Of a stretch of 64,000 nt of DNA, positions 1-64,000 are shown piece after piece. Position 1 is the stretch's first letter. Every line of letters begins with the position of its first letter. The notes beneath the pieces were generated by a model. That model was not told the DNA's origin. It did not search any database and worked only from the letters and a program-made list of their open reading frames with translations. The translations under genes and the position numbers were made by a program. Source of the stretch: Bacteroidales bacterium. GTDB lineage: Bacteria > Bacteroidota > Bacteroidia > Bacteroidales > F082. Location: assembly GCA_021647205.1 (NCBI GenBank), contig JAKIVD010000002.1, positions 62,001 through 126,000 on the forward strand. Reading direction: 5' to 3'.

Positions 1-1057
1 GTGGTGCACTTTTTAGTTTTTTACTTACGGCATCAATCAATTCCCCCGACAAATCCCAATTGCGGGGCAGGACAAGTATTTGAGAAGCCACACAATTATG
101 CCCGCCGTTGTGCAGTTTGGCCGCTACAATATTTTCTGCCTGAAAATCAATGTCGGCTTTGCTCCAGGGGCCGGGAACAACGATCAGGGGGCCGATTCCG
201 CCCAATTCGCTGGTCATTTTCTTCGACGGGTCCAGGATGGGTTTATCCGCTGCTTTTCTTTCCCTGCCTTCCTTACCGGGGCCGTAAACAATAATATCAT
301 GCGTACGCTCGCTTCCGGTAATATGAATACTTCCCACTTTGGGATGTTTTGTCAGGTAGCCGCCGACTTCAGCACCTCCGTAAACCAATCTGAGAAAGTC
401 AGCCCGAATGAATTCTTCAAATATTTTCTCAAGCACGGGGCCCAAATAAGCATTCACAGGGTTCATCTTTAAAATAACCACCTCGCCTTCTGCCAGGAGT
501 TTGTGCAGCACATCCAAAGGCGCAATGGCATTGATGTTTCCGGCGCCAAGAACAAGGCTCAATTTTCCTACGGGATCTTTTTCCCTGTAAAAAACACCCA
601 TTGTGCCCAACAGGTTTTGCGTGTTTACCTCTTTCCGCATCCAAATTTCGGCATGGATGCCATTAAAAAGAAGGTGGTCGTAAATGTTGTTGGGGAAAAC
701 CTGCGCGATGACCTGACCGTTTTTGCGGGTACTTACTTTTTTTATCAGTTGATCTTTCCTGTTATCGTGGATGGCGTGCAGGGTATGGATATAATTGTTG
801 ATGGTAGAGGCAAACGCCCAGGGGCCGGTTGACCACTCTTCGCCGGTTAACGCAGATTTTGGGTTCAATTGCTTGGCTTTCACTGATAAATCAACCCACT
901 CACCGGCATAAACCCCGATATTTTTTCTAACACCGAGCAACATCTTTATTTTCTCGGGGACGGACAGAACAGCCCATTTTTTCTTTTGGGCATCCAATGA
1001 ATTTATGGCCTTATCTATCTCGGCGAAACTTGTGCTTTTTATTTCAACTTCATTCAT
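1..1057 (-). CDS. Aldehyde dehydrogenase family protein, N-terminal part
   Basis: The reading frame opens at ATG 1057 (MNEVEIKSTSF) and runs off the left edge without a stop, giving about 352 residues. It shows the aldehyde dehydrogenase landmarks: an ELGG-type glutamate motif (MTSELGGIGP), followed further on by GGHNC, whose Cys (about residue 322, codon at 92-94) is the expected catalytic thiol. The spacing Glu then Cys fits NAD(P)-dependent oxidation of an aldehyde to a carboxylate. The extended N-terminus resembles the longer ALDH-like proteins rather than the classical 480-residue form. The substrate cannot be told from sequence. Plus-strand frames over this stretch are shadows. It is upstream of the transsulfuration operon on the same strand only in the sense of lying beyond its end, so no operon link is claimed. 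Confidence 0.85.
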   Translation of the reverse strand, partial: MNEVEIKSTSFAEIDKAINSLDAQKKKWAVLSVPEKIKMLLGVRKNIGVYAGEWVDLSVKAKQLNPKSALTGEEWSTGPWAFASTINNYIHTLHAIHDNRKDQLIKKVSTRKNGQVIAQVFPNNIYDHLLFNGIHAEIWMRKEVNTQNLLGTMGVFYREKDPVGKLSLVLGAGNINAIAPLDVLHKLLAEGEVVILKMNPVNAYLGPVLEKIFEEFIRADFLRLVYGGAEVGGYLTKHPKVGSIHITGSERTHDIIVYGPGKEGRERKAADKPILDPSKKMTSELGGIGPLIVVPGPWSKADIDFQAENIVAAKLHNGGHNCVASQILVLPRNWDLSGELIDAVSKKLKSAP

Positions 1058-1110
1058 TCTCGTTCAAATATCTGGATAATGTCAGATTAGGCAAAACGGG
1101 GGGGAAACAT

Positions 1111-2253
1111 TCAGGAATTAACAAGCTGATTCCCGATGTCCTCTATTAAATCATCCACATCTTCAATACCTACTGAAAACCGGACCAAACCATCGCTTAA
1201 ACCATTTTTTTCCCTTTCTTCTTTAGGGATGGAAGCATGCGTCATGCTGGCCGGGTGATCGACGAGGGATTCTACCCCACCGAGGCTTTCCGCCAGCGAA
1301 AATAAGCGGAAAGAAGAAATCAGCTTTTTGGTTTGTTCCATGTTTAAATCAAGTTCCACTGAAACAATGCCACCGAAACCGGTCATTTGCTTTTTTGCCA
1401 GCGCATGTTGCGGGTGTGATTCTAGACCCGGATAAAAAACCTTCCTGACTTTGGGATGCGCCTCTAAAAACGCCGCTATTTTGAGGGCGCTTTCTGCGTG
1501 TCTTTCCATCCGGAGTGCCAGTGTTTTTATCCCCCTGCTGATCAGCCAGGTATCAAACGGGCTCGGGTTAAGCCCCATTGACTTGCGCATGAAATCAATT
1601 TTTTCTTTGATGTCTTTATTGTTTGTAATGGCAACGCCTCCAACTATGTCTGAATGACCACCAATATATTTTGTGGTACTGTGGATGACAACATCCGCGC
1701 CCAGTAAAAGCGGGTTCTGAAAAAATGGTGTTGCAAAAGTATTGTCAACAATTGACAGCACACCGTATTTCCGGGCAAGTTTACTAATTGCGCCAATATC
1801 AGAAATCCTGAGCAGCGGGTTGCTTGGCGATTCCAGAAAAATCATCTTGGGTTGCTCTTGCAAAGCCATCTCAACCTCATCCAGATTTTGTGTATTAATG
1901 ACCCGTACCGACAGGCCGAAATTTTTAAAAACCTGGTCGAATAACCGGAAGGTGCCGCCATATAAATCATTTCCTGCAACTACTTTGTCGCCCTGTTTCA
2001 GGTTGGAAATCAATCCTGTTATAGCCCCAATCCCAGAAGAACAAACAGTAGCGTAACTGGCTTCCTCCAAAACAGCAAGCGTTTGCTCAAGGTTGGTGAA
2101 GTTCGGGTTTCCTGCACGGGTATAATCATAACCCTTGTGTTTATCAGGTGCTTCCTGTAAATAGGTTGAGGTCATGTAAATGGGGGGAATGATTGCCCCT
2201 GTGCCGGCATCGGGTATTTGACCGACATGAATAGCTTTTGTTGGGAATTTCAT
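1111..2253 (-). CDS. Cystathionine gamma-lyase/gamma-synthase family PLP enzyme
   Basis: A 380-residue Cys/Met-metabolism PLP enzyme of normal full length. Visible landmarks are YDYTRAGNPN (phosphate and substrate contacts), the ESPSNP loop, DNTFATP, and HSTTKYIGGHSD containing the Schiff-base lysine at about K195. The family covers cystathionine gamma-lyase, gamma-synthase, beta-lyase and methionine gamma-lyase, which sequence alone separates poorly. The gene starts 3 bp after a cystathionine beta-synthase-like gene, so the pair most simply makes cysteine from homocysteine by reverse transsulfuration, with this enzyme as the gamma-lyase. That assignment is inference from context; a gamma-synthase role remains possible. 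Cytoplasmic, no signal peptide. Confidence 0.9.
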   Translation of the reverse strand: MKFPTKAIHVGQIPDAGTGAIIPPIYMTSTYLQEAPDKHKGYDYTRAGNPNFTNLEQTLAVLEEASYATVCSSGIGAITGLISNLKQGDKVVAGNDLYGGTFRLFDQVFKNFGLSVRVINTQNLDEVEMALQEQPKMIFLESPSNPLLRISDIGAISKLARKYGVLSIVDNTFATPFFQNPLLLGADVVIHSTTKYIGGHSDIVGGVAITNNKDIKEKIDFMRKSMGLNPSPFDTWLISRGIKTLALRMERHAESALKIAAFLEAHPKVRKVFYPGLESHPQHALAKKQMTGFGGIVSVELDLNMEQTKKLISSFRLFSLAESLGGVESLVDHPASMTHASIPKEEREKNGLSDGLVRFSVGIEDVDDLIEDIGNQLVNS

Positions 2254-2256
2254 TGA

Positions 2257-3240
2257 TTATATGTTTAAAGAATAATTGTTTTGTTTTAACCATTCGTCGT
2301 TATAAAACTTGCTTAAATACTTTACTCCGTTATCAGGAATTACAGTTACGATAACAGCGGGCTCCTCCAGGTTTTTTGCCAGTTTTAGTGCACCCCAGAC
2401 ATTTGCACCGCCGGTACCGCCGGCAAAAATACCTTCTTCATGGGCAAGTCTGCGGGCCATGGTAAAGGCATCTTCATCCGTAAACTGATACATTTCATCA
2501 ATCAGTGAAAAATCCATGGCAAGGGCAAGGTGGTCTTCCCCCACACCTTCCACCTGATAGGCGCAAACACGGTCGGCTTCAATTCTTCCTGTTTTAAAGT
2601 AGTCGTAATAAATTGAGCCAATGGGATCGGGCATGACAATTTGAACAGCCGGATTTTTTTCTTTGAGATATTTTCCTACACCGCTGACCGTTCCCCCCGT
2701 GCTTCCCGAAGCGACAAAGTGGGTGACTTTTCCATTTGTTTGCTTCCAGATCTCAGGGCCTGTCGAAAGGTAATGTGCCTCAGGATTTTTTAAATTATCA
2801 TACTGATTGATGCGAAAGCTGTTTGGGATTTCCTTTGCAATCTGCTTTGCCGTGTTTACATAATGATCCGGCGAATCGGGCGGGGCAGCGGTAGGGGTTA
2901 CCACAATTTCAGCACCGAAGACCTTGAGGGCGTCCTGTTTTTCCTTGCTCACCTTATCGGGCATGGTCAGGATGGCTTTGTAGCCTTTGATGGCAGCCAT
3001 CATGGCAACGGCGGCGCCCGTGTTGCCAGAAGTGTTTTCAACGATTGTCCCCCCCGGTTTCAGGAGGCCTTTGGCTTCGGCATCTTCGATAATGTGCTTT
3101 ACGATCCGGTCTTTAATGCTCCCGCTGGGATTAAAAAATTCAAGTTTTACATAAATTTCAATTTGGGGAAAAGGATTGATTTTTTGAAGCCTTACAAGCG
3201 GGGTGTTCCCCACGGTATCGAGCAATTGTTTTGAATGCAT
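2257..3240 (-). CDS. Cystathionine beta-synthase / cysteine synthase family protein
   Basis: A 327-residue fold-type II PLP enzyme. GNTPLVRL opens the protein, SGSIKDR carries the PLP lysine (K43), and ENTSGNTG is the substrate loop. GSTGGT binds the PLP phosphate. The sequence DPIGSIYYDYFKTG near residue 210 is of the type seen in cystathionine beta-synthases rather than O-acetylserine sulfhydrylases. There is no C-terminal CBS-pair regulatory domain, so the enzyme is catalytic-core only. It is the first gene of a two-gene operon with the gamma-lyase homologue 3 bp downstream, supporting serine plus homocysteine to cystathionine. Cysteine synthase activity is an alternative. Confidence 0.85.
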   Translation of the reverse strand: MHSKQLLDTVGNTPLVRLQKINPFPQIEIYVKLEFFNPSGSIKDRIVKHIIEDAEAKGLLKPGGTIVENTSGNTGAAVAMMAAIKGYKAILTMPDKVSKEKQDALKVFGAEIVVTPTAAPPDSPDHYVNTAKQIAKEIPNSFRINQYDNLKNPEAHYLSTGPEIWKQTNGKVTHFVASGSTGGTVSGVGKYLKEKNPAVQIVMPDPIGSIYYDYFKTGRIEADRVCAYQVEGVGEDHLALAMDFSLIDEMYQFTDEDAFTMARRLAHEEGIFAGGTGGANVWGALKLAKNLEEPAVIVTVIPDNGVKYLSKFYNDEWLKQNNYSLNI

Positions 3241-3503
3241 AATAAAACTGATTTAGTAGCGATATTGGAGAAGACTCCTTAATTTTTTAAAAGATAATAA
3301 TATTTTTCCTGGTTTTTAGTGTACAGTGTTTTGCCGACCCACAGACGGAAGCTACATTTTACAAGCAGCAAATCTAATAAAGTTCTTTGAGCATGCCCCG
3401 ACCTTTATAAGACCGGGAACACTTCGCACATAAGAACAAGCCGGTCATCGTTTGGGATTTCTGCTCGACTATTCGGACTTTCTTGTTATTTTTATGAACT
3501 GTA
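3241..3503. other. Divergent intergenic region
   Basis: 263 bp between the cystathionine beta-synthase homologue (minus) and the membrane glycosyltransferase (plus). It must hold both promoters, but I see no clean TAnnTTTG box near either start and no convincing riboswitch fold. Confidence 0.4.
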
Positions 3504-5336
3504 ATGAACATGAATAAAATATCGGTCTATACCGCACTGTTGATCATTTTGGCAGCCTTTACCGTACAGCTAACCGCTAAAAGGTGGAATACTGACTTCG
3601 GGGTTGTCCAGGGCGATGTCAAAGGATATTACGCCTATTTACCCTTACTTTTTATCTACGACGATATTAAAGTTGAGCATTTCGAGCAATACAGGTTTAA
3701 AGACAATTACCGTATTTGGACCCCGGCCGCAGCGGATGGAAGGAGGCACATCAAATATACAGTGGGGATGGCCATATTGTATGCCCCTTTCTTTTTCATC
3801 GGGCATATTTTGGCAAGTGTATTGGGATACCCCGTGGATGGTTTTAGCCTGCCTTACCAGGTAATGCTGGCAATAAGCTCGTTGTTTTTCATGGTGACCG
3901 GAATATTTTACCTTAGAAAACTACTAAAGATATATTTCAACGATTTGGTTGTGGCCATTAGCTTGCTTGTCATTTATCTTGGCACCAATTTGTTTGCTTA
4001 CTACACCCAAAAAATGTGCCTGTCGCATGGATACAGTTTTGCATTGATTGCTGTTTTTTTATACGCTTCGATACGGTGGCTGTCAAACCACAAACTAAAA
4101 TGGACGATGGTGCTCGGTGTTTGCGGAGGGCTGATGGTCTTGATCAGGCCTGTGGACCTCATCTTTTTCCTTTTCCCGTTGTTGTATAATGTGAGGTCGT
4201 GGCGGCAGTTTTTGGAAAGGTTGCAATTGGTATGGAAGAATTACCTGCATGTTTTACTTTTCGTCTTCCTGTTGTTGCTGGTTTTTCTCCCGCAATTTAT
4301 TTACTGGAAATATAGTACCGGCCATTTCGTTTTCGACAGCTACACAGATGAACATTTTTATTTCCTGAAACCGAATACCCTCAGGGCTTTTTTTAGTTTT
4401 CGGAACGGATGGCTGATTTATAGCCCGGTGATGCTTTTTTCCATTGTCGGGATTTTCCAATTGCGCAAAGGCTTTTCGCAAGTAAATACCCCGGTTGCCA
4501 TCATTGTTCCGGTGTACATTTATGTGATTACAAGTTGGTGGTGCTGGTGGTACGTGGGTTTCGGAAACAGGGCTTTTATTAACTTATATCCTCTGTTGAG
4601 TATTGCAGTAGCGGCATTTATCCACTATTTCCTCAAGAGAAAAAAACCAATAAAATTTGCTTTTTTGTTGGTACTTGGGAGCCTGGTTTTGTTTAATTTA
4701 TTTCAAACCCGGCAGATGTCAACAGGGGCGATCCACTGGGGCGATATGTCTAAAGCAGCATATTGGGATTCGTTTGGGAAACTTCTGCCTTCGCAATTGT
4801 TTCCTACCTATTTAAAGCGCGCAGACCTCAGGAAGGCCAAAGAAGGGGAATATGTACTTTTAAAGCCTGAATATCAAATCCTGATTGACGAATACATTGA
4901 CTTTGAAGGTGACAGCGTAGCAGAAACTATTTCGCTGAACCTTGAAAAAGCAAAAACCGGCCCTTCACTTTCAGGTACAAAATCCGTTTATTCACCGCAA
5001 AATGCTTTGTATGCTTTGAGTGTAAAATTTCCTTTGCTGGATGCCGATGAAGTTTATATTACGGTTTGGATTAAAAACGGCAGCAATTGTGCCATCGTGT
5101 TGACAAGCAACGATTCCGTCCCGTTTTACAAGAATTCCAGAGAGTACATCGATTCAAACAATGACTGGAAACTGTTTAATATTTTTACCCGCTTCAACCC
5201 CGTACACAAAAAACCCAGCGTCTTGCATTTTTATATTTACAATACCGGCAGAAATAAAATCAGGGCTGATGATTTGCACATTATCACCAGAAAGGTGAGT
5301 TATTGCCCGGAACCTGCTATATGTAATTTTTTTTAA
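3504..5336 (+). CDS. Polytopic membrane protein, GT-C/ArnT-like glycosyltransferase
   Basis: A 610-residue protein with roughly ten hydrophobic segments in the first 420 residues and a soluble C-terminal domain of about 180 residues. The first extracytoplasmic loop contains acidic residues (GVVQGDVKGYYAYLP), as in GT-C enzymes that use polyprenyl-phosphate sugars. WCWWYVGFGNRAF and similar aromatic stretches occur around residue 345. The fold class is inferred from topology and loop pattern; the sugar and acceptor are unknown. The C-terminal domain (FEGDSVAETISLN onwards) looks like a beta-sandwich exposed outside the inner membrane. It stands alone between divergent and co-directional neighbours, with no obvious operon. 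A GT39 homologue lies at 61.7 kb. Confidence 0.65.
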   Translation: MNMNKISVYTALLIILAAFTVQLTAKRWNTDFGVVQGDVKGYYAYLPLLFIYDDIKVEHFEQYRFKDNYRIWTPAAADGRRHIKYTVGMAILYAPFFFIGHILASVLGYPVDGFSLPYQVMLAISSLFFMVTGIFYLRKLLKIYFNDLVVAISLLVIYLGTNLFAYYTQKMCLSHGYSFALIAVFLYASIRWLSNHKLKWTMVLGVCGGLMVLIRPVDLIFFLFPLLYNVRSWRQFLERLQLVWKNYLHVLLFVFLLLLVFLPQFIYWKYSTGHFVFDSYTDEHFYFLKPNTLRAFFSFRNGWLIYSPVMLFSIVGIFQLRKGFSQVNTPVAIIVPVYIYVITSWWCWWYVGFGNRAFINLYPLLSIAVAAFIHYFLKRKKPIKFAFLLVLGSLVLFNLFQTRQMSTGAIHWGDMSKAAYWDSFGKLLPSQLFPTYLKRADLRKAKEGEYVLLKPEYQILIDEYIDFEGDSVAETISLNLEKAKTGPSLSGTKSVYSPQNALYALSVKFPLLDADEVYITVWIKNGSNCAIVLTSNDSVPFYKNSREYIDSNNDWKLFNIFTRFNPVHKKPSVLHFYIYNTGRNKIRADDLHIITRKVSYCPEPAICNFF

Positions 5337-5376
5337 AAATATGATGCCTTAATTCAGACAACAAGCCCAATTAAAA

Positions 5377-5384
5377 TAATTTTG
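5377..5384 (+). promoter_or_regulatory. -7 promoter box for rnr
   Basis: TAATTTTG matches the Bacteroidota TAnnTTTG box, 24 nt before the rnr start codon. Confidence 0.6.
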
Positions 5385-5408
5385 CACCAATTAGATTAAC
5401 TAATCGAA

Positions 5409-7565
5409 ATGAAGAAAAAAAATAAACGACAAAAACGTGCCGGTGGTGCACTAACCGGATTAATCATCAGTGCACTTGCCGAAAACCCATTCAGGGCTTA
5501 CAACTACAAACAAATCGCCAGTCAGTTAGGCATCAGGGATAAATCAAGCCGTTTTATGGTGATGACCCTGATGAATGAATTGGTGGCTTCGGGGGAATTG
5601 ATTGAAGTAAAACCCGGGAAATACACTTTAAACCCCAAGCAGTTGCAAAAACTGGCCAACAAAACAAAATACATCACCGGTATGGTAGATATGAAAAGTA
5701 CCGGTAAAGCCTACATCACTTCCGACGAAGGCGGGGATGATATTTTTATTGCTTCGAATAATGTGGGCCATGCGCTGCACAACGATTATGTAAAGGTTTT
5801 TCTGTTTCCCAAACGAAAAGGCCACAAACCTGAAGGGCAAATTGTGGAAGTGCTGGAACGGAAAAAAGACACCTATGTGGGGGTGCTTGAATTGAGCAAA
5901 AACTTTGGCTTTGTGATTACTGACAGCAAAATTATGCCTTACGATATTTTTATTCCCAAAGGACAGATTAACGATGCGCAGAACGGGCAAAAAGTAATTG
6001 CAAAAATTACGGAATGGCCCGAGCAGTCCAAAAACCCTTTTGGTGAAATCATCCAGGTTTTGGGACAGCCCGGCGATAACGATGTGGAAATGCAATCCAT
6101 ACTTTCGGAATACGATTTCCCCCTCTCGTTTCCCAAAGGGGTTGAAAAAGATGCCGCCGACATCCCGACAAAAATTACTTCTGCCGAAATTAAAAAACGC
6201 CGCGATTTCCGCAACACCTGGACCATTACCATCGACCCTTACGATGCCAAAGATTTTGATGATGCCCTCTCCTTAAAAAAACTGGATGCCGGGCACTGGG
6301 AAGTAGGCGTGCACATCGCCGATGTTTCGCATTATGTTACCCCCGGCACACCGCTTGACCAGGAAGCTTACAAAAGAGCAACCTCCATTTATCTTGTTGA
6401 CAGGGTGATTCCGATGCTCCCCGAAAAACTGTCGAACAATGTTTGTTCGCTTCGTCCCGATGAAGAGAAGCTGACCTTTTCGGCCGTATTCAAAATGAAC
6501 AACAAAGCCGAAGTGCTGGAACAGTGGTTTGGAAAAACCGTCATCCGCTCGAACCGACGATTTACTTACCAGGAAGCCCAAACCATTATCGAAACGGAAC
6601 AGGGGGAATTTGCAGATAAAATACTGACCCTGAATAAACTGGCTACCATCCTGCGCGAAAAAAGATTTGCCAATGGCTCCATTAATTTCAATTCGGTAGA
6701 AATCAAATTCAAACTGGATGAAAAGGGCAAGCCCATCGAAACCTATGTAAAAGAGCAAAAAGAAGCCAACCACCTGATTGAAGAATTTATGTTGACGGCT
6801 AATAAAAAAGTAGCCGAATTTATTGCCAGGCCGAAAAACGGAAAGCAACCCAAAACCTTTGTTTATCGCATCCACGACGAGCCCAATCCTGAAAAGCTGA
6901 GCACTTTTGTACAGTTCCTGAAAAAACTGGGCTACGGTCTTAATGTGAATTCACAGCAGCAACTGGCCAGTTCCTACAACAAGCTTTTTGAGAAAATTAA
7001 AGGGCGTGGCGAGGAGCACATGATCGAGACCATTGCCATCCGCACCATGGCCAAGGCCATTTATTCAACCGAAAATATTGGCCATTACGGACTGGCATTT
7101 CAGTACTACACCCACTTTACCTCACCCATCCGCCGCTACCCCGACCTGATGGTTCACCGGCTGCTGGAACAATACCTCGAAGGGGGGAAATCAGCCAATA
7201 AAGACAACCTTGAAGAAAAGTGTGAGCATTCGTCAGACATGGAAAAACGGGCCACCGAAGCCGAACGTGCATCTGTAAAGTACAAACAGGTTGAATTTCT
7301 GGAAGACAAAATTGGCAAGATTTTCCCGGGCGTGATTTCCGGTGTGAGCAAATGGGGCATTTTTGTGGAAATTACCGAAAGCAAGAGTGAGGGCCTCATC
7401 CGTTTTGACAAGCTGCGCGACGATTACTACTACCTTGACGAAGACAACTACCGCATCATCGGCAAACAGCACGGGCAGGTTTACCGCCTGGGCGATGAGG
7501 TGAATGTGCTGGTGAAAAATGTGGATCTCATCAAACGCCAACTGGATTTTGAGATTGTGGAGTAA
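5409..7565 (+). CDS. rnr: Ribonuclease R
   Basis: A 718-residue 3'-5' exoribonuclease of the RNase II/R family, the usual length for RNase R. An N-terminal winged-helix segment (residues 1-75) is followed by cold-shock-type OB domains, and the RNB catalytic domain begins near residue 270. The signature TIDPYDAKDFDDA holds the metal-binding aspartates. A C-terminal S1 domain (about 635-715, PGVISGVSKWGIFVEI) completes the architecture. It degrades structured RNA, including mRNA decay intermediates and defective rRNA or tRNA. The start ATG follows a TAATTTTG promoter box. The gene is convergent with ruvC, and the space between them is packed with palindromes. Confidence 0.95.
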   Translation: MKKKNKRQKRAGGALTGLIISALAENPFRAYNYKQIASQLGIRDKSSRFMVMTLMNELVASGELIEVKPGKYTLNPKQLQKLANKTKYITGMVDMKSTGKAYITSDEGGDDIFIASNNVGHALHNDYVKVFLFPKRKGHKPEGQIVEVLERKKDTYVGVLELSKNFGFVITDSKIMPYDIFIPKGQINDAQNGQKVIAKITEWPEQSKNPFGEIIQVLGQPGDNDVEMQSILSEYDFPLSFPKGVEKDAADIPTKITSAEIKKRRDFRNTWTITIDPYDAKDFDDALSLKKLDAGHWEVGVHIADVSHYVTPGTPLDQEAYKRATSIYLVDRVIPMLPEKLSNNVCSLRPDEEKLTFSAVFKMNNKAEVLEQWFGKTVIRSNRRFTYQEAQTIIETEQGEFADKILTLNKLATILREKRFANGSINFNSVEIKFKLDEKGKPIETYVKEQKEANHLIEEFMLTANKKVAEFIARPKNGKQPKTFVYRIHDEPNPEKLSTFVQFLKKLGYGLNVNSQQQLASSYNKLFEKIKGRGEEHMIETIAIRTMAKAIYSTENIGHYGLAFQYYTHFTSPIRRYPDLMVHRLLEQYLEGGKSANKDNLEEKCEHSSDMEKRATEAERASVKYKQVEFLEDKIGKIFPGVISGVSKWGIFVEITESKSEGLIRFDKLRDDYYYLDEDNYRIIGKQHGQVYRLGDEVNVLVKNVDLIKRQLDFEIVE

Positions 7566-7979
7566 GGAGCATGACCTTTCGGGTGGCCTTGCTCCCGAAA
7601 GGTCGGAAGGTGACGGCTCCAAAACTTTGGAACAACGATTTAAGATTTCTGATTTTCAACTCCTTCATCATTCATTACCCGTTTCCGCAAATTCATCGAC
7701 CCCTCTGTCCTTCGGACATCTTCCCAAGGGGGAAAACTCTGGTTTGCCAGATGAAACTTCCTTTAGGACTACATTGTTTAATGTTGTGCTTTCAAGTCGT
7801 CAGACCACTGAACAAAAATCTATCAGCACAGGAAAAGCCGACAAAAGTGGTCGGACGACTGCCAGGTATTTGCCAGGACCAATGAACTTCAGACATCTTG
7901 CCGGGCCAAGGCCCGGAAGCATCTGTACCACTTAAAGTTTCTCCAGACCTTCCAGGCTCTGAGGATGCCGGAAGGTTTT
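7566..7979. repeat. 414-bp intergenic block of palindromic elements
   Basis: The rnr-ruvC convergent gap holds no supported gene; overlapping frames here are repeat translations. It contains a perfect 11-bp inverted repeat GACCTTTCGGG / CCCGAAAGGTC (7573-7604), nested in GGAGC...GGCTCC. Next come TCCAAA...TTTGGA near 7618-7631 and a CCCCT...GTCC-TTC-GGAC...AGGGG palindrome near 7700-7732. The 15-bp inverted repeat at 7795-7860 has its own entry. A CCGGGC/GCCCGG hairpin lies near 7900-7920, and a terminator-like hairpin is at 7947-7980. Confidence 0.75.
7795..7860. repeat. Dispersed inverted repeat, copy A
   Basis: Arms AGTCGTCAGACCACT (7795-7809) and AGTGGTCGGACGACT (7846-7860) are reverse complements with one mismatch, separated by 36 bp. 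A related element occurs at 33006-33055. Confidence 0.7.
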
Positions 7980-7980
7980 T
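7947..7980 (+). terminator. Terminator-like hairpin downstream of rnr
   Basis: ACCTTCC (7947-7953) pairs with GGAAGGT (7970-7976), followed by TTTT to 7980, directly against the end of ruvC. Confidence 0.5.
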
Positions 7981-8531
7981 CATTTCACCCGACCCGGATT
8001 GTCCTTCAAAAAGTTTTTCCAGCCGCTGTACTTTGTTCCCTGGCTGGCGTTATTCCCCTGAAAATAATGGCAAACTGCTGCCGCCAGGGCATCCGTTGCG
8101 TCTAAAAATTCGGGGGCACTTCCCAGTTCAACTAAATTGGCCAACATGGCCGCCACCTGTTCTTTCGATGCATTTCCATTGCCGGTAATCGACTGTTTAA
8201 TTTTTTTTGGGGAGTATTCAAAAATCGGGAGGTCTTTGTACAAAGCGGCTGCCATGGCCACTCCCTGCGCACGACCCAGCTTCAGCATCGACTGTACATT
8301 TTTCCCAAAAAAGGGCGCTTCTATCGAAAGTTCGTCCGCTTTGTACTCCTCAATAATACCCAAGGTGCGTTCAAAAATCTTTTTTAATTTTATCGCATGG
8401 TTGCTGTACTTCCCCAGCTTTAAAATACCCAGGGTAATCAGTTGGATTTTATTGCCTTTTTGGTGAATCAGACCGTAGCCCATAATATTCGTGCCAGGGT
8501 CGATACCAAGTATGATTCTGTCAGATTTCAA
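7980..8531 (-). CDS. ruvC: Crossover junction endodeoxyribonuclease RuvC
   Basis: Holliday-junction resolvase acting with RuvAB at the end of homologous recombination. The RNase H-like core is intact: IILGIDPGTN carries the first catalytic Asp, LSIEAPFFGKN a catalytic Glu, and DATDALAAAVCH the C-terminal acidic residues. I place the start at TTG 8531 because the family begins just before the GIDPGTN motif. The frame stays open to another TTG at 8561, which would add ten residues and overlap the divergent gene starting at 8552. Length (183 residues) is typical. No ATG is available in frame, so either TTG is uncertain. Confidence 0.93.
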   Translation of the reverse strand: MKSDRIILGIDPGTNIMGYGLIHQKGNKIQLITLGILKLGKYSNHAIKLKKIFERTLGIIEEYKADELSIEAPFFGKNVQSMLKLGRAQGVAMAAALYKDLPIFEYSPKKIKQSITGNGNASKEQVAAMLANLVELGSAPEFLDATDALAAAVCHYFQGNNASQGTKYSGWKNFLKDNPGRVK

Positions 8532-8551
8532 TGTAAATACAAAGTTTAAGA

Positions 8552-9580
8552 ATGCTTGCAAAATTAGGTAAAACGTACAATATTCTGCTTCGCCTTACTA
8601 TAGTCGTACTCACTTTTGTTTTTTTATACGACCAGGTTTTCTACCGGAAAGACCTTCAATCCATAGTCGATTATTTACCGCAGGTTTCTTCAGGAAGATA
8701 TTTCTACTTTCTTTTGCTTGTAACGGTATTGCTTATCCCGCTAAATTTGTTGCTTGAAGTTGTAAAATGGAAACTACTGATTAGTAAATTAGAAAATGTC
8801 AGTGTCTGGAATGCCACCAAAGCTGTTCTGACGGGTGTTTCGGTAAGCATGATTTTACCAAACCGCGTGGGGGATTATTTGGGCCGGGTTTTCGTGCTTA
8901 AAAAAGCTGACCGTTTGCAGGCGGTGCTGGCCACCATTCTGGGCAGTATGGCGCAATTGCTGACAACCATTTTATTCGGATTGACTGCCGTCTTGTTTTT
9001 CTTTCCGTTTTATGCTGACCTGAGCGAGCAACTGAATATTTGGTTTTATTCAGGGATTATTGCCGTGGCACTGATTACGGCCGTTACATCGGTATTTGCG
9101 TTTCTGAATTTTTCTTCATTTTCGCTTGTTTTAAGAAGAATCAGTGGCCGGGCTTACCGGAAAATCAGTAAATATACGGAGGTGTTTTCGTGGTACAATC
9201 CTGATTTTTTATTGAAAATATTAGGGATTAGCATTGGCAGATATTTGGTTTTCTCCTTCCAGTTTTGGTTGTTGTTGCAGGCTTTCCAGGTGCCGGTTTC
9301 CTATTTTATGGCCATGGTTCTTGTTAGTCTGGTTTATTTGCTGATGGCTGTTATTCCTACCATCGCCCTTACCGAAATCGGGGTGCGGGGCTCGGTCAGC
9401 CTCTTTGTTTTTGCCTTGTATTTAAGCCCTGCCGGTTTGTGGACCGAGCACATTAAACTGGGCGTAGCAGCAGCTTCTACCATGCTTTGGGTTTTTAACC
9501 TGGCATTTCCGGCTTTGCTGGGTACTTTTTTTGTGTACAGTTTGCGGTTTTTCAGAAAAAACAATGGCCATGGGAACTGA
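8552..9580 (+). CDS. Lysylphosphatidylglycerol synthase-type transmembrane (flippase-like) protein
   Basis: A 342-residue polytopic membrane protein with about eight hydrophobic segments. It resembles the flippase half of MprF and the UPF0104/YbhN family: VSVSMILPNRVGDYLGRVFVL (residues 89-110) is the conserved family motif. The catalytic aminoacyl-transferase half of MprF is absent, so lipid lysinylation is not predicted. In Bacteroidota such proteins often sit beside glycosyltransferases and are thought to move lipid-linked intermediates. Here the GT2 gene downstream overlaps its 3' end, which supports a shared envelope or glycolipid role. Its start overlaps the promoter zone of ruvC. Confidence 0.8.
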   Translation: MLAKLGKTYNILLRLTIVVLTFVFLYDQVFYRKDLQSIVDYLPQVSSGRYFYFLLLVTVLLIPLNLLLEVVKWKLLISKLENVSVWNATKAVLTGVSVSMILPNRVGDYLGRVFVLKKADRLQAVLATILGSMAQLLTTILFGLTAVLFFFPFYADLSEQLNIWFYSGIIAVALITAVTSVFAFLNFSSFSLVLRRISGRAYRKISKYTEVFSWYNPDFLLKILGISIGRYLVFSFQFWLLLQAFQVPVSYFMAMVLVSLVYLLMAVIPTIALTEIGVRGSVSLFVFALYLSPAGLWTEHIKLGVAAASTMLWVFNLAFPALLGTFFVYSLRFFRKNNGHGN

Positions 9581-10703
9581 ATATTTTTTGTGGGCATTGG
9601 TATTTGCAATGCTGCTGTATTTTATGCTGATGCTGGTAATGACCTGGGGATGGTTCCGGTTGAAAATTTTCGATGCGCAGTCCGGTTCAGAAAAAATAAT
9701 ACTTAGCATTGTTGTGGCCGTCAGGAATGAAGAAGAAAATATCGAACAACTTTTACAGGGTTTCAGCCAACAAAACTATCCACCGGATTTATTCGAAATC
9801 ATAATTGTGGACGACCATTCGGAAGACAAAACAACAGAGCTTGTTGACCGCTTTATCCGTGAAAATCAAAAGCATAAAATTACTCAACTACATGCTGCCG
9901 GTGCTGGGAAAAAGGCCGCTTTGGCGGAAGGGATTTCCAAAACAACAGGCGACCTCATTGTAACTACCGATGGCGATTGCCGGATAAATCCGGATTGGTT
10001 AAGGACAATTGCCGCTTATTTTTCAGCCCACAAACCGGCCTTGATTATTGCCCCGGTGGTGTACCAGAACGAAAAGGGTATTTTACAAAGACTGTTTTCT
10101 TTGGATTTTGCTGCGCTCGTGGCTTCGGGTGCCGGATCGGCAGGGGCCGGCATGCCTTTGATGGGCAATGGCGCAAACCTTGCGTTTACTAAAAAATCCT
10201 GGCAGAAGGCCAATTCAGGAAAAAAGGAGGGCTTTGTTTCGGGCGATGATGTTTTTTTGATTCATCGAATTGAAAGATTGTTGGGAAGCAAATCCATTCA
10301 TTTTTTGAAATCGGCTTCGGCCATTGTCCGAACCAATCCACCTACAGATTTACGGGCATTTTTCCAACAGCGCATTCGTTGGGCTTCCAAAGCAAAAGGA
10401 TACAAATCGCCCTGGGCAATCTTTGTTTCGGTGGTGGTGCTTGGGGTTAACCTGTTGCTAGCACTTACTTTTTTTGCCGGTTTTTACAAGGCCTGGTTTT
10501 TTGTCATTTACGGATTGTTTGTCATCCTGAAATTGTTGATTGACCTGCCTTTGGTTCATGGCTTTGCAAGCTTTTCCGGAAAACGGAAACTGTTGGGGTT
10601 TTCTGTTCCCCTGGCACTCATTTACGCTTTATACATTGTGGGTGTTGCTTTCCCTGCCTTGTTTTTCAGGTTTGAATGGAAGGGGAGGAAAGGGTTGAAG
10701 TAA
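9564..10703 (+). CDS. GT2-family membrane-anchored glycosyltransferase
   Basis: GT-A fold glycosyltransferase (about 379 residues). An N-terminal membrane segment precedes LSIVVAVRNEEENI, VDDHSEDKT and the DxD-like TTDGDC. GDDVFLIHRI and QQRIRWASKAKG (the Q/RxxRW-type acceptor motif of processive GT2 enzymes) follow. Three hydrophobic segments close the C-terminus. I chose ATG 9564; ATG 9570 is equally possible. Either overlaps the end of the upstream membrane gene, implying translational coupling. Donor and acceptor are unknown. It converges on ispD with only 6 bp between stops. Confidence 0.85.
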   Translation: MAMGTEYFLWALVFAMLLYFMLMLVMTWGWFRLKIFDAQSGSEKIILSIVVAVRNEEENIEQLLQGFSQQNYPPDLFEIIIVDDHSEDKTTELVDRFIRENQKHKITQLHAAGAGKKAALAEGISKTTGDLIVTTDGDCRINPDWLRTIAAYFSAHKPALIIAPVVYQNEKGILQRLFSLDFAALVASGAGSAGAGMPLMGNGANLAFTKKSWQKANSGKKEGFVSGDDVFLIHRIERLLGSKSIHFLKSASAIVRTNPPTDLRAFFQQRIRWASKAKGYKSPWAIFVSVVVLGVNLLLALTFFAGFYKAWFFVIYGLFVILKLLIDLPLVHGFASFSGKRKLLGFSVPLALIYALYIVGVAFPALFFRFEWKGRKGLK

Positions 10704-10709
10704 GCCTCG

Positions 10710-11384
10710 TCAAAGTAAACCCTCCGAAAGCAAAACCCGTGCATGCACTAAATCTGCCGGATGCGTAATTTTCATATTTTCGGGGTTCCCTTCTACGAGG
10801 TGAATTTGGCTACCGGCGTTTTCCAGCACGGTGGCATCGTCGGTAAAACTTTCGTTGTAAGGCTGCTGGTAAGCCCGTTTAATGTTAGAGGACAGGAAGA
10901 CCTGCGGTGTCTGCACCAGCCTCAGTTTGTTCCGGTCGAATGATTTGCTCAGGCTGCCGCTGATTTCTCTGACCGACCCGCTCAGGGGAACAACGGGAAC
11001 AGCACAGCCCTTACGCGCTGCCAGCGAAAAGCAGTTTTCGATGATTTGCGCCGAAACGAAAGGCCTTACCCCGTCGTGGATGGCAACGAGGGCGTTTTCG
11101 GGAACCGGCCGCAGCCCGCTTTTTACCGAATGAAAGCGTTTGGGGCCGCTTTCAACAAGCTGATGGGGTATGTTAAAAGCATGAATTTTGCATAGTTTTT
11201 TCCAATGGTCAATAAAGTCAGAAGGCAAAACAAGGATAAATTCAAAGGTATTGTCCACCGTAGAAAAAGCATGAAAAGTGTGCATGAGCAAGGGCAGGCC
11301 ACCTAGTTCCAGAAATTGTTTGGGTTGTTCGGTTCCCATGCGTTTTCCCCTGCCACCGGCAAGGATGATGACATACTTTTTCAT
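10710..11384 (-). CDS. ispD: 2-C-methyl-D-erythritol 4-phosphate cytidylyltransferase
   Basis: Third enzyme of the MEP isoprenoid pathway, joining CTP and MEP. The N-terminal nucleotide-binding loop GGRGKRMG, DGVRPFV and TDDATVLENAG are diagnostic. The start at ATG 11384 (MKKYVIILAGG) gives 224 residues, normal for IspD. The frame is open upstream to an ATG at 11456, but those extra residues (SSTEGLTPSGDKED) look non-homologous. A near-consensus -7 box TAACTTTA lies at 11477-11484 and leaves a leader if the inner start is right. The gene is preceded by the queA terminator. Confidence 0.93.
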   Translation of the reverse strand: MKKYVIILAGGRGKRMGTEQPKQFLELGGLPLLMHTFHAFSTVDNTFEFILVLPSDFIDHWKKLCKIHAFNIPHQLVESGPKRFHSVKSGLRPVPENALVAIHDGVRPFVSAQIIENCFSLAARKGCAVPVVPLSGSVREISGSLSKSFDRNKLRLVQTPQVFLSSNIKRAYQQPYNESFTDDATVLENAGSQIHLVEGNPENMKITHPADLVHARVLLSEGLL

Positions 11385-11497
11385 GTGCTTCTTGTTTTGA
11401 AATCCGTCTTCTTTATCACCAGAGGGGGTTAACCCTTCTGTTGATGAGTGTTTCATTTTCCGGAATTTACAATTGGTAAAGTTAGCCAAAAAAGTCA

Positions 11498-11524
11498 TAA
11501 AAAAACCCGGAACACAATTCCGGG
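11498..11524 (-). terminator. Rho-independent terminator of queA
   Basis: On the minus strand CCCGGAA (518-524 side) and TTCCGGG (506-512 side) form a 7-bp stem with a 5-nt loop, followed by a run of T residues. It lies 24 nt beyond the queA stop. Confidence 0.85.
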
Positions 11525-11547
11525 CTAATTCGTCTTAAATCTTCTGG

Positions 11548-12597
11548 TTAAATAATCAGCATCGCATCGCCGTAAGTAAAAAACTGGTACTTTTCTTTCA
11601 TGGCAATCTGATAGACTTCGTGTAAAAAATCGTAATCCATGTAAGCGGCCACCATCATCATCATGGGGGACATGGGCAAATGGAAATTGGTAATCAGAGC
11701 ATCAGCCGTTTTGAATTCGTAAGGCGGGAAAATAAATTTATTGGTCCAGCCACTGTAAGGTTTTATTTTTCCGGTAATGGAGACAGCCGTTTCAAGGGCC
11801 TTCATGCTTGTTGTGCCCACCGCACAAACCTTGTGTTTTCCTGCACTGGCCTTATTAATCAGGTCAGCGTTATGCTGGTCGATGAACATTTCTTCCGAAT
11901 CCACTTTGTGTTTGGTCAGGTCTTCCACCTCGATGTTACGGAAGTTTCCCATTCCGGTATGCAGGGTAATTTCGGCAAAATCAACCCCGCTTATTTCAAG
12001 CCGTTTCATGAGTTCCCTGGAAAAATGCATGCCTGCCGTGGGGGCGGCAATTGCACCTTCGTGCTTAGCATAAATGGTCTGGTAGCGCATTTCATCTTCC
12101 GGTTCAATTTCCCGGTTATGAATTTTGGGAAGGGGTGTTTCGCCCAGACTTTGGATAGTTTTTTTAAACTCTTCGTACGGGCCGTCAAACAAGAACCGCA
12201 GGGTCCTGCCACGCGATGTAGTATTGTCGATGACTTCAGCCACGAGTTCGCCGTCTTCACCAAAATACAACTTGTTACCAATCCTGATTTTGCGTGCTGG
12301 TTCAACCATTACATCCCAAAGCCGGCTTTCGCGGTTAAGCTCACGCAGCAAAAACACTTCGATCTTTGCACCGGTTTTTTCCTTCTCACCATAAAGCCTG
12401 GCAGGAAAAACTTTGGTGTTGTTGATGACAAGCACATCCCCGGCTGAAAAATAACCAAGAATGTCCACAAACTTTTTATGCTCAATCTTTTTTTCTTTCC
12501 GGTTCACCACCATTAACCGGGCATCATCCCTGTTTTCGGGTGGATGATTGGCAATCAATTCAGGAGGTAAGTGAAATTTAAACTGTGATAATTTCAT
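11548..12597 (-). CDS. queA: S-adenosylmethionine:tRNA ribosyltransferase-isomerase
   Basis: QueA transfers the ribosyl part of SAM to preQ1 in tRNA, making epoxyqueuosine at the wobble position. The protein is 349 residues, full length. [21 protein letters not shown] opens it in the typical way. Family blocks visible include [38 protein letters not shown] and [10 protein letters not shown]. It is the last gene of the ftsX-DUF3098-uppP-truB-queA series, separated from truB by 211 bp containing its own promoter box, and ends at a clear terminator. Confidence 0.97.
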
Positions 12598-12705
12598 AAT
12601 TAACTATTTTTCGTTTTGGGAATGTTTTTCAATACAAAATGCTTTCTGGCTCAGCTGCAGGCACGGTTTTCATCCATTCAGGTTGTATTCGTTTCAAAAA
12701 GCCGG

Positions 12706-12713
12706 CAAAGATA
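12706..12713 (-). promoter_or_regulatory. -7 promoter box for queA
   Basis: TATCTTTG on the minus strand, about 108 nt upstream of the queA ATG within the truB-queA gap. Confidence 0.5.
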
Positions 12714-12808
12714 CAAAATCCGGGGCTGAAAGTCAAGTCGTTTTTAACGAAGCATTTAGGATCAGGAATCTCAGGCCCTGAAATAACAAAAGGAAAACGT
12801 AAATCAGG

Positions 12809-13528
12809 CTAAGAGGTTTCTGGCTGCAAAAGAACATTTTTCTTGAACTCCTCAATAGTAACAGCATCATTGACAGATATTTCACCAATCTTTGTCCTGC
12901 GCAAACCGGAGAGATAAGCGCCATTGTTGAGTGATTTTCCGAAGTCGCTGACCAGCGAGCGGATGTAAGTACCTTTACTGCACTTCACGGAAAAATCAAG
13001 GTGGGGAGGTGTAAAATTCAAAAGTTCGAACTGATGGATGGTCACTTTTCGTGCTTTGAGTTCCACATCCTGTGCTTTACGGGCGTATTCAAACGCTCTT
13101 TTCCCCTCAATCTTCACAGCAGAATAAACAGGTGGAGTTTGTTCAATTTCGCCGCAGAACCGTAAACCGGCCTGTGCCAATTCATCAACGCAAAGATGGT
13201 CAACAGGAAAAAACCGGTCGGGCTCGGTTTCTTTGTCAAAGGAGGGTGTGCTTGCTCCAAGGGTCATCTGTCCGATGTAAACTTTGTCCATCCCCTGAAA
13301 CTCGTTGATGCGTTTTGTCATTTTTCCAGTACATAGAATGAGCAGGCCGGTGGCAAGCGGATCCAGTGTCCCGGCATGCCCTACTTTGAGTTTCTTTAGG
13401 TTATAGGTCCGTTTAATGAAAGCCCGCAGGTGATTTACCACATCAAACGAAGTCCATTCGAGTGGTTTGTCTATGAGCAATACCTCACCTTCCGCAAAGT
13501 TGAAAATATGTGCCTTCGATGGCCTCAT
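12809..13528 (-). CDS. truB: tRNA pseudouridine(55) synthase
   Basis: TruB isomerises U55 in the T-loop of tRNAs. KVGHAGTLDPLATGLL carries the catalytic aspartate, VDKPxxxTSFDVV-type residues lie near the N-terminus (LLIDKPLEWTSFDV), and CSKGTYIRSLVSDFG is the KxRxxxxD-like block. I start at ATG 13528 (MRPSKAHIFNF), immediately after the uppP stop, giving 239 residues. A longer frame to 13579 would overlap uppP and adds a non-family leader. Translational coupling with uppP is likely. Confidence 0.95.
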   Translation of the reverse strand: MRPSKAHIFNFAEGEVLLIDKPLEWTSFDVVNHLRAFIKRTYNLKKLKVGHAGTLDPLATGLLILCTGKMTKRINEFQGMDKVYIGQMTLGASTPSFDKETEPDRFFPVDHLCVDELAQAGLRFCGEIEQTPPVYSAVKIEGKRAFEYARKAQDVELKARKVTIHQFELLNFTPPHLDFSVKCSKGTYIRSLVSDFGKSLNNGAYLSGLRRTKIGEISVNDAVTIEEFKKNVLLQPETS

Positions 13529-13530
13529 GC

Positions 13531-14325
13531 TTAATAAAGTATTGCAGCTATGATAGCGAAGGCACCTACAAGGAAACAATAAACGGCAAAATAAGTAAGC
13601 TTGCTGTTCTTTACCAGTTTGATCATCCAGGTACAGGCCAGAATCCCGGTAAGCAGGGCAGCAACAAAACCAATTCCCATGGGAACGAGTGTGGCACTTT
13701 CGTGGGCAATTTCACCACCCAGAACATCCTTACCCATTTTAGCAAGAATAAGGGGCACCACCATGAGAAAAGAAAAACGCGCCGCCTTGGTGCGGTCGAT
13801 GCCAAGCAGTACGCTCGTAGAAATGGTGGCCCCCGAGCGGGAAATACCGGGAAGTATGGCAATGGCTTGCGAAATTCCAATAATCAGGGCGTTACGCGAA
13901 CTTACCCCCTTTTCAGTAGTTTTTGCCTTGTCGGCGAAGAAAAGTAAAGCAGCCGTAATCAGCAGCATGATCCCGACCAGTAAAATCTGGCCGTCAAACA
14001 AGATGTCCAGCTGATCGTTGAACCACAAGCCAACAATCACAGCCGGAACCATTGAAATCACGATATGTAAAGTGAACTTTGTTTCCTCGTTCCATTTAAA
14101 CTGAAGGAGTCCCCGGAAGATTTCGGCAACATCCTTCCTGAAAACAATTAAGGTCGCCAGGGCGGTTGCCCCGTGGAGTACGACCGTCATCAACATGCTC
14201 TCGTGTGCCAGCGAAGTGTCGCCCAAAAGGGCTTTGGCAATTTCGAGATGTCCGCTGCTGCTTACGGGCAAAAACTCGGTAAGACCCTGGATAATCCCGA
14301 GTATTAATGCTTCAATCCAATTCAT
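13531..14325 (-). CDS. uppP: Undecaprenyl-diphosphate phosphatase
   Basis: Integral membrane phosphatase (BacA family) that recycles undecaprenyl diphosphate to the monophosphate for cell-wall synthesis. FLPVSSSGHLEIAK near residue 19 and LPGISRSGATIS near residue 165 hold the conserved Glu, Ser and Arg residues. The 264-residue length and about seven hydrophobic segments fit. It abuts truB downstream and the DUF3098 gene upstream (15 bp). Confidence 0.96.
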   Translation of the reverse strand: MNWIEALILGIIQGLTEFLPVSSSGHLEIAKALLGDTSLAHESMLMTVVLHGATALATLIVFRKDVAEIFRGLLQFKWNEETKFTLHIVISMVPAVIVGLWFNDQLDILFDGQILLVGIMLLITAALLFFADKAKTTEKGVSSRNALIIGISQAIAILPGISRSGATISTSVLLGIDRTKAARFSFLMVVPLILAKMGKDVLGGEIAHESATLVPMGIGFVAALLTGILACTWMIKLVKNSKLTYFAVYCFLVGAFAIIAAILY

Positions 14326-14340
14326 GTGTTGAGTAAAATA

Positions 14341-14607
14341 TTAGCTGACCGATTTGGGCCTTTTCATGATGGCATAAATCTCAACAATATAGCCGGCCAG
14401 AATAAGGATGGGTGCAAGGGTCAGCCTCCTGAATGAGAAAAGGGCTTCGCTAAAAACTTCCGGATTGTCGGAGCCGCCACCTAGCATGAGTAAAAACCCA
14501 ACGACAATTAAAACAAGTCCCACAATGAGCAGGATGTAGTTTTCTTTGTGAAAGGCAAAACCGAAGCCCTTATCGTCTGCTTTTTTATTCTGGGTTTTTT
14601 CAGCCAT
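14341..14607 (-). CDS. DUF3098 small membrane protein
   Basis: An 88-residue protein with two hydrophobic helices (ILLIVGLVLIVVGFLLML and LAPILILAGYIVEIYAI) separated by a short GGGSDNPEVF linker. It matches the DUF3098 pattern, a Bacteroidota family almost always found between ftsX and uppP, as here. Function is unknown; its position between a divisome gene and a lipid-carrier gene hints at an envelope role. It has its own -7 box upstream. Confidence 0.85.
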   Translation of the reverse strand: MAEKTQNKKADDKGFGFAFHKENYILLIVGLVLIVVGFLLMLGGGSDNPEVFSEALFSFRRLTLAPILILAGYIVEIYAIMKRPKSVS

Positions 14608-14623
14608 AACGTCAATTTTTTGG

Positions 14624-14631
14624 CAAATGTA
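14624..14631 (-). promoter_or_regulatory. -7 promoter box for DUF3098-uppP-truB
   Basis: TACATTTG on the minus strand, 16 nt before the DUF3098 ATG. Confidence 0.55.
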
Positions 14632-14711
14632 AATGAAAATATTTGAAAATTGATTTTATGCAACAAGATAAAATCATAAACAAGCTTAACAATCAGTATC
14701 TAATAAAACAA

Positions 14712-15596
14712 TCACCCAAAAAGCCGGTCAGGATTCATGCGCAGGTATTTTCTTACCGAAAACAAAGTGGAAAAACCTGCCATCAGCATGCCCAGTACAA
14801 GAATGAACAGGTAGAGCCAGCCCAGGCTTTCCAGCCTAATGAGCAATGCCAGTTCAGGAATCTGTTTCTGCAGGGCAACAATTATCCCTGACAATAAAGC
14901 CAACGCAATGAGTGCGCTGACGATTCCCTGGGTAATTCCTTTCACCACGAATGGCTGCCGGATAAAACTTTCGGTGGCCCCCACCAGTTGCATGGTGCGG
15001 ATGTTGAACCGCCTGGAATACACTGACAAACGAATGGTGTTGTTGACCAGTGCTATCGCAATAAACAACAACATCAGGCTAAACCCCAACAGAACAAAGC
15101 TGATTTTCTGCAGGTTGTTATTGATCAGGTGAACCAGTGATTTCTGATAGTAAACTTCTTTAACCGCTTTGTTTCCAAGAACCTCTGTTTCGATCACCAC
15201 AAGGCTGTCGCTGTTGGCCCAAGGTGCATTAAACCGCAGGTCAATCGAAGGTAAGAGCGGATTGTTCTCATTGCCCAGAAAATCGATGAAGTCCTCCCCT
15301 AAAATATCCGACAGCCGTCGTGTAGCTTCCTCGGTGGTAATGTATTCTGCTGATTTGACGTATGCCCGCGTGTCGAGTATTTTTTTCAGGTGCAAAATAT
15401 CGGCTTCCTTCACCCCGGGTTTCATAATAATTTCAAAGCCAATGTTTTCTTTGATATAATTGGAAAGGCTTTTTGCCTGAATGATGATTAACCCCAAAAA
15501 CCCAAGAGTGAACAAAACAAGGGTAATACTGATGATCGAAGTAAAATAAGCACTGTTGATACGGCGTTGAAAATGTCTGTCCTCATTTTTTCCCAT
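14712..15596 (-). CDS. ftsX: Cell division ABC transporter permease-like protein FtsX
   Basis: A 294-residue membrane protein with the FtsX arrangement: one N-terminal transmembrane helix (SIISITLVLFTLGFLGLIII), an extracytoplasmic domain of about 120 residues, then three more helices. RRFNIRTMQLVGATESFIRQPF is the conserved cytoplasmic loop that contacts FtsE. It links FtsE ATP hydrolysis to activation of peptidoglycan hydrolases at the septum. No ftsE is in the window, which is common in Bacteroidota. A TAATTTCG box lies 7 nt upstream of the ATG. Confidence 0.93.
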   Translation of the reverse strand: MGKNEDRHFQRRINSAYFTSIISITLVLFTLGFLGLIIIQAKSLSNYIKENIGFEIIMKPGVKEADILHLKKILDTRAYVKSAEYITTEEATRRLSDILGEDFIDFLGNENNPLLPSIDLRFNAPWANSDSLVVIETEVLGNKAVKEVYYQKSLVHLINNNLQKISFVLLGFSLMLLFIAIALVNNTIRLSVYSRRFNIRTMQLVGATESFIRQPFVVKGITQGIVSALIALALLSGIIVALQKQIPELALLIRLESLGWLYLFILVLGMLMAGFSTLFSVRKYLRMNPDRLFG

Positions 15597-15603
15597 GGTG
15601 TTG

Positions 15604-15611
15604 CGAAATTA
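15604..15611 (-). promoter_or_regulatory. -7-like box for ftsX
   Basis: TAATTTCG on the minus strand, ending 7 nt before the ftsX ATG; one base off TAnnTTTG, and the same variant faces the divergent gene. Confidence 0.45.
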
Positions 15612-15664
15612 AAAAAATATCGGATGCCGGTCAACGCGCTTGACGCGGCTTGCCGACAATTGAT

Positions 15665-15672
15665 TAATTTCG
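15665..15672 (+). promoter_or_regulatory. -7-like box for the dipeptidase homologue
   Basis: TAATTTCG, 20 nt upstream of the ATG at 15693; same variant box as for divergent ftsX. Confidence 0.45.
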
Positions 15673-15692
15673 CGGCGATTAATAATTAAAGC

Positions 15693-16388
15693 ATGCGGCT
15701 GATAGCTTACAGCATCTTATTCCTGATTCCGGCTGCCCTTTCGGGACAGGTGCACAATGCTGTAGCAGTAATTGGCGACACGGCAACTTATTTGGAACAA
15801 ATCAGCGAAAACCCAAACAATGAACTGACGAATCTGGAAGATTTTGTTCCCGGACTGAAGTGTGATATCCGCCTTGCGACAAAGAATGGTATTTCCGGAA
15901 AGCCGCTGTACAAGGAAGCCAAAGCCTATGTGCGAAAACCTGCAGCAGTTTCACTGGGAATTGTGCAGGAAGCCCTGAGCAGGCGTGGGCTGGGTTTGAC
16001 AATCTTTGCGGCGTACCGGCCTTACCACATTTCAAAAATACTGAATGAGCAATCGGAAAACGCAAAGTCAAAAGGGTTTTCGGAGAATTATTTGAAACAC
16101 AGCCGCGGGGCTTCGGTGGACGTCAGTTTAATAAGCTTGGCCACACATGAAGAGATACAAATGCCCAGTGGTTACGCCCTGCAAACGGATGCCGCCCAGT
16201 CTGATTATATGGATTTGCCGGTGAATGTGCTGGAAAATCGTGCAATCCTTATTCAGGTCATGCAACAGCATGGCTTCAGGGTAAGCCCACTGCAATGGTG
16301 GCATTTTGATTTTATGGGTTGGCAGGCGTTCAACCTCACGGATTTATCATTTGAAGAATTAGAAAACATAAGTAGGTGTCCAGAGTAA
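15693..16388 (+). CDS. M15D family D-alanyl-D-alanine dipeptidase homologue (catalytic Glu replaced by Gln)
   Basis: A 231-residue secreted protein with a signal peptide (MRLIAYSILFLIPAALSG). It matches the VanX/DdpX family: FVPGLKCDIRLATKNG, the YRPY arginine region near R109, the zinc motif HSRGASVD (H136, D143), and a C-terminal WWHFDF with the third zinc ligand H204. Family members read EWWH at the last motif, the Glu being the catalytic base; here the codon at 16293-16295 is CAA, giving QWWH. Zinc binding should remain, but hydrolysis may be impaired or replaced by a binding role. It lies divergent from ftsX. Family assignment is firm, activity is not. Confidence 0.88.
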   Translation: MRLIAYSILFLIPAALSGQVHNAVAVIGDTATYLEQISENPNNELTNLEDFVPGLKCDIRLATKNGISGKPLYKEAKAYVRKPAAVSLGIVQEALSRRGLGLTIFAAYRPYHISKILNEQSENAKSKGFSENYLKHSRGASVDVSLISLATHEEIQMPSGYALQTDAAQSDYMDLPVNVLENRAILIQVMQQHGFRVSPLQWWHFDFMGWQAFNLTDLSFEELENISRCPE

Positions 16389-16507
16389 GCAAAAGTCAAA
16401 AACACTTTAAATTTATTTGTTTTTCACACTTGAATTTTAATCATTTTGGGACGCTGGACTTGACACATTATTTAAGGATAGAAATATTGGAAAATTAGAT
16501 TAATAGC

Positions 16508-19378
16508 ATGGGTTACGACTTTAGTAAAATAGAAAAACACTGGCAAAAATACTGGGCCGAAAACAAAACCTTCAAGGTGGATATTGAACATGGTAAACCA
16601 AAGTTTTATGTGCTGGATATGTTTCCTTACCCATCGGGTGCCGGGCTGCATGTCGGCCACCCACTGGGATACATTGCATCGGATATTTACGCGCGCTACA
16701 AAAGGCACAAAGGTTTTAACGTATTGCATCCCATGGGTTTCGATGCTTATGGCCTGCCGGCTGAACAGTACGCCATCCAAACAGGAACTCATCCCGAAAT
16801 TACGACGGAGAAAAATATTAGTCGCTACCGCGAACAACTGGACAAAATCGGGTTTTCCTACGATTGGGACCGCGAAGTACGCACCAGCGACCCTGCGTAT
16901 TACAAATGGACCCAGTGGACATTTATCCAATTGTTTAATTCCTGGTACGACAAAAAATCCGACAAGGCAGAACCCATGGAGAAACTGATTGCCCTGTTCG
17001 AAAGCAACGGGAATTCAGAAATTGATGCAGCAGGCGATATGACAGACCTGTTTTCAGCTGAGGAATGGAATAGCTATAACGAAAAACAACAACAGGAAAT
17101 CCTCCTGCACTACCGGCTGGCGTACCTTTCAGATACTATGGTCAACTGGTGCCCGGCTTTGGGAACAGTTTTGGCAAATGATGAGGTAAAGGACGGCCTG
17201 TCTGAACGGGGAGGCCATCCAGTCGAAAAAAAGCTGATGCGGCAATGGTCTTTACGCATAACAGCATACGCCCAACGCCTGCTCGACGGATTGGAAAAAG
17301 TTGAATTCTCTGACTCCTTAAAGGAAATGCAAAGAAACTGGATTGGCAGAAGTGAGGGGGCGAGTTTGGTGTTTCGGTTGAAGACACCCCCCCAACCCTC
17401 CCCCCGGGGGAGGGAGCAGGACACTCACCAAAAACAAGGAGCAACCCCATCAATCCTCCCCCGGGGTGAGGATTTAGGTGGGGTAAAAGTCTTCACCACC
17501 CGTCCCGATACATTATTCGGTGCCACTTTTATGGTTCTTGCTCCCGAGCACGAATTGGTTGAACGGATTGTTACCCCGGAGAACAGAAAAAAAGTAATGG
17601 AATACGTGACCTGGACAAAAAACCGCTCGGAACGCGAGCGGATGACTGAAGTCAAAAAAGTAACAGGGGTATTTACGGGCGCCTATGCCATGAACCCTTT
17701 TACAGAAAAGGAAATTCCCATCTGGATTGCCGATTACGTACTTTCAGGTTACGGAACGGGTGCCATCATGGCCGTTCCGGGTCATGACAGCCGCGACTTT
17801 GCTTTTGCCCGACACTTTGGTCTTCCAATCATCCAGGTAGTCAGCCGCAAGGGAGAAACACCTTCAGCGCCATCAGGCTGGGAAACTTCCTACGATTCCA
17901 AAGAAGGCGTGATGATTAATTCGGGTTTCATTACCGGATTATCAGTCAAAGAAGCCATCCCTGCCACTATCCGAAAAATTGAAGAAATGGGCATTGGATA
18001 CGGAACCACAAATTACCGTTTGCGGGATGCCATTTTCAGTCGTCAACGTTACTGGGGTGAGCCTTTCCCCATTTATTACAAAGACGGCATACCCTATCCG
18101 CTGCCTGAAAATGAGCTCCCGCTCAGGCTCCCCAAAGTAGACAAATACCTGCCCACCGAAAGCGGTGACCCGCCACTGGCAAGAGCAAGAAACTGGGTTA
18201 CCAAAGAAGGCTATCCGCTGGAAATCAATACTATGCCGGGCTTTGCCGGCTCAAGCGGCTACTACCTCAGGTATATGGACCCACATAATTCTGAAGAGTA
18301 CTTTTCCAAAGAGGCCAACACATATTGGCGCAACGTTGACCTTTACCTGGGGGGTGACGAGCATGCCGCCGGACATTTGATTTACGCCCGGTTCTGGAAT
18401 AAGTTTTTATTCGACATCGGGCTGGCCTGTGAAGAAGAACCTTTTAAAAAACTGATTAACCAGGGAAAAATCCAGGGCAGATCGAGTTTTGTTTACCGGA
18501 TTCAGGGCACCAACAAGTTTGTTTCGTACAACCTTCGAAAGGAATACCAAACGCAGTTGTTGCATGCCGACATCAACATGGTGGATAATGATGTTCTGGA
18601 CGTGGAAGCCTTTAAAAACTGGATGCCGGAGTACCGGGATGCCGAGTTTATTCTGGAAGACGGGAAGTACATTTGTGGCCATGAAGTGGAGAAAATGTCC
18701 AAATCGAAACACAATGTACAAAACCCCGATGAACTGATTGAAAAATATGGCGCCGACACATTGAGGCTGTACGAAATGTTCCTGGGCCCGCTGGAGCAGG
18801 ACAAGCCCTGGGACACCAATGGCATTGAGGGTGTTTTTCGCTTCCTGAAAAAACTGTGGCGCTTGTATTTTAACGAAAATGACCTTTTGATTGTAACAGA
18901 TGAAAAACCAACCGGTGCTGAATTGAAGGTCCTGCACAAAACAACCAAAAAAATTCAATCCGATATCGAGCGCTTTTCGTTCAATACCGGTGTGAGTGCC
19001 TTCATGATTTGTGCCAACGAACTCACCGACCTCAAATGCCACAAAAGTGAAATACTCACACCTTTGGCTGTTTTACTGTCTCCTTATGCCCCGCATATCG
19101 CCGAAGAATTATGGAAAGTGTTGGGCAATTCACCGAGTATTAGTTCGGCACCTTTTCCGGATTACGACGAGAAATATCTGACAGAAAACACCTTTGATTA
19201 CCCGGTTTCCTTCAACGGTAAAATGCGTTTCAAACTGAGCCTCCCGGTCGATATGCCCAAAGACGAAATCGAAAAAGCGGCCATTGAAGCAGAGGCAGCC
19301 AAGAAATGGATTCAAGGGAAAAACGTTCGCAAAGTGATTGTAGTCCCCAAGAGGATTATTAACGTGGTAGTGGGCTAA
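16508..19378 (+). CDS. leuS: Leucyl-tRNA synthetase with an in-frame palindromic insertion
   Basis: A 956-residue class I synthetase charging tRNA-Leu. The HIGH-type motif reads HVGH in [16 protein letters not shown] (near residue 49), and KMSKSKHN near residue 735 completes the active site. The CP1 editing domain is present, with VFTTRPDT and [10 protein letters not shown] intact. At the entry of CP1, residues 293-325 (T-P-P-Q-P-S-P-R... to ...L-G-G) have no counterpart in the family and are encoded by a GC-rich palindromic sequence. The frame is maintained on both sides. The enzyme must be functional if it is the only leuS, so the insertion is probably tolerated on a surface loop. Confidence 0.96.
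17384..17482. repeat. Palindromic element inserted in frame in leuS
   Basis: 99 bp made of two halves, each a palindrome: around CCCTCCCCCCGGGGGAGGG in the left half and CCTCCCCCGGGGTGAGG in the right. The two halves are also roughly reverse complements of each other (ACCCCCCCAACCC against GGATTTAGGTGGGGT). It adds exactly 33 codons without a stop in the leuS frame. Confidence 0.8.
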
Positions 19379-19557
19379 GTAAACCCCGGCTGTCACCCCG
19401 TTTAAGAAACGACTGCCTCCCCAAAGCAACCCTGATATTTTGGGGAAAACTTTCCGCCATTACGGATTACAACAAGAAATCACCCGTGGAAAAGGGGGGC
19501 TCCCACAGGATTTCCCTTTGTGGTCAAAATAACAAAACACTTTCCCACTTTAGGCAC

Positions 19558-19565
19558 TATCTTTG
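19558..19565 (+). promoter_or_regulatory. -7 promoter box for the alpha-2-macroglobulin gene
   Basis: TATCTTTG, 35 nt upstream of ATG 19601. Confidence 0.6.
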
Positions 19566-19600
19566 CAACCTCCTAAAAAAACCCTTCAAATAATTGCAAC

Positions 19601-22600
19601 ATGAAAAAACTCCTGTTCACAACGCTGTTCCTCGTTCTTTTTGTTTTTGTAAGTGGATTTCTCGTCAAACCGACCACCGGGGATTATGACAAAAACTGGA
19701 AAGAGGTCGAAAAAAATGTTCGTGAAGGCCTGCCAAAATCAGCTCTTATTATTGTAGATGAGGTTTATCGGAAAGCAAAATCCGAAGGCAACCGGCCACA
19801 GCAAATCAAAGCCCTGATTTACCGGGTGAGCCTGCAAAGTCAGTTTAAGGAAGAACACCTGGTCAATGCCATTCAGCAGTTTGAACAGGAACTGCCCAAT
19901 GCCGACACTCCGGAAAAACAAATCCTGCAATCCTTGCTGGCAGAGTTGTACCAGGGCTTTTACCAGCAAAACCGATGGGTTATCAACGACAGGAGTTCCC
20001 TTGAAGGTTATGACGACAATGACATCCGTACCTGGGATGCGGTAAAACTGAACAGAAAAATCAAAAGTTATTACCTGCAGTCGCTGGCAGACGAACCCGT
20101 CCTGAAGACCATCCCACTTAACAGCTTTACAGCAATCTTGCAACAGACAGACAGTTCCGGTTTCAACCTCTGGCCGAGTCTATACGATTTGCTGGCCAAC
20201 CGTGCACTGGGTTATTTTTCGGGGGAAGATGTGGGGTTGACCGACCTGGCCGGCAGTTCTTCATCCCCCAGCAAAATGCTTCCGCTTGATCAGTTTCTGA
20301 AAGAAAAAACCAATAAAACCGACAGATCAAATTATGCCGTAGCCCTGAATCTTTACCGCCACCTGCTTGGCTTTCACCTGGAAAAAGGCCAGACCGCAGC
20401 CCTGGTGGATTTGGAGTTAAAACGCCTGGCATTTGTTTACAATCATGCCATGGAACAGGCAGCTCAAACGGCACATTACATTGATATCCTTGAAGCTTTC
20501 AGGGAGCAAAACAAAAACCATCCGTCCTTTGTGAAAATAACCGTCGAACTGGCACAATTACGTCTCGACCAATCAAGAAAATACGCACCCCTGGTCGGCG
20601 ATGACTACCGTTGGGAAAAGAACGAAGCAGCGCAAATCTGTGAAGAGGCAGTGGAAGCCTACCCCGATGAAAGCAGCACGGATGCCTGCAGGGCTTTGCT
20701 CGAAGAAATAAGACAAAAGAAACACCGTTTTCAAACCACTGCGGTAGCACTGCCCGGCCAACCGTTTTTGGCTTTGCTAAACTTTAAAAATACAAGCCGG
20801 CTATATTTCCGGATTGTAAAAATTGATCCCGAAAAAGACAGGAAACGCCGCGAGAAGGAAAGTGAAAAAACAGTGATGTCTGCTTACCTGCAACAGGAAG
20901 CCGTTGCCAATTGGCACCTCGATTTACCTGATACGAGGGATCACCAGCAGCACAGTACGGAAATGCGTATGCCTGCACTGGAAAAGGGTTTTTACGTCAT
21001 CTTTGCATCTGACGATTCTTCTTTTTCCAAAATCAGCAACCTCAATTACCAACCACTTTGGGTGAGCCGCCTGAGTTATATCATAAAACCAAATGAGTTG
21101 AATGGCACCAATGATTTGTTCGTCCTCGATCGCGAAAGCGGGAATAAGGTTGGTGGAGTTAAAATTACGGTACTTCAAAAAGTATATGAGAGCCGGTTTC
21201 GCGAGTACCGTACAAAAACGGTCGGAAAGCTTGTTACCGATGAAAACGGTTTCGTAAATTTCGAAAGTTTCGGCGGCAAAAACTACGGCTCCTACCTGCT
21301 GGCACTTGAAAAAGACGGCGACCAATTGTATGCTGACAATTATTTGAATTTTTACCGCAGGGCGGAAAACACCAAAGCCCGTTTGCACACCTATTTTTTC
21401 ACCGACCGTGCCATTTACAGGCCGGGACAAACGGTTTATTTTAAGGGCATCCTGGTGGAAATCACCGGGAGGAAAACCAAAATCAAAACCGGAGCGGCTG
21501 TTGACGTTCAGTTTTTAAATGCAAGCCGAAAGAAGGTAAGCAGCGGCAGTTTTGTGAGCAACGAATTTGGCTCTTTCCACGGTTCTTTTGTCATCCCCAC
21601 CGGTGGGCTAAACGGGCAAATGAGCATCAAAACCAAAAGCGGTTCCGTTAGTTTCCAGGTGGAAGAGTACAAGCGGCCAACTTTCAAGGTGCTTTTTGAC
21701 ACCCTTGAAGGACAGTACAAACTTGACGAACGAATCACCGTAAAAGGACGGGCCGAAGATTTTGCCGGCAGCATGCTTTCATCGGCAAGCGTTAAATACA
21801 GGGTAACGCGGCAGGCCGGTTTTCCGCAACCCTGGTTCTACTACCGTGAATTCGATTTGCCGTGGCCTGTTTTTCAAACCGAAACCGAAATTGCCCACGG
21901 TACAGTTCAAACTCTTTCCGACGGAACATTTGAAGTACCTTTCGAGGCCGTGCCCGACCTGCGTGTGCCCGCCCGGCTTTCCCCGATATTCCACTACCGG
22001 ATTTATGCCGATGTAACCGACATTACCGGCGAAGTACAGTCGGCTGAAACAAGCATTCAGATTGGCGCAGCTTCAATAAACCTGGCAATTTCTGCCGCTG
22101 AAACCATCGACAGTGAAAATCCGCTGCCGATAAGCCTCCGTGCAAATAATTTATCCGGGGCTCCCATTGATGTTTTGGCAAAGGTGATGGTTTTCAAACT
22201 AAGCCCGCCGGAACGCCTGTTGAACAAACGCCTGTGGAAACAAGCGGATTTGCACATCATCCCGGAAACGGAATTCAAAAAAGATTTTCCCCATGCCGTT
22301 TACACCAACGAAGACAACAAAATAAACTGGAAGAAAACAGCCGTTGCTTCCAGAACTGTTCCCGTCAAAGGAAAAACCAGGCTGTTTGGTTACGAAATTC
22401 GCCATTGGAAACCGGGTGAATATCTAATGGAAGCACTGGCCGTTGACCAACGGGGCGATACTGTCAAAGCCCTTCAGTTTTTTACTTTGTACTCTGGCAG
22501 GGGCAAAAAAATGCCGGGCAAGAAAATCTACTGGTCAACACTGTCCACTGAACTTGCCGAACCTGGTGAAACGCTGAAACTGGTGGTGGGTTCGGCAGCC

Positions 22601-25600
22601 AAAAAAACAAAATTGCTGTTCGAAATCACCAATGGGAAACAAATGGTGGAAAGACGATGGATTACACTGAACAAAGGCCAGAAAGTCATCGAAATTCCGG
22701 TGAAAGAAAACTTTCGGGGGAATTTCTCCATCAAGCTGGGCATGGTACGCTTTAACCGGTTTTATTCAGATGGCTTTACCGTTGAAGTGCCCTTCAGCAA
22801 CAAAAAACTGACGGTCACACTTCAAACCCGTCGCGACTTTTTAACACCCGGAAAAAAAGAAGAATGGCAGGTGAAAATATCCGGTCCACAGGGGGATGCC
22901 GCTGCCGCCGAATTGCTGGCCGGCATGTACGATGCTTCACTTGACCAATTCCGTTCCAATGCCTGGAAACTAAATTTGCACCATCCCAAAGCGCAGGCAC
23001 AGTCATGGAAGGGCGGTCAGTTTCAGGCGGTAAGCAACCGCAGCCTGTACAGTGTTTTACCCGGACAGTTTAAAGCGGAATACCAGCAATATCCGGCCAT
23101 CAACTGGTTTGGCTATTACTTTTTTTACCGGGGTGGCCGACAGATGAATATTGACATGAGCGGAATGGCAGCGTCAAAATCAGAAAGTGTGGAAGTGGTT
23201 GGGGAAAGTGACAATCAGGAAATAGCTGAAGAAACAATCCCTGCGGATAAAGGAATTACACCACCTTCCCCTCATCCGGAAAAAAAGGAGACCCCACCGC
23301 CCCTGCGTACCAACTTCAACGAAACGGCTTTCTTTTACCCGGAACTCAGGACAGACAGCAGCGGAAATATCCTGTTCAGCTTTATCACTCCCGATGCCCT
23401 TACCGAATGGAAACTGATGATGCTGGCCACGTCCAAAGACTTGAAAACGGGAACGCTGGTGAGGAAAATAAAAGCCCGAAAGGAATTGATGGTCCTGCCC
23501 AATGTGCCCCGTTTCGTGCGGCAAGGCGACCGCCTGGTTTTTACGGCCAAGGTGGTTAACTTCACAGACAAGGAAATGGAGGTCAATACCCGCATCGAAT
23601 TCCTGGATGCCGTCAGCATGAAAACGGTCAGTATTTTTGCGGAAGGACAACAGAAATCAACAAAGCTGCGCATCCCTGCCAGGCAAAATGCACAAGTGAG
23701 TTGGGAAATTGAAATCCCCGACAACCTCAGCATGCTGGCCTATCGCATTAAAGCTTCTTCCGAAACTTTCAGTGATGGCGAAGAACGCATGTTCCCCGTG
23801 CTGACCAACCGCATGCTGGTTACCGAAAGCCTGCCGATGCCAATTAATGGAAAGGAAACCAGGACTTTTCGTTTCGACAAACTGCTCAATTCCGACAAAA
23901 TTGCTGCCATCAGTACGCGCAAAGATTTTCGCTTTACTGTTGAATTTACTTCCAACCCCGCCTGGTATGCTGTACAGGCACTGCCATTCCTGAGCGGGGA
24001 AAACAGGGAAAGTACCGCTGCCCTTTTTAACCGCTATTTTGCCAACAGTTTGTCGGCTTTTGTAGCCAACAGCAATCCCAAAATTCAAAGGGTTTTTGAA
24101 AGCTGGAAGCAGTTGACACCCGATGCCTTTTTGTCGAAACTGCAACAAAATGAAGAACTGAAAAACACTGTCCTCAATGCCACTCCCTGGGTGCTGGAAG
24201 CGGAAGACGAAACCGAACAAAAACGACGGATTGGGATTTTGTTCGACCTGAACCGGCTGGCCGGCGAGCAGCAAACCACCATGGAAAGGTTGCTGGAAAC
24301 ACAACTTTCTTCGGGGGCATGGCCCTGGTTCAAAGGTATGCAGGACGACCGTTACACCACGCAGAAAATTGTGCTTGGTTTTGCCAAACTCAATGACAAA
24401 GGAGTGATAGATTTCACTGCCGACAATCAGCAGCAGCAAATGCTGCGGAGGGCTGTCCGTTACCTCGACGAGAAGGTCAGGGAAGATTACGAAAAACTTA
24501 AAAAGAACAAACCGGACGGAATGGACAAAAACCATCTCGGCAGTACGGCCATCCAGTACCTTTATGCACGTTCACTGCTCATCGAAACTTTTCCCGTTCC
24601 GGCTAAAACACAGGAAGCCTTCGATTACTACACCGGACAGGCCAAAAAATACTGGTTGAAACAAGACAAATTGCTGCAAGGAATGATTGCCCTTGCAATG
24701 AACCGCTTATCATACCGCAACCAGGCGGAAGCCATTGTCCGCTCGCTGAAAGAACGCTCGCTGCAAAACGAAGAGGCGGGCATGTACTGGCGGCAGCAAA
24801 ACGGCTGGAACTGGTTCCAGGCACCGGTGGAAACCCAGGCGCTGATGATTGAAGTTTTTGCCGAAATCGGCAAGCATCCCAAAGATGTGGAGCAGATGAA
24901 AATCTGGCTGCTGAAACAAAAGCAAACCCAAAAATGGAAAACTTCTTCCGCCACAGCAGAGGCCGTTTTTGCCCTGCTGATGTACGGCGACAACCTGCTC
25001 GACAATAACGAATTGGTGAAAGTAAGAGTTGGTTCCAAAACCATCGAAACGGAAAACCCGGACCTCGGTGTTGAAGCCGGCACCGGCTATTTCAAAACAT
25101 CATGGCAGGGTGCGGCAATTGAACCCGGAATGGGAAAAATTGAAGTGAGCAACCCCAACAATTCCATCGCCTGGGGAGCCGCTTACTGGCAATATTTTGA
25201 AGACCTCGACAGGATTACCGCCCACGATTCGCCCTTGTCGCTGGAGAAAAAACTGTTTGTGGAAGAACTGACGGATGCCGGCCCGGTCATTAAACCGTTG
25301 CAAGACGGGCAGCATCTAAAAACCGGCGACAAAGTGATTGTCAGGCTGATTATCCGCACCGACAGAAATATGGAATTTGTCCACCTGAAAGACATGCGTG
25401 CCACGGCATTTGAGCCTTTGAAAACCATTTCGGGCTACAGCTACAAAGGGGGTCTGGGATTTTACAAAAACATTACCGATGTGTCCACCGATTTTTTCAT
25501 GCGCTACCTGCATAAAGGGACTTATGTTTTGGAATATCCGCTGCACGTTACCCAGAGCGGGACTTTCAGCAACGGCATTGCCACCATCCAAAGCATGTAC

Positions 25601-25654
25601 GCACCGGAGTTTGGGGCACATTCGTCGGGAATTAAGATAGAAGTGAATGAATAA
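19601..25654 (+). CDS. Alpha-2-macroglobulin family protein without a thioester motif
   Basis: A 2017-residue secreted protein with an N-terminal signal or anchor (LLFTTLFLVLFVFVSGF). The first 350 residues look helical and TPR-like. Macroglobulin-type beta domains follow, including YFFTDRAIYRPGQTVYFKGIL, the classic MG2 motif. An A2M domain with TEWKLMMLATSKDLKTG lies near residue 1270, and a helical thioester-type domain spans about 1450-1800. In thioester-bearing relatives this last domain opens with a CxEQ motif; here the equivalent place reads SGENRESTAALFNRYFANS and has no cysteine. It should therefore not trap proteases covalently. Bacterial relatives are thought to guard the periplasm or surface. 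It stands alone, convergent with an LRR gene. Confidence 0.9.
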   Translation: MKKLLFTTLFLVLFVFVSGFLVKPTTGDYDKNWKEVEKNVREGLPKSALIIVDEVYRKAKSEGNRPQQIKALIYRVSLQSQFKEEHLVNAIQQFEQELPNADTPEKQILQSLLAELYQGFYQQNRWVINDRSSLEGYDDNDIRTWDAVKLNRKIKSYYLQSLADEPVLKTIPLNSFTAILQQTDSSGFNLWPSLYDLLANRALGYFSGEDVGLTDLAGSSSSPSKMLPLDQFLKEKTNKTDRSNYAVALNLYRHLLGFHLEKGQTAALVDLELKRLAFVYNHAMEQAAQTAHYIDILEAFREQNKNHPSFVKITVELAQLRLDQSRKYAPLVGDDYRWEKNEAAQICEEAVEAYPDESSTDACRALLEEIRQKKHRFQTTAVALPGQPFLALLNFKNTSRLYFRIVKIDPEKDRKRREKESEKTVMSAYLQQEAVANWHLDLPDTRDHQQHSTEMRMPALEKGFYVIFASDDSSFSKISNLNYQPLWVSRLSYIIKPNELNGTNDLFVLDRESGNKVGGVKITVLQKVYESRFREYRTKTVGKLVTDENGFVNFESFGGKNYGSYLLALEKDGDQLYADNYLNFYRRAENTKARLHTYFFTDRAIYRPGQTVYFKGILVEITGRKTKIKTGAAVDVQFLNASRKKVSSGSFVSNEFGSFHGSFVIPTGGLNGQMSIKTKSGSVSFQVEEYKRPTFKVLFDTLEGQYKLDERITVKGRAEDFAGSMLSSASVKYRVTRQAGFPQPWFYYREFDLPWPVFQTETEIAHGTVQTLSDGTFEVPFEAVPDLRVPARLSPIFHYRIYADVTDITGEVQSAETSIQIGAASINLAISAAETIDSENPLPISLRANNLSGAPIDVLAKVMVFKLSPPERLLNKRLWKQADLHIIPETEFKKDFPHAVYTNEDNKINWKKTAVASRTVPVKGKTRLFGYEIRHWKPGEYLMEALAVDQRGDTVKALQFFTLYSGRGKKMPGKKIYWSTLSTELAEPGETLKLVVGSAAKKTKLLFEITNGKQMVERRWITLNKGQKVIEIPVKENFRGNFSIKLGMVRFNRFYSDGFTVEVPFSNKKLTVTLQTRRDFLTPGKKEEWQVKISGPQGDAAAAELLAGMYDASLDQFRSNAWKLNLHHPKAQAQSWKGGQFQAVSNRSLYSVLPGQFKAEYQQYPAINWFGYYFFYRGGRQMNIDMSGMAASKSESVEVVGESDNQEIAEETIPADKGITPPSPHPEKKETPPPLRTNFNETAFFYPELRTDSSGNILFSFITPDALTEWKLMMLATSKDLKTGTLVRKIKARKELMVLPNVPRFVRQGDRLVFTAKVVNFTDKEMEVNTRIEFLDAVSMKTVSIFAEGQQKSTKLRIPARQNAQVSWEIEIPDNLSMLAYRIKASSETFSDGEERMFPVLTNRMLVTESLPMPINGKETRTFRFDKLLNSDKIAAISTRKDFRFTVEFTSNPAWYAVQALPFLSGENRESTAALFNRYFANSLSAFVANSNPKIQRVFESWKQLTPDAFLSKLQQNEELKNTVLNATPWVLEAEDETEQKRRIGILFDLNRLAGEQQTTMERLLETQLSSGAWPWFKGMQDDRYTTQKIVLGFAKLNDKGVIDFTADNQQQQMLRRAVRYLDEKVREDYEKLKKNKPDGMDKNHLGSTAIQYLYARSLLIETFPVPAKTQEAFDYYTGQAKKYWLKQDKLLQGMIALAMNRLSYRNQAEAIVRSLKERSLQNEEAGMYWRQQNGWNWFQAPVETQALMIEVFAEIGKHPKDVEQMKIWLLKQKQTQKWKTSSATAEAVFALLMYGDNLLDNNELVKVRVGSKTIETENPDLGVEAGTGYFKTSWQGAAIEPGMGKIEVSNPNNSIAWGAAYWQYFEDLDRITAHDSPLSLEKKLFVEELTDAGPVIKPLQDGQHLKTGDKVIVRLIIRTDRNMEFVHLKDMRATAFEPLKTISGYSYKGGLGFYKNITDVSTDFFMRYLHKGTYVLEYPLHVTQSGTFSNGIATIQSMYAPEFGAHSSGIKIEVNE

Positions 25655-25765
25655 AACTGCGGCTGTTAAACTGTTCGGAATTTGCTCCAAAGGAGCGCCT
25701 TTAGCGCAATTCCGGACCAAAGGGCGTCGGAGTATTATCCCGGTTGTAAGATTGAAAATCTTAAT

Positions 25766-25802
25766 TTCCGCTCATCCAGATTTGTAATCTGGATGAGCGG
25801 AA
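25766..25802. repeat. Perfect hairpin with TTTGTAA loop
   Basis: A 17-bp perfect stem, TTCCGCTCATCCAGATT and its complement, closes on the loop TGT. The loop with its flanks reads TTTGTAA, shared with hairpins at 33072 and 42507 and, on the other strand, 42581. Confidence 0.85.
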
Positions 25803-25807
25803 GAAAA

Positions 25808-25869
25808 AACCCGGCGGGTGGGCCTGTCCGCCGAAACAAAGTGGAGGCAGGGCTTGCACCCGCCGGGTT
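25808..25869. repeat. GC-rich inverted repeat
   Basis: AACCCGGCGGGTG (25808-25820) is perfectly complementary to CACCCGCCGGGTT (25857-25869), with a partly self-complementary 36-nt interior. Confidence 0.8.
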
Positions 25870-25884
25870 GAAAAGTGTTTTTTC

Positions 25885-25930
25885 AACCTGCAAGGTCTCC
25901 ACGCACAGGCCGGCACCGACCTGACAGGTT
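25885..25930. repeat. Inverted repeat AACCTG..AGGTC / GACCT..CAGGTT
   Basis: AACCTGCAAGGTC pairs with GACCTGACAGGTT across 20 nt, with two mismatches in the middle of each 13-nt arm. Confidence 0.65.
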
Positions 25931-25959
25931 AGTTTTCATTTTTCATTCGTGGCTTTCCC

Positions 25960-28617
25960 CTAATAATAAACAACTTCGGTAGCCGGGTGTTCGGATTTGT
26001 AGGATTCCACTTTTGATGCCTTTAAAGATGTATTGTAGCACCTCAGCTCTTTCAGGTTTGCCATTTTCAGAATAGGTTTCAGGCTTTTGATTTTTGTGTT
26101 GTTGATAAAAAGCTTTTCAAGGTTTTGTAATTCCTGAATCTCTTTCAGGCTTTTTACTTTTGTTCCGGCAATATTCAAGGTCTTCAGTTGTGTCAGCATA
26201 CCCACCAGTTCCAGGTCTTCCACCGCCGTGTTTTCGATGTTCAATTCTTCCAGGTTGGTTAGTTGGTCGAGGGTGGTTAAATCGCTGATGGGGTTGTTGG
26301 GCAGGTTCAGCGCCCGCAAGTTCGGAAGTACAGTAACCGGAGAAATATCGTTGATTAGTGTCTTACTCACATTCAGCTCGGTCATCCGTATAAAAAGATG
26401 CAGCGGATTCAGGTTCTGAATTGATGAGTTGTCGTTAATGCTTACTGTCGGCAAATCAACCAAAGCCTGCAATTGTTCCCGCGAGGGCTGCTCGTCCATT
26501 TTCAGGTGTTCGTGAAAAACCGCCTGCCAGGTATCGTCTAAACTCGCCCACCAGTCTTGCAGCAGCGGGCTTTGGTAAACAACAAGACATTCGGGCAGGG
26601 TTTGTTGCAGCTCAAGCACATTCGGTTGTGCAAGCTGACTGCCATCGCAATAAACAGTTTGCAAGCCGGAATTGTTTTTCAGGGGCAGTAAGTCATTCAC
26701 AGCCGTATTTTCGCAATGCATAGTTTTCAGGTTTGAAAGCGACCGGAGCGGCGACAAATCTTCCACATTCGTGTTGTTCAGGTTTAGTATTCTGAGGTTG
26801 TTCAATCCGCTAATCGGCTCCAAATCGGAAACGGGAATACCCTCAATATTCAGTTCCTCCAACCGGTGCAGCATTTCCAGGGGGCCGAGGGACTGGATTT
26901 CCTGGTGTCCGGAAAGATCAACGGCAGTTATGTTAATAATCTTGTGCATTTGTTCGGTGCTTACCGGATCGCTGATGGTCATCTTCGAGCGGATGATCTT
27001 TTTGTAGTTTTCCGGCATTTCGTTCCACCAATTGCGCAGGTTTTCCGTATTGTAAATGACCAGGCTTTTTTCGTTGTTTTGCATAAACCGCTTGGCTTCC
27101 TCCTCTTTGACGCCGCTGTTGTCGCAGTAAATAATTTTGAGGGAAGGCAGGTTTTCAAGGGGACTGAGATCGGTAATACCAGTGCTGTTGGCCTCAATAG
27201 TTGAAAGCGCTGTCAGGTTTTGTAAAGGCTCCAGATTCTTGAAGGAAGTGCTGTCGATATTCAGGTTTTGCAGATTTATCAGCGAGTCCAGGGGACTGAG
27301 GTCTGTTATTTGCGAATTGGACAGGTCCAGGTTCGTCAGGGCAGTCAGCCCCCTGAGTTCTTGCGGGTTTTCAAGGCTCAGCCCACTTAGCGAAAGTTGC
27401 GAAAGTACGGGCAGGCCGGCAAGCGGAAGAAGGCTTGTTACCGCCGAATTGGATAAATTCAAAGTTTTCAGTTTTTTCAGGTTGCTGAGAACGGAAATAT
27501 CTGAAATGCCGGTATGCGCACAGTTTAAAGTTGTCAGGTTCGACACATAGCGTAAGGCATCAATGGAGACAAGGGCCGAGCCGGAACAATCGAGTTTTTC
27601 CAGTTTGTTCAGGTTCCGCAAAGGGCTCAGGTTTGTTACCCTGGTGTTGGAAAGGTCAATTTCTACCAGGTTTGAAAGTTGGGAAACGCCATCCAGGTTA
27701 TTGATAACAGAGTCCCCGGAAATATCCAGCATTTGCATGGCGCTGATCTGTTTCAGCCGTGCATAAATGGGCGCAACATCAACCGGAACCGTATCGGGAA
27801 CCGTGAAAAAAACGGTATCAACAAGGTGGACAATTTCACCGACGATGGGGCGCGAATTGTCAATTCCATCAAAACTGAGGGTGTCGCCTTCGCTCACGAT
27901 AACAGAATCTACCCGAACCGAATCGGCCTGCCGTTCAACCACCAGCAAGCTGTCGGCGAAATATACAATTTTGTTCAACGAGAGGGTGTCGTAAACTGCT
28001 TCCACCTGCCGGCTGAAAAAGTCCCGCCATTCCACCGGCAGCCCGTTCCACCAAAAGCGGAGTTCCCTTTTCGCATCGGGCTGGGTGGTGTAAATACTCG
28101 CAATTTTCAAATCCTGTCGATAAGGGTCGAGGTTTACTTCGAGGTAGCGAAGCTGGTTGTTGTTTATCGTGTCGTCGCCAACGGTTATCCCTTGCAGGTT
28201 ACGCGAAGCGGTGACTTTAAAATAAACCTGGTTTTTCTCGTTCACAAACTGTTCCACCGAATTTACCTCGAAGGTGAAAGACGCTGTCTTGTAGAAAAAA
28301 TCAATGTCTTTCAGGTAGGCCTGTACATCTTTGCTGATGGGGATTTCCCTGTTTTCGTCGAGGTCGTCTTCAATCTGCACCTCATCACTTTGAAAGATTT
28401 TTAAAAAGCTTTGGTTGATGACGATGTCTTTGTCGGCAGCCACCTCGTTCGGATCGCCCAGGAAGTTCAACGTCCCTTCGAGGTATTTGACCATTTGTTT
28501 GCTTTGTTCCTCATAGGCTTCCACTTCCTCAGCCGTCAACTGTGGCTCTTGCTGCGCCTGAATCTGGAAAGTGAAAAGGAAGAATCCCAACAGCAGTGTT
28601 ATTTTTCTAAGGTGCAT
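25960..28617 (-). CDS. Secreted leucine-rich repeat protein with three WW-capped LRR modules
   Basis: An 885-residue exported protein with signal peptide LLLGFFLFTFQIQA. After a 180-residue N-terminal domain comes a pattern used three times. A short helix containing a Trp pair opens it (WWNGLPVEW at 189, WWNEMPENY at 530, WWASLDDTW at 689). About 22-residue LRRs of the type L-x-x-L-x-x-L-x-L-x-x-T follow. Each module ends in a strand with YCDxS (RCYNTS in the last) and VxY (residues 497-522, 657-681 and the C-terminus). The repeats resemble internalin-like LRRs. No T9SS tail is visible. The upstream 285-residue gene overlaps it by 19 bp, so the two are co-expressed. Ligand unknown. Confidence 0.85.
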   Translation of the reverse strand: MHLRKITLLLGFFLFTFQIQAQQEPQLTAEEVEAYEEQSKQMVKYLEGTLNFLGDPNEVAADKDIVINQSFLKIFQSDEVQIEDDLDENREIPISKDVQAYLKDIDFFYKTASFTFEVNSVEQFVNEKNQVYFKVTASRNLQGITVGDDTINNNQLRYLEVNLDPYRQDLKIASIYTTQPDAKRELRFWWNGLPVEWRDFFSRQVEAVYDTLSLNKIVYFADSLLVVERQADSVRVDSVIVSEGDTLSFDGIDNSRPIVGEIVHLVDTVFFTVPDTVPVDVAPIYARLKQISAMQMLDISGDSVINNLDGVSQLSNLVEIDLSNTRVTNLSPLRNLNKLEKLDCSGSALVSIDALRYVSNLTTLNCAHTGISDISVLSNLKKLKTLNLSNSAVTSLLPLAGLPVLSQLSLSGLSLENPQELRGLTALTNLDLSNSQITDLSPLDSLINLQNLNIDSTSFKNLEPLQNLTALSTIEANSTGITDLSPLENLPSLKIIYCDNSGVKEEEAKRFMQNNEKSLVIYNTENLRNWWNEMPENYKKIIRSKMTISDPVSTEQMHKIINITAVDLSGHQEIQSLGPLEMLHRLEELNIEGIPVSDLEPISGLNNLRILNLNNTNVEDLSPLRSLSNLKTMHCENTAVNDLLPLKNNSGLQTVYCDGSQLAQPNVLELQQTLPECLVVYQSPLLQDWWASLDDTWQAVFHEHLKMDEQPSREQLQALVDLPTVSINDNSSIQNLNPLHLFIRMTELNVSKTLINDISPVTVLPNLRALNLPNNPISDLTTLDQLTNLEELNIENTAVEDLELVGMLTQLKTLNIAGTKVKSLKEIQELQNLEKLFINNTKIKSLKPILKMANLKELRCYNTSLKASKVESYKSEHPATEVVYY

Positions 28618-29456
28618 AATCTGTACGATTTAATCAGTTCCTTTTTTGTTTTGTTGTCGATGTATTTCAGGTTCGAAATCAACCAGCCCGAATTGTTGTC
28701 GTTGCGGTTGAACCACGAAAGCTCAAAATACCAATTGGGTATTTGAAAAAAATGAAATTTCACCGAGTTGATTTCCTTGTAAATGAGCTGGCCGGTTTTC
28801 ATCTGGTAAAAAAACAGGGTCAGAAAATCGGGACGGTAGTCGCCGGAAGCGTAATATTCGATGTGCGCCGGGTCTTCCAGCGCTTTGTGCAGGTTCATAA
28901 AATCCAGTTCGTGGCTTTGCGGATGGAGGAAATGGTTCTTGTGTTCAATAGAATCAATTTTTGGAAAGAGGATGGGAAAATAACTGTAGTACACATTGCT
29001 GATGATCCACTTGGAGCCCAGGTTTTCTTCTTCGAGGGTTAAATACAATATGATGTTTACCTCATCGCCGCCGGCCAGAAAAGTAACCGATAATTCGGCG
29101 TACCAGTTTTTATCGTGGAAATCAAGAAAAACCGGATGCTTGCCGTTGGTCACATCGTCAACAAAAAACTTTTGCAATTCGCCCGAAGTACGCGGGTTGT
29201 ACTCGTCGAACAGACCCGGCAGCATCTTTTTCCGAAGCTTGTTGCTGTGGTATTTTTTGTCGGTTTTGGGGAGCGTTTTCCCATACTGGTCTTCTTCGAG
29301 GTTAAAACGTTTCACAAACTGCCCCACCTGTTTGTTCATGCGGTACAGCACGGTTTCGTCATCGCTGAAATTGTTGTAGGAATTATTTTGTGCCTGTGCG
29401 AAAAGGCCTGAGAACAGGAATGCAGTTCCTAAAAAAATATTTTGAAAGCTATTCAT
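28599..29456 (-). CDS. Exported protein of unknown function, coupled to the LRR gene
   Basis: A 285-residue protein with signal peptide MNSFQNIFLGTAFLFSGLFAQA. The rest is mixed alpha/beta, rich in aromatic residues, with no motif I recognise. LSWFNRNDNNSGWLISNLKYI near the C-terminus and GSKWIISNVYYSYF at mid-protein look like two related beta segments. Its 3' end overlaps the start of the LRR gene by 19 bp, which argues for translational coupling and a common role at the cell surface. A TAATTTTG box lies 20 nt upstream. Confidence 0.75.
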   Translation of the reverse strand: MNSFQNIFLGTAFLFSGLFAQAQNNSYNNFSDDETVLYRMNKQVGQFVKRFNLEEDQYGKTLPKTDKKYHSNKLRKKMLPGLFDEYNPRTSGELQKFFVDDVTNGKHPVFLDFHDKNWYAELSVTFLAGGDEVNIILYLTLEEENLGSKWIISNVYYSYFPILFPKIDSIEHKNHFLHPQSHELDFMNLHKALEDPAHIEYYASGDYRPDFLTLFFYQMKTGQLIYKEINSVKFHFFQIPNWYFELSWFNRNDNNSGWLISNLKYIDNKTKKELIKSYRLCTLEK

Positions 29457-29475
29457 GTTGAAAATTAAGAAAAAG

Positions 29476-29483
29476 CAAAATTA
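29476..29483 (-). promoter_or_regulatory. -7 promoter box for the exported protein/LRR pair
   Basis: TAATTTTG on the minus strand, 19 nt before ATG 29456. Confidence 0.6.
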
Positions 29484-29624
29484 CGCTATTCGGTAAAACG
29501 GGAATCAGTATTTTTACTTGCACAAATGCTACAGAACGGATAATTTCTGAAAAACTGGTTTTCGTAATATTTTTATCAAATTTCCTTTGCAGAATAATAT
29601 CCTCTAAAACCTTAAAAATTAAAT

Positions 29625-29942
29625 TTATTGGAAAGAGCTACAAGCTCGCACCACGGTGATCCGCGGGTCAACACTTAAAAAGCGTGCTACCACGGGGTCG
29701 TACATGCGGCCGTTCATGTTGATCAGTTTAAAGCCGTCAAGGTGTTCGTGCAGGGTGAAACCACGGTCGAAAAGATAGTTTTCCTGCACATTTTCGTAAG
29801 TCCATGTTTGCGGGTTACGGCGACGGCCCCAGGCATCGAAGTTCTGTTCTTCAATCAGGTTGCTGTTTTCGTCCAGCACGTGGGTCAGGCTGCCGAGGTG
29901 GTCTTTATGGATTGCAAATAAGATGGCTTGCAAAGTGAACAT
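29625..29942 (-). pseudogene. Rhs core-domain remnant
   Basis: A 105-residue frame that matches only the last part of an Rhs/YD-repeat core: HKDHLGSLTHVLDENSNLI, FDAWGRRRNP, FDRGFTLHEHLDGFKLINMNGRMYDP and FLSVDP. A full Rhs protein would have many hundreds of residues before this and a variable toxin after FLSVDP. Here the frame starts a few residues before HKDHLG and stops twelve residues after FLSVDP. It is thus a decayed or displaced fragment of a polymorphic-toxin gene. Oddly, a TAACTTTG box sits 4 nt before its ATG, so it may still be transcribed. Confidence 0.8.
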
Positions 29943-29946
29943 GGTG

Positions 29947-29954
29947 CAAAGTTA
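29947..29954 (-). promoter_or_regulatory. -7 promoter box in front of the Rhs remnant
   Basis: TAACTTTG on the minus strand, 4 nt before ATG 29942, with CTTG about 20 nt further upstream as a possible -33 element. Confidence 0.45.
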
Positions 29955-29977
29955 GATTTTTTGCGATAAAATAGCAA

Positions 29978-30023
29978 GGCCCAAGTCCTGCCAACACACT
30001 GGCCGGGCGGGAAGACTTGAGCC
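29978..30023. repeat. Palindromic repeat, copy 1
   Basis: Outer arms GGCCCAAGTC and GACTTGAGCC surround a smaller GCCA/TGGC hairpin. The same outer arms recur 146 bp on. Confidence 0.7.
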
Positions 30024-30123
30024 AGTGGGGGTGAGATTTATACTTTTCTGACATGACACAAAAATAAAACTAATATCTTAAAGCACGCATTGCATCTGTC
30101 TGACACCGAGGTCTGTTTAGCAC

Positions 30124-30169
30124 GGCCCAAGTCTCGCTGGTGCGCATGCCTGGCAGGAAGACTTGAGCC
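30124..30169. repeat. Palindromic repeat, copy 2
   Basis: Same outer arms GGCCCAAGTC and GACTTGAGCC and the same 46-bp length as copy 1, but with a different interior. Confidence 0.7.
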
Positions 30170-30236
30170 AGGGGGGATGTTGGTTTGAGCTTCGGTTTTT
30201 TCTATAAAATTGGAAACAACAGCATTTTGTCACAAT

Positions 30237-30272
30237 AAAAAACCGCCACAAATAAGTGAAGCGGTTTTTTTC
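30237..30272 (-). terminator. Terminator after the 192-residue exported protein gene
   Basis: AAAAAACCGC and GCGGTTTTTT form a 10-bp stem with a 14-nt loop; A/T runs on both sides make it potentially bidirectional. Confidence 0.8.
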
Positions 30273-30294
30273 TACCCGATAGGGGACGATTTTG

Positions 30295-30873
30295 TTATTT
30301 CGATGTTTCTTTCACCCGGATGTCGCCGAGCAATACATCCCAAAAGCCAATCAGGCGGCCACCAATCTGTGTTTCTTTCCGTTTCACATAAACGGTGATG
30401 TCTTTTTTGGTGGTGTCCTGGTAAATCAGTTTGCCCTCTTTGTCGTAGCCTTTGAATTTCTGGAAAATGGTGATGACACCCACGTAAGTCCCGTCGGGTT
30501 GCTTTTGCAGATCGCTCACGTACTCGATGTTGTACCAGCTAATTTCCACTTTGCTGTAATTGAGGCGCATTAACCTTTCGAGGTATTTGCGCACGCCGTA
30601 GTAACTTACTTCGGCCCTTACCAGCGAGGAAACGCCGATTTCGCTGCCTTGCATAAACAATTCTTCGGCACGGTCGATCACGCGGTTGGCTTCGCTCCAG
30701 GGGGTTTCTTTGTTACCGATGATGCTGATGTATTTACTCAGGTCGCGTACTTTTTCCATGGCCAGGCTATCGACGGCCTGTTTGCGTTCGGGACTTAAAT
30801 CATCCTGGGCAAATGCAGTAGCACTCAGTCCGATGCCAAAAACAAATATCAATAAATAGCTTAATTTTTTCAT
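30295..30873 (-). CDS. Exported protein of unknown function
   Basis: A 192-residue protein with signal peptide LIFVFGIGLSATAFA followed by QDDLSPE. A helical N-terminal half precedes a beta-rich C-terminal half (YVGVITIFQKFKGYD, DITVYVKRKE). I do not recognise a named family. It starts 6 bp after the lipoprotein gene upstream, so they form an operon ending at the terminator at 30237. Shared features of the pair (short helices, then a sheet with conserved Lys-rich strands) suggest an envelope function, which is only inference. Confidence 0.75.
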   Translation of the reverse strand: MKKLSYLLIFVFGIGLSATAFAQDDLSPERKQAVDSLAMEKVRDLSKYISIIGNKETPWSEANRVIDRAEELFMQGSEIGVSSLVRAEVSYYGVRKYLERLMRLNYSKVEISWYNIEYVSDLQKQPDGTYVGVITIFQKFKGYDKEGKLIYQDTTKKDITVYVKRKETQIGGRLIGFWDVLLGDIRVKETSK

Positions 30874-30879
30874 GTTCTT

Positions 30880-31539
30880 CTATTTTACAATGAGTTCCAT
30901 TTCGGTGATTTTCCCCAGACCGTCACGTTTTACCGATTCCACTTTGTATTTGTATTGTTTCTTGTCCTTCAGGTAGTTCAGGAATTTTGTGATGGTTGTG
31001 GGGCGGTCGTAATCGTTAAATCCGCCGGCCTGGCTAATGATAATCAGCACAGGGATGTCAGGAGTGGCAAACTGGTTTAGGGCAGTATTAATCTGCCTGT
31101 TGGCTTCGTCAACCGAGCTTGCACCGGCAATGGCGCCCAATTGGTTGTCAATCACGGCAAACTCCGATTGGTTTGCCCGCAACCGCGCTTCTTCTTCGCG
31201 TCGCAGTCTTTCTTCTTCGGCCAGCCTCTCCGCTTCCGCACGCTTTCTGCTGATGGTTTCTTCAGCTTTTTCAATCAATTGGTCAACATCGGCATTGTCC
31301 CAGTTTTTTGCTTTAATGGCAGCCACCTTCTCAGCCTGTTGATCGAGGGTCCAAGTGGTTTCACCATCAATGATGTTGTTCAGGTCCCGCTTCGCACGGT
31401 TCATTTCGGTAGCGAGGGCTTCGGCTTTTTCTTTAGCCAGTTTCTTTTTACTTGTACAACTTGTTGTACTACCAAGTACAAGGGTAAACACCAGGCTCAC
31501 AAGCAACAATCTTGAAAAAATTTTAAGGGTTTGGTTCAT
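30880..31539 (-). CDS. Lipoprotein with coiled coil
   Basis: A 219-residue protein with lipobox GSTTSC, so probably lipidated at about Cys28 and followed by a Lys-rich stretch. Residues 85-125 form a charged helix rich in Glu, Arg and Ala (a likely coiled coil). A compact C-terminal domain follows (VLIIISQAGGFNDYDRPTTITKFLNYLKD) of unknown type. First gene of an operon with the 192-residue exported protein. A TACTTTTG box lies about 58 nt upstream. Confidence 0.75.
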   Translation of the reverse strand: MNQTLKIFSRLLLVSLVFTLVLGSTTSCTSKKKLAKEKAEALATEMNRAKRDLNNIIDGETTWTLDQQAEKVAAIKAKNWDNADVDQLIEKAEETISRKRAEAERLAEEERLRREEEARLRANQSEFAVIDNQLGAIAGASSVDEANRQINTALNQFATPDIPVLIIISQAGGFNDYDRPTTITKFLNYLKDKKQYKYKVESVKRDGLGKITEMELIVK

Positions 31540-31597
31540 TTTTTTGAAAGTTATTCTGATTTCTTAATCCGGTTATCTTTAATCTTTTAAAAGAATG

Positions 31598-31605
31598 CAA
31601 AAGTA
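31598..31605 (-). promoter_or_regulatory. -7 promoter box for the lipoprotein operon
   Basis: TACTTTTG on the minus strand, 58 nt before ATG 31539. Confidence 0.55.
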
Positions 31606-31808
31606 TTGAAAAAATTGTATGAGTTTTGTGAAAAAGTGTGAATTGATGGATTCTTCTTTTTGATGATAAACAACTTTTGTAAAAGACCACATGTTGTTTT
31701 TCTGAACCAGAATCCCGCTCAAAGGGATTAATTAGCAAGAAATGACGTTGATTAGAAAAACCTTGCAAGCTGAAGGTTACAAAAGCCCGTAATCATTGAT
31801 AAGAATGA

Positions 31809-31900
31809 CTGTCCTTTTGAATGGAGCGCAGCGGAATGAAAAATCTTTATGAAAATGGATTGTAGCTCCATAAAGACTCTTCGCATACTCAGAGTGACAG
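31809..31900. repeat. Nested imperfect inverted repeat
   Basis: Outer CTGTC/GACAG and inner CTTTATG/CATAAAG (31845-31851 and 31869-31875) arms, with GAGCGCAGCGGAATGAA on the left side facing CTTCGCATACTCAGAG on the right. It resembles palindromes of the CTGTCATTCTGAGCG type seen in many genomes. Confidence 0.6.
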
Positions 31901-31925
31901 AACCCGCTAAACTACAAACAATAAT

Positions 31926-32936
31926 ATGAATCCCAAACATTACACCATCCCTATTTTCATCCCCGAGATGGCCTGCCCGTTTCAGTGTGTGTTTTGCAAC
32001 CAGCAAAAAATTACCGGAACGCAACTTATTCCCGTTGATGATGAAATCATCAAAAAGATTGAAACCCACCTCGCTTCATTTAAGGAACAAAACCGCAGGG
32101 TGGAAATTGGTTTTTTCGGCGGCAGTTTTACGGGAGTTCCTTTCGAACAGCAAAAACATTACTTAGAAATCGTTCAGCCTTTTCTCCGGTCGGGCGAAGT
32201 TGCGGCCATCCGGGTATCCACCCGTCCCGATTACATCGGTGAAAAACAATTGGCCTTGCTTAAAGAATACGGTGTGCAGTCCATCGAACTGGGGGCGCAG
32301 TCGTTTGACGAAGAAGTGCTGCGACTATCCTTCCGTGGCCACACGGCCCAACAAACGGAAACGGCAGCCAAAGCCATTCTCAAAGAAAAATTCAAATTGG
32401 GCTTACAAATGATGATCGGCCTTCCCGGCGACAGCCTGCAAGAGGCTTTGAAAACCGCGAAGAGAATCATCGAACTGGGTGCCCACAACACCCGCATTTA
32501 CCCTGCCGTTGTCATCAAAGACACGGTCATGCACCAATGGTACGAACAGGGAAAATACAAACCGCTGAGCCTTTCAGAAGCCGTTGAATGGGCCAAACAA
32601 ATAGTACCGCTCTTTGAAAAAGCCGGCCTAAAAATACTGCGTGTCGGATTGCACCCTTCCGAAGGATTGCTGAGCGGTGATGAATTGGTGGCCGGGCCTT
32701 TTCATCCCTCCTTTAAAGAACTGGTGCTGACAGAGATTTGGGGGGATTTACTCAAGCCTTTGCTCAAAACGAAAAAGCCGGGCGGTGTTCTTATCCGGGT
32801 TCCGGCTGGTCAACTGAACGCTGCCATCGGCCACCAGGCAAAAAACAGGAAAATGCTGCTGGAGCTATTCCGGGCAGTGAAGTTTGTGGAGGATGAAAAA
32901 CTGGATGGGAGGGAATTTAGGGTTGTTGTTGGATAA
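31926..32936 (+). CDS. Radical SAM protein (Elp3/coproporphyrinogen-oxidase-like)
   Basis: A 336-residue radical SAM enzyme. CPFQCVFCNQ near residue 17 is the CxxxCxxC cluster binding [4Fe-4S] and SAM. IGFFGGSFTG is the GGE-like SAM contact, followed by STRPDYI and GAQSFDEEVL. The pattern resembles Elp3-type and HemN-like proteins, but the C-terminal acetyltransferase domain of Elp3 is absent. Substrate unknown; related stand-alone proteins in Firmicutes sit next to rnc, which is not the case here. No close partner is apparent, as downstream DNA is repeat-rich and the next gene is convergent. Confidence 0.88.
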   Translation: MNPKHYTIPIFIPEMACPFQCVFCNQQKITGTQLIPVDDEIIKKIETHLASFKEQNRRVEIGFFGGSFTGVPFEQQKHYLEIVQPFLRSGEVAAIRVSTRPDYIGEKQLALLKEYGVQSIELGAQSFDEEVLRLSFRGHTAQQTETAAKAILKEKFKLGLQMMIGLPGDSLQEALKTAKRIIELGAHNTRIYPAVVIKDTVMHQWYEQGKYKPLSLSEAVEWAKQIVPLFEKAGLKILRVGLHPSEGLLSGDELVAGPFHPSFKELVLTEIWGDLLKPLLKTKKPGGVLIRVPAGQLNAAIGHQAKNRKMLLELFRAVKFVEDEKLDGREFRVVVG

Positions 32937-33005
32937 TTGGGGCTACGCCCGTCATTGGACTTTGTCGTCATTTGCCCTGCGGGCGTCAATGGGCTGCGCC
33001 TGTCA

Positions 33006-33055
33006 TTAGTGGTCAGACGATTATACGCCAAACCGAAATGTCGTCCGGCCACTAA
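33006..33055. repeat. Dispersed inverted repeat, copy B
   Basis: TTAGTGGTCAGACGA (33006-33020) and TCGTCCGGCCACTAA (33041-33055) are complementary with two mismatches. The second arm plus its flank matches copy A near 7796-7820 at most positions. Confidence 0.65.
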
Positions 33056-33071
33056 ACAAAGATCGACCACC

Positions 33072-33104
33072 AACTTCTAAGCGGTTTGTAACCGCTAAGA
33101 AGTT
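33072..33104. repeat. Hairpin with TTTGTAA loop
   Basis: AACTTCTAAGCGGTT pairs with AACCGCTAAGAAGTT (one A-A mismatch) around the loop TGT. It lies just after the stop of the convergent DUF1295 gene. Confidence 0.8.
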
Positions 33105-33122
33105 ATCAGAAGGGAGCGACAA

Positions 33123-33938
33123 TTACCCGTAAATTTTACCGGCCAGGTGTTTTTTCATCATGGGGATACTGATGAAGAAAAACATCAGTGTGATGGCGGC
33201 AGGCCCGAAAGCCGTCCACCATTGATATTTATCTACTGCGATGGCAAACAAAAACATTCCCCACCAGAAACCCATTTCCCCAAAATAATTCGGGTACTTC
33301 AGTAAAGTCCATGCCGGGGTTTGTATTTTGTACTTTTTACCTTTCCCCGATTCCATGTGGTGGCGCAGTTCATCATCCGCAGTCTTCTCAAGCATAATGG
33401 CACTGATGGTAAACATAAAAGGCACCAGGGCTACCCAGGAGTTAAACAGGGAAATATCAGAATGGAAAGTGAAATAAACAGGTACCAGTCCGGCGAAAAC
33501 CAGGGCCGTGGGAAATAAATGAATACCAAAAAAACTGGCGAGCCAGTAGGCCTTACCTGTTTTCTTTCTGATCAAAACGTAACGCCAGTCTTCGTCTTCA
33601 AATCCATCCCACCGCAAAATCCAGTTCCAGGTCAAACGCACCCCCCACATGATGACCAGCGCCCAAATGGCCTTGAAAAGGAAATTGGTCTCACCAATTT
33701 GAAACAGCCAGTAAAAAACAATAAAAATAGGGGCGGCACTCCAAAACGGGTCGTAAACGCTGGAGTTTTTTTTGATAAAACTAAAGATAAAAACGACAAC
33801 CATTGCCACGAAATCGGCCAGGGCTGTTTTCCATAAAATGCTGGGAATGGGCGCGTATTTCAGGATGAGAATGGCCGCGCCCAAAGCCAGCAGGTAAATG
33901 AATAAAATGTACAACAGGTCTTTAACTTTTTGTTTCAT
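33123..33938 (-). CDS. DUF1295 / steroid 5-alpha-reductase-like membrane protein
   Basis: A 271-residue polytopic membrane protein with about seven hydrophobic segments. The C-terminal signature KYPNYFGEMGFWWGMFLF, with a preceding HHMESGKGKKY, matches the DUF1295 family. That family is related to steroid 5-alpha reductases and isoprenylcysteine methyltransferases, which act on hydrophobic substrates with NADPH or SAM. The actual substrate is unknown. It is divergent from the DUF6873-like gene, sharing a 104-bp region. Confidence 0.82.
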   Translation of the reverse strand: MKQKVKDLLYILFIYLLALGAAILILKYAPIPSILWKTALADFVAMVVVFIFSFIKKNSSVYDPFWSAAPIFIVFYWLFQIGETNFLFKAIWALVIMWGVRLTWNWILRWDGFEDEDWRYVLIRKKTGKAYWLASFFGIHLFPTALVFAGLVPVYFTFHSDISLFNSWVALVPFMFTISAIMLEKTADDELRHHMESGKGKKYKIQTPAWTLLKYPNYFGEMGFWWGMFLFAIAVDKYQWWTAFGPAAITLMFFFISIPMMKKHLAGKIYG

Positions 33939-33984
33939 CTTTGTTACCGACAGTAGTTTTAAGCTGGTGTAAATTTACTACTAT

Positions 33985-34016
33985 TTTGAAAAGATTGAAG
34001 CAAAACGATACTTTTG
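33985..34016 (+). promoter_or_regulatory. Complete Bacteroidota promoter: TTTG, 20 bp, TACTTTTG
   Basis: TTTG at 33985-33988 and TACTTTTG at 34009-34016 are separated by exactly 20 bp, the spacing expected for the Bacteroidota -33/-7 promoter. It decides the start of the next gene at 34043 rather than 33941. Confidence 0.75.
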
Positions 34017-34042
34017 GACAAATTTTACCATCCGGTAGCGCA

Positions 34043-34726
34043 ATGTTAATAATTGCAGATGAACGTATCCCGCGGCAGGCAAAAGAAAACCTTGCCCATT
34101 TTGGAGAACTGTTACTGTTCAACACCAGCGGAATAACCTATCCGGCCATTTCAGGGCATCCCGACATTTTCTTTTGCTGCACACCTGCCGGGTTGGTGGT
34201 AGCGCCCAACAGCCCGGAAACTGTCAGAAGAAGATTGCAGGAACTAAAAATTGATTTTCTCAAAGGCGATTTTCCGGTGGGGAAAAAATATCCCGGAACA
34301 GCCCGTTTCAATGCAATTGTAACCGAAAACCTGCTCATCCACAATTTACAACACAGCGACCCCGCAATCTTCCGTGCTTGTAGCTCATTACAGGCCGTTC
34401 ACGTCAGCCAGGCTTACACCCGCTGCAACCTGATTGCCCTCGGTAATCATCGCTTTATCACATCGGACAACGGTATCGCAAAAGTATTGGTTGAAAACGG
34501 GTTTGAGGTGCTGTACATAAACCCTGCCGGTATTTTACTTCCCGGTTTTGCCCACGGATTCATCGGGGGATGTTGCGGGATTTGGGAAAAGCAACTGATT
34601 TTCACCGGAAATTTGAGCCATTTCCCCGAAGGGGATAAAATCAGGGAATTTGCTGGTAATTATAAAATTATCGAGCTGTACGACGGGCCTTTGGTTGACG
34701 GGGGGAGTTTGGTTTTTGTTGAATAA
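34043..34726 (+). CDS. DUF6873-like (possible GME-fold) protein
   Basis: A 227-residue cytoplasmic protein starting MLIIADERIPRQA. The strongest blocks are VHVSQAYTRCNLIALG, FITSDNGIAKVL and ILLPGFAHGFIGGCCGIW. These resemble a family known mainly from Clostridia and named DUF6873, which is thought to share the guanidino-modifying-enzyme fold. Asp, His and the Cys pair in GGCCG could be functional. I have moderate confidence in the family and none in a substrate. The frame is open further upstream to 33941, but that would include the promoter, so ATG 34043 is preferred. Confidence 0.65.
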   Translation: MLIIADERIPRQAKENLAHFGELLLFNTSGITYPAISGHPDIFFCCTPAGLVVAPNSPETVRRRLQELKIDFLKGDFPVGKKYPGTARFNAIVTENLLIHNLQHSDPAIFRACSSLQAVHVSQAYTRCNLIALGNHRFITSDNGIAKVLVENGFEVLYINPAGILLPGFAHGFIGGCCGIWEKQLIFTGNLSHFPEGDKIREFAGNYKIIELYDGPLVDGGSLVFVE

Positions 34727-34801
34727 GTTGTGTGCTTCCAGATATGTAATTAAGAAACCAAAGGATTTGTATTTCTGTCGCTTTCCATTAACGCTTTTTC
34801 G

Positions 34802-34809
34802 TAATTTCG
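34802..34809 (+). promoter_or_regulatory. Possible -7 box for aspS
   Basis: TAATTTCG, 62 nt upstream of the aspS ATG. A TTGATAA/TTATCAA stem lies between them in the leader. Confidence 0.35.
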
Positions 34810-34871
34810 CAGCCTTGATAACCGGAGTGGTTTTATCAAAGAGAGTTAATAATATTTAATAGAAACCCAAG

Positions 34872-36620
34872 ATGTTACGATCACATACCTGCGGGGAATT
34901 AAGAATAGAAGATGTCAGTAAAACCGTGAAACTGTCGGGATGGGTGCAAAAAATCCGCGACAAGGGCGGCCTTATTTGGATTGACTTGCGCGACCGTTAT
35001 GGTTTAACCCAATTGTTGCTCGAAGAAGGGCGTTCCGATGCACAAGTGATAGAAAAAGCCCGCCAACTGGGCAGGGAATTTGTGATTCAGGCTGGTGGAA
35101 CGGTCATCGAAAGAGCATCAAAAAACCCGAAAATGCCCACCGGTGAGATTGAAATCGACCTGGCTGAAATTAATATACTGAATGCTTCAAAAACCCCTCC
35201 CTTTACTATCGAAGACGAAACTGACGGCGGTGAAGAACTGCGGATGAAATATCGTTATCTAGATTTGCGCCGGAATCCGCTACGCGATAACCTGGCCTTG
35301 CGCAACCGCCTGTCCATCGAAACCCGCAAATACCTCGACAGCCAATCCTTTTTTGAGATTGAAACCCCTTATCTGATTAAATCAACACCCGAAGGGGCCC
35401 GCGATTTTGTGGTGCCTTCGCGCATGAACGAAGGCCAGTTTTACGCCCTGCCGCAGTCGCCCCAAACCTTTAAGCAATTGCTGATGGTGGCCGGGTATGA
35501 CAAATATTACCAACTGGTAAAATGCTTCCGCGACGAAGACCTGCGCGCCGACCGCCAGCCTGAATTTACCCAAATCGACTGCGAGATGGCCTTCGTGGAA
35601 CAGGATGACATCCTCAATACTTTTGAGGGATTGGTTAAATATCTTTTTAAGGAAGTCAAAGGCATTGATATTGAAAAATTACCCCAGATGACTTTTGCCG
35701 AAGCCATGCAAAAGTACGGCAGCGACAAACCCGATATTCGCTTCGGGATGGAGTTTGTAGAGCTGAACGATGTTGCACAAAACAAAGGTTTCAAAGTGTT
35801 TGATGACTCAGAACTAATTGCAGGAATCAATGCTGAAGGCTGCGGGAATTATTCGCGCAAGCAACTGGACAAGCTGACTGACTTTGTAAGAAAACCCCAA
35901 ATCGGGGCAAGGGGTTTGGTTTATGTAAAATGCAATGAGGATGGTTCTTATAAATCGTCAGTTGACAAATTCTTTGATCAGGAAGCGTTGAAAAACTGGG
36001 CGGAAAAACTCAATGCCAAAGCCGGTGATTTAATGCTGGTGCTTTCCGGCGAAGCCGACAAGACCCGCAAGCAATTGAATGAATTGCGCCTCGAAATGGG
36101 CGAGCGCCTGGGTTTAAGAAACCCGAAAAATTACAAACCCCTCTGGGTGGTCGATTTTCCATTGCTGGAATGGGACGAAGATTCGGGACGTTTCCATGCC
36201 ATGCACCATCCCTTCACTTCGCCAAAAGCAGAAGACGTCGACCAATTGGAAAACAATCCCGGAAACGTGCGGGCCAATGCCTACGACCTCGTCATCAACG
36301 GGGTGGAAATTGGTGGGGGTTCCATCCGGATTCACAACAGGGAACTACAAAAAAAGATGTTCAAACTTTTGGGTTTCTCTGACGAAGAAGCACAGGCCCA
36401 GTTTGGCTTTTTGATGAATGCCTTCGAATACGGCGCCCCGCCCCACGGTGGCATTGCCCTGGGTTTCGACCGCCTGGTTGCCCTTTTTGCCGGGCAGGAT
36501 TCCATCCGCGATTTTATCGCCTTCCCCAAAAACAATTCCGGCCGCGATGTGATGATTGATTCACCTTCGCCCATTGCCGGTGAGCAATTGGATGAGCTGG
36601 GGTTGCAAATTGTAAAATAA
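34872..36620 (+). CDS. aspS: Aspartyl-tRNA synthetase
   Basis: A 582-residue bacterial-type class II synthetase. An N-terminal OB anticodon-binding domain ([21 protein letters not shown]) precedes the catalytic core. Motif 2 is visible as [21 protein letters not shown], the bacterial GAD insertion lies in the middle, and [13 protein letters not shown] is motif 3. It charges tRNA-Asp. The last 33 codons (from about 36522) recur 1398 bp downstream, after an AAA ATPase gene, with 75 bp identical and a diverged but equivalent ending (LGLQIVK here, LGLKVVK there). Confidence 0.97.
36522..36596 (+). repeat. 75-bp direct repeat, copy 1 (inside aspS 3' end)
   Basis: Identical to 37920-37994. It starts TTCCCCAAAAACAATTCCGG and ends GGATGAG, 24 bp before the end of aspS. 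Confidence 0.95.
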
Positions 36621-36635
36621 CTGCCCAGGTTTAAG

Positions 36636-36680
36636 TTAACCATGCAAATTGCGATTTGAATTTGTAATTTGCATGGTTAA
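36636..36680 (+). promoter_or_regulatory. 15-bp perfect inverted repeat in the promoter of ATPase gene 1
   Basis: TTAACCATGCAAATT (36636-36650) and its exact complement (36666-36680) flank a 15-nt spacer. The proximal arm fills most of the interval between the -33 TTTG (36661-36664) and the -7 box (36685-36692), which is where a repressor would block polymerase. Confidence 0.7.
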
Positions 36681-36692
36681 TTGTTATTTTTG
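36661..36692 (+). promoter_or_regulatory. Promoter of ATPase gene 1
   Basis: TTTG at 36661-36664, 20 bp, then TATTTTTG at 36685-36692. ATG 36705 follows 12 nt later. A longer frame from TTG 36681 would contain the -7 box and is rejected. Confidence 0.75.
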
Positions 36693-36704
36693 CAAGAAAA
36701 AACA

Positions 36705-37868
36705 ATGTACATCCAACGTAAAGTTTCTTCGGAAATAACAAACTACCTGCTTCATTTTCCGGCAGTGGCAATCCTTGGTCCCAGGCAATGTGGTAAATCA
36801 ACACTTGCAAAGTTTCTGATTCAACATCTCGACGATGCTATTTATCTTGATCTTGAAAAAAGATCGGACCAGGCCCGCCTGACTGATCCTGAAATGTTTT
36901 TTAAGCTGAATCATGAAAAACTTATTTGCCTGGATGAAGTACAGAAATTGCCTGAATTGTTCAGTGATTTAAGGAGTACGATTGATGAGCAAAATCGAAA
37001 TGGCCAGTTTCTGATACTTGGATCAGCCTCACGTGATTTAATTAAGCAAAGTTCTGAAACCCTGGCCGGCAGGATTGTTTATATTTATCTCACACCATTT
37101 ACCTATCTTGAATTAAAAGAACCAAAAACACCTAAAGACAGCTTATTAACGAAATACCTTGTGCGTGGAGGTTTTCCAAGAAGTTATCTAACCGACAGTG
37201 CGGAAATAAGCTTCAAATGGCGTCAGAGTTTTATTGAGACTTTCTTACAGAGGGATTTACCGCAAATGGGGTTTAACATTCCCCCGGAAACGGCACTCCG
37301 TTTGTGGAAAATGTGTGCACACAGCCAGGGGCAATTGCTCAACGCCTCAAAATTTGGTGACTCGCTGGGATTTAGCCACACTACAATAAAAAAATACCTG
37401 GATGTATTTGTTGGTACTTTTATGTTAAGGTTATTACCACCATTTACTGTGAATACAAAAAAGAGAATGCTTAAGTCGCCGAAGATTTATATTCGTGATA
37501 CTGGTATATTGCATGCATTGCTCCATATTGAATCGATGAATGAATTGTTGGGACATCCCGTTTTTGGGGCATCCTGGGAAACACTTGTCATTGAAAATGT
37601 AATAGGAAAGTACAGGGAGTGGGATGCCGGGTTTTACAGGTCCTCAAATGGTGCAGAAATAGATTTGGTTTTACGAAAAGGACAAAAAACCATTGCAATT
37701 GAATGTAAAGCAACAACAGCCCCAAAATTGTCAAGGGGTTTTTATTCAGCAATGGCAGACCTGAATATTGATACAGCTTTCGTGATAGCTCCGGTTGAAA
37801 CATCTTATCCCATAAATGAGAAAGTTACTGTTGTCCCCTTGAAGGAATTCCTCAAACTGAAGATGTGA
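36705..37868 (+). CDS. AAA ATPase / DUF4143 protein 1
   Basis: A 387-residue protein of the AAA_14-DUF4143 type. Walker A is LGPRQCGKST (near residue 30) and Walker B is LICLDEVQK. GSASRDLIKQSSETLAGR is a conserved arginine-containing block. A winged-helix-like segment (FGDSLGFSHTTIKKYLDVF) follows. The C-terminal domain ends with GAEIDLVL and IAIECKAT, the D...ExK pattern of the PD-(D/E)XK nuclease fold to which DUF4143 belongs. The biological function of this large prokaryotic family is not established. It is very similar to protein 2 and more distant from protein 3. It lies between aspS and a copy of the aspS 3' end. Confidence 0.88.
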   Translation: MYIQRKVSSEITNYLLHFPAVAILGPRQCGKSTLAKFLIQHLDDAIYLDLEKRSDQARLTDPEMFFKLNHEKLICLDEVQKLPELFSDLRSTIDEQNRNGQFLILGSASRDLIKQSSETLAGRIVYIYLTPFTYLELKEPKTPKDSLLTKYLVRGGFPRSYLTDSAEISFKWRQSFIETFLQRDLPQMGFNIPPETALRLWKMCAHSQGQLLNASKFGDSLGFSHTTIKKYLDVFVGTFMLRLLPPFTVNTKKRMLKSPKIYIRDTGILHALLHIESMNELLGHPVFGASWETLVIENVIGKYREWDAGFYRSSNGAEIDLVLRKGQKTIAIECKATTAPKLSRGFYSAMADLNIDTAFVIAPVETSYPINEKVTVVPLKEFLKLKM

Positions 37869-37919
37869 CAGTTGTGTATCGAATAATGTTATTAGATATT
37901 CCCAATCGGAAAATTGATT

Positions 37920-38018
37920 TTCCCCAAAAACAATTCCGGCCGCGATGTGATGATTGATTCACCTTCGCCCATTGCCGGTGAGCAATTGGATGAGTTAGGA
38001 TTGAAGGTGGTGAAGTAA
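37920..38018 (+). repeat. Duplicate of the aspS 3' end
   Basis: 99 bp matching aspS 36522-36620. The first 75 bp are identical. The last 24 bp match at 16 of 24 positions yet still encode the same type of C-terminus (LGLKVVK, TAA stop). It has no start and is not a gene on its own. Confidence 0.95.
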
Positions 38019-38105
38019 GAAATAGTCCTGACGACTTTCAGGTTGATTGTTATATTCATCCAGAATTAAGTCAACAATAATTGTCTTTTTTCAAAACCAA
38101 CTTGC

Positions 38106-38152
38106 ATTTACCGTGTATATTTAAAATTTAATATTATATTTGCACGGTAAAT
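38106..38152 (+). promoter_or_regulatory. Inverted repeat in the promoter of ATPase gene 2
   Basis: ATTTACCGTG (38106-38115) and CACGGTAAAT (38143-38152) are perfect 10-bp arms. The proximal arm starts right after the -7 box and would cover the transcription start. ATTTGCACGGTAAAT (38138-38152) matches ATTTGCATGGTTAAT (36667-36681) of gene 1 at 13 of 15 positions. Confidence 0.7.
38135..38142 (+). promoter_or_regulatory. -7 promoter box of ATPase gene 2
   Basis: TATATTTG, 18 nt before ATG 38161. A frame from TTG 38140 would begin inside the box and is rejected. Confidence 0.7.
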
Positions 38153-38160
38153 ACAGTTTC

Positions 38161-39324
38161 ATGTATTATATTAGAAATCTTGAAGGGGTAATAATTCATA
38201 GCCTGAAAACCAATCCGGTAACTGCAATAATAGGCCCCAGACAATGTGGGAAATCAACACTCGCCAAACATATTATCAGCAGGTTTTCAAGGGAAGTGGT
38301 TTATTTGGATCTGGAGCGCCCAACTGATTTGCAAAAACTGGAAAATGCCGAATGGTTTCTCAGCAATCAAAAAGGGAAATTGGTTTGCCTGGATGAGATT
38401 CAGCGAAAACCTGATTTATTTCCACTTATCCGTTCCCTTGTTGATGAGTGGGGGGCAAACGGTCATTTTTTAATACTGGGCTCAGCATCGCGTGATTTAA
38501 TAAAACAGGGCTCAGAAAGTTTAGCAGGAAGAATTTCATACAAACAGCTTACCCCATTTCTGCTTTCAGAATTGGGTGATGATTTTACGGTTGAAACCTA
38601 TTTGGTCAAAGGAGGTTTTCCGCGAAGTATCCTCAAAATCAATGAAACAGATTCTTTTGAATGGCGACAGGATTTTATAAGCACTTTTCTGGAACGCGAT
38701 TTATTGTTGTGGTCAGGGTTTTCAACAGATACCATGCGAAAACTATGGCAAATGCTGGCTCATTTAAACGGACAATTAATTAATTATAGCTTGTTGGCCA
38801 ATGCATTGGGAATAAGTTCACCAACTGCGCGTAACTATGTTGAACTGCTTTCGTCAACCTTTATGGTAAAACTGTTACAGCCATATTTGGTAAATACCGG
38901 TAAGCGACTGGTAAAATCTCCAAAAGTGTACATTCATGATGTTGGTATTGCCAATGCATTGTTGGGGATTAATAATTTCATACAACTTTCGGGTCACCCA
39001 TCTGTCGGTTCAGCCTGGGAAACACTGGTATTGACTAATTTATCGGGATTTTTTCCAAAGTTGAATTTCTATTTTTACAGAACAAATCATGGTGCAGAGA
39101 TTGATTTTATTATTGAATCGAATGATCAAACAATTGCTGTTGAATGTAAGTCAGCTTTGAAGCCCTCCTTAAGCAGGGGAACTTACACTGCCATTGATGA
39201 TATCGGACCACTATGTACTTTAATTGTTTCCCCGGTTAAATCCGGATGGCCGTTAAAACCGGGAATTGATGTGGTTAACCTTCAAGAGGCGATCACGAAA
39301 ATTCAAGCGGTTTTTGGTAGCTGA
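38161..39324 (+). CDS. AAA ATPase / DUF4143 protein 2
   Basis: A 387-residue close paralogue of protein 1, the same length. Walker A is IGPRQCGKST, Walker B is LVCLDEIQRKP, and the GSASRDLIKQGSESLAGR block is nearly identical. A winged-helix-like segment (LANALGISSPTARNYVELL) precedes the DUF4143 domain, whose GAEIDFII and IAVECKSA keep the PD-(D/E)XK residues. No frameshift or loss of key residues is seen, so both copies look active. Regulation is suggested by a promoter inverted repeat related to that of gene 1. Role unknown. Confidence 0.88.
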   Translation: MYYIRNLEGVIIHSLKTNPVTAIIGPRQCGKSTLAKHIISRFSREVVYLDLERPTDLQKLENAEWFLSNQKGKLVCLDEIQRKPDLFPLIRSLVDEWGANGHFLILGSASRDLIKQGSESLAGRISYKQLTPFLLSELGDDFTVETYLVKGGFPRSILKINETDSFEWRQDFISTFLERDLLLWSGFSTDTMRKLWQMLAHLNGQLINYSLLANALGISSPTARNYVELLSSTFMVKLLQPYLVNTGKRLVKSPKVYIHDVGIANALLGINNFIQLSGHPSVGSAWETLVLTNLSGFFPKLNFYFYRTNHGAEIDFIIESNDQTIAVECKSALKPSLSRGTYTAIDDIGPLCTLIVSPVKSGWPLKPGIDVVNLQEAITKIQAVFGS

Positions 39325-39374
39325 GAAATTGGGAGGTAGTAGACCTTTTTCCACTGATTTACAACTTACCCATC

Positions 39375-39401
39375 GCCGGGCAGGATTCCACCCGCGCTTT
39401 T
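39375..39401 (+). repeat. 27-bp sequence matching an aspS segment
   Basis: Matches aspS 36489-36515 at 25 of 27 positions (GCCGGGCAGGATTCCA exact, then two mismatches). The surrounding sequence does not extend the match. It lies after ATPase gene 2. Confidence 0.5.
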
Positions 39402-39443
39402 CCACGGAGATCTGCATCAAAAAACCAATTCTCCAATTCATCT

Positions 39444-39451
39444 TATCTTTG
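39444..39451 (+). promoter_or_regulatory. -7 promoter box for the U32 gene
   Basis: TATCTTTG, 19 nt upstream of ATG 39471. Confidence 0.6.
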
Positions 39452-39470
39452 CCGCCCCAATATTTACTAC

Positions 39471-40739
39471 ATGACGGCAAAAGACATAGAAATCATGGCC
39501 CCTGTCGGTTCTTACGAATCGTTGATGGCAGCCATTCAGGGAGGGGCCAACTCTGTTTACTTTGGTATCGGCAAACTGAACATGCGTTCCAATTCTTCCA
39601 AAAACTTTACACTGGACGATTTGGTAGAGATTTCCAGCACCTGCCAACAAAACGGCATCCGAACCTACATCACTTTAAACACGGTAATTTACGACCACGA
39701 GCTGAATACGATGCGCGAAATTGTGGATGCCGCCAAAGCCAACAACATCACGGCCATTATTGCTTCCGACCAGTCTGTTATTCAATATGCTGCTTCTGTC
39801 GGGATGGAAATCCACATGTCCACCCAAACCAACATCACCAATATTGAAGCGGTGAAATATTATGCCCAATTTGCCGATGTGATGGTCACGGCAAGGGAAT
39901 TGCAAATTGAACAGGTAAAAGCCATTACCACAGCCATCCGCGAGCAAAACATTTGCGGGCCATCCGGTAATCCGGTGCAGATTGAAGTATTTGCCCACGG
40001 AGCTTTGTGCATGGCGGTTTCAGGCAAGTGCTACCTCAGTCTCGACAATTTGAATTCGTCGGCCAACCGCGGCGCCTGCCTCCAACAGTGCCGCCGCAAA
40101 TACACGGTTACTGACAAAGAAACCGGTGAACAACTGGAGATTGACAACGAATACATCATGTCACCCAAAGACCTGAATACAGTTGCCATACTCGACCGCA
40201 TCCTTGATGCCGGTGTGCGGGTGCTCAAACTGGAAGGACGTGGCCGTTCGCCCGAATACGTCAAAACCATTGCAGCCGTTTACCGCGAGGCAGTGGATGC
40301 TTGTTTCGAAGGAAATTACAAGCAGGAAAACATTGACAAATGGAACAAGCGGCTTTCAACTGTGTACAACCGCGGTTACTGGGAAGGCTATTATATGGGC
40401 CGCAAGTTCGGCGAGTGGACCGAAGACTACGGCAACCAGGCCACCCAGCGGAAAATGCTGATTGGCAAGGTGACCAATTACTTCAGCAAAATTGGTGTAG
40501 CCGAACTGAAGATAGAATCCCACGACCTGAAACCGGGCGAAGAAATTAAGATTATCGGGCCAACCACCGGCGTTTACGAAGATGTGGTGGAAGAATTGCG
40601 CCTGGAACTGGAGCCGGTGCCAAAGGCCGTAAAAGGCGATGTGTGTTCCATGCCCGTGAAAAGCCTGGTACGCCGTGGAGACAAACTGTACAAAGTGGTT
40701 CCTGCCGACAAAAGCGTGCCCAACCTGGTGCAGCAGTGA
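39471..40739 (+). CDS. U32 family protein (tRNA/rRNA hydroxylation type)
   Basis: A 422-residue protein of the U32 'collagenase-like' family, whose studied members (TrhP/YegQ, RlhA) hydroxylate RNA rather than cleave protein. It begins with IEIMAPVGSYESLMAAIQGGANSVYFG. The cysteine cluster GALCMAVSGKCYLS...RGACLQQCRRKY (around residues 184-212) is the expected iron-sulfur site, and LKLEGRGRSPEYV follows. The length fits the TrhP-type form; which RNA it acts on is inference. Its stop codon abuts that of the convergent ATPase gene 3, forming TGATCA. Confidence 0.88.
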   Translation: MTAKDIEIMAPVGSYESLMAAIQGGANSVYFGIGKLNMRSNSSKNFTLDDLVEISSTCQQNGIRTYITLNTVIYDHELNTMREIVDAAKANNITAIIASDQSVIQYAASVGMEIHMSTQTNITNIEAVKYYAQFADVMVTARELQIEQVKAITTAIREQNICGPSGNPVQIEVFAHGALCMAVSGKCYLSLDNLNSSANRGACLQQCRRKYTVTDKETGEQLEIDNEYIMSPKDLNTVAILDRILDAGVRVLKLEGRGRSPEYVKTIAAVYREAVDACFEGNYKQENIDKWNKRLSTVYNRGYWEGYYMGRKFGEWTEDYGNQATQRKMLIGKVTNYFSKIGVAELKIESHDLKPGEEIKIIGPTTGVYEDVVEELRLELEPVPKAVKGDVCSMPVKSLVRRGDKLYKVVPADKSVPNLVQQ

Positions 40740-41894
40740 TCAAATCTCCGGGAGGTATTTTTCAATAAAAGTCAGCAAACCGCAGACACGGGTGCCACTC
40801 TTCAGCAGGTAATCTTCCTCGTTTTTTACCAAAACAAAGTTATGTTTTGTGTTCAATGCTTCGATTGCCTGGGTGTTACCCCGCGATAATCGAACATCAG
40901 ACCCGTATTTAATTTCAACTCCTACATCCGGAATACCGCCTTTGGTAATCACTACATCCAGTTCAGCTCCGTCATGTGTGCGGTAAAAGAAAATTTCGCG
41001 GTTCAACGGAAATAACGGAAGCAGTTGCTCCAAAACAAAACCTTCCCATGAAGCACCCATTTTGGGATTCCCCATTAATTCTTCCCGGGTATTTATCCCC
41101 AAAAGGAAATGCAAAATCCCTGAATCCCGGATGTAAACCTTTGGTGCTTTCACAAGACGTTTGCGAATATTTGAATAATACGGTTTTACGGTTCGGATCA
41201 GGAATGCGTTTTCCAGAAATGAAATATACTTTTTGATGGTGTGTATGCTCAACTCCAGACTTTTTGCCAAATCGGAATACCTGATCAGGTTACCATGTAA
41301 ATGCGCCAGCATCAACCACAACCTGCGTCCTGTTGTGCTGTCGGCCGGGAAACCCAAATTCGGCAAGTCGCGGTCAAAATAGGTATTGATAAAATTGTTC
41401 ATCCAGTCGGTCCAGATTTCCGGATGTAAGAAGGGGTCGGGAAATCCCCCGCGAAACCACAGATCCTCAACAGAAAAACCACTTTTCACTTCCTGAATGA
41501 GGAAAGGGGAGAGTTCAAAATAGGCAATCCTTCCTGCCAGCGACTCCGAACTGTCACGTATCAAATCGGGCGAAGCAGATCCAAGCAAAAGAAACCTGCC
41601 TGGTCGTCGGTTTGCATCAATCAAAGCCCTTAACACAGGAAAAAGCTCTTTTCTCCTTTGCACCTCATCAATGATGATCAAACGGTCTTCAAACTGGGCA
41701 AGGTAGGTTTCGGCATCTTCCAATTTTAAGAAATCACTTTGCAACTCCATGTCAAGATACACGGCATTGGGATAAAGTTTCCGGATTTGTTTTGCCAGTG
41801 TGGTTTTCCCAACCTGACGGGGTCCGATTATTGCTACGCACGGAAAGCCTTGCAATAAACTTTCGACTTTAATTTGTCCTATTCTGTGTATCAT
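40740..41894 (-). CDS. AAA ATPase / DUF4143 protein 3
   Basis: A 384-residue third member of the family, more divergent. Walker A is IGPRQVGKTT, Walker B is LIIIDEVQRRK, and GSASPDLIRDSSESLAGR is conserved. The winged-helix-like segment (LAKSLELSIHTIKKYISFL) and DUF4143 residues (GAELDVVI, VGVEIKYG) are in place. Its start codon is 4 nt after the TATATTTG box, so the transcript is probably leaderless. It faces folA, with an inverted repeat between the two promoters. Confidence 0.88.
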   Translation of the reverse strand: MIHRIGQIKVESLLQGFPCVAIIGPRQVGKTTLAKQIRKLYPNAVYLDMELQSDFLKLEDAETYLAQFEDRLIIIDEVQRRKELFPVLRALIDANRRPGRFLLLGSASPDLIRDSSESLAGRIAYFELSPFLIQEVKSGFSVEDLWFRGGFPDPFLHPEIWTDWMNNFINTYFDRDLPNLGFPADSTTGRRLWLMLAHLHGNLIRYSDLAKSLELSIHTIKKYISFLENAFLIRTVKPYYSNIRKRLVKAPKVYIRDSGILHFLLGINTREELMGNPKMGASWEGFVLEQLLPLFPLNREIFFYRTHDGAELDVVITKGGIPDVGVEIKYGSDVRLSRGNTQAIEALNTKHNFVLVKNEEDYLLKSGTRVCGLLTFIEKYLPEI

Positions 41895-41898
41895 GCTG

Positions 41899-41906
41899 CA
41901 AATATA
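41899..41906 (-). promoter_or_regulatory. -7 promoter box of ATPase gene 3
   Basis: TATATTTG on the minus strand, only 4 nt before ATG 41894; implies a leaderless mRNA. Confidence 0.7.
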
Positions 41907-41910
41907 CGAA

Positions 41911-41953
41911 TAAGACTAATATTATGAATTACAGATTCACTATTTTAGTCTTA
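41911..41953. promoter_or_regulatory. Inverted repeat between ATPase gene 3 and folA
   Basis: TAAGACTAATAT (41911-41922) and ATTTTAGTCTTA (41942-41953) are complementary except one position. One arm starts 4 nt upstream of the ATPase -7 box, the same geometry as for gene 1. The other covers the expected -33 site of folA. Confidence 0.65.
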
Positions 41954-41968
41954 ATAAGTATTTTTTTA

Positions 41969-41976
41969 TACTTTTG
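41969..41976 (+). promoter_or_regulatory. -7 promoter box of folA
   Basis: TACTTTTG, 10 nt before ATG 41987. It rules out the longer frame from ATG 41924. Confidence 0.65.
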
Positions 41977-41986
41977 GCGTGAAACA

Positions 41987-42490
41987 ATGTATCAAAAAAT
42001 GATCATCTCCCAAATCGTCGCCGCATCTCTCAACAACGTCATTGGCGTGCACAACGGCCTGCCCTGGAAAATGCCCAACGATACGGCCTATTTTAAAGCC
42101 AAAACCCTTAAACACCATATTGTGATGGGCCGGAGGAATTACGAAGCCGAAGGCAAAGCCCTTCCCGACAGGGTGAATATCGTGCTTACGCGAAATAGGG
42201 CTTATCAAATAACTGATGGCATCGTTGTTCATCAAATTGAAGATGCTATTGCCATTGCTGAAAAAGCGGGGGAAAAAGAACTCTTCATTGTGGGTGGTGC
42301 CAAAATCTACAAACTGGCGATGCCTTTTACCAATCGGATTTACCTGACAAGAATTCACACGGAAGTCGATGGCGATACTTTTTATCCTGAACCAGACTGG
42401 GACAAGTGGAAGGAAACCTCAAAAATCCGGCACAAAAAAGACCAGTCCAATCCTTTTGATTATGATTTTCTGGTTTATGAAAGGGAATAA
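41987..42490 (+). CDS. folA: Dihydrofolate reductase
   Basis: Reduces dihydrofolate to tetrahydrofolate with NADPH. MIISQIVAASLNNVIGVHNGLPWKMPND is the canonical opening with the substrate and Met20-loop residues, HHIVMGRRNYE is the NADPH-binding block, and LFIVGGAKIYKLAMP is the second conserved block. The start is ATG 41987 or ATG 41999; the in-frame ATG 41924 precedes the promoter box and encodes a hydrophobic stretch that is not part of the family. About 168 residues, normal length. Divergent from ATPase gene 3. Confidence 0.93.
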   Translation: MYQKMIISQIVAASLNNVIGVHNGLPWKMPNDTAYFKAKTLKHHIVMGRRNYEAEGKALPDRVNIVLTRNRAYQITDGIVVHQIEDAIAIAEKAGEKELFIVGGAKIYKLAMPFTNRIYLTRIHTEVDGDTFYPEPDWDKWKETSKIRHKKDQSNPFDYDFLVYERE

Positions 42491-42506
42491 GAGATTCTTT
42501 CGCTCT

Positions 42507-42525
42507 TCAGGATTTGTAATCCTGA
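42507..42525. repeat. Small hairpin with TTTGTAA loop
   Basis: TCAGGATT pairs perfectly with AATCCTGA around TGT, shortly after the folA stop. A weak AATT/AATT version lies at about 42540-42550. Confidence 0.75.
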
Positions 42526-42580
42526 TGCCAGGGGTATAAAATTTGTAATTCTTTTGGGTGAATTGTAAATCCATTATTTT

Positions 42581-42609
42581 GCTGTTCGGAATTACAAATC
42601 CCGAACAGC
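42581..42609. repeat. Hairpin with TTTGTAA loop, minus-strand orientation
   Basis: GCTGTTCGGAATT and AATCCCGAACAGC form a 13-bp stem with one A-C mismatch (a G-T wobble on the other strand) around ACA, the complement of TGT. Confidence 0.75.
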
Positions 42610-42644
42610 ACCATTGTTGATCCCCTCACCAACAATACATTTGC

Positions 42645-42652
42645 TAACTTTG
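42645..42652 (+). promoter_or_regulatory. -7 promoter box of the PHP phosphatase gene
   Basis: TAACTTTG, 3 nt before ATG 42656; implies a leaderless mRNA and fixes the start. Confidence 0.7.
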
Positions 42653-42655
42653 CAC

Positions 42656-43510
42656 ATGCTAAAATTCAACCTTCACCAGCACAGCCTGTTTTCGGATGGA
42701 AAGGCCGAACCCGAAGCTTTCGCCAGCAAGGCGGTGCAATTGGGTTTAACAACCATTGGATTTTCCGAACATTCACCCTTACCTTTCGACAATTCGTTTT
42801 CTTTAAAAGAAGAACGGGTTAACGATTACATCGAAACAATTGATGCGTTAAAAGAAGAATACAAAGGCAGACTGTTCATTTACAGGGCTTTGGAGATGGA
42901 TTTTATACCGGACATGTCAACTGATTTTTCCTATTGGAAAAACCGTTGCCAAACCGATTACCTCATCGGCTCGGTGCACCTTGTAAAGCCAGAGGGTCAC
43001 GACGAACTTTGGTTTACCGACGGCCCTGACTTTCGTATTTATGACGAAGGCATCCAAAAGTATTTTGATGGCGATATCAAAAAAGCGGTGAAAACCTTTT
43101 ACCATCAAACCAACCAAATGATCGAAACTCAGGATTTCGATATTGTAGGCCATGTGGATAAAATCAAAATGCACAACCGGGGCCGCTTCTTTTCTGAAGA
43201 CGAAAAATGGTATCAAAATCTGATTGACGAAACCCTGGAACTCATCAAACAAAAAGGATTAATTGTTGAAGTGAATACCCGCGGATTGTACAAAAAACGC
43301 TCCGACAGCCTTTTCCCGGATGGAAATGCGCTGCAAAAAGTAAAGCAATTAAATATTCCGGTTTTGATTTCTTCCGATGCCCACCAACCCGATGAAATGA
43401 ATCAGCTTTTTACATACACCCAACAACGCTTACTTGATTTTGGCTTTCGGGAACTGATGTTTTTCGAAAATGGAAAATGGCTTGTACAGGAGCTGAAAAC
43501 AGATTTATAA
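42656..43510 (+). CDS. PHP-domain histidinol-phosphatase-like protein
   Basis: A 284-residue PHP (polymerase and histidinol phosphatase) domain protein starting MLKFNLHQHSLFSDGKAEPE. LHQHSLFSDG supplies the first metal-binding His pair, GFSEHSPLP another His, DFDIVGHVDKIK and SSDAHQPDEM the remaining ones. It resembles HisK-type histidinol phosphatase, the last-but-one step of histidine synthesis, though no other his gene is nearby, so another phosphoester is possible. The longer frame from 42614 is rejected because the promoter box lies within it. Confidence 0.85.
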   Translation: MLKFNLHQHSLFSDGKAEPEAFASKAVQLGLTTIGFSEHSPLPFDNSFSLKEERVNDYIETIDALKEEYKGRLFIYRALEMDFIPDMSTDFSYWKNRCQTDYLIGSVHLVKPEGHDELWFTDGPDFRIYDEGIQKYFDGDIKKAVKTFYHQTNQMIETQDFDIVGHVDKIKMHNRGRFFSEDEKWYQNLIDETLELIKQKGLIVEVNTRGLYKKRSDSLFPDGNALQKVKQLNIPVLISSDAHQPDEMNQLFTYTQQRLLDFGFRELMFFENGKWLVQELKTDL

Positions 43511-43699
43511 ACTTTTCCAAAGTTCCAAACTTTGGAAAAGCTTAACTGAAAAATTGTCATTTTTTCCTGTTAAGACCTGTTAAAATCCTGTCAAAATTTG
43601 TCCATTCAAATGTCAATATTTCAGTTTAACTGCTTGGCACTTAAGTTGGTTACTGGATACTGAAAAAAGATGTTTAACAAAAATATGGAGGGTTAAGTT
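43511..43699. other. Region upstream of the Hsp20 gene
   Basis: 189 bp with the hairpin at 43512 and A+T-rich DNA. No consensus promoter box or known heat-shock operator was recognised. Confidence 0.3.
43512..43540. repeat. Perfect 13-bp hairpin
   Basis: CTTTTCCAAAGTT and AACTTTGGAAAAG around the loop CCA, just after the PHP phosphatase stop. It may act as a terminator despite lacking a strong T run; a shorter TCCAAA/TTTGGA version occurs near 7620. Confidence 0.7.
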
Positions 43700-44134
43700 A
43701 TGAAACTGGTAAAAAGAAATGCCGATTTGGGCCTTCCGACTTTATGGGAAGACCTGTTCAACAACGATGTGTTTAATTTCCCGTCGTTTGTTGCAAGAGG
43801 GACAACGGTTCCGGCCGTAAACATTTCAGAAACCGACAATGACTATACGGTTGAGATGGCTGTCCCGGGAATGAAAAAAAGTGATTTTAACATCAATCTC
43901 GATCACAATTCACTGACCATCTCTTCACAACAACAGGTAGAGAAAGAAGAAAAAGCAAAGAACTTCACCAAGAAAGAGTTCAGTTACCGATCATTTGAGC
44001 GGTCGTTTACTTTGCCTGAAACCGTTGATCAGGAAAAGATCTCGGCAAAATACACCGACGGCGTGCTGAAGGTTGTTTTGCCGAAAAAGGAAGAGGCCAA
44101 AGCACAACCGGCTAAAATGATCAAGGTTTCTTAA
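43700..44134 (+). CDS. Hsp20/alpha-crystallin family small heat-shock protein
   Basis: A 144-residue holdase chaperone. The alpha-crystallin domain spans about residues 35-140: AVNISETDNDYTVEMAVPGM, the loop with YRSFERSFTLPETVD, and the family signature ISAKYTDGVLKVVLPKKE. GVLKVVLPK is the A-x-x-x-n-GVL motif. A purine-rich GGAGG lies 12 nt before the ATG, a clear Shine-Dalgarno, which is uncommon among genes of this window. It is followed by a lipoprotein gene with an equally strong site, so the two may be co-expressed under stress. Confidence 0.95.
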   Translation: MKLVKRNADLGLPTLWEDLFNNDVFNFPSFVARGTTVPAVNISETDNDYTVEMAVPGMKKSDFNINLDHNSLTISSQQQVEKEEKAKNFTKKEFSYRSFERSFTLPETVDQEKISAKYTDGVLKVVLPKKEEAKAQPAKMIKVS

Positions 44135-44190
44135 TCAAACAAGTTTTAAGTGGGCCGGCCCCCCTTGCGGGCTGGCTCTTTGCTTTCAGG

Positions 44191-44209
44191 AAAGGAGGTA
44201 TCGACAATG
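44191..44209 (+). promoter_or_regulatory. Strong Shine-Dalgarno before the lipoprotein gene
   Basis: AAAGGAGG about 8 nt before ATG 44207; it selects this start over the longer frame from 44150, which would translate a GCCGGCCC/GGGCTGGC hairpin between the two genes. Confidence 0.65.
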
Positions 44210-44677
44210 AAAAAAATATTGTTTCTGCTGACAATTCCTTTATTGGTTGTTTCGTGCAACGCACAGAACACAAAAAGCAATCAGGAAAAAGAACAGGATA
44301 AGGCTGCCGTCCAACCGAAAGTGGACGTTCAAGTGAACAAAGTGTACGACGAAAACGGAAACCTGGTTGGTTACGACTCGACTTATGTTTGGTCCTACAC
44401 CAATGAATACGGTAATACGGTGGATGTGGACATCGACTCTGTTTTGTCACAACTCAGGCCACTGATTGGCATGCAGTATCCCGATTTTTTCAACAACCAT
44501 TACAATGGTTTTTTAGGGGATTCGTTGTTTTATCAGGATTTTCTGTCACCCGATTATTTCATGAACAGGTGGCAACAACAAATGCACCACATGAACCGGA
44601 TGATGTACGAAATGGATTCGATAAAACAATTATTCTTACAGGAAGAATACCCGGGTTTGGAAAAACAGGAAAGGTAA
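44207..44677 (+). CDS. Small lipoprotein of unknown function
   Basis: A 156-residue protein with a lipoprotein signal (MKKILFLLTIPLLVVSC, lipidated Cys near 17). The mature part contains KVYDENGNLVGYDSTYVWSYTNEYG and a Met/Gln/His-rich helical end (RWQQQMHHMNRMMYEMDSIKQLF). It is 72 bp downstream of the Hsp20 gene with a hairpin between them, suggesting an operon with an attenuating or processing site. No family recognised; the helical, Met-rich end might serve as a periplasmic chaperone, but that is speculation. Confidence 0.75.
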   Translation: MKKILFLLTIPLLVVSCNAQNTKSNQEKEQDKAAVQPKVDVQVNKVYDENGNLVGYDSTYVWSYTNEYGNTVDVDIDSVLSQLRPLIGMQYPDFFNNHYNGFLGDSLFYQDFLSPDYFMNRWQQQMHHMNRMMYEMDSIKQLFLQEEYPGLEKQER

Positions 44678-44714
44678 TTGGTTGAATCATTGAATATATG
44701 AGCAGGCTCTTCCA

Positions 44715-44732
44715 TCCCGATTGCTATCGGGA
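44715..44732. terminator. Hairpin between convergent genes
   Basis: TCCCGAT and ATCGGGA form a 7-bp stem around TGCT. This short palindrome is common in Bacteroidota intergenic DNA; here it lies between a plus-strand lipoprotein gene and minus-strand fabH and may end both transcripts. Confidence 0.5.
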
Positions 44733-44789
44733 CCCGAACGCAGGTAAGTCTTTTTATCTCAGGCCTGGCGGGGTTTTGTGTCTGAAGGT

Positions 44790-45788
44790 TTATTTGGGGT
44801 CGTAAGCCCATTTTAAATAAATGGCTCCCCAGGTAAAGCCACCACCAAAAGCCGCAAGCACCAGGTTGTCGCCTTTTTTAAGTTTGGGCTCCCATTCGTG
44901 GAGGCACATCGGGATGGTGCCGTTTGTCGTATTGCCATAGCGTTCAATGTTAATCATAACCTTTTCTTTATCAATGCCCATACGCCGTGCAGTGGCATCA
45001 ATAATACGGAGGTTGGCCTGGTGGGGGACAAGATAAGCAATGTTATCGCTATTCAGGTTATTTCGCTCCATCATTTCAGCAGAAACATCGGCCATGCCTT
45101 TTACGGCAAACTTGAAAACAGATTTTCCTTCCTGCCGGATATAATGCTGTAGTGCATCTACGGTTTCATGTGTCGGGGGCAAAACGGAACCACCGGCTTT
45201 CTGGTACAAGTATTTACGACCCGAACCATCTGTATATGTTTTTGAATCTATAATTCCAAAACCTTCGGTATTGGGTTCGAGCAGTACGGCACCTCCCGCA
45301 TCACCAAACAAAATACAAGTTGTCCGGTCGGTGTAATCAACAATTGCAGACATTTTATCGGCCCCAACAACAATTACTTTTTTGTATTGGCCCGTTTCAA
45401 TAAATTTTGAAGCGGTAATCAGGGTAAAAAGAAATCCTGAACAGGCGGCATTGATGTCAAAACTCCAGGCATTTTTTATCCCGACTTTGTCGGAAACAAT
45501 GTTGGCCGATGCCGGGAAAAGCTGGTCGGGCGTTACCGTGGCCATGATCAATAAATCAATTTCATCGGGCGAAGTGCCGGTTTTTTCCAGCAGGCCTTTT
45601 ACAGCTTCGGCCGCAATGTCAGAAGAGCCGAGCCCCTCCCCTTTTAAAATGTGTCTTTCTTTAATTCCGGTACGGGACATGATCCATTCATCCGAAGTAT
45701 CGACCATGGTTTCAAGTTCTGCATTCGTTAAAATATACTCGGGCACCCAACCGTGAATGCCGGTTATTGCTGCTGTAATTTTTGACAT
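44790..45788 (-). CDS. fabH: 3-oxoacyl-ACP synthase III
   Basis: KASIII starts fatty-acid elongation by condensing acetyl-CoA with malonyl-ACP. Catalytic residues are visible: Cys in NAACSGFL (near 113), His in PHQANLRI (near 244) and Asn in GNTTNGT (near 274). ATG 45788 ([13 protein letters not shown]) gives 332 residues; a frame extending to 45818 is not family-like. It is the last gene of the DUF177-rpmF-fabH series, an arrangement conserved in many bacteria (usually with plsX). Confidence 0.95.
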
Positions 45789-45890
45789 ATTCAAATTATT
45801 TGCCTGGTTAAGTTGCAAAACTAATGATTTTTATTTCAGGCTCACCCAATACCCCGCCTCCTGTAATTAACAACCAAAATAAATACAAAA

Positions 45891-45918
45891 ACTCCTGACC
45901 ACCAAAACAGTCAAGAGT
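45891..45918 (-). terminator. Terminator-like hairpin after rpmF
   Basis: ACTCCTGAC and GTCAAGAGT pair (one wobble) with a T-rich tail on the minus strand. It lies between rpmF and fabH, so it may lower fabH expression relative to rpmF. Confidence 0.6.
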
Positions 45919-45985
45919 TTGTATATTTTGATGCGCGCACAAATACGTGCGTTTTCATCGCCGCATCAGGTAAAAAAAGCGCCTG

Positions 45986-46177
45986 CTATTCGGCCTTGGC
46001 GTTTTCCACTACCAGCTTTCCTTTGTAGTAAAGGTCGCCATCAACGTAGTAGGCACGATGGTAAACATGGACAGTCCCTGTGGTCGGACAGGTGGCCAGT
46101 TGCGGTGAACTCGCTTTGTAATGCGTTCTCCTTTTGTCTCTTCTGGTTTTCGAAATTTTTCGCTTCGGATGTGCCAT
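45986..46177 (-). CDS. rpmF: 50S ribosomal protein L32
   Basis: A 63-residue basic protein, [19 protein letters not shown] being the diagnostic start. The [15 protein letters not shown] segment holds only one cysteine, so this is the zinc-free form. It is 18 bp downstream of the DUF177 gene. Confidence 0.97.
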
Positions 46178-46195
46178 TTTCTTTTATTGTTTAAA

Positions 46196-46708
46196 TTATT
46201 TCCGTTTTAATTTTTTCAATACTTCCCATCTGGGATCTTCTTTTTGCTTTGCATATTGGTTGAGCTGTCCGGTCATCGTTATGTTGCACCCGCTTTCCCC
46301 GTTTTCATCATCGGGATGGATATTTTGCAGCGGCAGTATAATACTGATGTACTCAAACAAATACTGATCCAGGGCGATGTTGCTTTCGGAAAAAGGAAGT
46401 ACAATTACTTCGTCCGATTCTTCCACAAAGGTATCGCCAAACCTGACGATCAGCCTGAACCGGCCTGTTACGGGCTGGTCGAAACGCTCCAGGCAGCGAT
46501 CGCACGGCAGGTTGATGTTTCCTTCAATCTGAAAGTCAAGATTCATCAACCTTGATTCTTTCAGCAAATCAACATGGGCTTTTAAACTGCCGCTGATGCC
46601 TTCAAAATATGCAAAGCTTTCAAAGAACGCTTGTCCAACTTCAAAGTCAAACGAATGGTTTCCCAGGCTTAATCCTTTGAAAGGTATGGTAAAACCGGCT
46701 TTCGTCAT
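46196..46708 (-). CDS. DUF177 (YceD-family) protein
   Basis: A 170-residue protein with LPCDRCLERFDQPV near residue 68, the CxxCL motif of the YceD/DUF177 family, typically encoded directly before rpmF as here. The family is associated with 23S rRNA or ribosome biogenesis. A TACTTTTG box lies 19 nt before the start, which sets the promoter for DUF177-rpmF-fabH. Confidence 0.9.
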   Translation of the reverse strand: MTKAGFTIPFKGLSLGNHSFDFEVGQAFFESFAYFEGISGSLKAHVDLLKESRLMNLDFQIEGNINLPCDRCLERFDQPVTGRFRLIVRFGDTFVEESDEVIVLPFSESNIALDQYLFEYISIILPLQNIHPDDENGESGCNITMTGQLNQYAKQKEDPRWEVLKKLKRK

Positions 46709-47044
46709 CTCCTGAAAAATTGGGCGGCAAAAGTAAAACTTATTCTTATGATAAACAAATTATTAAAAGCAATAATCAAGTGGTAGGTTCAAGTGGCAAC
46801 GGTTACCTGTAAATATTGGGCTACCGTTAAAACTATTTGAGATACAACGGGTTACGTTTCTAACCTAAAAATATTTCACTTTATTTTGTAAGGAATGCTA
46901 TAATCAAAGGACTAACATCCAACTTGTTTTGCCTGCTTTCGGCAGAAGCAGATGCTTCATCCCAAAACAATAACAAAACCAGGTGATACCTCCACCAGCC
47001 AAAGGGTTTACAAAGGGGGTAATTATTTAAAAAATACAATACAA
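46709..47044. other. Divergent gap before the LVIVD protein
   Basis: 336 bp. Apart from the DUF177 promoter box and a small CTGC/GCAG hairpin near 46933-46945, nothing is recognised; no clear promoter was found for the plus-strand gene. Confidence 0.4.
46728..46735 (-). promoter_or_regulatory. -7 promoter box for DUF177-rpmF-fabH
   Basis: TACTTTTG on the minus strand, 19 nt before ATG 46708. Confidence 0.65.
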
Positions 47045-48622
47045 ATGAAAAGAAAAATACTTTCCACCCTCTTCGCGATATCTTGTTTGATCTCCTTCGG
47101 GCAACTGAACATGACCCAGTTGGGCCAACTGGCTTATAGTAAAAATTTAAATGATATATGGGGTTATGTTGACACTGCCGGAAACGAATATGCGCTGGTT
47201 GGTGTTTTCGACGGCCTGTCGGTTGTTGACGTATCAGATCCCGCCTCGCCCGTCGAGGTTCATTTTGAGCAAGGTGTTAATTCTTCATGGAGAGACATCA
47301 AAACCTGGGGCAGGTATGCTTACGTTTCCACTGAAGGGGGCGGCGGAATTGTGATAATTGACCTGAGCCCTTTGCCGGGTACTATCACCAGCTCAACTTC
47401 TTTTACGGGCTCAGGCTATTCGTTTAGCTCTGTACACAATCTGTACATTGATGAATCAGGGAAGCTGTATATTTTTGGTGCCGATAACGGTGCGGGCGGG
47501 GCCATCATTTGCGACCTGACTGCCGACCCGATGAACCCCGTGGAACTGGGAAGGTATGATTTAAATTATTTTCACGACGGGATGGCGCGGGGTGATACCC
47601 TTTGGGGTGCCGCACTTTACCAGGGAAAACTTTATGCCGTGGATGTGAGTGATCCGGCAAACCCGGCCGTACTGGGAACCGTGTCCACACCCGACCAGTT
47701 TACCCACAATGCCTGGGTTTCCGGTGACGGAGAGACCGTTTTCACGACGGATGAAGAAAGCGGGGCTTTTGTGACGGCTTTCGATGTTACCGACATGCAG
47801 AACATTTTTGAAACCGACCGCGTCCAGTCCAATCCGGGTTCGGGTGTTATTCCGCACAATGTACATGTAAACAACAACTTTCTTGTAAGTTCTTATTATG
47901 CTGACGGTGTGCTGATCCACGATGCGGCACGGCCGGGAAACCTGATAGAAGTCGGGAATTTTGATACTTCCCCTTCGCATTCAGGTGATGGCTACGACGG
48001 TTGCTGGGGTGCTTACCCTTTTCTGCCGTCAGGAAATATTTTGGCTTCCGACATGGAAGAAGGCTTGTATATTCTGGAACCTGACTACCAAAGGGCTTGT
48101 TATCTCGAAGGACTTGTTACGGACAGCATCACCGGCCTGAAATTAAAAAATGTCAATATCCGTATCCTTTCTGCCGAAATTTCCACAACAACTGCAATGG
48201 ATGGAACCTACGCCTTTGGGACAGTGGATTCGGGGATGTACGATATTGAGTTTTCCCATCAGGATTATGCCACGGATACCGTCAGGGATGTAGAACTGGG
48301 TAACGGTCAGCTGACAACACTCGACCACATCATGTCGAGTTGGTTTACAGCTATTCAGGACCAAATTAGTCCGGACCAGCCGAGCGCCTATCCCAATCCT
48401 TTTAAGACAGGACTTACCGTTGATTACTACCTGAGCGGACCGGTGTCCGGGGGTGCATCCCTTGGGGTTTTTGATGCGACAGGCCGGCTTATTGAAGAAT
48501 TTCCTCTCCGGTCGGCATCGGGCTCGGTACAAATCGGGAAGAACTATCCAAAAGGTTTTTACCTGATTAAAATAGGGAATGGTTCGGGAATGATAAAGAC
48601 ACTGAAAGTGAACAAGCAATAA
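47045..48622 (+). CDS. LVIVD-repeat (choice-of-anchor B) protein with T9SS sorting tail
   Basis: A 525-residue secreted protein. Signal peptide MKRKILSTLFAISCLISFGQ. The central part contains repeated blades with (V/A)VDVSDP(A)(S/N)P motifs (VVDVSDPASPVEV, AVDVSDPANPAVL), typical of LVIVD beta-propellers. A carboxypeptidase-regulatory-like domain follows (LEGLVTDSITGLKLKNVNIRI). The end, YPNPFKTGLTVDYYL...GRLIEEFPL...GFYLIKIGNG, is a type A T9SS tail, so the protein is exported across the outer membrane and probably anchored or released. I start at ATG 47045; a longer frame from 46952 lacks a signal sequence. Confidence 0.85.
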   Translation: MKRKILSTLFAISCLISFGQLNMTQLGQLAYSKNLNDIWGYVDTAGNEYALVGVFDGLSVVDVSDPASPVEVHFEQGVNSSWRDIKTWGRYAYVSTEGGGGIVIIDLSPLPGTITSSTSFTGSGYSFSSVHNLYIDESGKLYIFGADNGAGGAIICDLTADPMNPVELGRYDLNYFHDGMARGDTLWGAALYQGKLYAVDVSDPANPAVLGTVSTPDQFTHNAWVSGDGETVFTTDEESGAFVTAFDVTDMQNIFETDRVQSNPGSGVIPHNVHVNNNFLVSSYYADGVLIHDAARPGNLIEVGNFDTSPSHSGDGYDGCWGAYPFLPSGNILASDMEEGLYILEPDYQRACYLEGLVTDSITGLKLKNVNIRILSAEISTTTAMDGTYAFGTVDSGMYDIEFSHQDYATDTVRDVELGNGQLTTLDHIMSSWFTAIQDQISPDQPSAYPNPFKTGLTVDYYLSGPVSGGASLGVFDATGRLIEEFPLRSASGSVQIGKNYPKGFYLIKIGNGSGMIKTLKVNKQ

Positions 48623-48801
48623 TTTTTTATCATCAGCAGTCCACCGGTTCATTCTCATCATTTTTTTGTTGTTTTCCCTTTCTGACACTGACTCCCACAG
48701 TTGGTTCCCCCCGAAAAATTGCAAATGCCACGCTCGGATTTCCTTATTGTTTTGAAAGCTTAAAAATTGAGTGACAATGTGTAGTCCTTGACAATTAAAT
48801 T

Positions 48802-48809
48802 TAATTTTG
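48802..48809 (+). promoter_or_regulatory. -7 promoter box of the proline dehydrogenase gene
   Basis: TAATTTTG, 27 nt before ATG 48837. Confidence 0.55.
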
Positions 48810-48836
48810 TTTTCTTTTTCAATTAATCGAAAGCCG

Positions 48837-49754
48837 ATGATGTGGTTTAATAAACTGGTTGCCGCTTTATTGCCGTTGCTGCCAAAAAAACTGGTCTGGT
48901 TCTTTTCAAAAAGATATATTGCCGGAAAAACTTTGCAGGAAGCCATTCGAATTTCCAAAAAACTGAATGCGCAGAATTATATGGTAACCATTGATTTGCT
49001 GGGGGAGTTCATCACGAAGCTTGAAGAAGCCGAAAAAAATAAGAACAACTACCTGAACATCATCGAAACCATGGAAGCAGAAAATGTGCGCGGAAATTAT
49101 TCGCTAAAACCCACTATGTTCGGCTTGCTCATCGACAAGGATATCTGCTACCAAAACATCCGGGAAATCGTGAAAAAGGCCGCTTTTCACGACAATTTTG
49201 TCCGTATCGACATGGAAGACTCGCAGTGCGTTGACCTGGAAATAGATATGTTCAGGAAGCTGAAGCAGGAATTCCCAAAGAATGTGGGGCTGGTGTTGCA
49301 GGCCTATATGCGCAGGACGATGGACGACATCAAAAACATGCTGGACCTGCATTCGGAAGAAATACCCATTAACTTCCGCTTGTGCAAAGGTATTTACGTT
49401 GAGCCCGAAAGTATCGCCTATAAAAAGTACGATGAAATAAACAGGCATTTTCTTGAAGACCTGGAATTCATGTTTCAAAAAGGGATTTATCCCGGTATTG
49501 CCACCCACGATGTTCCCCTGGTCGAAGGTGCTTACAAACTGATAGAAAAGTACAAGGTTCCTAATGACAAATTTGAATTCCAGATGCTTTACGGCGTTAC
49601 GCCCCACTTACGGCAACGCATTCTTGACAAAGGTTACAACTTACGTGTGTACATCCCTTTCGGAAAAGACTGGTTTGCCTACTCAACCCGGCGCCTGAAA
49701 GAAAACCCCAAAATGGCTCAGGACATTATCAAAGCCATATTTGTCAGGGGGTAA
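48837..49754 (+). CDS. Proline dehydrogenase family protein
   Basis: A 305-residue FAD-dependent enzyme oxidising L-proline to pyrroline-5-carboxylate. It has the mono-functional (PutA-like domain only) size. The TIM-barrel ends with FEFQMLYGVTPHLRQRI and VRVYIPFGKDWFAYSTRRLKENP, the typical substrate-binding block with RRL. NVRGNYSLKPTMFGL and DMEDSQCVD lie earlier. Start is ATG 48837 or 48840 (two adjacent ATGs). It sits 25 bp before the S41 protease, perhaps transcribed together, but no functional link is obvious. Confidence 0.9.
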   Translation: MMWFNKLVAALLPLLPKKLVWFFSKRYIAGKTLQEAIRISKKLNAQNYMVTIDLLGEFITKLEEAEKNKNNYLNIIETMEAENVRGNYSLKPTMFGLLIDKDICYQNIREIVKKAAFHDNFVRIDMEDSQCVDLEIDMFRKLKQEFPKNVGLVLQAYMRRTMDDIKNMLDLHSEEIPINFRLCKGIYVEPESIAYKKYDEINRHFLEDLEFMFQKGIYPGIATHDVPLVEGAYKLIEKYKVPNDKFEFQMLYGVTPHLRQRILDKGYNLRVYIPFGKDWFAYSTRRLKENPKMAQDIIKAIFVRG

Positions 49755-49779
49755 ATTAATACAAAAACCACTTGCAAGC

Positions 49780-51399
49780 ATGAACCGACCTAAACCAAGA
49801 TACTTTGTTTATTTGCCCATTGCTTTCGCCCTCATCCTCATTGCAGGGATGTTGCTTGGCTCGCTGATGAACCAAAAACAGCCTGTTAACAAAGCGCTGT
49901 TCCCGCTTGGAAATGCCTCTTACAGCAAAGTTGACGATATCCTGGATTACATCGACCGGAATTACGTGGATACCATAAACAAACCGGAATTGGAAACCGA
50001 TGCCATCAAAAGCATGCTCGAGGACCTTGATCCGCATTCAGCTTACATCACGGCTGCCGAATTTCATACCGTAAACGACCCTTTGCTGGGCAGTTTCGAG
50101 GGTATCGGTATTTCGTTCAGGATAGAAAAAGATACAATTACTGTAATTAACCCCATCCCCGGAGGGCCATCGGAAAAAGTGGGGCTCATGGCTGGCGACC
50201 GGATTGTCAGAATTGAAGATACACTCGTGGCAGGCAATGGTATTACCAACAACGACGCCATCAGGAAACTTAAAGGAAAAAAAGGGACGGTTGTTAATGT
50301 TTCCATCTTCAGGAGGGGCATCCCAAAATTGATTGACTTTTCCATTACCCGTGACCTCATCCCCACCTTCAGCCTTGATGTGGCGTATATGGTGGACGAC
50401 GAAATCGGCTACATCAAACTCAATAAATTTTCGGCAACGACATACAATGAATTTGACAAGGCCGTCGGCAAGCTGAAAGAACAAGGGATGCACAAGCTTA
50501 TCCTCGACCTGCGCGGGAACCCCGGCGGTTTCCTGAATGCTGCCATCAACATAGCCGATGAGTTTTTGCCCGATGGGAAACTTATTGTTTATACAGAAGG
50601 GAAAAACCGTCCGAGGAGCTATGCTTACGCAACGAAAAAGGGCCGGTTGCTGGATGAAACCGTTGTTGTTTTGCTGGATGAAGGTTCGGCCTCGGCCAGC
50701 GAAATTGTTGCCGGTGCGTTGCAGGACAACGACAGGGGAATCATCATTGGCAGAAGGTCTTTTGGCAAAGGACTTGTACAGGAGCAAATGGAGTTTCCCG
50801 ATGGCTCGGCATTGCGCTTGACCATCGCTCGCTACCATACACCCACCGGGCGCTGCATTCAAAAACCTTACGCAAAAGAAAACTTTGAAGATTATGAAAC
50901 CGAAGCCTATCACCGTTACACAAACGGGGAAATGCAGAGTGCGGACAGTATTCATTTTAACGATTCGTTAAAATACACAACACCGGGCGGAAAAACGGTT
51001 TACGGCGGTGGTGGTATCATGCCCGATATTTACGTACCTTTACTTACCGACAGCATCCACACTTATTACAATATATTAGCCAACAGGGGGCTTATTTTTC
51101 AGTTTGCTTTCGACTACACCGATGCGCGGCGGGAAAGCCTGAGAAGATTTAAAACATTTGAAAGTTTTGATGACGGTTTCAAGATGAATACCAAAGAATA
51201 TAACGAACTTGTTGCTTACGCCAAAGAAAAGGGAATAGAATCAACTCCCGAAAAAATCAGGGTTTCCGAAGAGAAAATCAAAATCCTGTTTAAGGCTTTT
51301 GTGGGAAGAAACGTGCTGGAGGAGAAAGGTTTTTATCCCATTTACCACCAAATTGATACCACCTTTAAACGGGCTGTTTACGAACTCGAAGGCGTTTAA
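49780..51399 (+). CDS. S41 family C-terminal processing peptidase
   Basis: A 539-residue protease with an N-terminal membrane anchor (YFVYLPIAFALILIAGMLLG). A PDZ domain (about residues 80-165, FEGIGISFRIEKDTITVINPIPGGPSEKVGL) precedes the S41 core. LILDLRGNPGGFLNAAINIADEF and LLDEGSASASEIVAG carry the nucleophilic Ser (near 305), and RRSFGKGLVQ carries the general-base Lys (near 330). It trims or degrades periplasmic proteins from their C-termini. An additional 130-residue C-terminal region is common in Bacteroidota forms. Ends at a bidirectional terminator. Confidence 0.93.
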   Translation: MNRPKPRYFVYLPIAFALILIAGMLLGSLMNQKQPVNKALFPLGNASYSKVDDILDYIDRNYVDTINKPELETDAIKSMLEDLDPHSAYITAAEFHTVNDPLLGSFEGIGISFRIEKDTITVINPIPGGPSEKVGLMAGDRIVRIEDTLVAGNGITNNDAIRKLKGKKGTVVNVSIFRRGIPKLIDFSITRDLIPTFSLDVAYMVDDEIGYIKLNKFSATTYNEFDKAVGKLKEQGMHKLILDLRGNPGGFLNAAINIADEFLPDGKLIVYTEGKNRPRSYAYATKKGRLLDETVVVLLDEGSASASEIVAGALQDNDRGIIIGRRSFGKGLVQEQMEFPDGSALRLTIARYHTPTGRCIQKPYAKENFEDYETEAYHRYTNGEMQSADSIHFNDSLKYTTPGGKTVYGGGGIMPDIYVPLLTDSIHTYYNILANRGLIFQFAFDYTDARRESLRRFKTFESFDDGFKMNTKEYNELVAYAKEKGIESTPEKIRVSEEKIKILFKAFVGRNVLEEKGFYPIYHQIDTTFKRAVYELEGV

Positions 51400-51462
51400 A
51401 AAGAAATTTTAGCGGTATTTTATCAAGTGTCTGTTGCTTGCGGATTTAAAAATCAGAAAAAA

Positions 51463-51487
51463 GGCCGGCCACAAGCAGTGGCCGGCC
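51463..51487. terminator. Bidirectional terminator between S41 and S46 genes
   Basis: GGCCGGCCAC and GTGGCCGGCC form a perfect 10-bp stem around AAGCA. On the minus strand it is followed by six T residues. Confidence 0.85.
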
Positions 51488-51508
51488 CAAACAATATTTT
51501 AAAACGAC

Positions 51509-53725
51509 TTAGTCAACAACCACTTCCATTTCAATTTTCGCGGTTCCCATTACCTTACTTTTGAAGGCAGGTCTTTCTTTAATTACCGTCATTTCATCAA
51601 TCAGGTTGGTTGCGCCTGCAAATTTGTCGATGATAAACAAGACGTAACGAATGTCCACATTGATGGTGCGTTGCAGTTCAGGTTCGAAGGCAATATCACC
51701 ACTCATGGCTTCCCAGTTTCCATCGAAGGCAAGGCCGATGAGTTCACCTTTTCCGTTGATAACGGGGCTTCCGGAGTTGCCACCGGTAATGTCGTGGTTG
51801 GTCAGGAAACAAACGGGCATTTTATCGCCCATGCCATATTGGCCAAAGTCTTTGGCCTTGTACAATTCCTTTAATTTTTCAGGAACGATGAACTCCCAGT
51901 TGTCCGGGTCCTCTTTCTGCATGATGCCTTCCATCGTTGTAAAGTATTCGTAATGGATGGCATCGGCGGGGAAGTAGTCCTGAACGCTGCCGTAAGTTAA
52001 ACGCATGGTAAAGTTGGCGTCGGGGTAATAATTTACATCCGGGTTCATCTCTTTCAGCCCGGCAATGTAAAGCCGGTGGCCTTTGTCCAGTTTTTCGTTG
52101 GCTTCTTTGGTCTTGCCCATCATGTCGTAATATTTTGCGATAAAAGCAGTAACAGCCATTAAAGCCGGGTCTTTTTCAAGCTTCTTTTTATTGGGTTTTT
52201 CAAGAAAGGCTTCCACTTTTGCTTTGTCGCCAAAGATGGATTTGTCGAAAACATAAGCTGTATATTTGTCGTAATCGCCTTTGAACTTCTTGTCCATTTC
52301 GATTAGGTAAACCGGTTGCTGGTCAAGGGGTACATTGTCGTGGTACATTTTCATCATTGCGGCAAACAAATTGTAGTCGATGTCCACATTGTAATCTTTA
52401 AAGTGCTTTTCCACGCCTTCCATTAAGCGGCCAATTGTCTTCTCCGTTTTTTCATTATCCTTTTCTTCCATGGCTTTGGCAAGCCCTTTGAAACTGTTGG
52501 CATAACCGAGGATTTCGGGACCGCGGTAAGCTGCTTCAATAAAATAGGTGCGGGCAAGGGTGTAAGCTTCAAGGGTTTCGTAAGCTTGTTCCATTAAAGG
52601 GAGGGCTTCGTCATATTTTGCTTTGGCGGCAGGGCTGCTGTTCAGCCATTCGGTAAAAGCCGCTTCTTCCATTTGTTTTTTCTCTTTCACCTTCAGGCGT
52701 TTCAGGCCTTTGGTCTGGCCGATGAAATACTTCCAATAGTTGGCCGTGCGGGCATATTTTGAAGCGTACTGCAGCCTGACTTTGTCGTCGGCGTTCATGC
52801 CTTCTTTCATGATGCGCAGTTTTTCTTCACGAATTTTCACGATGGTCATGTTCGACAGGTTGACGGCGAGGTCAACACCGTAGGAAGAAAGGTAGCGTTC
52901 GGTTCCGCCCGGGTTGCCCATAATCATGGCAAAATCGCCCTGCTCAACTCCGGCAATGTTTACCGGTAAAAAATGTTTGGGTTTCATGGGAACATTGTCT
53001 TCCGAATAAGTGGCCGGCTTGCCTTCGGCATCGGTGTACACCCTGAACAGCGAGAAATCGCCGGTATGACGCGGCCACATCCAGTTGTCGGTGTCGGCGC
53101 CGAACTTTCCGATACTTACCGGTGGGGCGCCTACCAGCCGGATGTCTTTAAAAACTTCGTACACATAGAGGTAGTAATCGTTGCCGCCGAAAATGGATTT
53201 GGCCACAGCCGAGTATTTTCCGTCTTCGGAAGCCTCATTTTCGATGACCTTCAGGTTTTTCCGGATGGTGTCATTCCGGGCAGCTTCGTCCATGTCGTCA
53301 GTAACATTTTTTAAAGCCCTTCCGGTTACATCCGCCATGCTGACCAAAAATTTAACGGTGAGGCCTTCAATCGGAATTTCTTCTTTTTTGTTCGTCGCCC
53401 AGAAACCATCGTCTAAATAATTGTTGACTTCTGTACTCACTTTCTGAATTGAACCAAATCCACAGTGGTGGTTGGTGAGCAACAGGCCTTCGGGTGAAAT
53501 CATCTCCCCGGTGCAGCCGCCGCCAAAAATAACGATGGCGTCTTTCAGGCTTGAATTGTTGATACTGTAAATATCTTCGGCACTTAATTTAAGTCCCATT
53601 TTTTGCATTTCTGCAATGTTTTTGTTGATGAGCAAAGGAATCCACATCCCTTCGTCGGCATGCAGGCCTGAGCCGGTTCCGATAATCATCGCGAATAATA
53701 CGATTACTATTTTTTTCATGTTCAT
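51509..53725 (-). CDS. S46 family dipeptidyl-peptidase (DPP7-like)
   Basis: A 738-residue exported serine peptidase that removes dipeptides from N-termini. Catalytic residues: His86 or His87 in TNHHCGFGS, Asp223 in TGDFSLFRV, Ser651 in GGNSGSPV. Eighteen residues after the serine is Gly669 (AFDGNWEAMSGD); in DPP7 this position is Gly, whereas DPP11 has Arg, so preference for hydrophobic rather than acidic P1 is expected. Signal peptide MNMKKIVIVLFAMIIGTGSGLHA. It supports peptide-based nutrition. Upstream sequence shows no clear promoter. An alternative start two codons in is possible. Confidence 0.93.
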   Translation of the reverse strand: MNMKKIVIVLFAMIIGTGSGLHADEGMWIPLLINKNIAEMQKMGLKLSAEDIYSINNSSLKDAIVIFGGGCTGEMISPEGLLLTNHHCGFGSIQKVSTEVNNYLDDGFWATNKKEEIPIEGLTVKFLVSMADVTGRALKNVTDDMDEAARNDTIRKNLKVIENEASEDGKYSAVAKSIFGGNDYYLYVYEVFKDIRLVGAPPVSIGKFGADTDNWMWPRHTGDFSLFRVYTDAEGKPATYSEDNVPMKPKHFLPVNIAGVEQGDFAMIMGNPGGTERYLSSYGVDLAVNLSNMTIVKIREEKLRIMKEGMNADDKVRLQYASKYARTANYWKYFIGQTKGLKRLKVKEKKQMEEAAFTEWLNSSPAAKAKYDEALPLMEQAYETLEAYTLARTYFIEAAYRGPEILGYANSFKGLAKAMEEKDNEKTEKTIGRLMEGVEKHFKDYNVDIDYNLFAAMMKMYHDNVPLDQQPVYLIEMDKKFKGDYDKYTAYVFDKSIFGDKAKVEAFLEKPNKKKLEKDPALMAVTAFIAKYYDMMGKTKEANEKLDKGHRLYIAGLKEMNPDVNYYPDANFTMRLTYGSVQDYFPADAIHYEYFTTMEGIMQKEDPDNWEFIVPEKLKELYKAKDFGQYGMGDKMPVCFLTNHDITGGNSGSPVINGKGELIGLAFDGNWEAMSGDIAFEPELQRTINVDIRYVLFIIDKFAGATNLIDEMTVIKERPAFKSKVMGTAKIEMEVVVD

Positions 53726-53790
53726 AATAAGTATTGGTTGAATATTGTTGATGTTTAAAATTCTTTGCGTCTTCGCGCCTTCGCGGGCGA

Positions 53791-54888
53791 TTAAACAAAT
53801 TGCTCCCCTTTTTCCATTTTCACGTCGGCCACAAACTGCCTGATTTGTTGTTCGTCGTCTTTGCGGCAGACCAGCAGGGTGTTGTTTTCTTCCACAACAA
53901 TATAATCTTCCAGTCCTTGCAAGACCACTAATTTTTTGGCTGCTACGTTTACAATACAGTTTTTTGTATCGTAGGTCATTACATTTTCACCCACGATGGC
54001 ATTGGCGTTTTCATCTTTTTCGCGGATGGTGTAAAGCGATCCCCAGGTTCCCAGGTCCGACCAGCCAAAGTCCACAGCCAGTACGTACACATTGTTGGCT
54101 TTTTCCATCACACCATAGTCGATGGAAATGTTTTTGCAAACGGCATAAGTGTCTTTGATAAAATCACTTTCCGCTAAAGTGTTGTATTTTCCGATGCCTT
54201 TGCTGAACAGGCTGTCAATTTCTTCCAGGTGTTTGCTAAAGGCGGCCATGATGTTTTTCAACGACCAGATGAAAATGCCGGAATTCCATAAAAAATCACC
54301 GCTTTCCAGAAAGTTTTTGGCAATTTCGAGGTTGGGTTTCTCAGTAAATGTTTTCACTTTCCGCAGCCGGCTGTCCCTGGCATAAATCTTTTCTTCTTTG
54401 TATTGGATATAGCCGTAACCGGTGTCAGGACGGCTGGGCTTGATGCCGAGGGTCAACAGCCAGTCATTTTCCGATGCTGCTTTGATGGCGGTTTGAATAT
54501 CGTTAGTAAATTCTTCTCCCTTTAAAATGATGTGGTCGGAAGGGGCAACCACCACTACTGCTTCGGGGTTTGTTTCGTGAATTTTGTAGTTGGCGTAGGC
54601 GATGCAGGGGGCGGTGTTCCGTCGTGAGGGTTCGCACAGCACCTGGTTTTTATCTAATTCGGGAAGCTGATCCAATACAAGGTCTTTGTAAATTTCGTTG
54701 GTGACCACATAGACATTTTCGGCGGGGCAAATGTTTTTAAAACGCTCGAATGTCAATTGAATCAGGGTTTTTCCTGTGCCAAGCACGTCGATAAATTGCT
54801 TGGGTTTTGCCGTCGTGCTCATGGGCCAGAAACGGGCGCCAACCCCACCGGCCATGATTACGCAGTAGTTGTTTTTTTGGTTTGCCAT
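53791..54888 (-). CDS. manC: Mannose-1-phosphate guanylyltransferase
   Basis: A 365-residue nucleotidyltransferase producing GDP-mannose. GGVGARFWPMSTTAKPKQF is the signature nucleotide-binding loop; FTEKPNLEIAKNFL, LWNSGIFIW and VDFGWSDLGTWGSLY are further blocks. The isomerase domain of bifunctional forms is absent. GDP-mannose feeds glycan and lipopolysaccharide synthesis, consistent with the several glycosyltransferases in the window. A TATCTTTG box is 26 nt upstream. Confidence 0.93.
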   Translation of the reverse strand: MANQKNNYCVIMAGGVGARFWPMSTTAKPKQFIDVLGTGKTLIQLTFERFKNICPAENVYVVTNEIYKDLVLDQLPELDKNQVLCEPSRRNTAPCIAYANYKIHETNPEAVVVVAPSDHIILKGEEFTNDIQTAIKAASENDWLLTLGIKPSRPDTGYGYIQYKEEKIYARDSRLRKVKTFTEKPNLEIAKNFLESGDFLWNSGIFIWSLKNIMAAFSKHLEEIDSLFSKGIGKYNTLAESDFIKDTYAVCKNISIDYGVMEKANNVYVLAVDFGWSDLGTWGSLYTIREKDENANAIVGENVMTYDTKNCIVNVAAKKLVVLQGLEDYIVVEENNTLLVCRKDDEQQIRQFVADVKMEKGEQFV

Positions 54889-54913
54889 TGTTTACGTTTT
54901 GAAAATGAGGGTG

Positions 54914-54921
54914 CAAAGATA
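54914..54921 (-). promoter_or_regulatory. -7 promoter box of manC
   Basis: TATCTTTG on the minus strand, 25 nt before ATG 54888. Confidence 0.6.
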
Positions 54922-55051
54922 GTAAACTACTTTATTTTGAAAAGGGTTGAGATGGTACATTTAACATGGGTATATTAACCCTTGGCCGGACACACTATTT
55001 TGAATGGTTCTAAACCATAAAAAAACAGATACAAATCCGGCAAAAGTTTCG

Positions 55052-55059
55052 TATCTTTA
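55052..55059 (+). promoter_or_regulatory. Possible -7 box of the FG-GAP gene
   Basis: TATCTTTA, one base off TAnnTTTG, 34 nt before ATG 55094. Confidence 0.4.
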
Positions 55060-55093
55060 GCGGCCTCGCGAATCAGTTTTTTTATCTGATAAG

Positions 55094-56560
55094 ATGGTTC
55101 ATCACAATATGAAAATGGCACACAAAAATAAAATATCATCGCTCATTAACATTGGTATCCTTCTGCTATTTGTTTTTCAATGTTACCCTTCTCAAGCACA
55201 AACAATTTTTAAGGTACCCAAATATCCTTATGAAACATGCATAGCTGATTACGATCAGGATGGAGATAATGATATAATTGTTGGTTGTAACTTTAGCTTT
55301 GAAGATGATAGTATTGTTTTATTTGTAAATGATGGTTGGGGAAATTTTGAGAAGCTACAATTTGCCGCAAATGGTGCAGGTTTTATTTATTGTGAGGATT
55401 TGGACAATGATGGGTATCCCGATATTATTACTCGGGATGCTGATAGTATCTTTTTTTATAAAAATGACCAAAACAATGGAATTGCCGATGCCTACTTCAT
55501 TCGGGATGCAGAAGGTAATCCCTTTATTGGAGGTATTGCCGATATCGATTTAGATAGTTATTCAGATATTATCTACTACAATAAAACAAATCCATTTGGA
55601 TGGGGTGTTCTTTTCAATAACGGTGATTGTAGTTTTACTGATTCGTCATTTGTTGAAAGTAGCGATTCTTGGCTGAGACCAAGCATTGGTCAGTTAAATA
55701 ATGATAACCAGCCAGACATTCTGGTAACAACACTTGTTCAAACAGATAGTGTTCATGTCCTGTATAATAATTATCCTGACTTTTTAAGAAATAATCTCGC
55801 CACCGCTGATTGGGCGGAAGGATATACAACTAAAACAAATAATGATAGTCTAAACGATATAACACTTTATCGGCCACTTTACATTGGCCCAACTTGGATA
55901 ACTAGCCTCATCAACAAGGGAGATCATTTCCATACTTGCGATACCTTGGAATTTGTTAACGGCACTAGCATCAAAACTGTAAATGACTTTAACCGTGACG
56001 GGTATGATGACTTTGCAATGCTTATTTATCAGGCAAACAATCTTCCTGTTGAGGATTCGGTTTATATCTATTTTAATGATGGGTATTGCGGTCTTACACA
56101 TGAACAAAGCATTTATGTAGGAGATTATTTCTGGCTTGCCACAATTAGTAGTGGTGATTTAAATGGAAACGGCTATCCCGATTTAGTTGTAAGGGGATTC
56201 AGCATGCCAACACCTGATTATATCAGGATATTGTGGAATGATGGTACAGGTCATTTCATTGATACCAATTCGGTTTATGTTTTTCAAAATGAAAAACACT
56301 TTTCAAATGAAATTCATATTTACCCCAATCCTTCACCAGGAAGTATTTCAATCAATCCCGGTGCAGAAAAGATTACAGCATTGAGAATTGTGGATTTAAA
56401 AGGGAGTACATTGGTCCGATGGGAATTTTCTTCTTCTCAAAACAAAATTACCCTTGATTTAAGGATACCAGGCATTAAACCTGGTATTTACATCTGCATT
56501 ATTGAATTGGAAAATGAAGATTTAGTTTTTAAAAAATTAATTATTAATAAACCAAATTAG
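55094..56560 (+). CDS. FG-GAP/VCBS repeat protein with T9SS sorting tail
   Basis: A 488-residue secreted protein with signal peptide ISSLINIGILLLFVFQCYPSQA (start may be any of three nearby ATGs). Repeats with Ca-binding DxDxDG-type loops run through it: ADYDQDGDNDIIVG, EDLDNDGYPDIIT, ADIDLDSYSDIIYY, NDFNRDGYDDFAM, GDLNGNGYPDLVV. This is an integrin-like beta-propeller. The end (YPNPSPGSISI...IVDLKGSTLV...GIYICIIELENEDLVFKKLIINKP) is a T9SS type A tail. DNA is A+T-richer than in neighbours. It is 2 bp upstream of the next gene, so the two form an operon. Confidence 0.85.
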   Translation: MVHHNMKMAHKNKISSLINIGILLLFVFQCYPSQAQTIFKVPKYPYETCIADYDQDGDNDIIVGCNFSFEDDSIVLFVNDGWGNFEKLQFAANGAGFIYCEDLDNDGYPDIITRDADSIFFYKNDQNNGIADAYFIRDAEGNPFIGGIADIDLDSYSDIIYYNKTNPFGWGVLFNNGDCSFTDSSFVESSDSWLRPSIGQLNNDNQPDILVTTLVQTDSVHVLYNNYPDFLRNNLATADWAEGYTTKTNNDSLNDITLYRPLYIGPTWITSLINKGDHFHTCDTLEFVNGTSIKTVNDFNRDGYDDFAMLIYQANNLPVEDSVYIYFNDGYCGLTHEQSIYVGDYFWLATISSGDLNGNGYPDLVVRGFSMPTPDYIRILWNDGTGHFIDTNSVYVFQNEKHFSNEIHIYPNPSPGSISINPGAEKITALRIVDLKGSTLVRWEFSSSQNKITLDLRIPGIKPGIYICIIELENEDLVFKKLIINKPN

Positions 56561-56562
56561 CC

Positions 56563-59500
56563 ATGAAAAAGATAATTTACTTCCCCATTCTTCTTATTGT
56601 ACTTACAGTGGTGCAATTAAGTGTAGCTGCTCAAGTTTCAAAGCAGGATGCTATAGATCTCGTAATGGATTCAATAGCAGCAGACCGTATTGACAGTGTC
56701 AATATTTATATGGATACTGTCGTTTTATCAAATGACTATTATGTTATTAGCCCTTATGATTCAATTGATTCGCCTTATTCTAATTACTGGTTATTTTTTA
56801 TTGATGAGCACCCATTTTACATGTGGGGGCATTTAGGCACCTACGTGTTTATCGATCAATCAAATGGCGATTTCACAACAGTTAATTACAATTTACCTCC
56901 TTTATATTTTCAATTTAAGATGGAAGGCATAAATACACCGTTAATGCTTCCTACAACAACTCCGGATTTTATGTCCCCCTACAATGTAACTGCTACACAA
57001 GAGAATTTGCATTATTACGCAGTAATCTTCAGTGGATTTGGGGGTAACACAGAATCCGCATTTTGGAACCATTTAAGCCATATGTATTGTGCACTAAAAG
57101 AAAAAGGCTTTTCGGACGAAAATATTTATGTTTTGTCCGGTGATGGTACTGCCGGCTCTGACTACTGGCAAAATCCAAGTTTAGATCTTGACAATGATTT
57201 AGATGATGACATCATGAGTGTACCATGCTCGGTTGCTGAATTGAATAATGTTTTTCAGCAACTCGAAACTTCATTAACAGAAGATGATTTATTGTTCATT
57301 TTTGCAACAACACATGGTGACCAAGGAACAATTGAAGATGATAGTTACCTTATTTTATACCAATATGAAAAGTTATGGGATAATATTTTGGCTGAAATGA
57401 TTGAAAATATTAACTGCTCACAAATTATAATACCAATCTATGCTTGCAATTCGGGAGGATTTGTTGATGATTTAATGGTTCAGACCAATAAAGCGAAAAG
57501 AACAGTTTTCACAACTGTTGGATGGGCAAATGGATATGCAAGAAATATTCCATTTCTTAATACATATGGGATGGATGTATTTCCATATTTCCTGATCACG
57601 GCATTCAGAGGGTATCATCCTTTATCAAAATACGTCCCTTGGTCTCAAGGCTATATAATTGGAGAACATCCTGGCAATAATGATTTTCCTCCATTAGTAG
57701 AAAACTCCGATTTTGATCCGGATATTACTCTGAGCCAGGGAAACGGGGATGGTGTTATTCAAATAGGCGAAGTTATTTATTATACAAAAGAGTTTGATGG
57801 TGGATTTAATAATTTTGGAGTGATAGCATATGATTGCGGGTTTAACGAGGATTTACTTAGCCTGACGGGCATATCAGGAAATGTAGAAACCACCCAAACT
57901 CTTGAGGGCAGCTTTATCATCGGCGGCAACCTCAATATCAAAACTGGCAAAACATTAACCGTTGATAACGAAAGCAGCTTGTTTTTGGTGAATGGCAGTA
58001 TCAGTACTGAAAGCGGTTCAACATTAAATCTGCAAAGTGTAACGCAGGGTGGTGAAACCACGGCAGTACTGGTGCACAATTTTTCCGGTGGTGGCAACAT
58101 GTCAGTAGTGGGGAACTTATTAACCGGCCCAAAAGTGAAATTCTCTTCTGAAAACGGAACTTCACTTAACATGAGTGTTTTATCAAATGTTACTTTTAGC
58201 GATTGTGTATTTGATCGTGTTACACTGAGTGGCGGCACGAATACATTAACCATTAATCAGTCATCAGTCTTTACTAATTCATTGATACAGGGTTCAGGGC
58301 ACTATATCATAGATAATTCCACATTCATTTCGTCTTCAGTAAACCTTTATCCTGCTGGGCCTTTGGGTTGCTCTGCTAACATTACTAATAGTAGTTTTAC
58401 AAAACCCCATCCTGATATTGATAAAATAGTAAGCCTGTTTTGGGTAGATGTTTTCGATATTACAGGTAATACTTTTTCAAACTATACCGATCAATACAAT
58501 AAAGATGAATCTAGCTTATTTCTTGAGTTTTGCGGTGACTACGGCACCAGTAATAATCATGACATTACAGGTAATACATTCAACGTAAGCGACAACCAAA
58601 CCTATAGTAATACGAATGGAATTACCTTATACTCCAGTGTAGCAAATATCCAGAACAATAATATCCAAAATCAAAGAACCGGTATCGTTTTACACGGGAA
58701 CAGTCAGACAGAAATCTATGGCAACCAAAATGCAATCCAGGAAAGCCAAACGCAAATTATCAAAAACAATACCCTTTACCAGGTTTATGCTTCGGAATAT
58801 GCTTTCCCAAACTATTTTAAATATAACGCAGTATATGAAGACACATATTCCAACACTTACATCCTGCACCTTGTTGATATGCAAAGCAATCCTGACAATG
58901 TATATGTAAAGTGTAATAACTGGGGCCTTGACACTTATCCTGCTGACAACCTCTATCCAACTAACCATTACCTTTGGGATCCTATCTGGACCTTTAGTGA
59001 TTGTAACACTGGTCAAACAGCAGCGGCAGCATTGTATGAAACCGGAACAGAACAAGTAGCTGACAGCAACTACAATGCTGCTCAAACAACATTTGAGCAG
59101 GTAGTTACTGATTACCCGGAATCGGAAGAAGCCACCAATGCCATGAAAGATTTGTACCTGACAGAACCCCTGATTGACAGCACAGATTTTGCTGAAAGAC
59201 AGAATTGGTACTTGACAGAACCAGCCATTTTTGGGAATGACCGGCTGAAAAAAATAGGTGAAAACCTGGCCAACAAATGTGATGAGCAGCTTGAAAACTA
59301 TCCTGACGCCATTGACTGGTACGAAGACGTGATTGATGACCCGCCAACATTACAAGACTCGGTTTTTGCCATTATTGACCTTGAAAATGTTTACCTGCAA
59401 ATGGGTATTGACACAACTCTTCGCATTGCATACATTGGCAGAATGCCACAATACAAACCTGAATCCATTAAAGCACACCAGCAACACAGGGACGAATTGT

Positions 59501-59844
59501 TATCCTTGCTGTTAGGTAATGTAAATAAAAAAATTACAGAAGAAAAATTACCGAATGACGGTAATCTCACAAAACCCGGAGAATTATTACAAAATGTTCC
59601 CAACCCATTTTCATCTAAAACTTCAATTCATTTCAGGGTAAACACAGAAAATGTTAGTACTGTTGAATTAAAGATTTTTAGTCCGCTTGGGAAAGAAATC
59701 AAGCAATATGCTGTCCAAGCTGATGAAATTGATTTAGGAATAGTTGAGATAAATATGGATAATACACCTCAGGGCATTTATTATTATTCCCTTTTTATTA
59801 ATGGCGCTTTGGTAAGTACCAGAAAAATGATGTTGATTAAATAG
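56563..59844 (+). CDS. Clan CD (C13 legumain-like) peptidase - beta-helix - TPR-like - T9SS tail protein
   Basis: A 1093-residue secreted protein with signal peptide MKKIIYFPILLIVLTVVQLSVAA. Residues about 150-350 resemble clan CD cysteine peptidases of the legumain type: FIFATTHGDQG gives catalytic His251 and IPIYACNSGGFVDD gives Cys295. Residues about 445-780 are a right-handed beta-helix (many N-rich repeats such as ITGNTFSN, ITNSSFT). The segment YNAAQTTFEQVVTDYPESEEATNAM (near 870) is TPR-like. The end, VPNPFSSKTSIHF...GIYYYSLFING, is a T9SS tail. It parallels gingipains, which also combine a clan CD peptidase with T9SS export. Substrate and activation are unknown. It sits 2 bp after the FG-GAP gene in A+T-rich DNA. 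Confidence 0.8.
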   Translation: MKKIIYFPILLIVLTVVQLSVAAQVSKQDAIDLVMDSIAADRIDSVNIYMDTVVLSNDYYVISPYDSIDSPYSNYWLFFIDEHPFYMWGHLGTYVFIDQSNGDFTTVNYNLPPLYFQFKMEGINTPLMLPTTTPDFMSPYNVTATQENLHYYAVIFSGFGGNTESAFWNHLSHMYCALKEKGFSDENIYVLSGDGTAGSDYWQNPSLDLDNDLDDDIMSVPCSVAELNNVFQQLETSLTEDDLLFIFATTHGDQGTIEDDSYLILYQYEKLWDNILAEMIENINCSQIIIPIYACNSGGFVDDLMVQTNKAKRTVFTTVGWANGYARNIPFLNTYGMDVFPYFLITAFRGYHPLSKYVPWSQGYIIGEHPGNNDFPPLVENSDFDPDITLSQGNGDGVIQIGEVIYYTKEFDGGFNNFGVIAYDCGFNEDLLSLTGISGNVETTQTLEGSFIIGGNLNIKTGKTLTVDNESSLFLVNGSISTESGSTLNLQSVTQGGETTAVLVHNFSGGGNMSVVGNLLTGPKVKFSSENGTSLNMSVLSNVTFSDCVFDRVTLSGGTNTLTINQSSVFTNSLIQGSGHYIIDNSTFISSSVNLYPAGPLGCSANITNSSFTKPHPDIDKIVSLFWVDVFDITGNTFSNYTDQYNKDESSLFLEFCGDYGTSNNHDITGNTFNVSDNQTYSNTNGITLYSSVANIQNNNIQNQRTGIVLHGNSQTEIYGNQNAIQESQTQIIKNNTLYQVYASEYAFPNYFKYNAVYEDTYSNTYILHLVDMQSNPDNVYVKCNNWGLDTYPADNLYPTNHYLWDPIWTFSDCNTGQTAAAALYETGTEQVADSNYNAAQTTFEQVVTDYPESEEATNAMKDLYLTEPLIDSTDFAERQNWYLTEPAIFGNDRLKKIGENLANKCDEQLENYPDAIDWYEDVIDDPPTLQDSVFAIIDLENVYLQMGIDTTLRIAYIGRMPQYKPESIKAHQQHRDELLSLLLGNVNKKITEEKLPNDGNLTKPGELLQNVPNPFSSKTSIHFRVNTENVSTVELKIFSPLGKEIKQYAVQADEIDLGIVEINMDNTPQGIYYYSLFINGALVSTRKMMLIK

Positions 59845-59909
59845 CGCTTGGCAATAATATACGACTTAAGGCGAAATATTAAATCATTGGTATTTTGTTT
59901 GGGCAAATG

Positions 59910-60521
59910 CTATTTCAATTCCCTCACCGGAGTCAACGGATGAAAAAGATAAAGCCTGTTGTTTTGCAGGTTCAGGCATTTGTAGCGTGTGCGTTGTTTT
60001 TCCCCTTTTTTGAAACGCATACCATTTTGCGTTTGAAAAACAGTATTTGTATTTAAATCTTCAACGCGGATTTCGGTTTTTTCTTTATCGTAGCGGAGCA
60101 GTACCCGGCTCAACTCCAACTCGGTGGTACTCGAAGCTTTGGCGTTGACAATGCTTTTTGAAAGCGCCTGTTGAATATCGGACGGGAAAACGTCATTTTT
60201 CAAAATCACCAGCATCATTCGCCGGTAGGCTTTTTTCCATTCCGTACCATGCGGTAGAACGGTGGTTTTGTATTCTTCAAAAACCTGCAAATGCGCCAGT
60301 TCGTGTACAAAGGTGATGAGAAAAGCGTAGGGATTCAGGTTGTGGTTAACGGTGATGCGGTGGTTGGGTTGGTGGATGGGTGGACGGTAATCGCCGAGCT
60401 TGGTTTTGCGGTTGCGCGTAATTTTCAAATGAATTTTGTTTTGCACTATCCACTTGTAAACCTGGTCAACAGCCCCTTCCGGAAGGTATTGCCGGAGTAT
60501 GGTCTTGTCATCTTCTTTCAT
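59910..60521 (-). CDS. SprT-like zinc metalloprotease-fold protein
   Basis: A 203-residue protein with TFVHELAHLQVFEEY (His73, Glu74, His77) and a following LPHGTEWKKAYRRM, the arrangement of SprT-like zincins. Related SPRTN proteins cleave DNA-protein crosslinks, but the bacterial function is unclear. The C-terminus has no zinc-ribbon cysteines beyond a single one. ATG 60521 is chosen: a GTG two codons upstream overlaps the TATCTTTG box, making it improbable. The transcript is close to leaderless. Confidence 0.85.
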   Translation of the reverse strand: MKEDDKTILRQYLPEGAVDQVYKWIVQNKIHLKITRNRKTKLGDYRPPIHQPNHRITVNHNLNPYAFLITFVHELAHLQVFEEYKTTVLPHGTEWKKAYRRMMLVILKNDVFPSDIQQALSKSIVNAKASSTTELELSRVLLRYDKEKTEIRVEDLNTNTVFQTQNGMRFKKGEKQRTRYKCLNLQNNRLYLFHPLTPVRELK

Positions 60522-60526
60522 TGGCA

Positions 60527-60534
60527 CAAAGATA
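60527..60534 (-). promoter_or_regulatory. -7 promoter box of the SprT-like gene
   Basis: TATCTTTG on the minus strand, 5 nt before ATG 60521, so the transcript is nearly leaderless; fixes the start. Confidence 0.7.
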
Positions 60535-60706
60535 GTGTTTTACGGGTTTGGTGTTATTCTTAAAGAAGTGTTTTTTCCTTACGGGAATAGATTTTATTGT
60601 TAAATTGCCGGATGTATTTTAACTTGTTTTGATGAAGCATCCATTAAGCCGGTGGGTTAACCCGTCGGCTCACACACGAGAATGAGTATATCAAAAATAT
60701 AAACAG

Positions 60707-61225
60707 ATGAAAAAGAAAGCCCTTTTTTGGATCACCCTGGTATTTACGCTGGCACTTTTTACTGCTTTGAATGTTGTTGATAAACAACTAAAAAATGATG
60801 TTGTCCCCAATGGGATTGTTTCATTTCAATTTGCCAAAAGCCTGGATAACGCTGTCAAAATGATAGACTCCTGGGATACTGATGCCAAAATTTTTGCTGC
60901 AATCAGCCTCGGGATAGATTACCTTTATTTGGTTGCTTATGGTAGTTTTCTGTCCTTGTCCGTTTTGTTGCTGGCAGCCAGATTACCGGATGGTTTCCTG
61001 AAAAAAGCAGCTGGAGCAGTGGTGCTCCTGATCATCCTGGCTGCGCTGTTGGATGGTGTTGAGAATTATGCGTCAATCAGGTTGCTTACCGGAACCCATA
61101 CCGGGTCAATGGTTTCAGTTGTTTATTTTTGTGCCGGCCTAAAATTTGGTTTGCTGGCGGTTGGGGCCCTTTATCTGTTGGCCGGATTAGCTGTTGCGGG
61201 TTTGAAAAAAGCTGGCAAAATATAA
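60707..61225 (+). CDS. Small integral membrane protein of unknown function
   Basis: A 172-residue protein with four hydrophobic helices: FWITLVFTLALFTAL, a segment around LGIDYLYLVAYGSFLSLSVLLL, GAVVLLIILAALLDGVENYASI, and LKFGLLAVGALYLLAGLAVAG. An acidic DGVENY motif lies at the end of the third helix. I do not recognise the family. It stands alone between a divergent SprT-like gene and a convergent lipoprotein gene. Confidence 0.7.
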   Translation: MKKKALFWITLVFTLALFTALNVVDKQLKNDVVPNGIVSFQFAKSLDNAVKMIDSWDTDAKIFAAISLGIDYLYLVAYGSFLSLSVLLLAARLPDGFLKKAAGAVVLLIILAALLDGVENYASIRLLTGTHTGSMVSVVYFCAGLKFGLLAVGALYLLAGLAVAGLKKAGKI

Positions 61226-61312
61226 GCCCGCTGTTTTGTAGAGAAGGTTTTTGAGTTCTTTTTGATTTTAATATAATATAGAACTCCACATCCCAAGTGC
61301 TGCTAATGTTTT

Positions 61313-61546
61313 TTATGTTTGCCTATTGATGGATGGATGTTGCAGGTTGTGCGGGTTGCAGGTTGCCAATAGCCAGGTGTTTTTCTGAACAACTCCTTTT
61401 TGTTGCAAAAAGCTAAACCCGGAACAGTCACAGTTTTTTTTTCTTTTCTTTTTTTTCGCAGGATAGTGGTGTCGCGAAGTATTGCAAGCCGAAACTAAAA
61501 TCGCCAGCAGAAAAAATACAAGAATAAAAAAATACTTTGGCTTCAC
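61313..61546 (-). CDS. Very small lipoprotein
   Basis: A 77-residue frame with a good lipoprotein signal (FFILVFFLLAILVSAC, lipid at about Cys21), then a Lys/Arg-rich stretch and KKNCDCSGF. Small Bacteroidota lipoproteins with a basic run followed by CxC are common, which supports a real gene. The last 25 residues look atypical, so the true 3' end could differ through a frameshift. No function known. Confidence 0.5.
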   Translation of the reverse strand: MKPKYFFILVFFLLAILVSACNTSRHHYPAKKKKRKKNCDCSGFSFLQQKGVVQKNTWLLATCNPHNLQHPSINRQT

Positions 61547-61715
61547 AATTTAAGGGGGTTGAATTTGTGTCCGCGCTGCGAAAGTAAATGTTTTTCTTTC
61601 AACAAAACCGAAAACCGGGAGACGGAAATTAGTAGTTGGAAGTGGGGTTTTACACGATAAGGGCGGTTCCATCTCCGCATACTTTTGATTCAGCCTGATA
61701 ATTAATTGGTATTAC

Positions 61716-61723
61716 TACTTTTG
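61716..61723 (+). promoter_or_regulatory. -7 promoter box of the GT39 gene
   Basis: TACTTTTG, 23 nt before ATG 61747. Confidence 0.6.
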
Positions 61724-61746
61724 CAGGCCAAGCTCAATCCGCCGCC

Positions 61747-63486
61747 ATGCAACAGGAATCCGGGATTACCCAATCGTTTGCCCGCTCAAGGGTATTTTAT
61801 TACAGCATGCTGGCCTTTTGGTTCGTGCTTAACCTTTTACAGTCACGCTTTACCGAGCTGTTGCACGACGAGGCCTACTACTACTTTTATTCATTGGACC
61901 TGGCATGGGGATATTACGACCATCCGCCTGTCATCGCACTCCTGATAAAGTCGGGCACTGCGCTTTTTGACAACGAGCTGGGCGTACGGTTTTTTATCAG
62001 TTTGATGTCGGTGGCTACCCTCGCCCTGCTTGTAAAAATGGCAAAAGTCAGGAACTATCTTTTGTTCTTTACGCTTTTGTTTTCTGTTTTCATCATTCAT
62101 GCCGGGGGGTTCATTGCTGTACCTGACATCCCGCTTATCTTTTTCACGGCGCTGTTTTTGTACTTCTACAAGAATTACATGGAGCGCAACAGTTGGCTTG
62201 ATGTGCTGTTGGTTTCGCTGGCCATTGCCGGTGCACTTTACAGCAAATACCTGGGATTGCTGGTGGTTGTTTTCACTTTTGTTTCCAACCCGACACTGCT
62301 GCGCCGAAAAACTTTCTGGGTCATTGTGCTGCTGTCGGCTTCGGCGATGGTTCCGCATCTTATCTGGCAAGTCAACCACAATTACCCTTCCATTTATTTT
62401 CACCTCGTGGAACGGAGCCGCAATTCGTATTTCGGATGGATGAATATCATCAATTATTTGCTGGGACAGGTTGTTTTGCTTAATCCCCTTGTTGCATTTT
62501 TCTTCCTGTATTTTGCCTTTAAACTACCGGCCAAAAACCTCTTTACCAGAGCCTTGAAATTCAATGTTTACGGCATTATGTTGTTTGGGTTGTTGCTCAC
62601 GTTCCTGGGGCCTGTCGAAGCTAACTGGACTGTTGCTGCATACATTCCGGTTATTGTTCTGGCCTATCCTGCCATCGAAAAAAAATCTTCCTGGCATAAA
62701 GCGGCCTACATGCTCAGTGCAGTCAGCATCCTCATTATTGTCGTCTTGCGGCTGTACCTGGTGCTGGGTGTCCCGTCGCAAAAATCAGGGCCTGGCCTGC
62801 AAAAGGAATTCCATGGCTGGGATGTCTGGGCCGATGAAGTAGAAAAAATTGCCGGCGACAGGCCGGTAGTTTTTGCCAGTTCTTACCAACTGCCTTCCAA
62901 GTATGTTTACTATGCAGGGAAAGAGAGCTTTACGTTTAATTATATGCGTTACCGGAAAAACCAGTTTGACCTTGAAAATATAGAAACCAAGCTGATGGAC
63001 AGGAAGGTTTTGTTCATGAACCCTGATCCGGTAATCATTTTAAACGATGAAATAGTTTACCGGCTTCCACGTGTTGACAGTACCCTGATTATGGGAAGAT
63101 GGTGGTATTACAGCGCGATAAAGCATTACCGGTCCTACAATTTTCTGCCCCTTAAAATCGGCCTGACCGCAGCGGAATTTCCGGCCGGCTCCGAGATTGA
63201 AATCCCGATTGAACTGATGAACCCGTTAAATGAACCCCTTACAATTGAACAGGAGGAAGGTGATTCGTGGTTGACCGTTTCATTCGTAAGGCATGGGACG
63301 GTTATTTTGTATGAGGAAGTCGAAGATATTTCAAACCTGACAATTAACAAATCCTACCAAACCGTTTTGCATACCAAAGTACCTGCCGAACCGGGAAAGT
63401 ACAATTTGTGGGTGTCTATCCGGTCGGGATGGCTTCCTCCCGGCTTAAACAGCAGGTTGTACAAACTGGAGGTTACCGGGGATTAG
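61747..63486 (+). CDS. GT39/ArnT-like membrane glycosyltransferase
   Basis: A 579-residue polytopic protein. The first loop reads LLHDEAYYYFYSLDLAWGYYDHPPVIALLI, the DEAYY and YYDHPP motifs being hallmarks of the PMT_2/ArnT family (the Asp-Glu contacting the lipid-phosphate sugar). About eleven hydrophobic segments follow, then a soluble C-terminal domain (about residues 350-579). The donor is polyprenyl-phosphate-linked; acceptor is unknown, possibly lipid A or a glycoprotein. A TACTTTTG box precedes it. Confidence 0.88.
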   Translation: MQQESGITQSFARSRVFYYSMLAFWFVLNLLQSRFTELLHDEAYYYFYSLDLAWGYYDHPPVIALLIKSGTALFDNELGVRFFISLMSVATLALLVKMAKVRNYLLFFTLLFSVFIIHAGGFIAVPDIPLIFFTALFLYFYKNYMERNSWLDVLLVSLAIAGALYSKYLGLLVVVFTFVSNPTLLRRKTFWVIVLLSASAMVPHLIWQVNHNYPSIYFHLVERSRNSYFGWMNIINYLLGQVVLLNPLVAFFFLYFAFKLPAKNLFTRALKFNVYGIMLFGLLLTFLGPVEANWTVAAYIPVIVLAYPAIEKKSSWHKAAYMLSAVSILIIVVLRLYLVLGVPSQKSGPGLQKEFHGWDVWADEVEKIAGDRPVVFASSYQLPSKYVYYAGKESFTFNYMRYRKNQFDLENIETKLMDRKVLFMNPDPVIILNDEIVYRLPRVDSTLIMGRWWYYSAIKHYRSYNFLPLKIGLTAAEFPAGSEIEIPIELMNPLNEPLTIEQEEGDSWLTVSFVRHGTVILYEEVEDISNLTINKSYQTVLHTKVPAEPGKYNLWVSIRSGWLPPGLNSRLYKLEVTGD

Positions 63487-63618
63487 TATTTTACCATGAA
63501 CCCCGATTATTTTTTCAGCCTCTAAATGTTCTTTCCGTTCTCTTCGCTTTAAAATCCGCTTAAATACCCGCAATAAATTCCTTAATTTGCAGTTAATAAA
63601 GGAACAAAAATAACATCA

Positions 63619-64000
63619 ATGATTAAAAAACAACTTTTAACACTTTTGCTTTTTGCTTTCGGTTTTTCGCAATGGATTTCGGCACAGGGTATTGCCATTG
63701 GCGAATGGCGGACCCATCTTCCTTACGACAAAATAATAGACGTGGCAGTTGCCGGAGATATTGTTTTTGCGGCAAGCCCTTACAGTATGTTTACTTACAA
63801 TACCGGCGACAACAGTATGGTCCGTTTCGACAAAGTAAAAGGGCTCAGCGATGTGGGTATTGTTAAAATCCGCTACAACCCCCAAATTAAATCGCTGCTT
63901 GTTGCCTACACAAATACCAACTTAGACATTGTGCACGAGGACGGAAGTATTGTCAATATTTCAGATATTAAAGACAAAGATATACTCGGTAAAAAAACCA
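63619..64000 (+). CDS. PorZ-like type IX secretion protein, N-terminal part
   Basis: The frame opens at ATG 63619 (MIKKQLLTLLLFAFGFSQWISA, a signal peptide) and runs off the right edge after 127 codons. WRTHLPYDKIIDVAVAGDIVFAASPYSMFTY and LSDVGIVKIRYNPQIKSLLVAYTNTNLDIV resemble the first beta-propeller blades of PorZ, a T9SS component that binds anionic lipopolysaccharide next to the sortase PorU. This fits the T9SS substrates in the window. The family call rests on the N-terminus only, and other two-component-regulator propellers look similar. Confidence 0.75.
   Translation, partial: MIKKQLLTLLLFAFGFSQWISAQGIAIGEWRTHLPYDKIIDVAVAGDIVFAASPYSMFTYNTGDNSMVRFDKVKGLSDVGIVKIRYNPQIKSLLVAYTNTNLDIVHEDGSIVNISDIKDKDILGKKT

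Follow-up and report, generated by a model that had tools for sequence, protein, structure and literature searches.

A predicted cysteine protease of family C13 that carries a type IX secretion system (T9SS) sorting tail and the beta-propeller protein encoded directly upstream of it form a conserved, co-evolving two-gene module. This pairing was the main surprise of the analysis, and in the genome studied here the pair is an AT-rich insertion. Cysteine proteases exported by the T9SS are known mainly through the gingipains, PorU is a clan CD enzyme that serves the T9SS as its sortase, and most of what is known of family C13 concerns eukaryotes, namely their lysosomes, vacuoles and GPI machinery. 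We describe the protease as a member of C13 whose architecture is new and which belongs to a conserved module, and we favor, with slightly better than even confidence, a horizontally acquired surface system in which a T9SS-exported propeller operates together with a stalked C13 endopeptidase. Positions given below are those of the window, i.e., the whole 64,000-nucleotide stretch of Bacteroidales DNA that was analyzed.

The protease gene is an intact open reading frame of 1093 aa (56563-59844, + strand), with only 2 bp between the end of the FG-GAP propeller gene (56560) and its ATG. Both genes comprise the following features.

55094-56560 (+): FG-GAP beta-propeller partner, 488 aa, bearing a signal peptide and a type A T9SS tail (Pfam)
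56563-59844 (+): predicted cysteine protease of the C13 type (1093 aa) and substrate of the T9SS (sequence, profiles, model)
56563-56631 (+): putative signal peptide, aa 1-23 (MKKIIYFPILLIVLTVVQLSVAA), with the typical look of a Sec signal when read by eye
56632-56961 (+): N-terminal orphan domain with an alpha+beta fold, aa 24-133; candidate prodomain (model, motif)
57004-57870 (+): C13 peptidase domain, caspase-haemoglobinase fold, aa 148-436 (profile, predicted fold)
57313-57315 (+): codon of catalytic His251, in the motif ATTHGDQG
57445-57447 (+): codon of catalytic Cys295, in the motif IYACNSGG
57859-58998 (+): right-handed beta-helix, about aa 433-812 (structural matches)
59020-59508 (+): all-helical TPR-like segment, about aa 820-982 (model secondary structure; profiles below cut-off)
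59599-59832 (+): T9SS type A sorting domain (TIGR04183 and Pfam)

The same order of protease parts was seen in other genomes at 30-50% identity, which argues against a chance architecture, and an assembly chimera was ruled out as the architecture was found again in independent genomes. The partner gene matched Pfam FG-GAP_3 (1.2e-19) and Por_Secre_tail (39.0 bits). Using partner profiles with the T9SS tails trimmed, which separate FG-GAP from BNR propellers, a T9SS-type propeller gene was found immediately 5' of the protease gene and on the same strand in 22 loci, 15 of the FG-GAP type and 7 of the BNR/Asp-box type, the latter bearing Asp-box motifs as in sialidases. A first, higher count of FG-GAP neighbors was discarded because short-form loci had matched through the shared T9SS tail alone; with trimmed profiles, these neighbors were BNR/Asp-box propellers. 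A propeller neighbor was undetected for L044, L046, L083, L084 and L090-L092. The suggestion in the preliminary description that the FG-GAP gene may be a partner consequently gained strength, as an FG-GAP propeller lies directly 5' in 15 loci and not at this locus alone. Only five FG-GAP_3 reading frames occur in the 3.5 Mb genome, making chance adjacency very unlikely.

On the protease tree, one switch is enough to account for the split between FG-GAP and BNR partners, with FG-GAP partners accompanying protease forms that have the N-terminal domain and BNR partners those that do not. Propeller and protease distances were strongly correlated within both the FG-GAP group (Mantel r=0.90, 12 pairs, p=5e-5) and the BNR group (r=0.83, 7 pairs, p=4e-4), a signal that could arise from physical contact or from co-inheritance as a gene block. 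In genome G034, each of two paralogous pairs (L029 and L031) resembles a different outside pair for both genes, indicating that propeller and protease duplicate together. Tandem propeller-protease pairs were also present at L088, where the contig end truncates the outer propeller, an arrangement that fits duplication as one block. Just 5' of the intact pair at L034, positions 9270-11216 hold what appears to be a decayed duplicate, consisting of a truncated C13 fragment and a BNR propeller of its own.

Every feature tested agreed with membership of the broad family C13. Peptidase_C13 was the sole Pfam family above its cut-off in the scan of the whole protein (34.7 bits, cut-off 22.8), the score was 40.8 bits when the peptidase domain was scanned alone, and 13 of 15 relatives matched individually. 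The Pfam matches of the protease, taken up to E=1, included no C25 family, and there was no C14 match to the protease or its relatives among the Pfam matches; an NCBIfam caspase model was weakly matched by six relatives. The top PDB sequence match of the protease was a plant peptide asparaginyl ligase, followed by asparaginyl endopeptidases, and a 15-sequence family profile matched the PDB at 4e-12; legumains, GPI transamidase and metacaspase-4 came next. Models were generated for the full chain (16-sequence input, pLDDT 72.5) and for aa 1-438 (29-sequence input, pLDDT 81.8), and in both the strands and helices succeed each other as in the caspase-haemoglobinase fold. His251 follows strand 243-249 and Cys295 follows strand 287-293, so that the His-Gly and Cys-x-Ser-Gly motifs sit at strand ends. 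Human and plant legumains were the top structural matches (Foldseek 2.6e-8; for aa 148-438, Z 19.6 over 218 residues, rmsd 2.8). The proposed C13-like identity, caspase-haemoglobinase core at residues 150-350 and His251-Cys295 dyad were accordingly all recovered: C13 alone was matched of the C13, C14 and C25 Pfam families, the core is present in the predicted fold with legumains ranking first, and both residues lie in their expected motifs.

The peptidase domain leads directly into the beta-helix, which starts at about aa 433, and the C-terminal activation peptide and LSAM domain of legumain are absent. This helix (aa 433-812) matched the beta-helices of tailspikes and of the AlgG epimerase with Z up to 27.3, and is followed in the full-chain model by an all-helical segment (aa 820-982) and an all-beta tail. 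Profile matches of the helical segment stayed below their cut-offs for both YfiO (19.3 bits, cut-off 25) and YbgF (26.9 bits). The tail (G000:C2:121599-121832, window 59599-59832) scored 28.9 bits against TIGR04183 (cut-off 23) and, when scanned alone, 27.2 bits against Pfam, barely above the cut-off of 27; the whole-protein Pfam scan missed it. The long beta-helix and T9SS tail of the preliminary description are thereby upheld, the former as a right-handed helix with Z of 27 to solved structures and the latter above the curated TIGR04183 cut-off as well as that of Pfam when scanned alone, while the TPR-like segment holds as to its all-helical model and falls short as to its profiles. Three other proteins (L045:451-3921, L047:3636-6662 and L048:4994-8317) join the beta-helix, the helical segment and the T9SS tail to different N-terminal parts, with no detectable C13 domain, as though the stalk served as a common scaffold for display.

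At least 150 T9SS tails and PorU-type sortases (1318 bits) were detected in this genome, so a working T9SS is very probable. Two full-length PorU-type sortase genes lie in tandem on contig C3 (G000 C3:29261-36449, L098), with a third, shorter gene on contig C10. Elsewhere in the window, positions 46952-48622 encode a T9SS-tailed protein of the choice-of-anchor B family (208.6 bits), and positions 25960-28617 (- strand) an 885-aa leucine-rich-repeat protein that resembles internalin models, at scores well under their cut-offs.

Conservation of the active site was assessed in an alignment of 29 sequences, in 27 of which both catalytic sites were readable. The His251 position holds His in 24/29 and the Cys295 position Cys in 24 of the 27 sequences covering it. 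The dyad is complete in 22/27, both residues are gone in 3/27 and His alone in 2/27, and non-catalytic roles may therefore exist within the family. L042, L046 and L085 (also L041 and L086) lack the catalytic pair or His alone and are candidate pseudoproteases, some of them possibly decaying genes; L042 adjoins an IS66 transposase. These losses bear on a rather unlikely alternative, namely that the system is mainly an adhesin or glycan-binding device, in which the propeller and beta-helix do the binding and the C13 domain is a structural relic or performs a single self-processing step. Such a role would suit the relatives of the beta-helix (tailspikes, polysaccharide lyases and epimerases) and the profile matches of the FG-GAP partner, which include integrin alpha propellers and PVL-type (fungal) lectins. 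However, 22/27 relatives retain the dyad, although most of them share <40% identity with the window protein, and selection on catalysis is hard to dispense with as an explanation.

The S1 pocket of legumain is formed by Arg44 and His45 (PMC4357240), which align with Ala166 and Phe167 of the window protein. As the asparagine pocket is altered in this way, cleavage after asparagine is not to be assumed. The first S1 position is Arg in 12 and Glu in 7 of the 29 relatives; family-wide loss of the S1 Arg was considered and proved wrong, and, judging from these residues, cleavage preference may vary between branches of the family. An EF-hand-like loop (DxNxDGxxxxxE) after the catalytic domain is canonical in most relatives, whereas that of the window protein is degenerate. 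Calcium may thus exert control in the family, which is doubtful for this member.

Compared to known C13 enzymes, the protein shares with legumain (asparaginyl endopeptidase, MEROPS C13) the catalytic fold, the His-Cys dyad and profile membership, but differs in its S1 residues, in having a beta-helix instead of an LSAM-like domain, in placing its candidate prodomain N-terminally, and in its T9SS tail and propeller partner. We make no claim to legumain proper since the S1 pair and C-terminal LSAM domain are absent; the earlier label "legumain-like" is apt for fold and C13 membership, and not in the Asn-specific sense. The catalytic subunit of GPI transamidase (PIG-K/GPI8, C13) has the same fold (Z 19.2) and is likewise part of a multi-protein assembly, but belongs to a eukaryotic ER membrane complex and has neither beta-helix nor T9SS tail. 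Plant metacaspases (C14B) show profile and fold similarity, and the EF-hand-like loop of many relatives could bind calcium; in contrast to metacaspases, the window protein has no C14 profile match, a T9SS architecture and a degenerate loop. With VdiPAL1, butelase-type ligases and GPI transamidase among the best profile and structure matches, and with PorU as a clan CD sortase already in the T9SS, the C13 domain might instead be a transpeptidase or ligase that links surface proteins with one another or with glycan. We regard this as unlikely: ligase and protease are indistinguishable at such identity, and the propeller pairing and free-standing stalk suit a secreted effector at least equally well.

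The N-terminal domain (aa 24-133) was modeled as a confident alpha+beta fold, for which profile searches returned no Pfam or PDB relative. Fold searches covering this domain had their matches filled by the peptidase domain, and a PepSY or protease-inhibitor identity, guessed from secondary structure, was unsupported in profile searches. Among 61 related genomes, the domain was found at C13 loci only. A W-x-H-x-C-x-Y motif is conserved in the domain of long forms, with C replaced by G in the window protein. FG-GAP-paired forms have at least 100 residues ahead of the C13 domain, which in BNR-paired forms begins at aa 14-27. Gingipains of Porphyromonas gingivalis, clan CD proteases also exported by the T9SS, fold as zymogens that an N-terminal prodomain keeps inactive (PMC10202324). 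By analogy, aa 24-133 may act as a prodomain, a role that would not be universal in the family because the BNR-paired branch lacks the domain. Gingipains differ in belonging to family C25, to which the window protein has no Pfam match, and in having no such beta-helix or propeller partner. PorU, a C25-type sortase present in the genome, likewise belongs to clan CD and serves this export system, but it is part of the export machinery, whereas the pair described here is a patchily distributed effector. The open-access literature yielded no account of C13 proteins exported by the T9SS or of their pairing with propellers, and none for T9SS with legumain, bacterial legumain, or C13 in Bacteroidetes. 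The preliminary description had anticipated a new surface protease class; a new architecture inside C13 is upheld, and the class claim is too strong for a predicted protease.

Base composition sets the pair apart from its surroundings (GC 0.35-0.39 and GC3 0.27-0.37, compared to about 0.45 and mostly about 0.5 for neighboring genes). In G034, the flanking genes (mannose-1-phosphate guanylyltransferase and SprT-like) are adjacent with the pair missing between them, and a 50%-identical pair is located on a different contig. No copy of the pair was found in the two sampled congeners, whose genomes are incomplete. Counting the window's own genome, strong members (at least 60 bits) occurred in 18/295 genomes at the order level, and members at 1e-15 in 10/395 at the phylum level, a patchy spread as expected of a mobile accessory trait. 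Weak order-level matches at 1e-6 (83/295 genomes) were not counted as members, many being <50 bits; some, at about 1,080-1,140 aa, have sizes that hint at other clan CD proteins such as PorU. Searches for defense-system and plasmid links of the pair gave no matches, and a promoter scan gave nothing beyond chance level.

In the favored surface system, both proteins would cross the inner membrane through Sec and the outer membrane through the T9SS, after which PorU would cut off their tails and anchor them at the cell surface. The N-terminal domain may suppress protease activity up to the point of export from the cell. The propeller would dock with the protease and either bind the target or direct or activate the enzyme, the beta-helix stalk may provide reach or glycan binding, and the His251-Cys295 dyad would cleave proteins or glycoproteins, probably preferring a residue other than asparagine at P1. 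That the propeller is instead a dedicated substrate or inhibitor of the protease draws on the same adjacency and co-evolution data, but we consider it very unlikely; two unrelated propeller folds alongside related proteases are not readily explained in this way. A more specific and tentative proposal is an exported two-part system in which the separate propeller recognizes the target and the stalked C13 enzyme cuts or joins it, one propeller family having been swapped a single time for another, unrelated one as the protease gained or lost its N-terminal domain. This single exchange would make targeting or activation modular.

If displayed on the surface of Bacteroidota, such a mobile, conserved C13-propeller pair would provide T9SS proteolysis with a second clan CD solution. 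It would also offer a bacterial setting for the evolution of C13 specificity, with Arg, Glu or Ala at the S1 position by branch, and of zymogen control through presence or absence of the N-terminal domain, and is a candidate from which new site-specific proteases or ligases might be drawn. Overall, the pair points to a predicted, as yet undescribed type of two-protein surface protease system.
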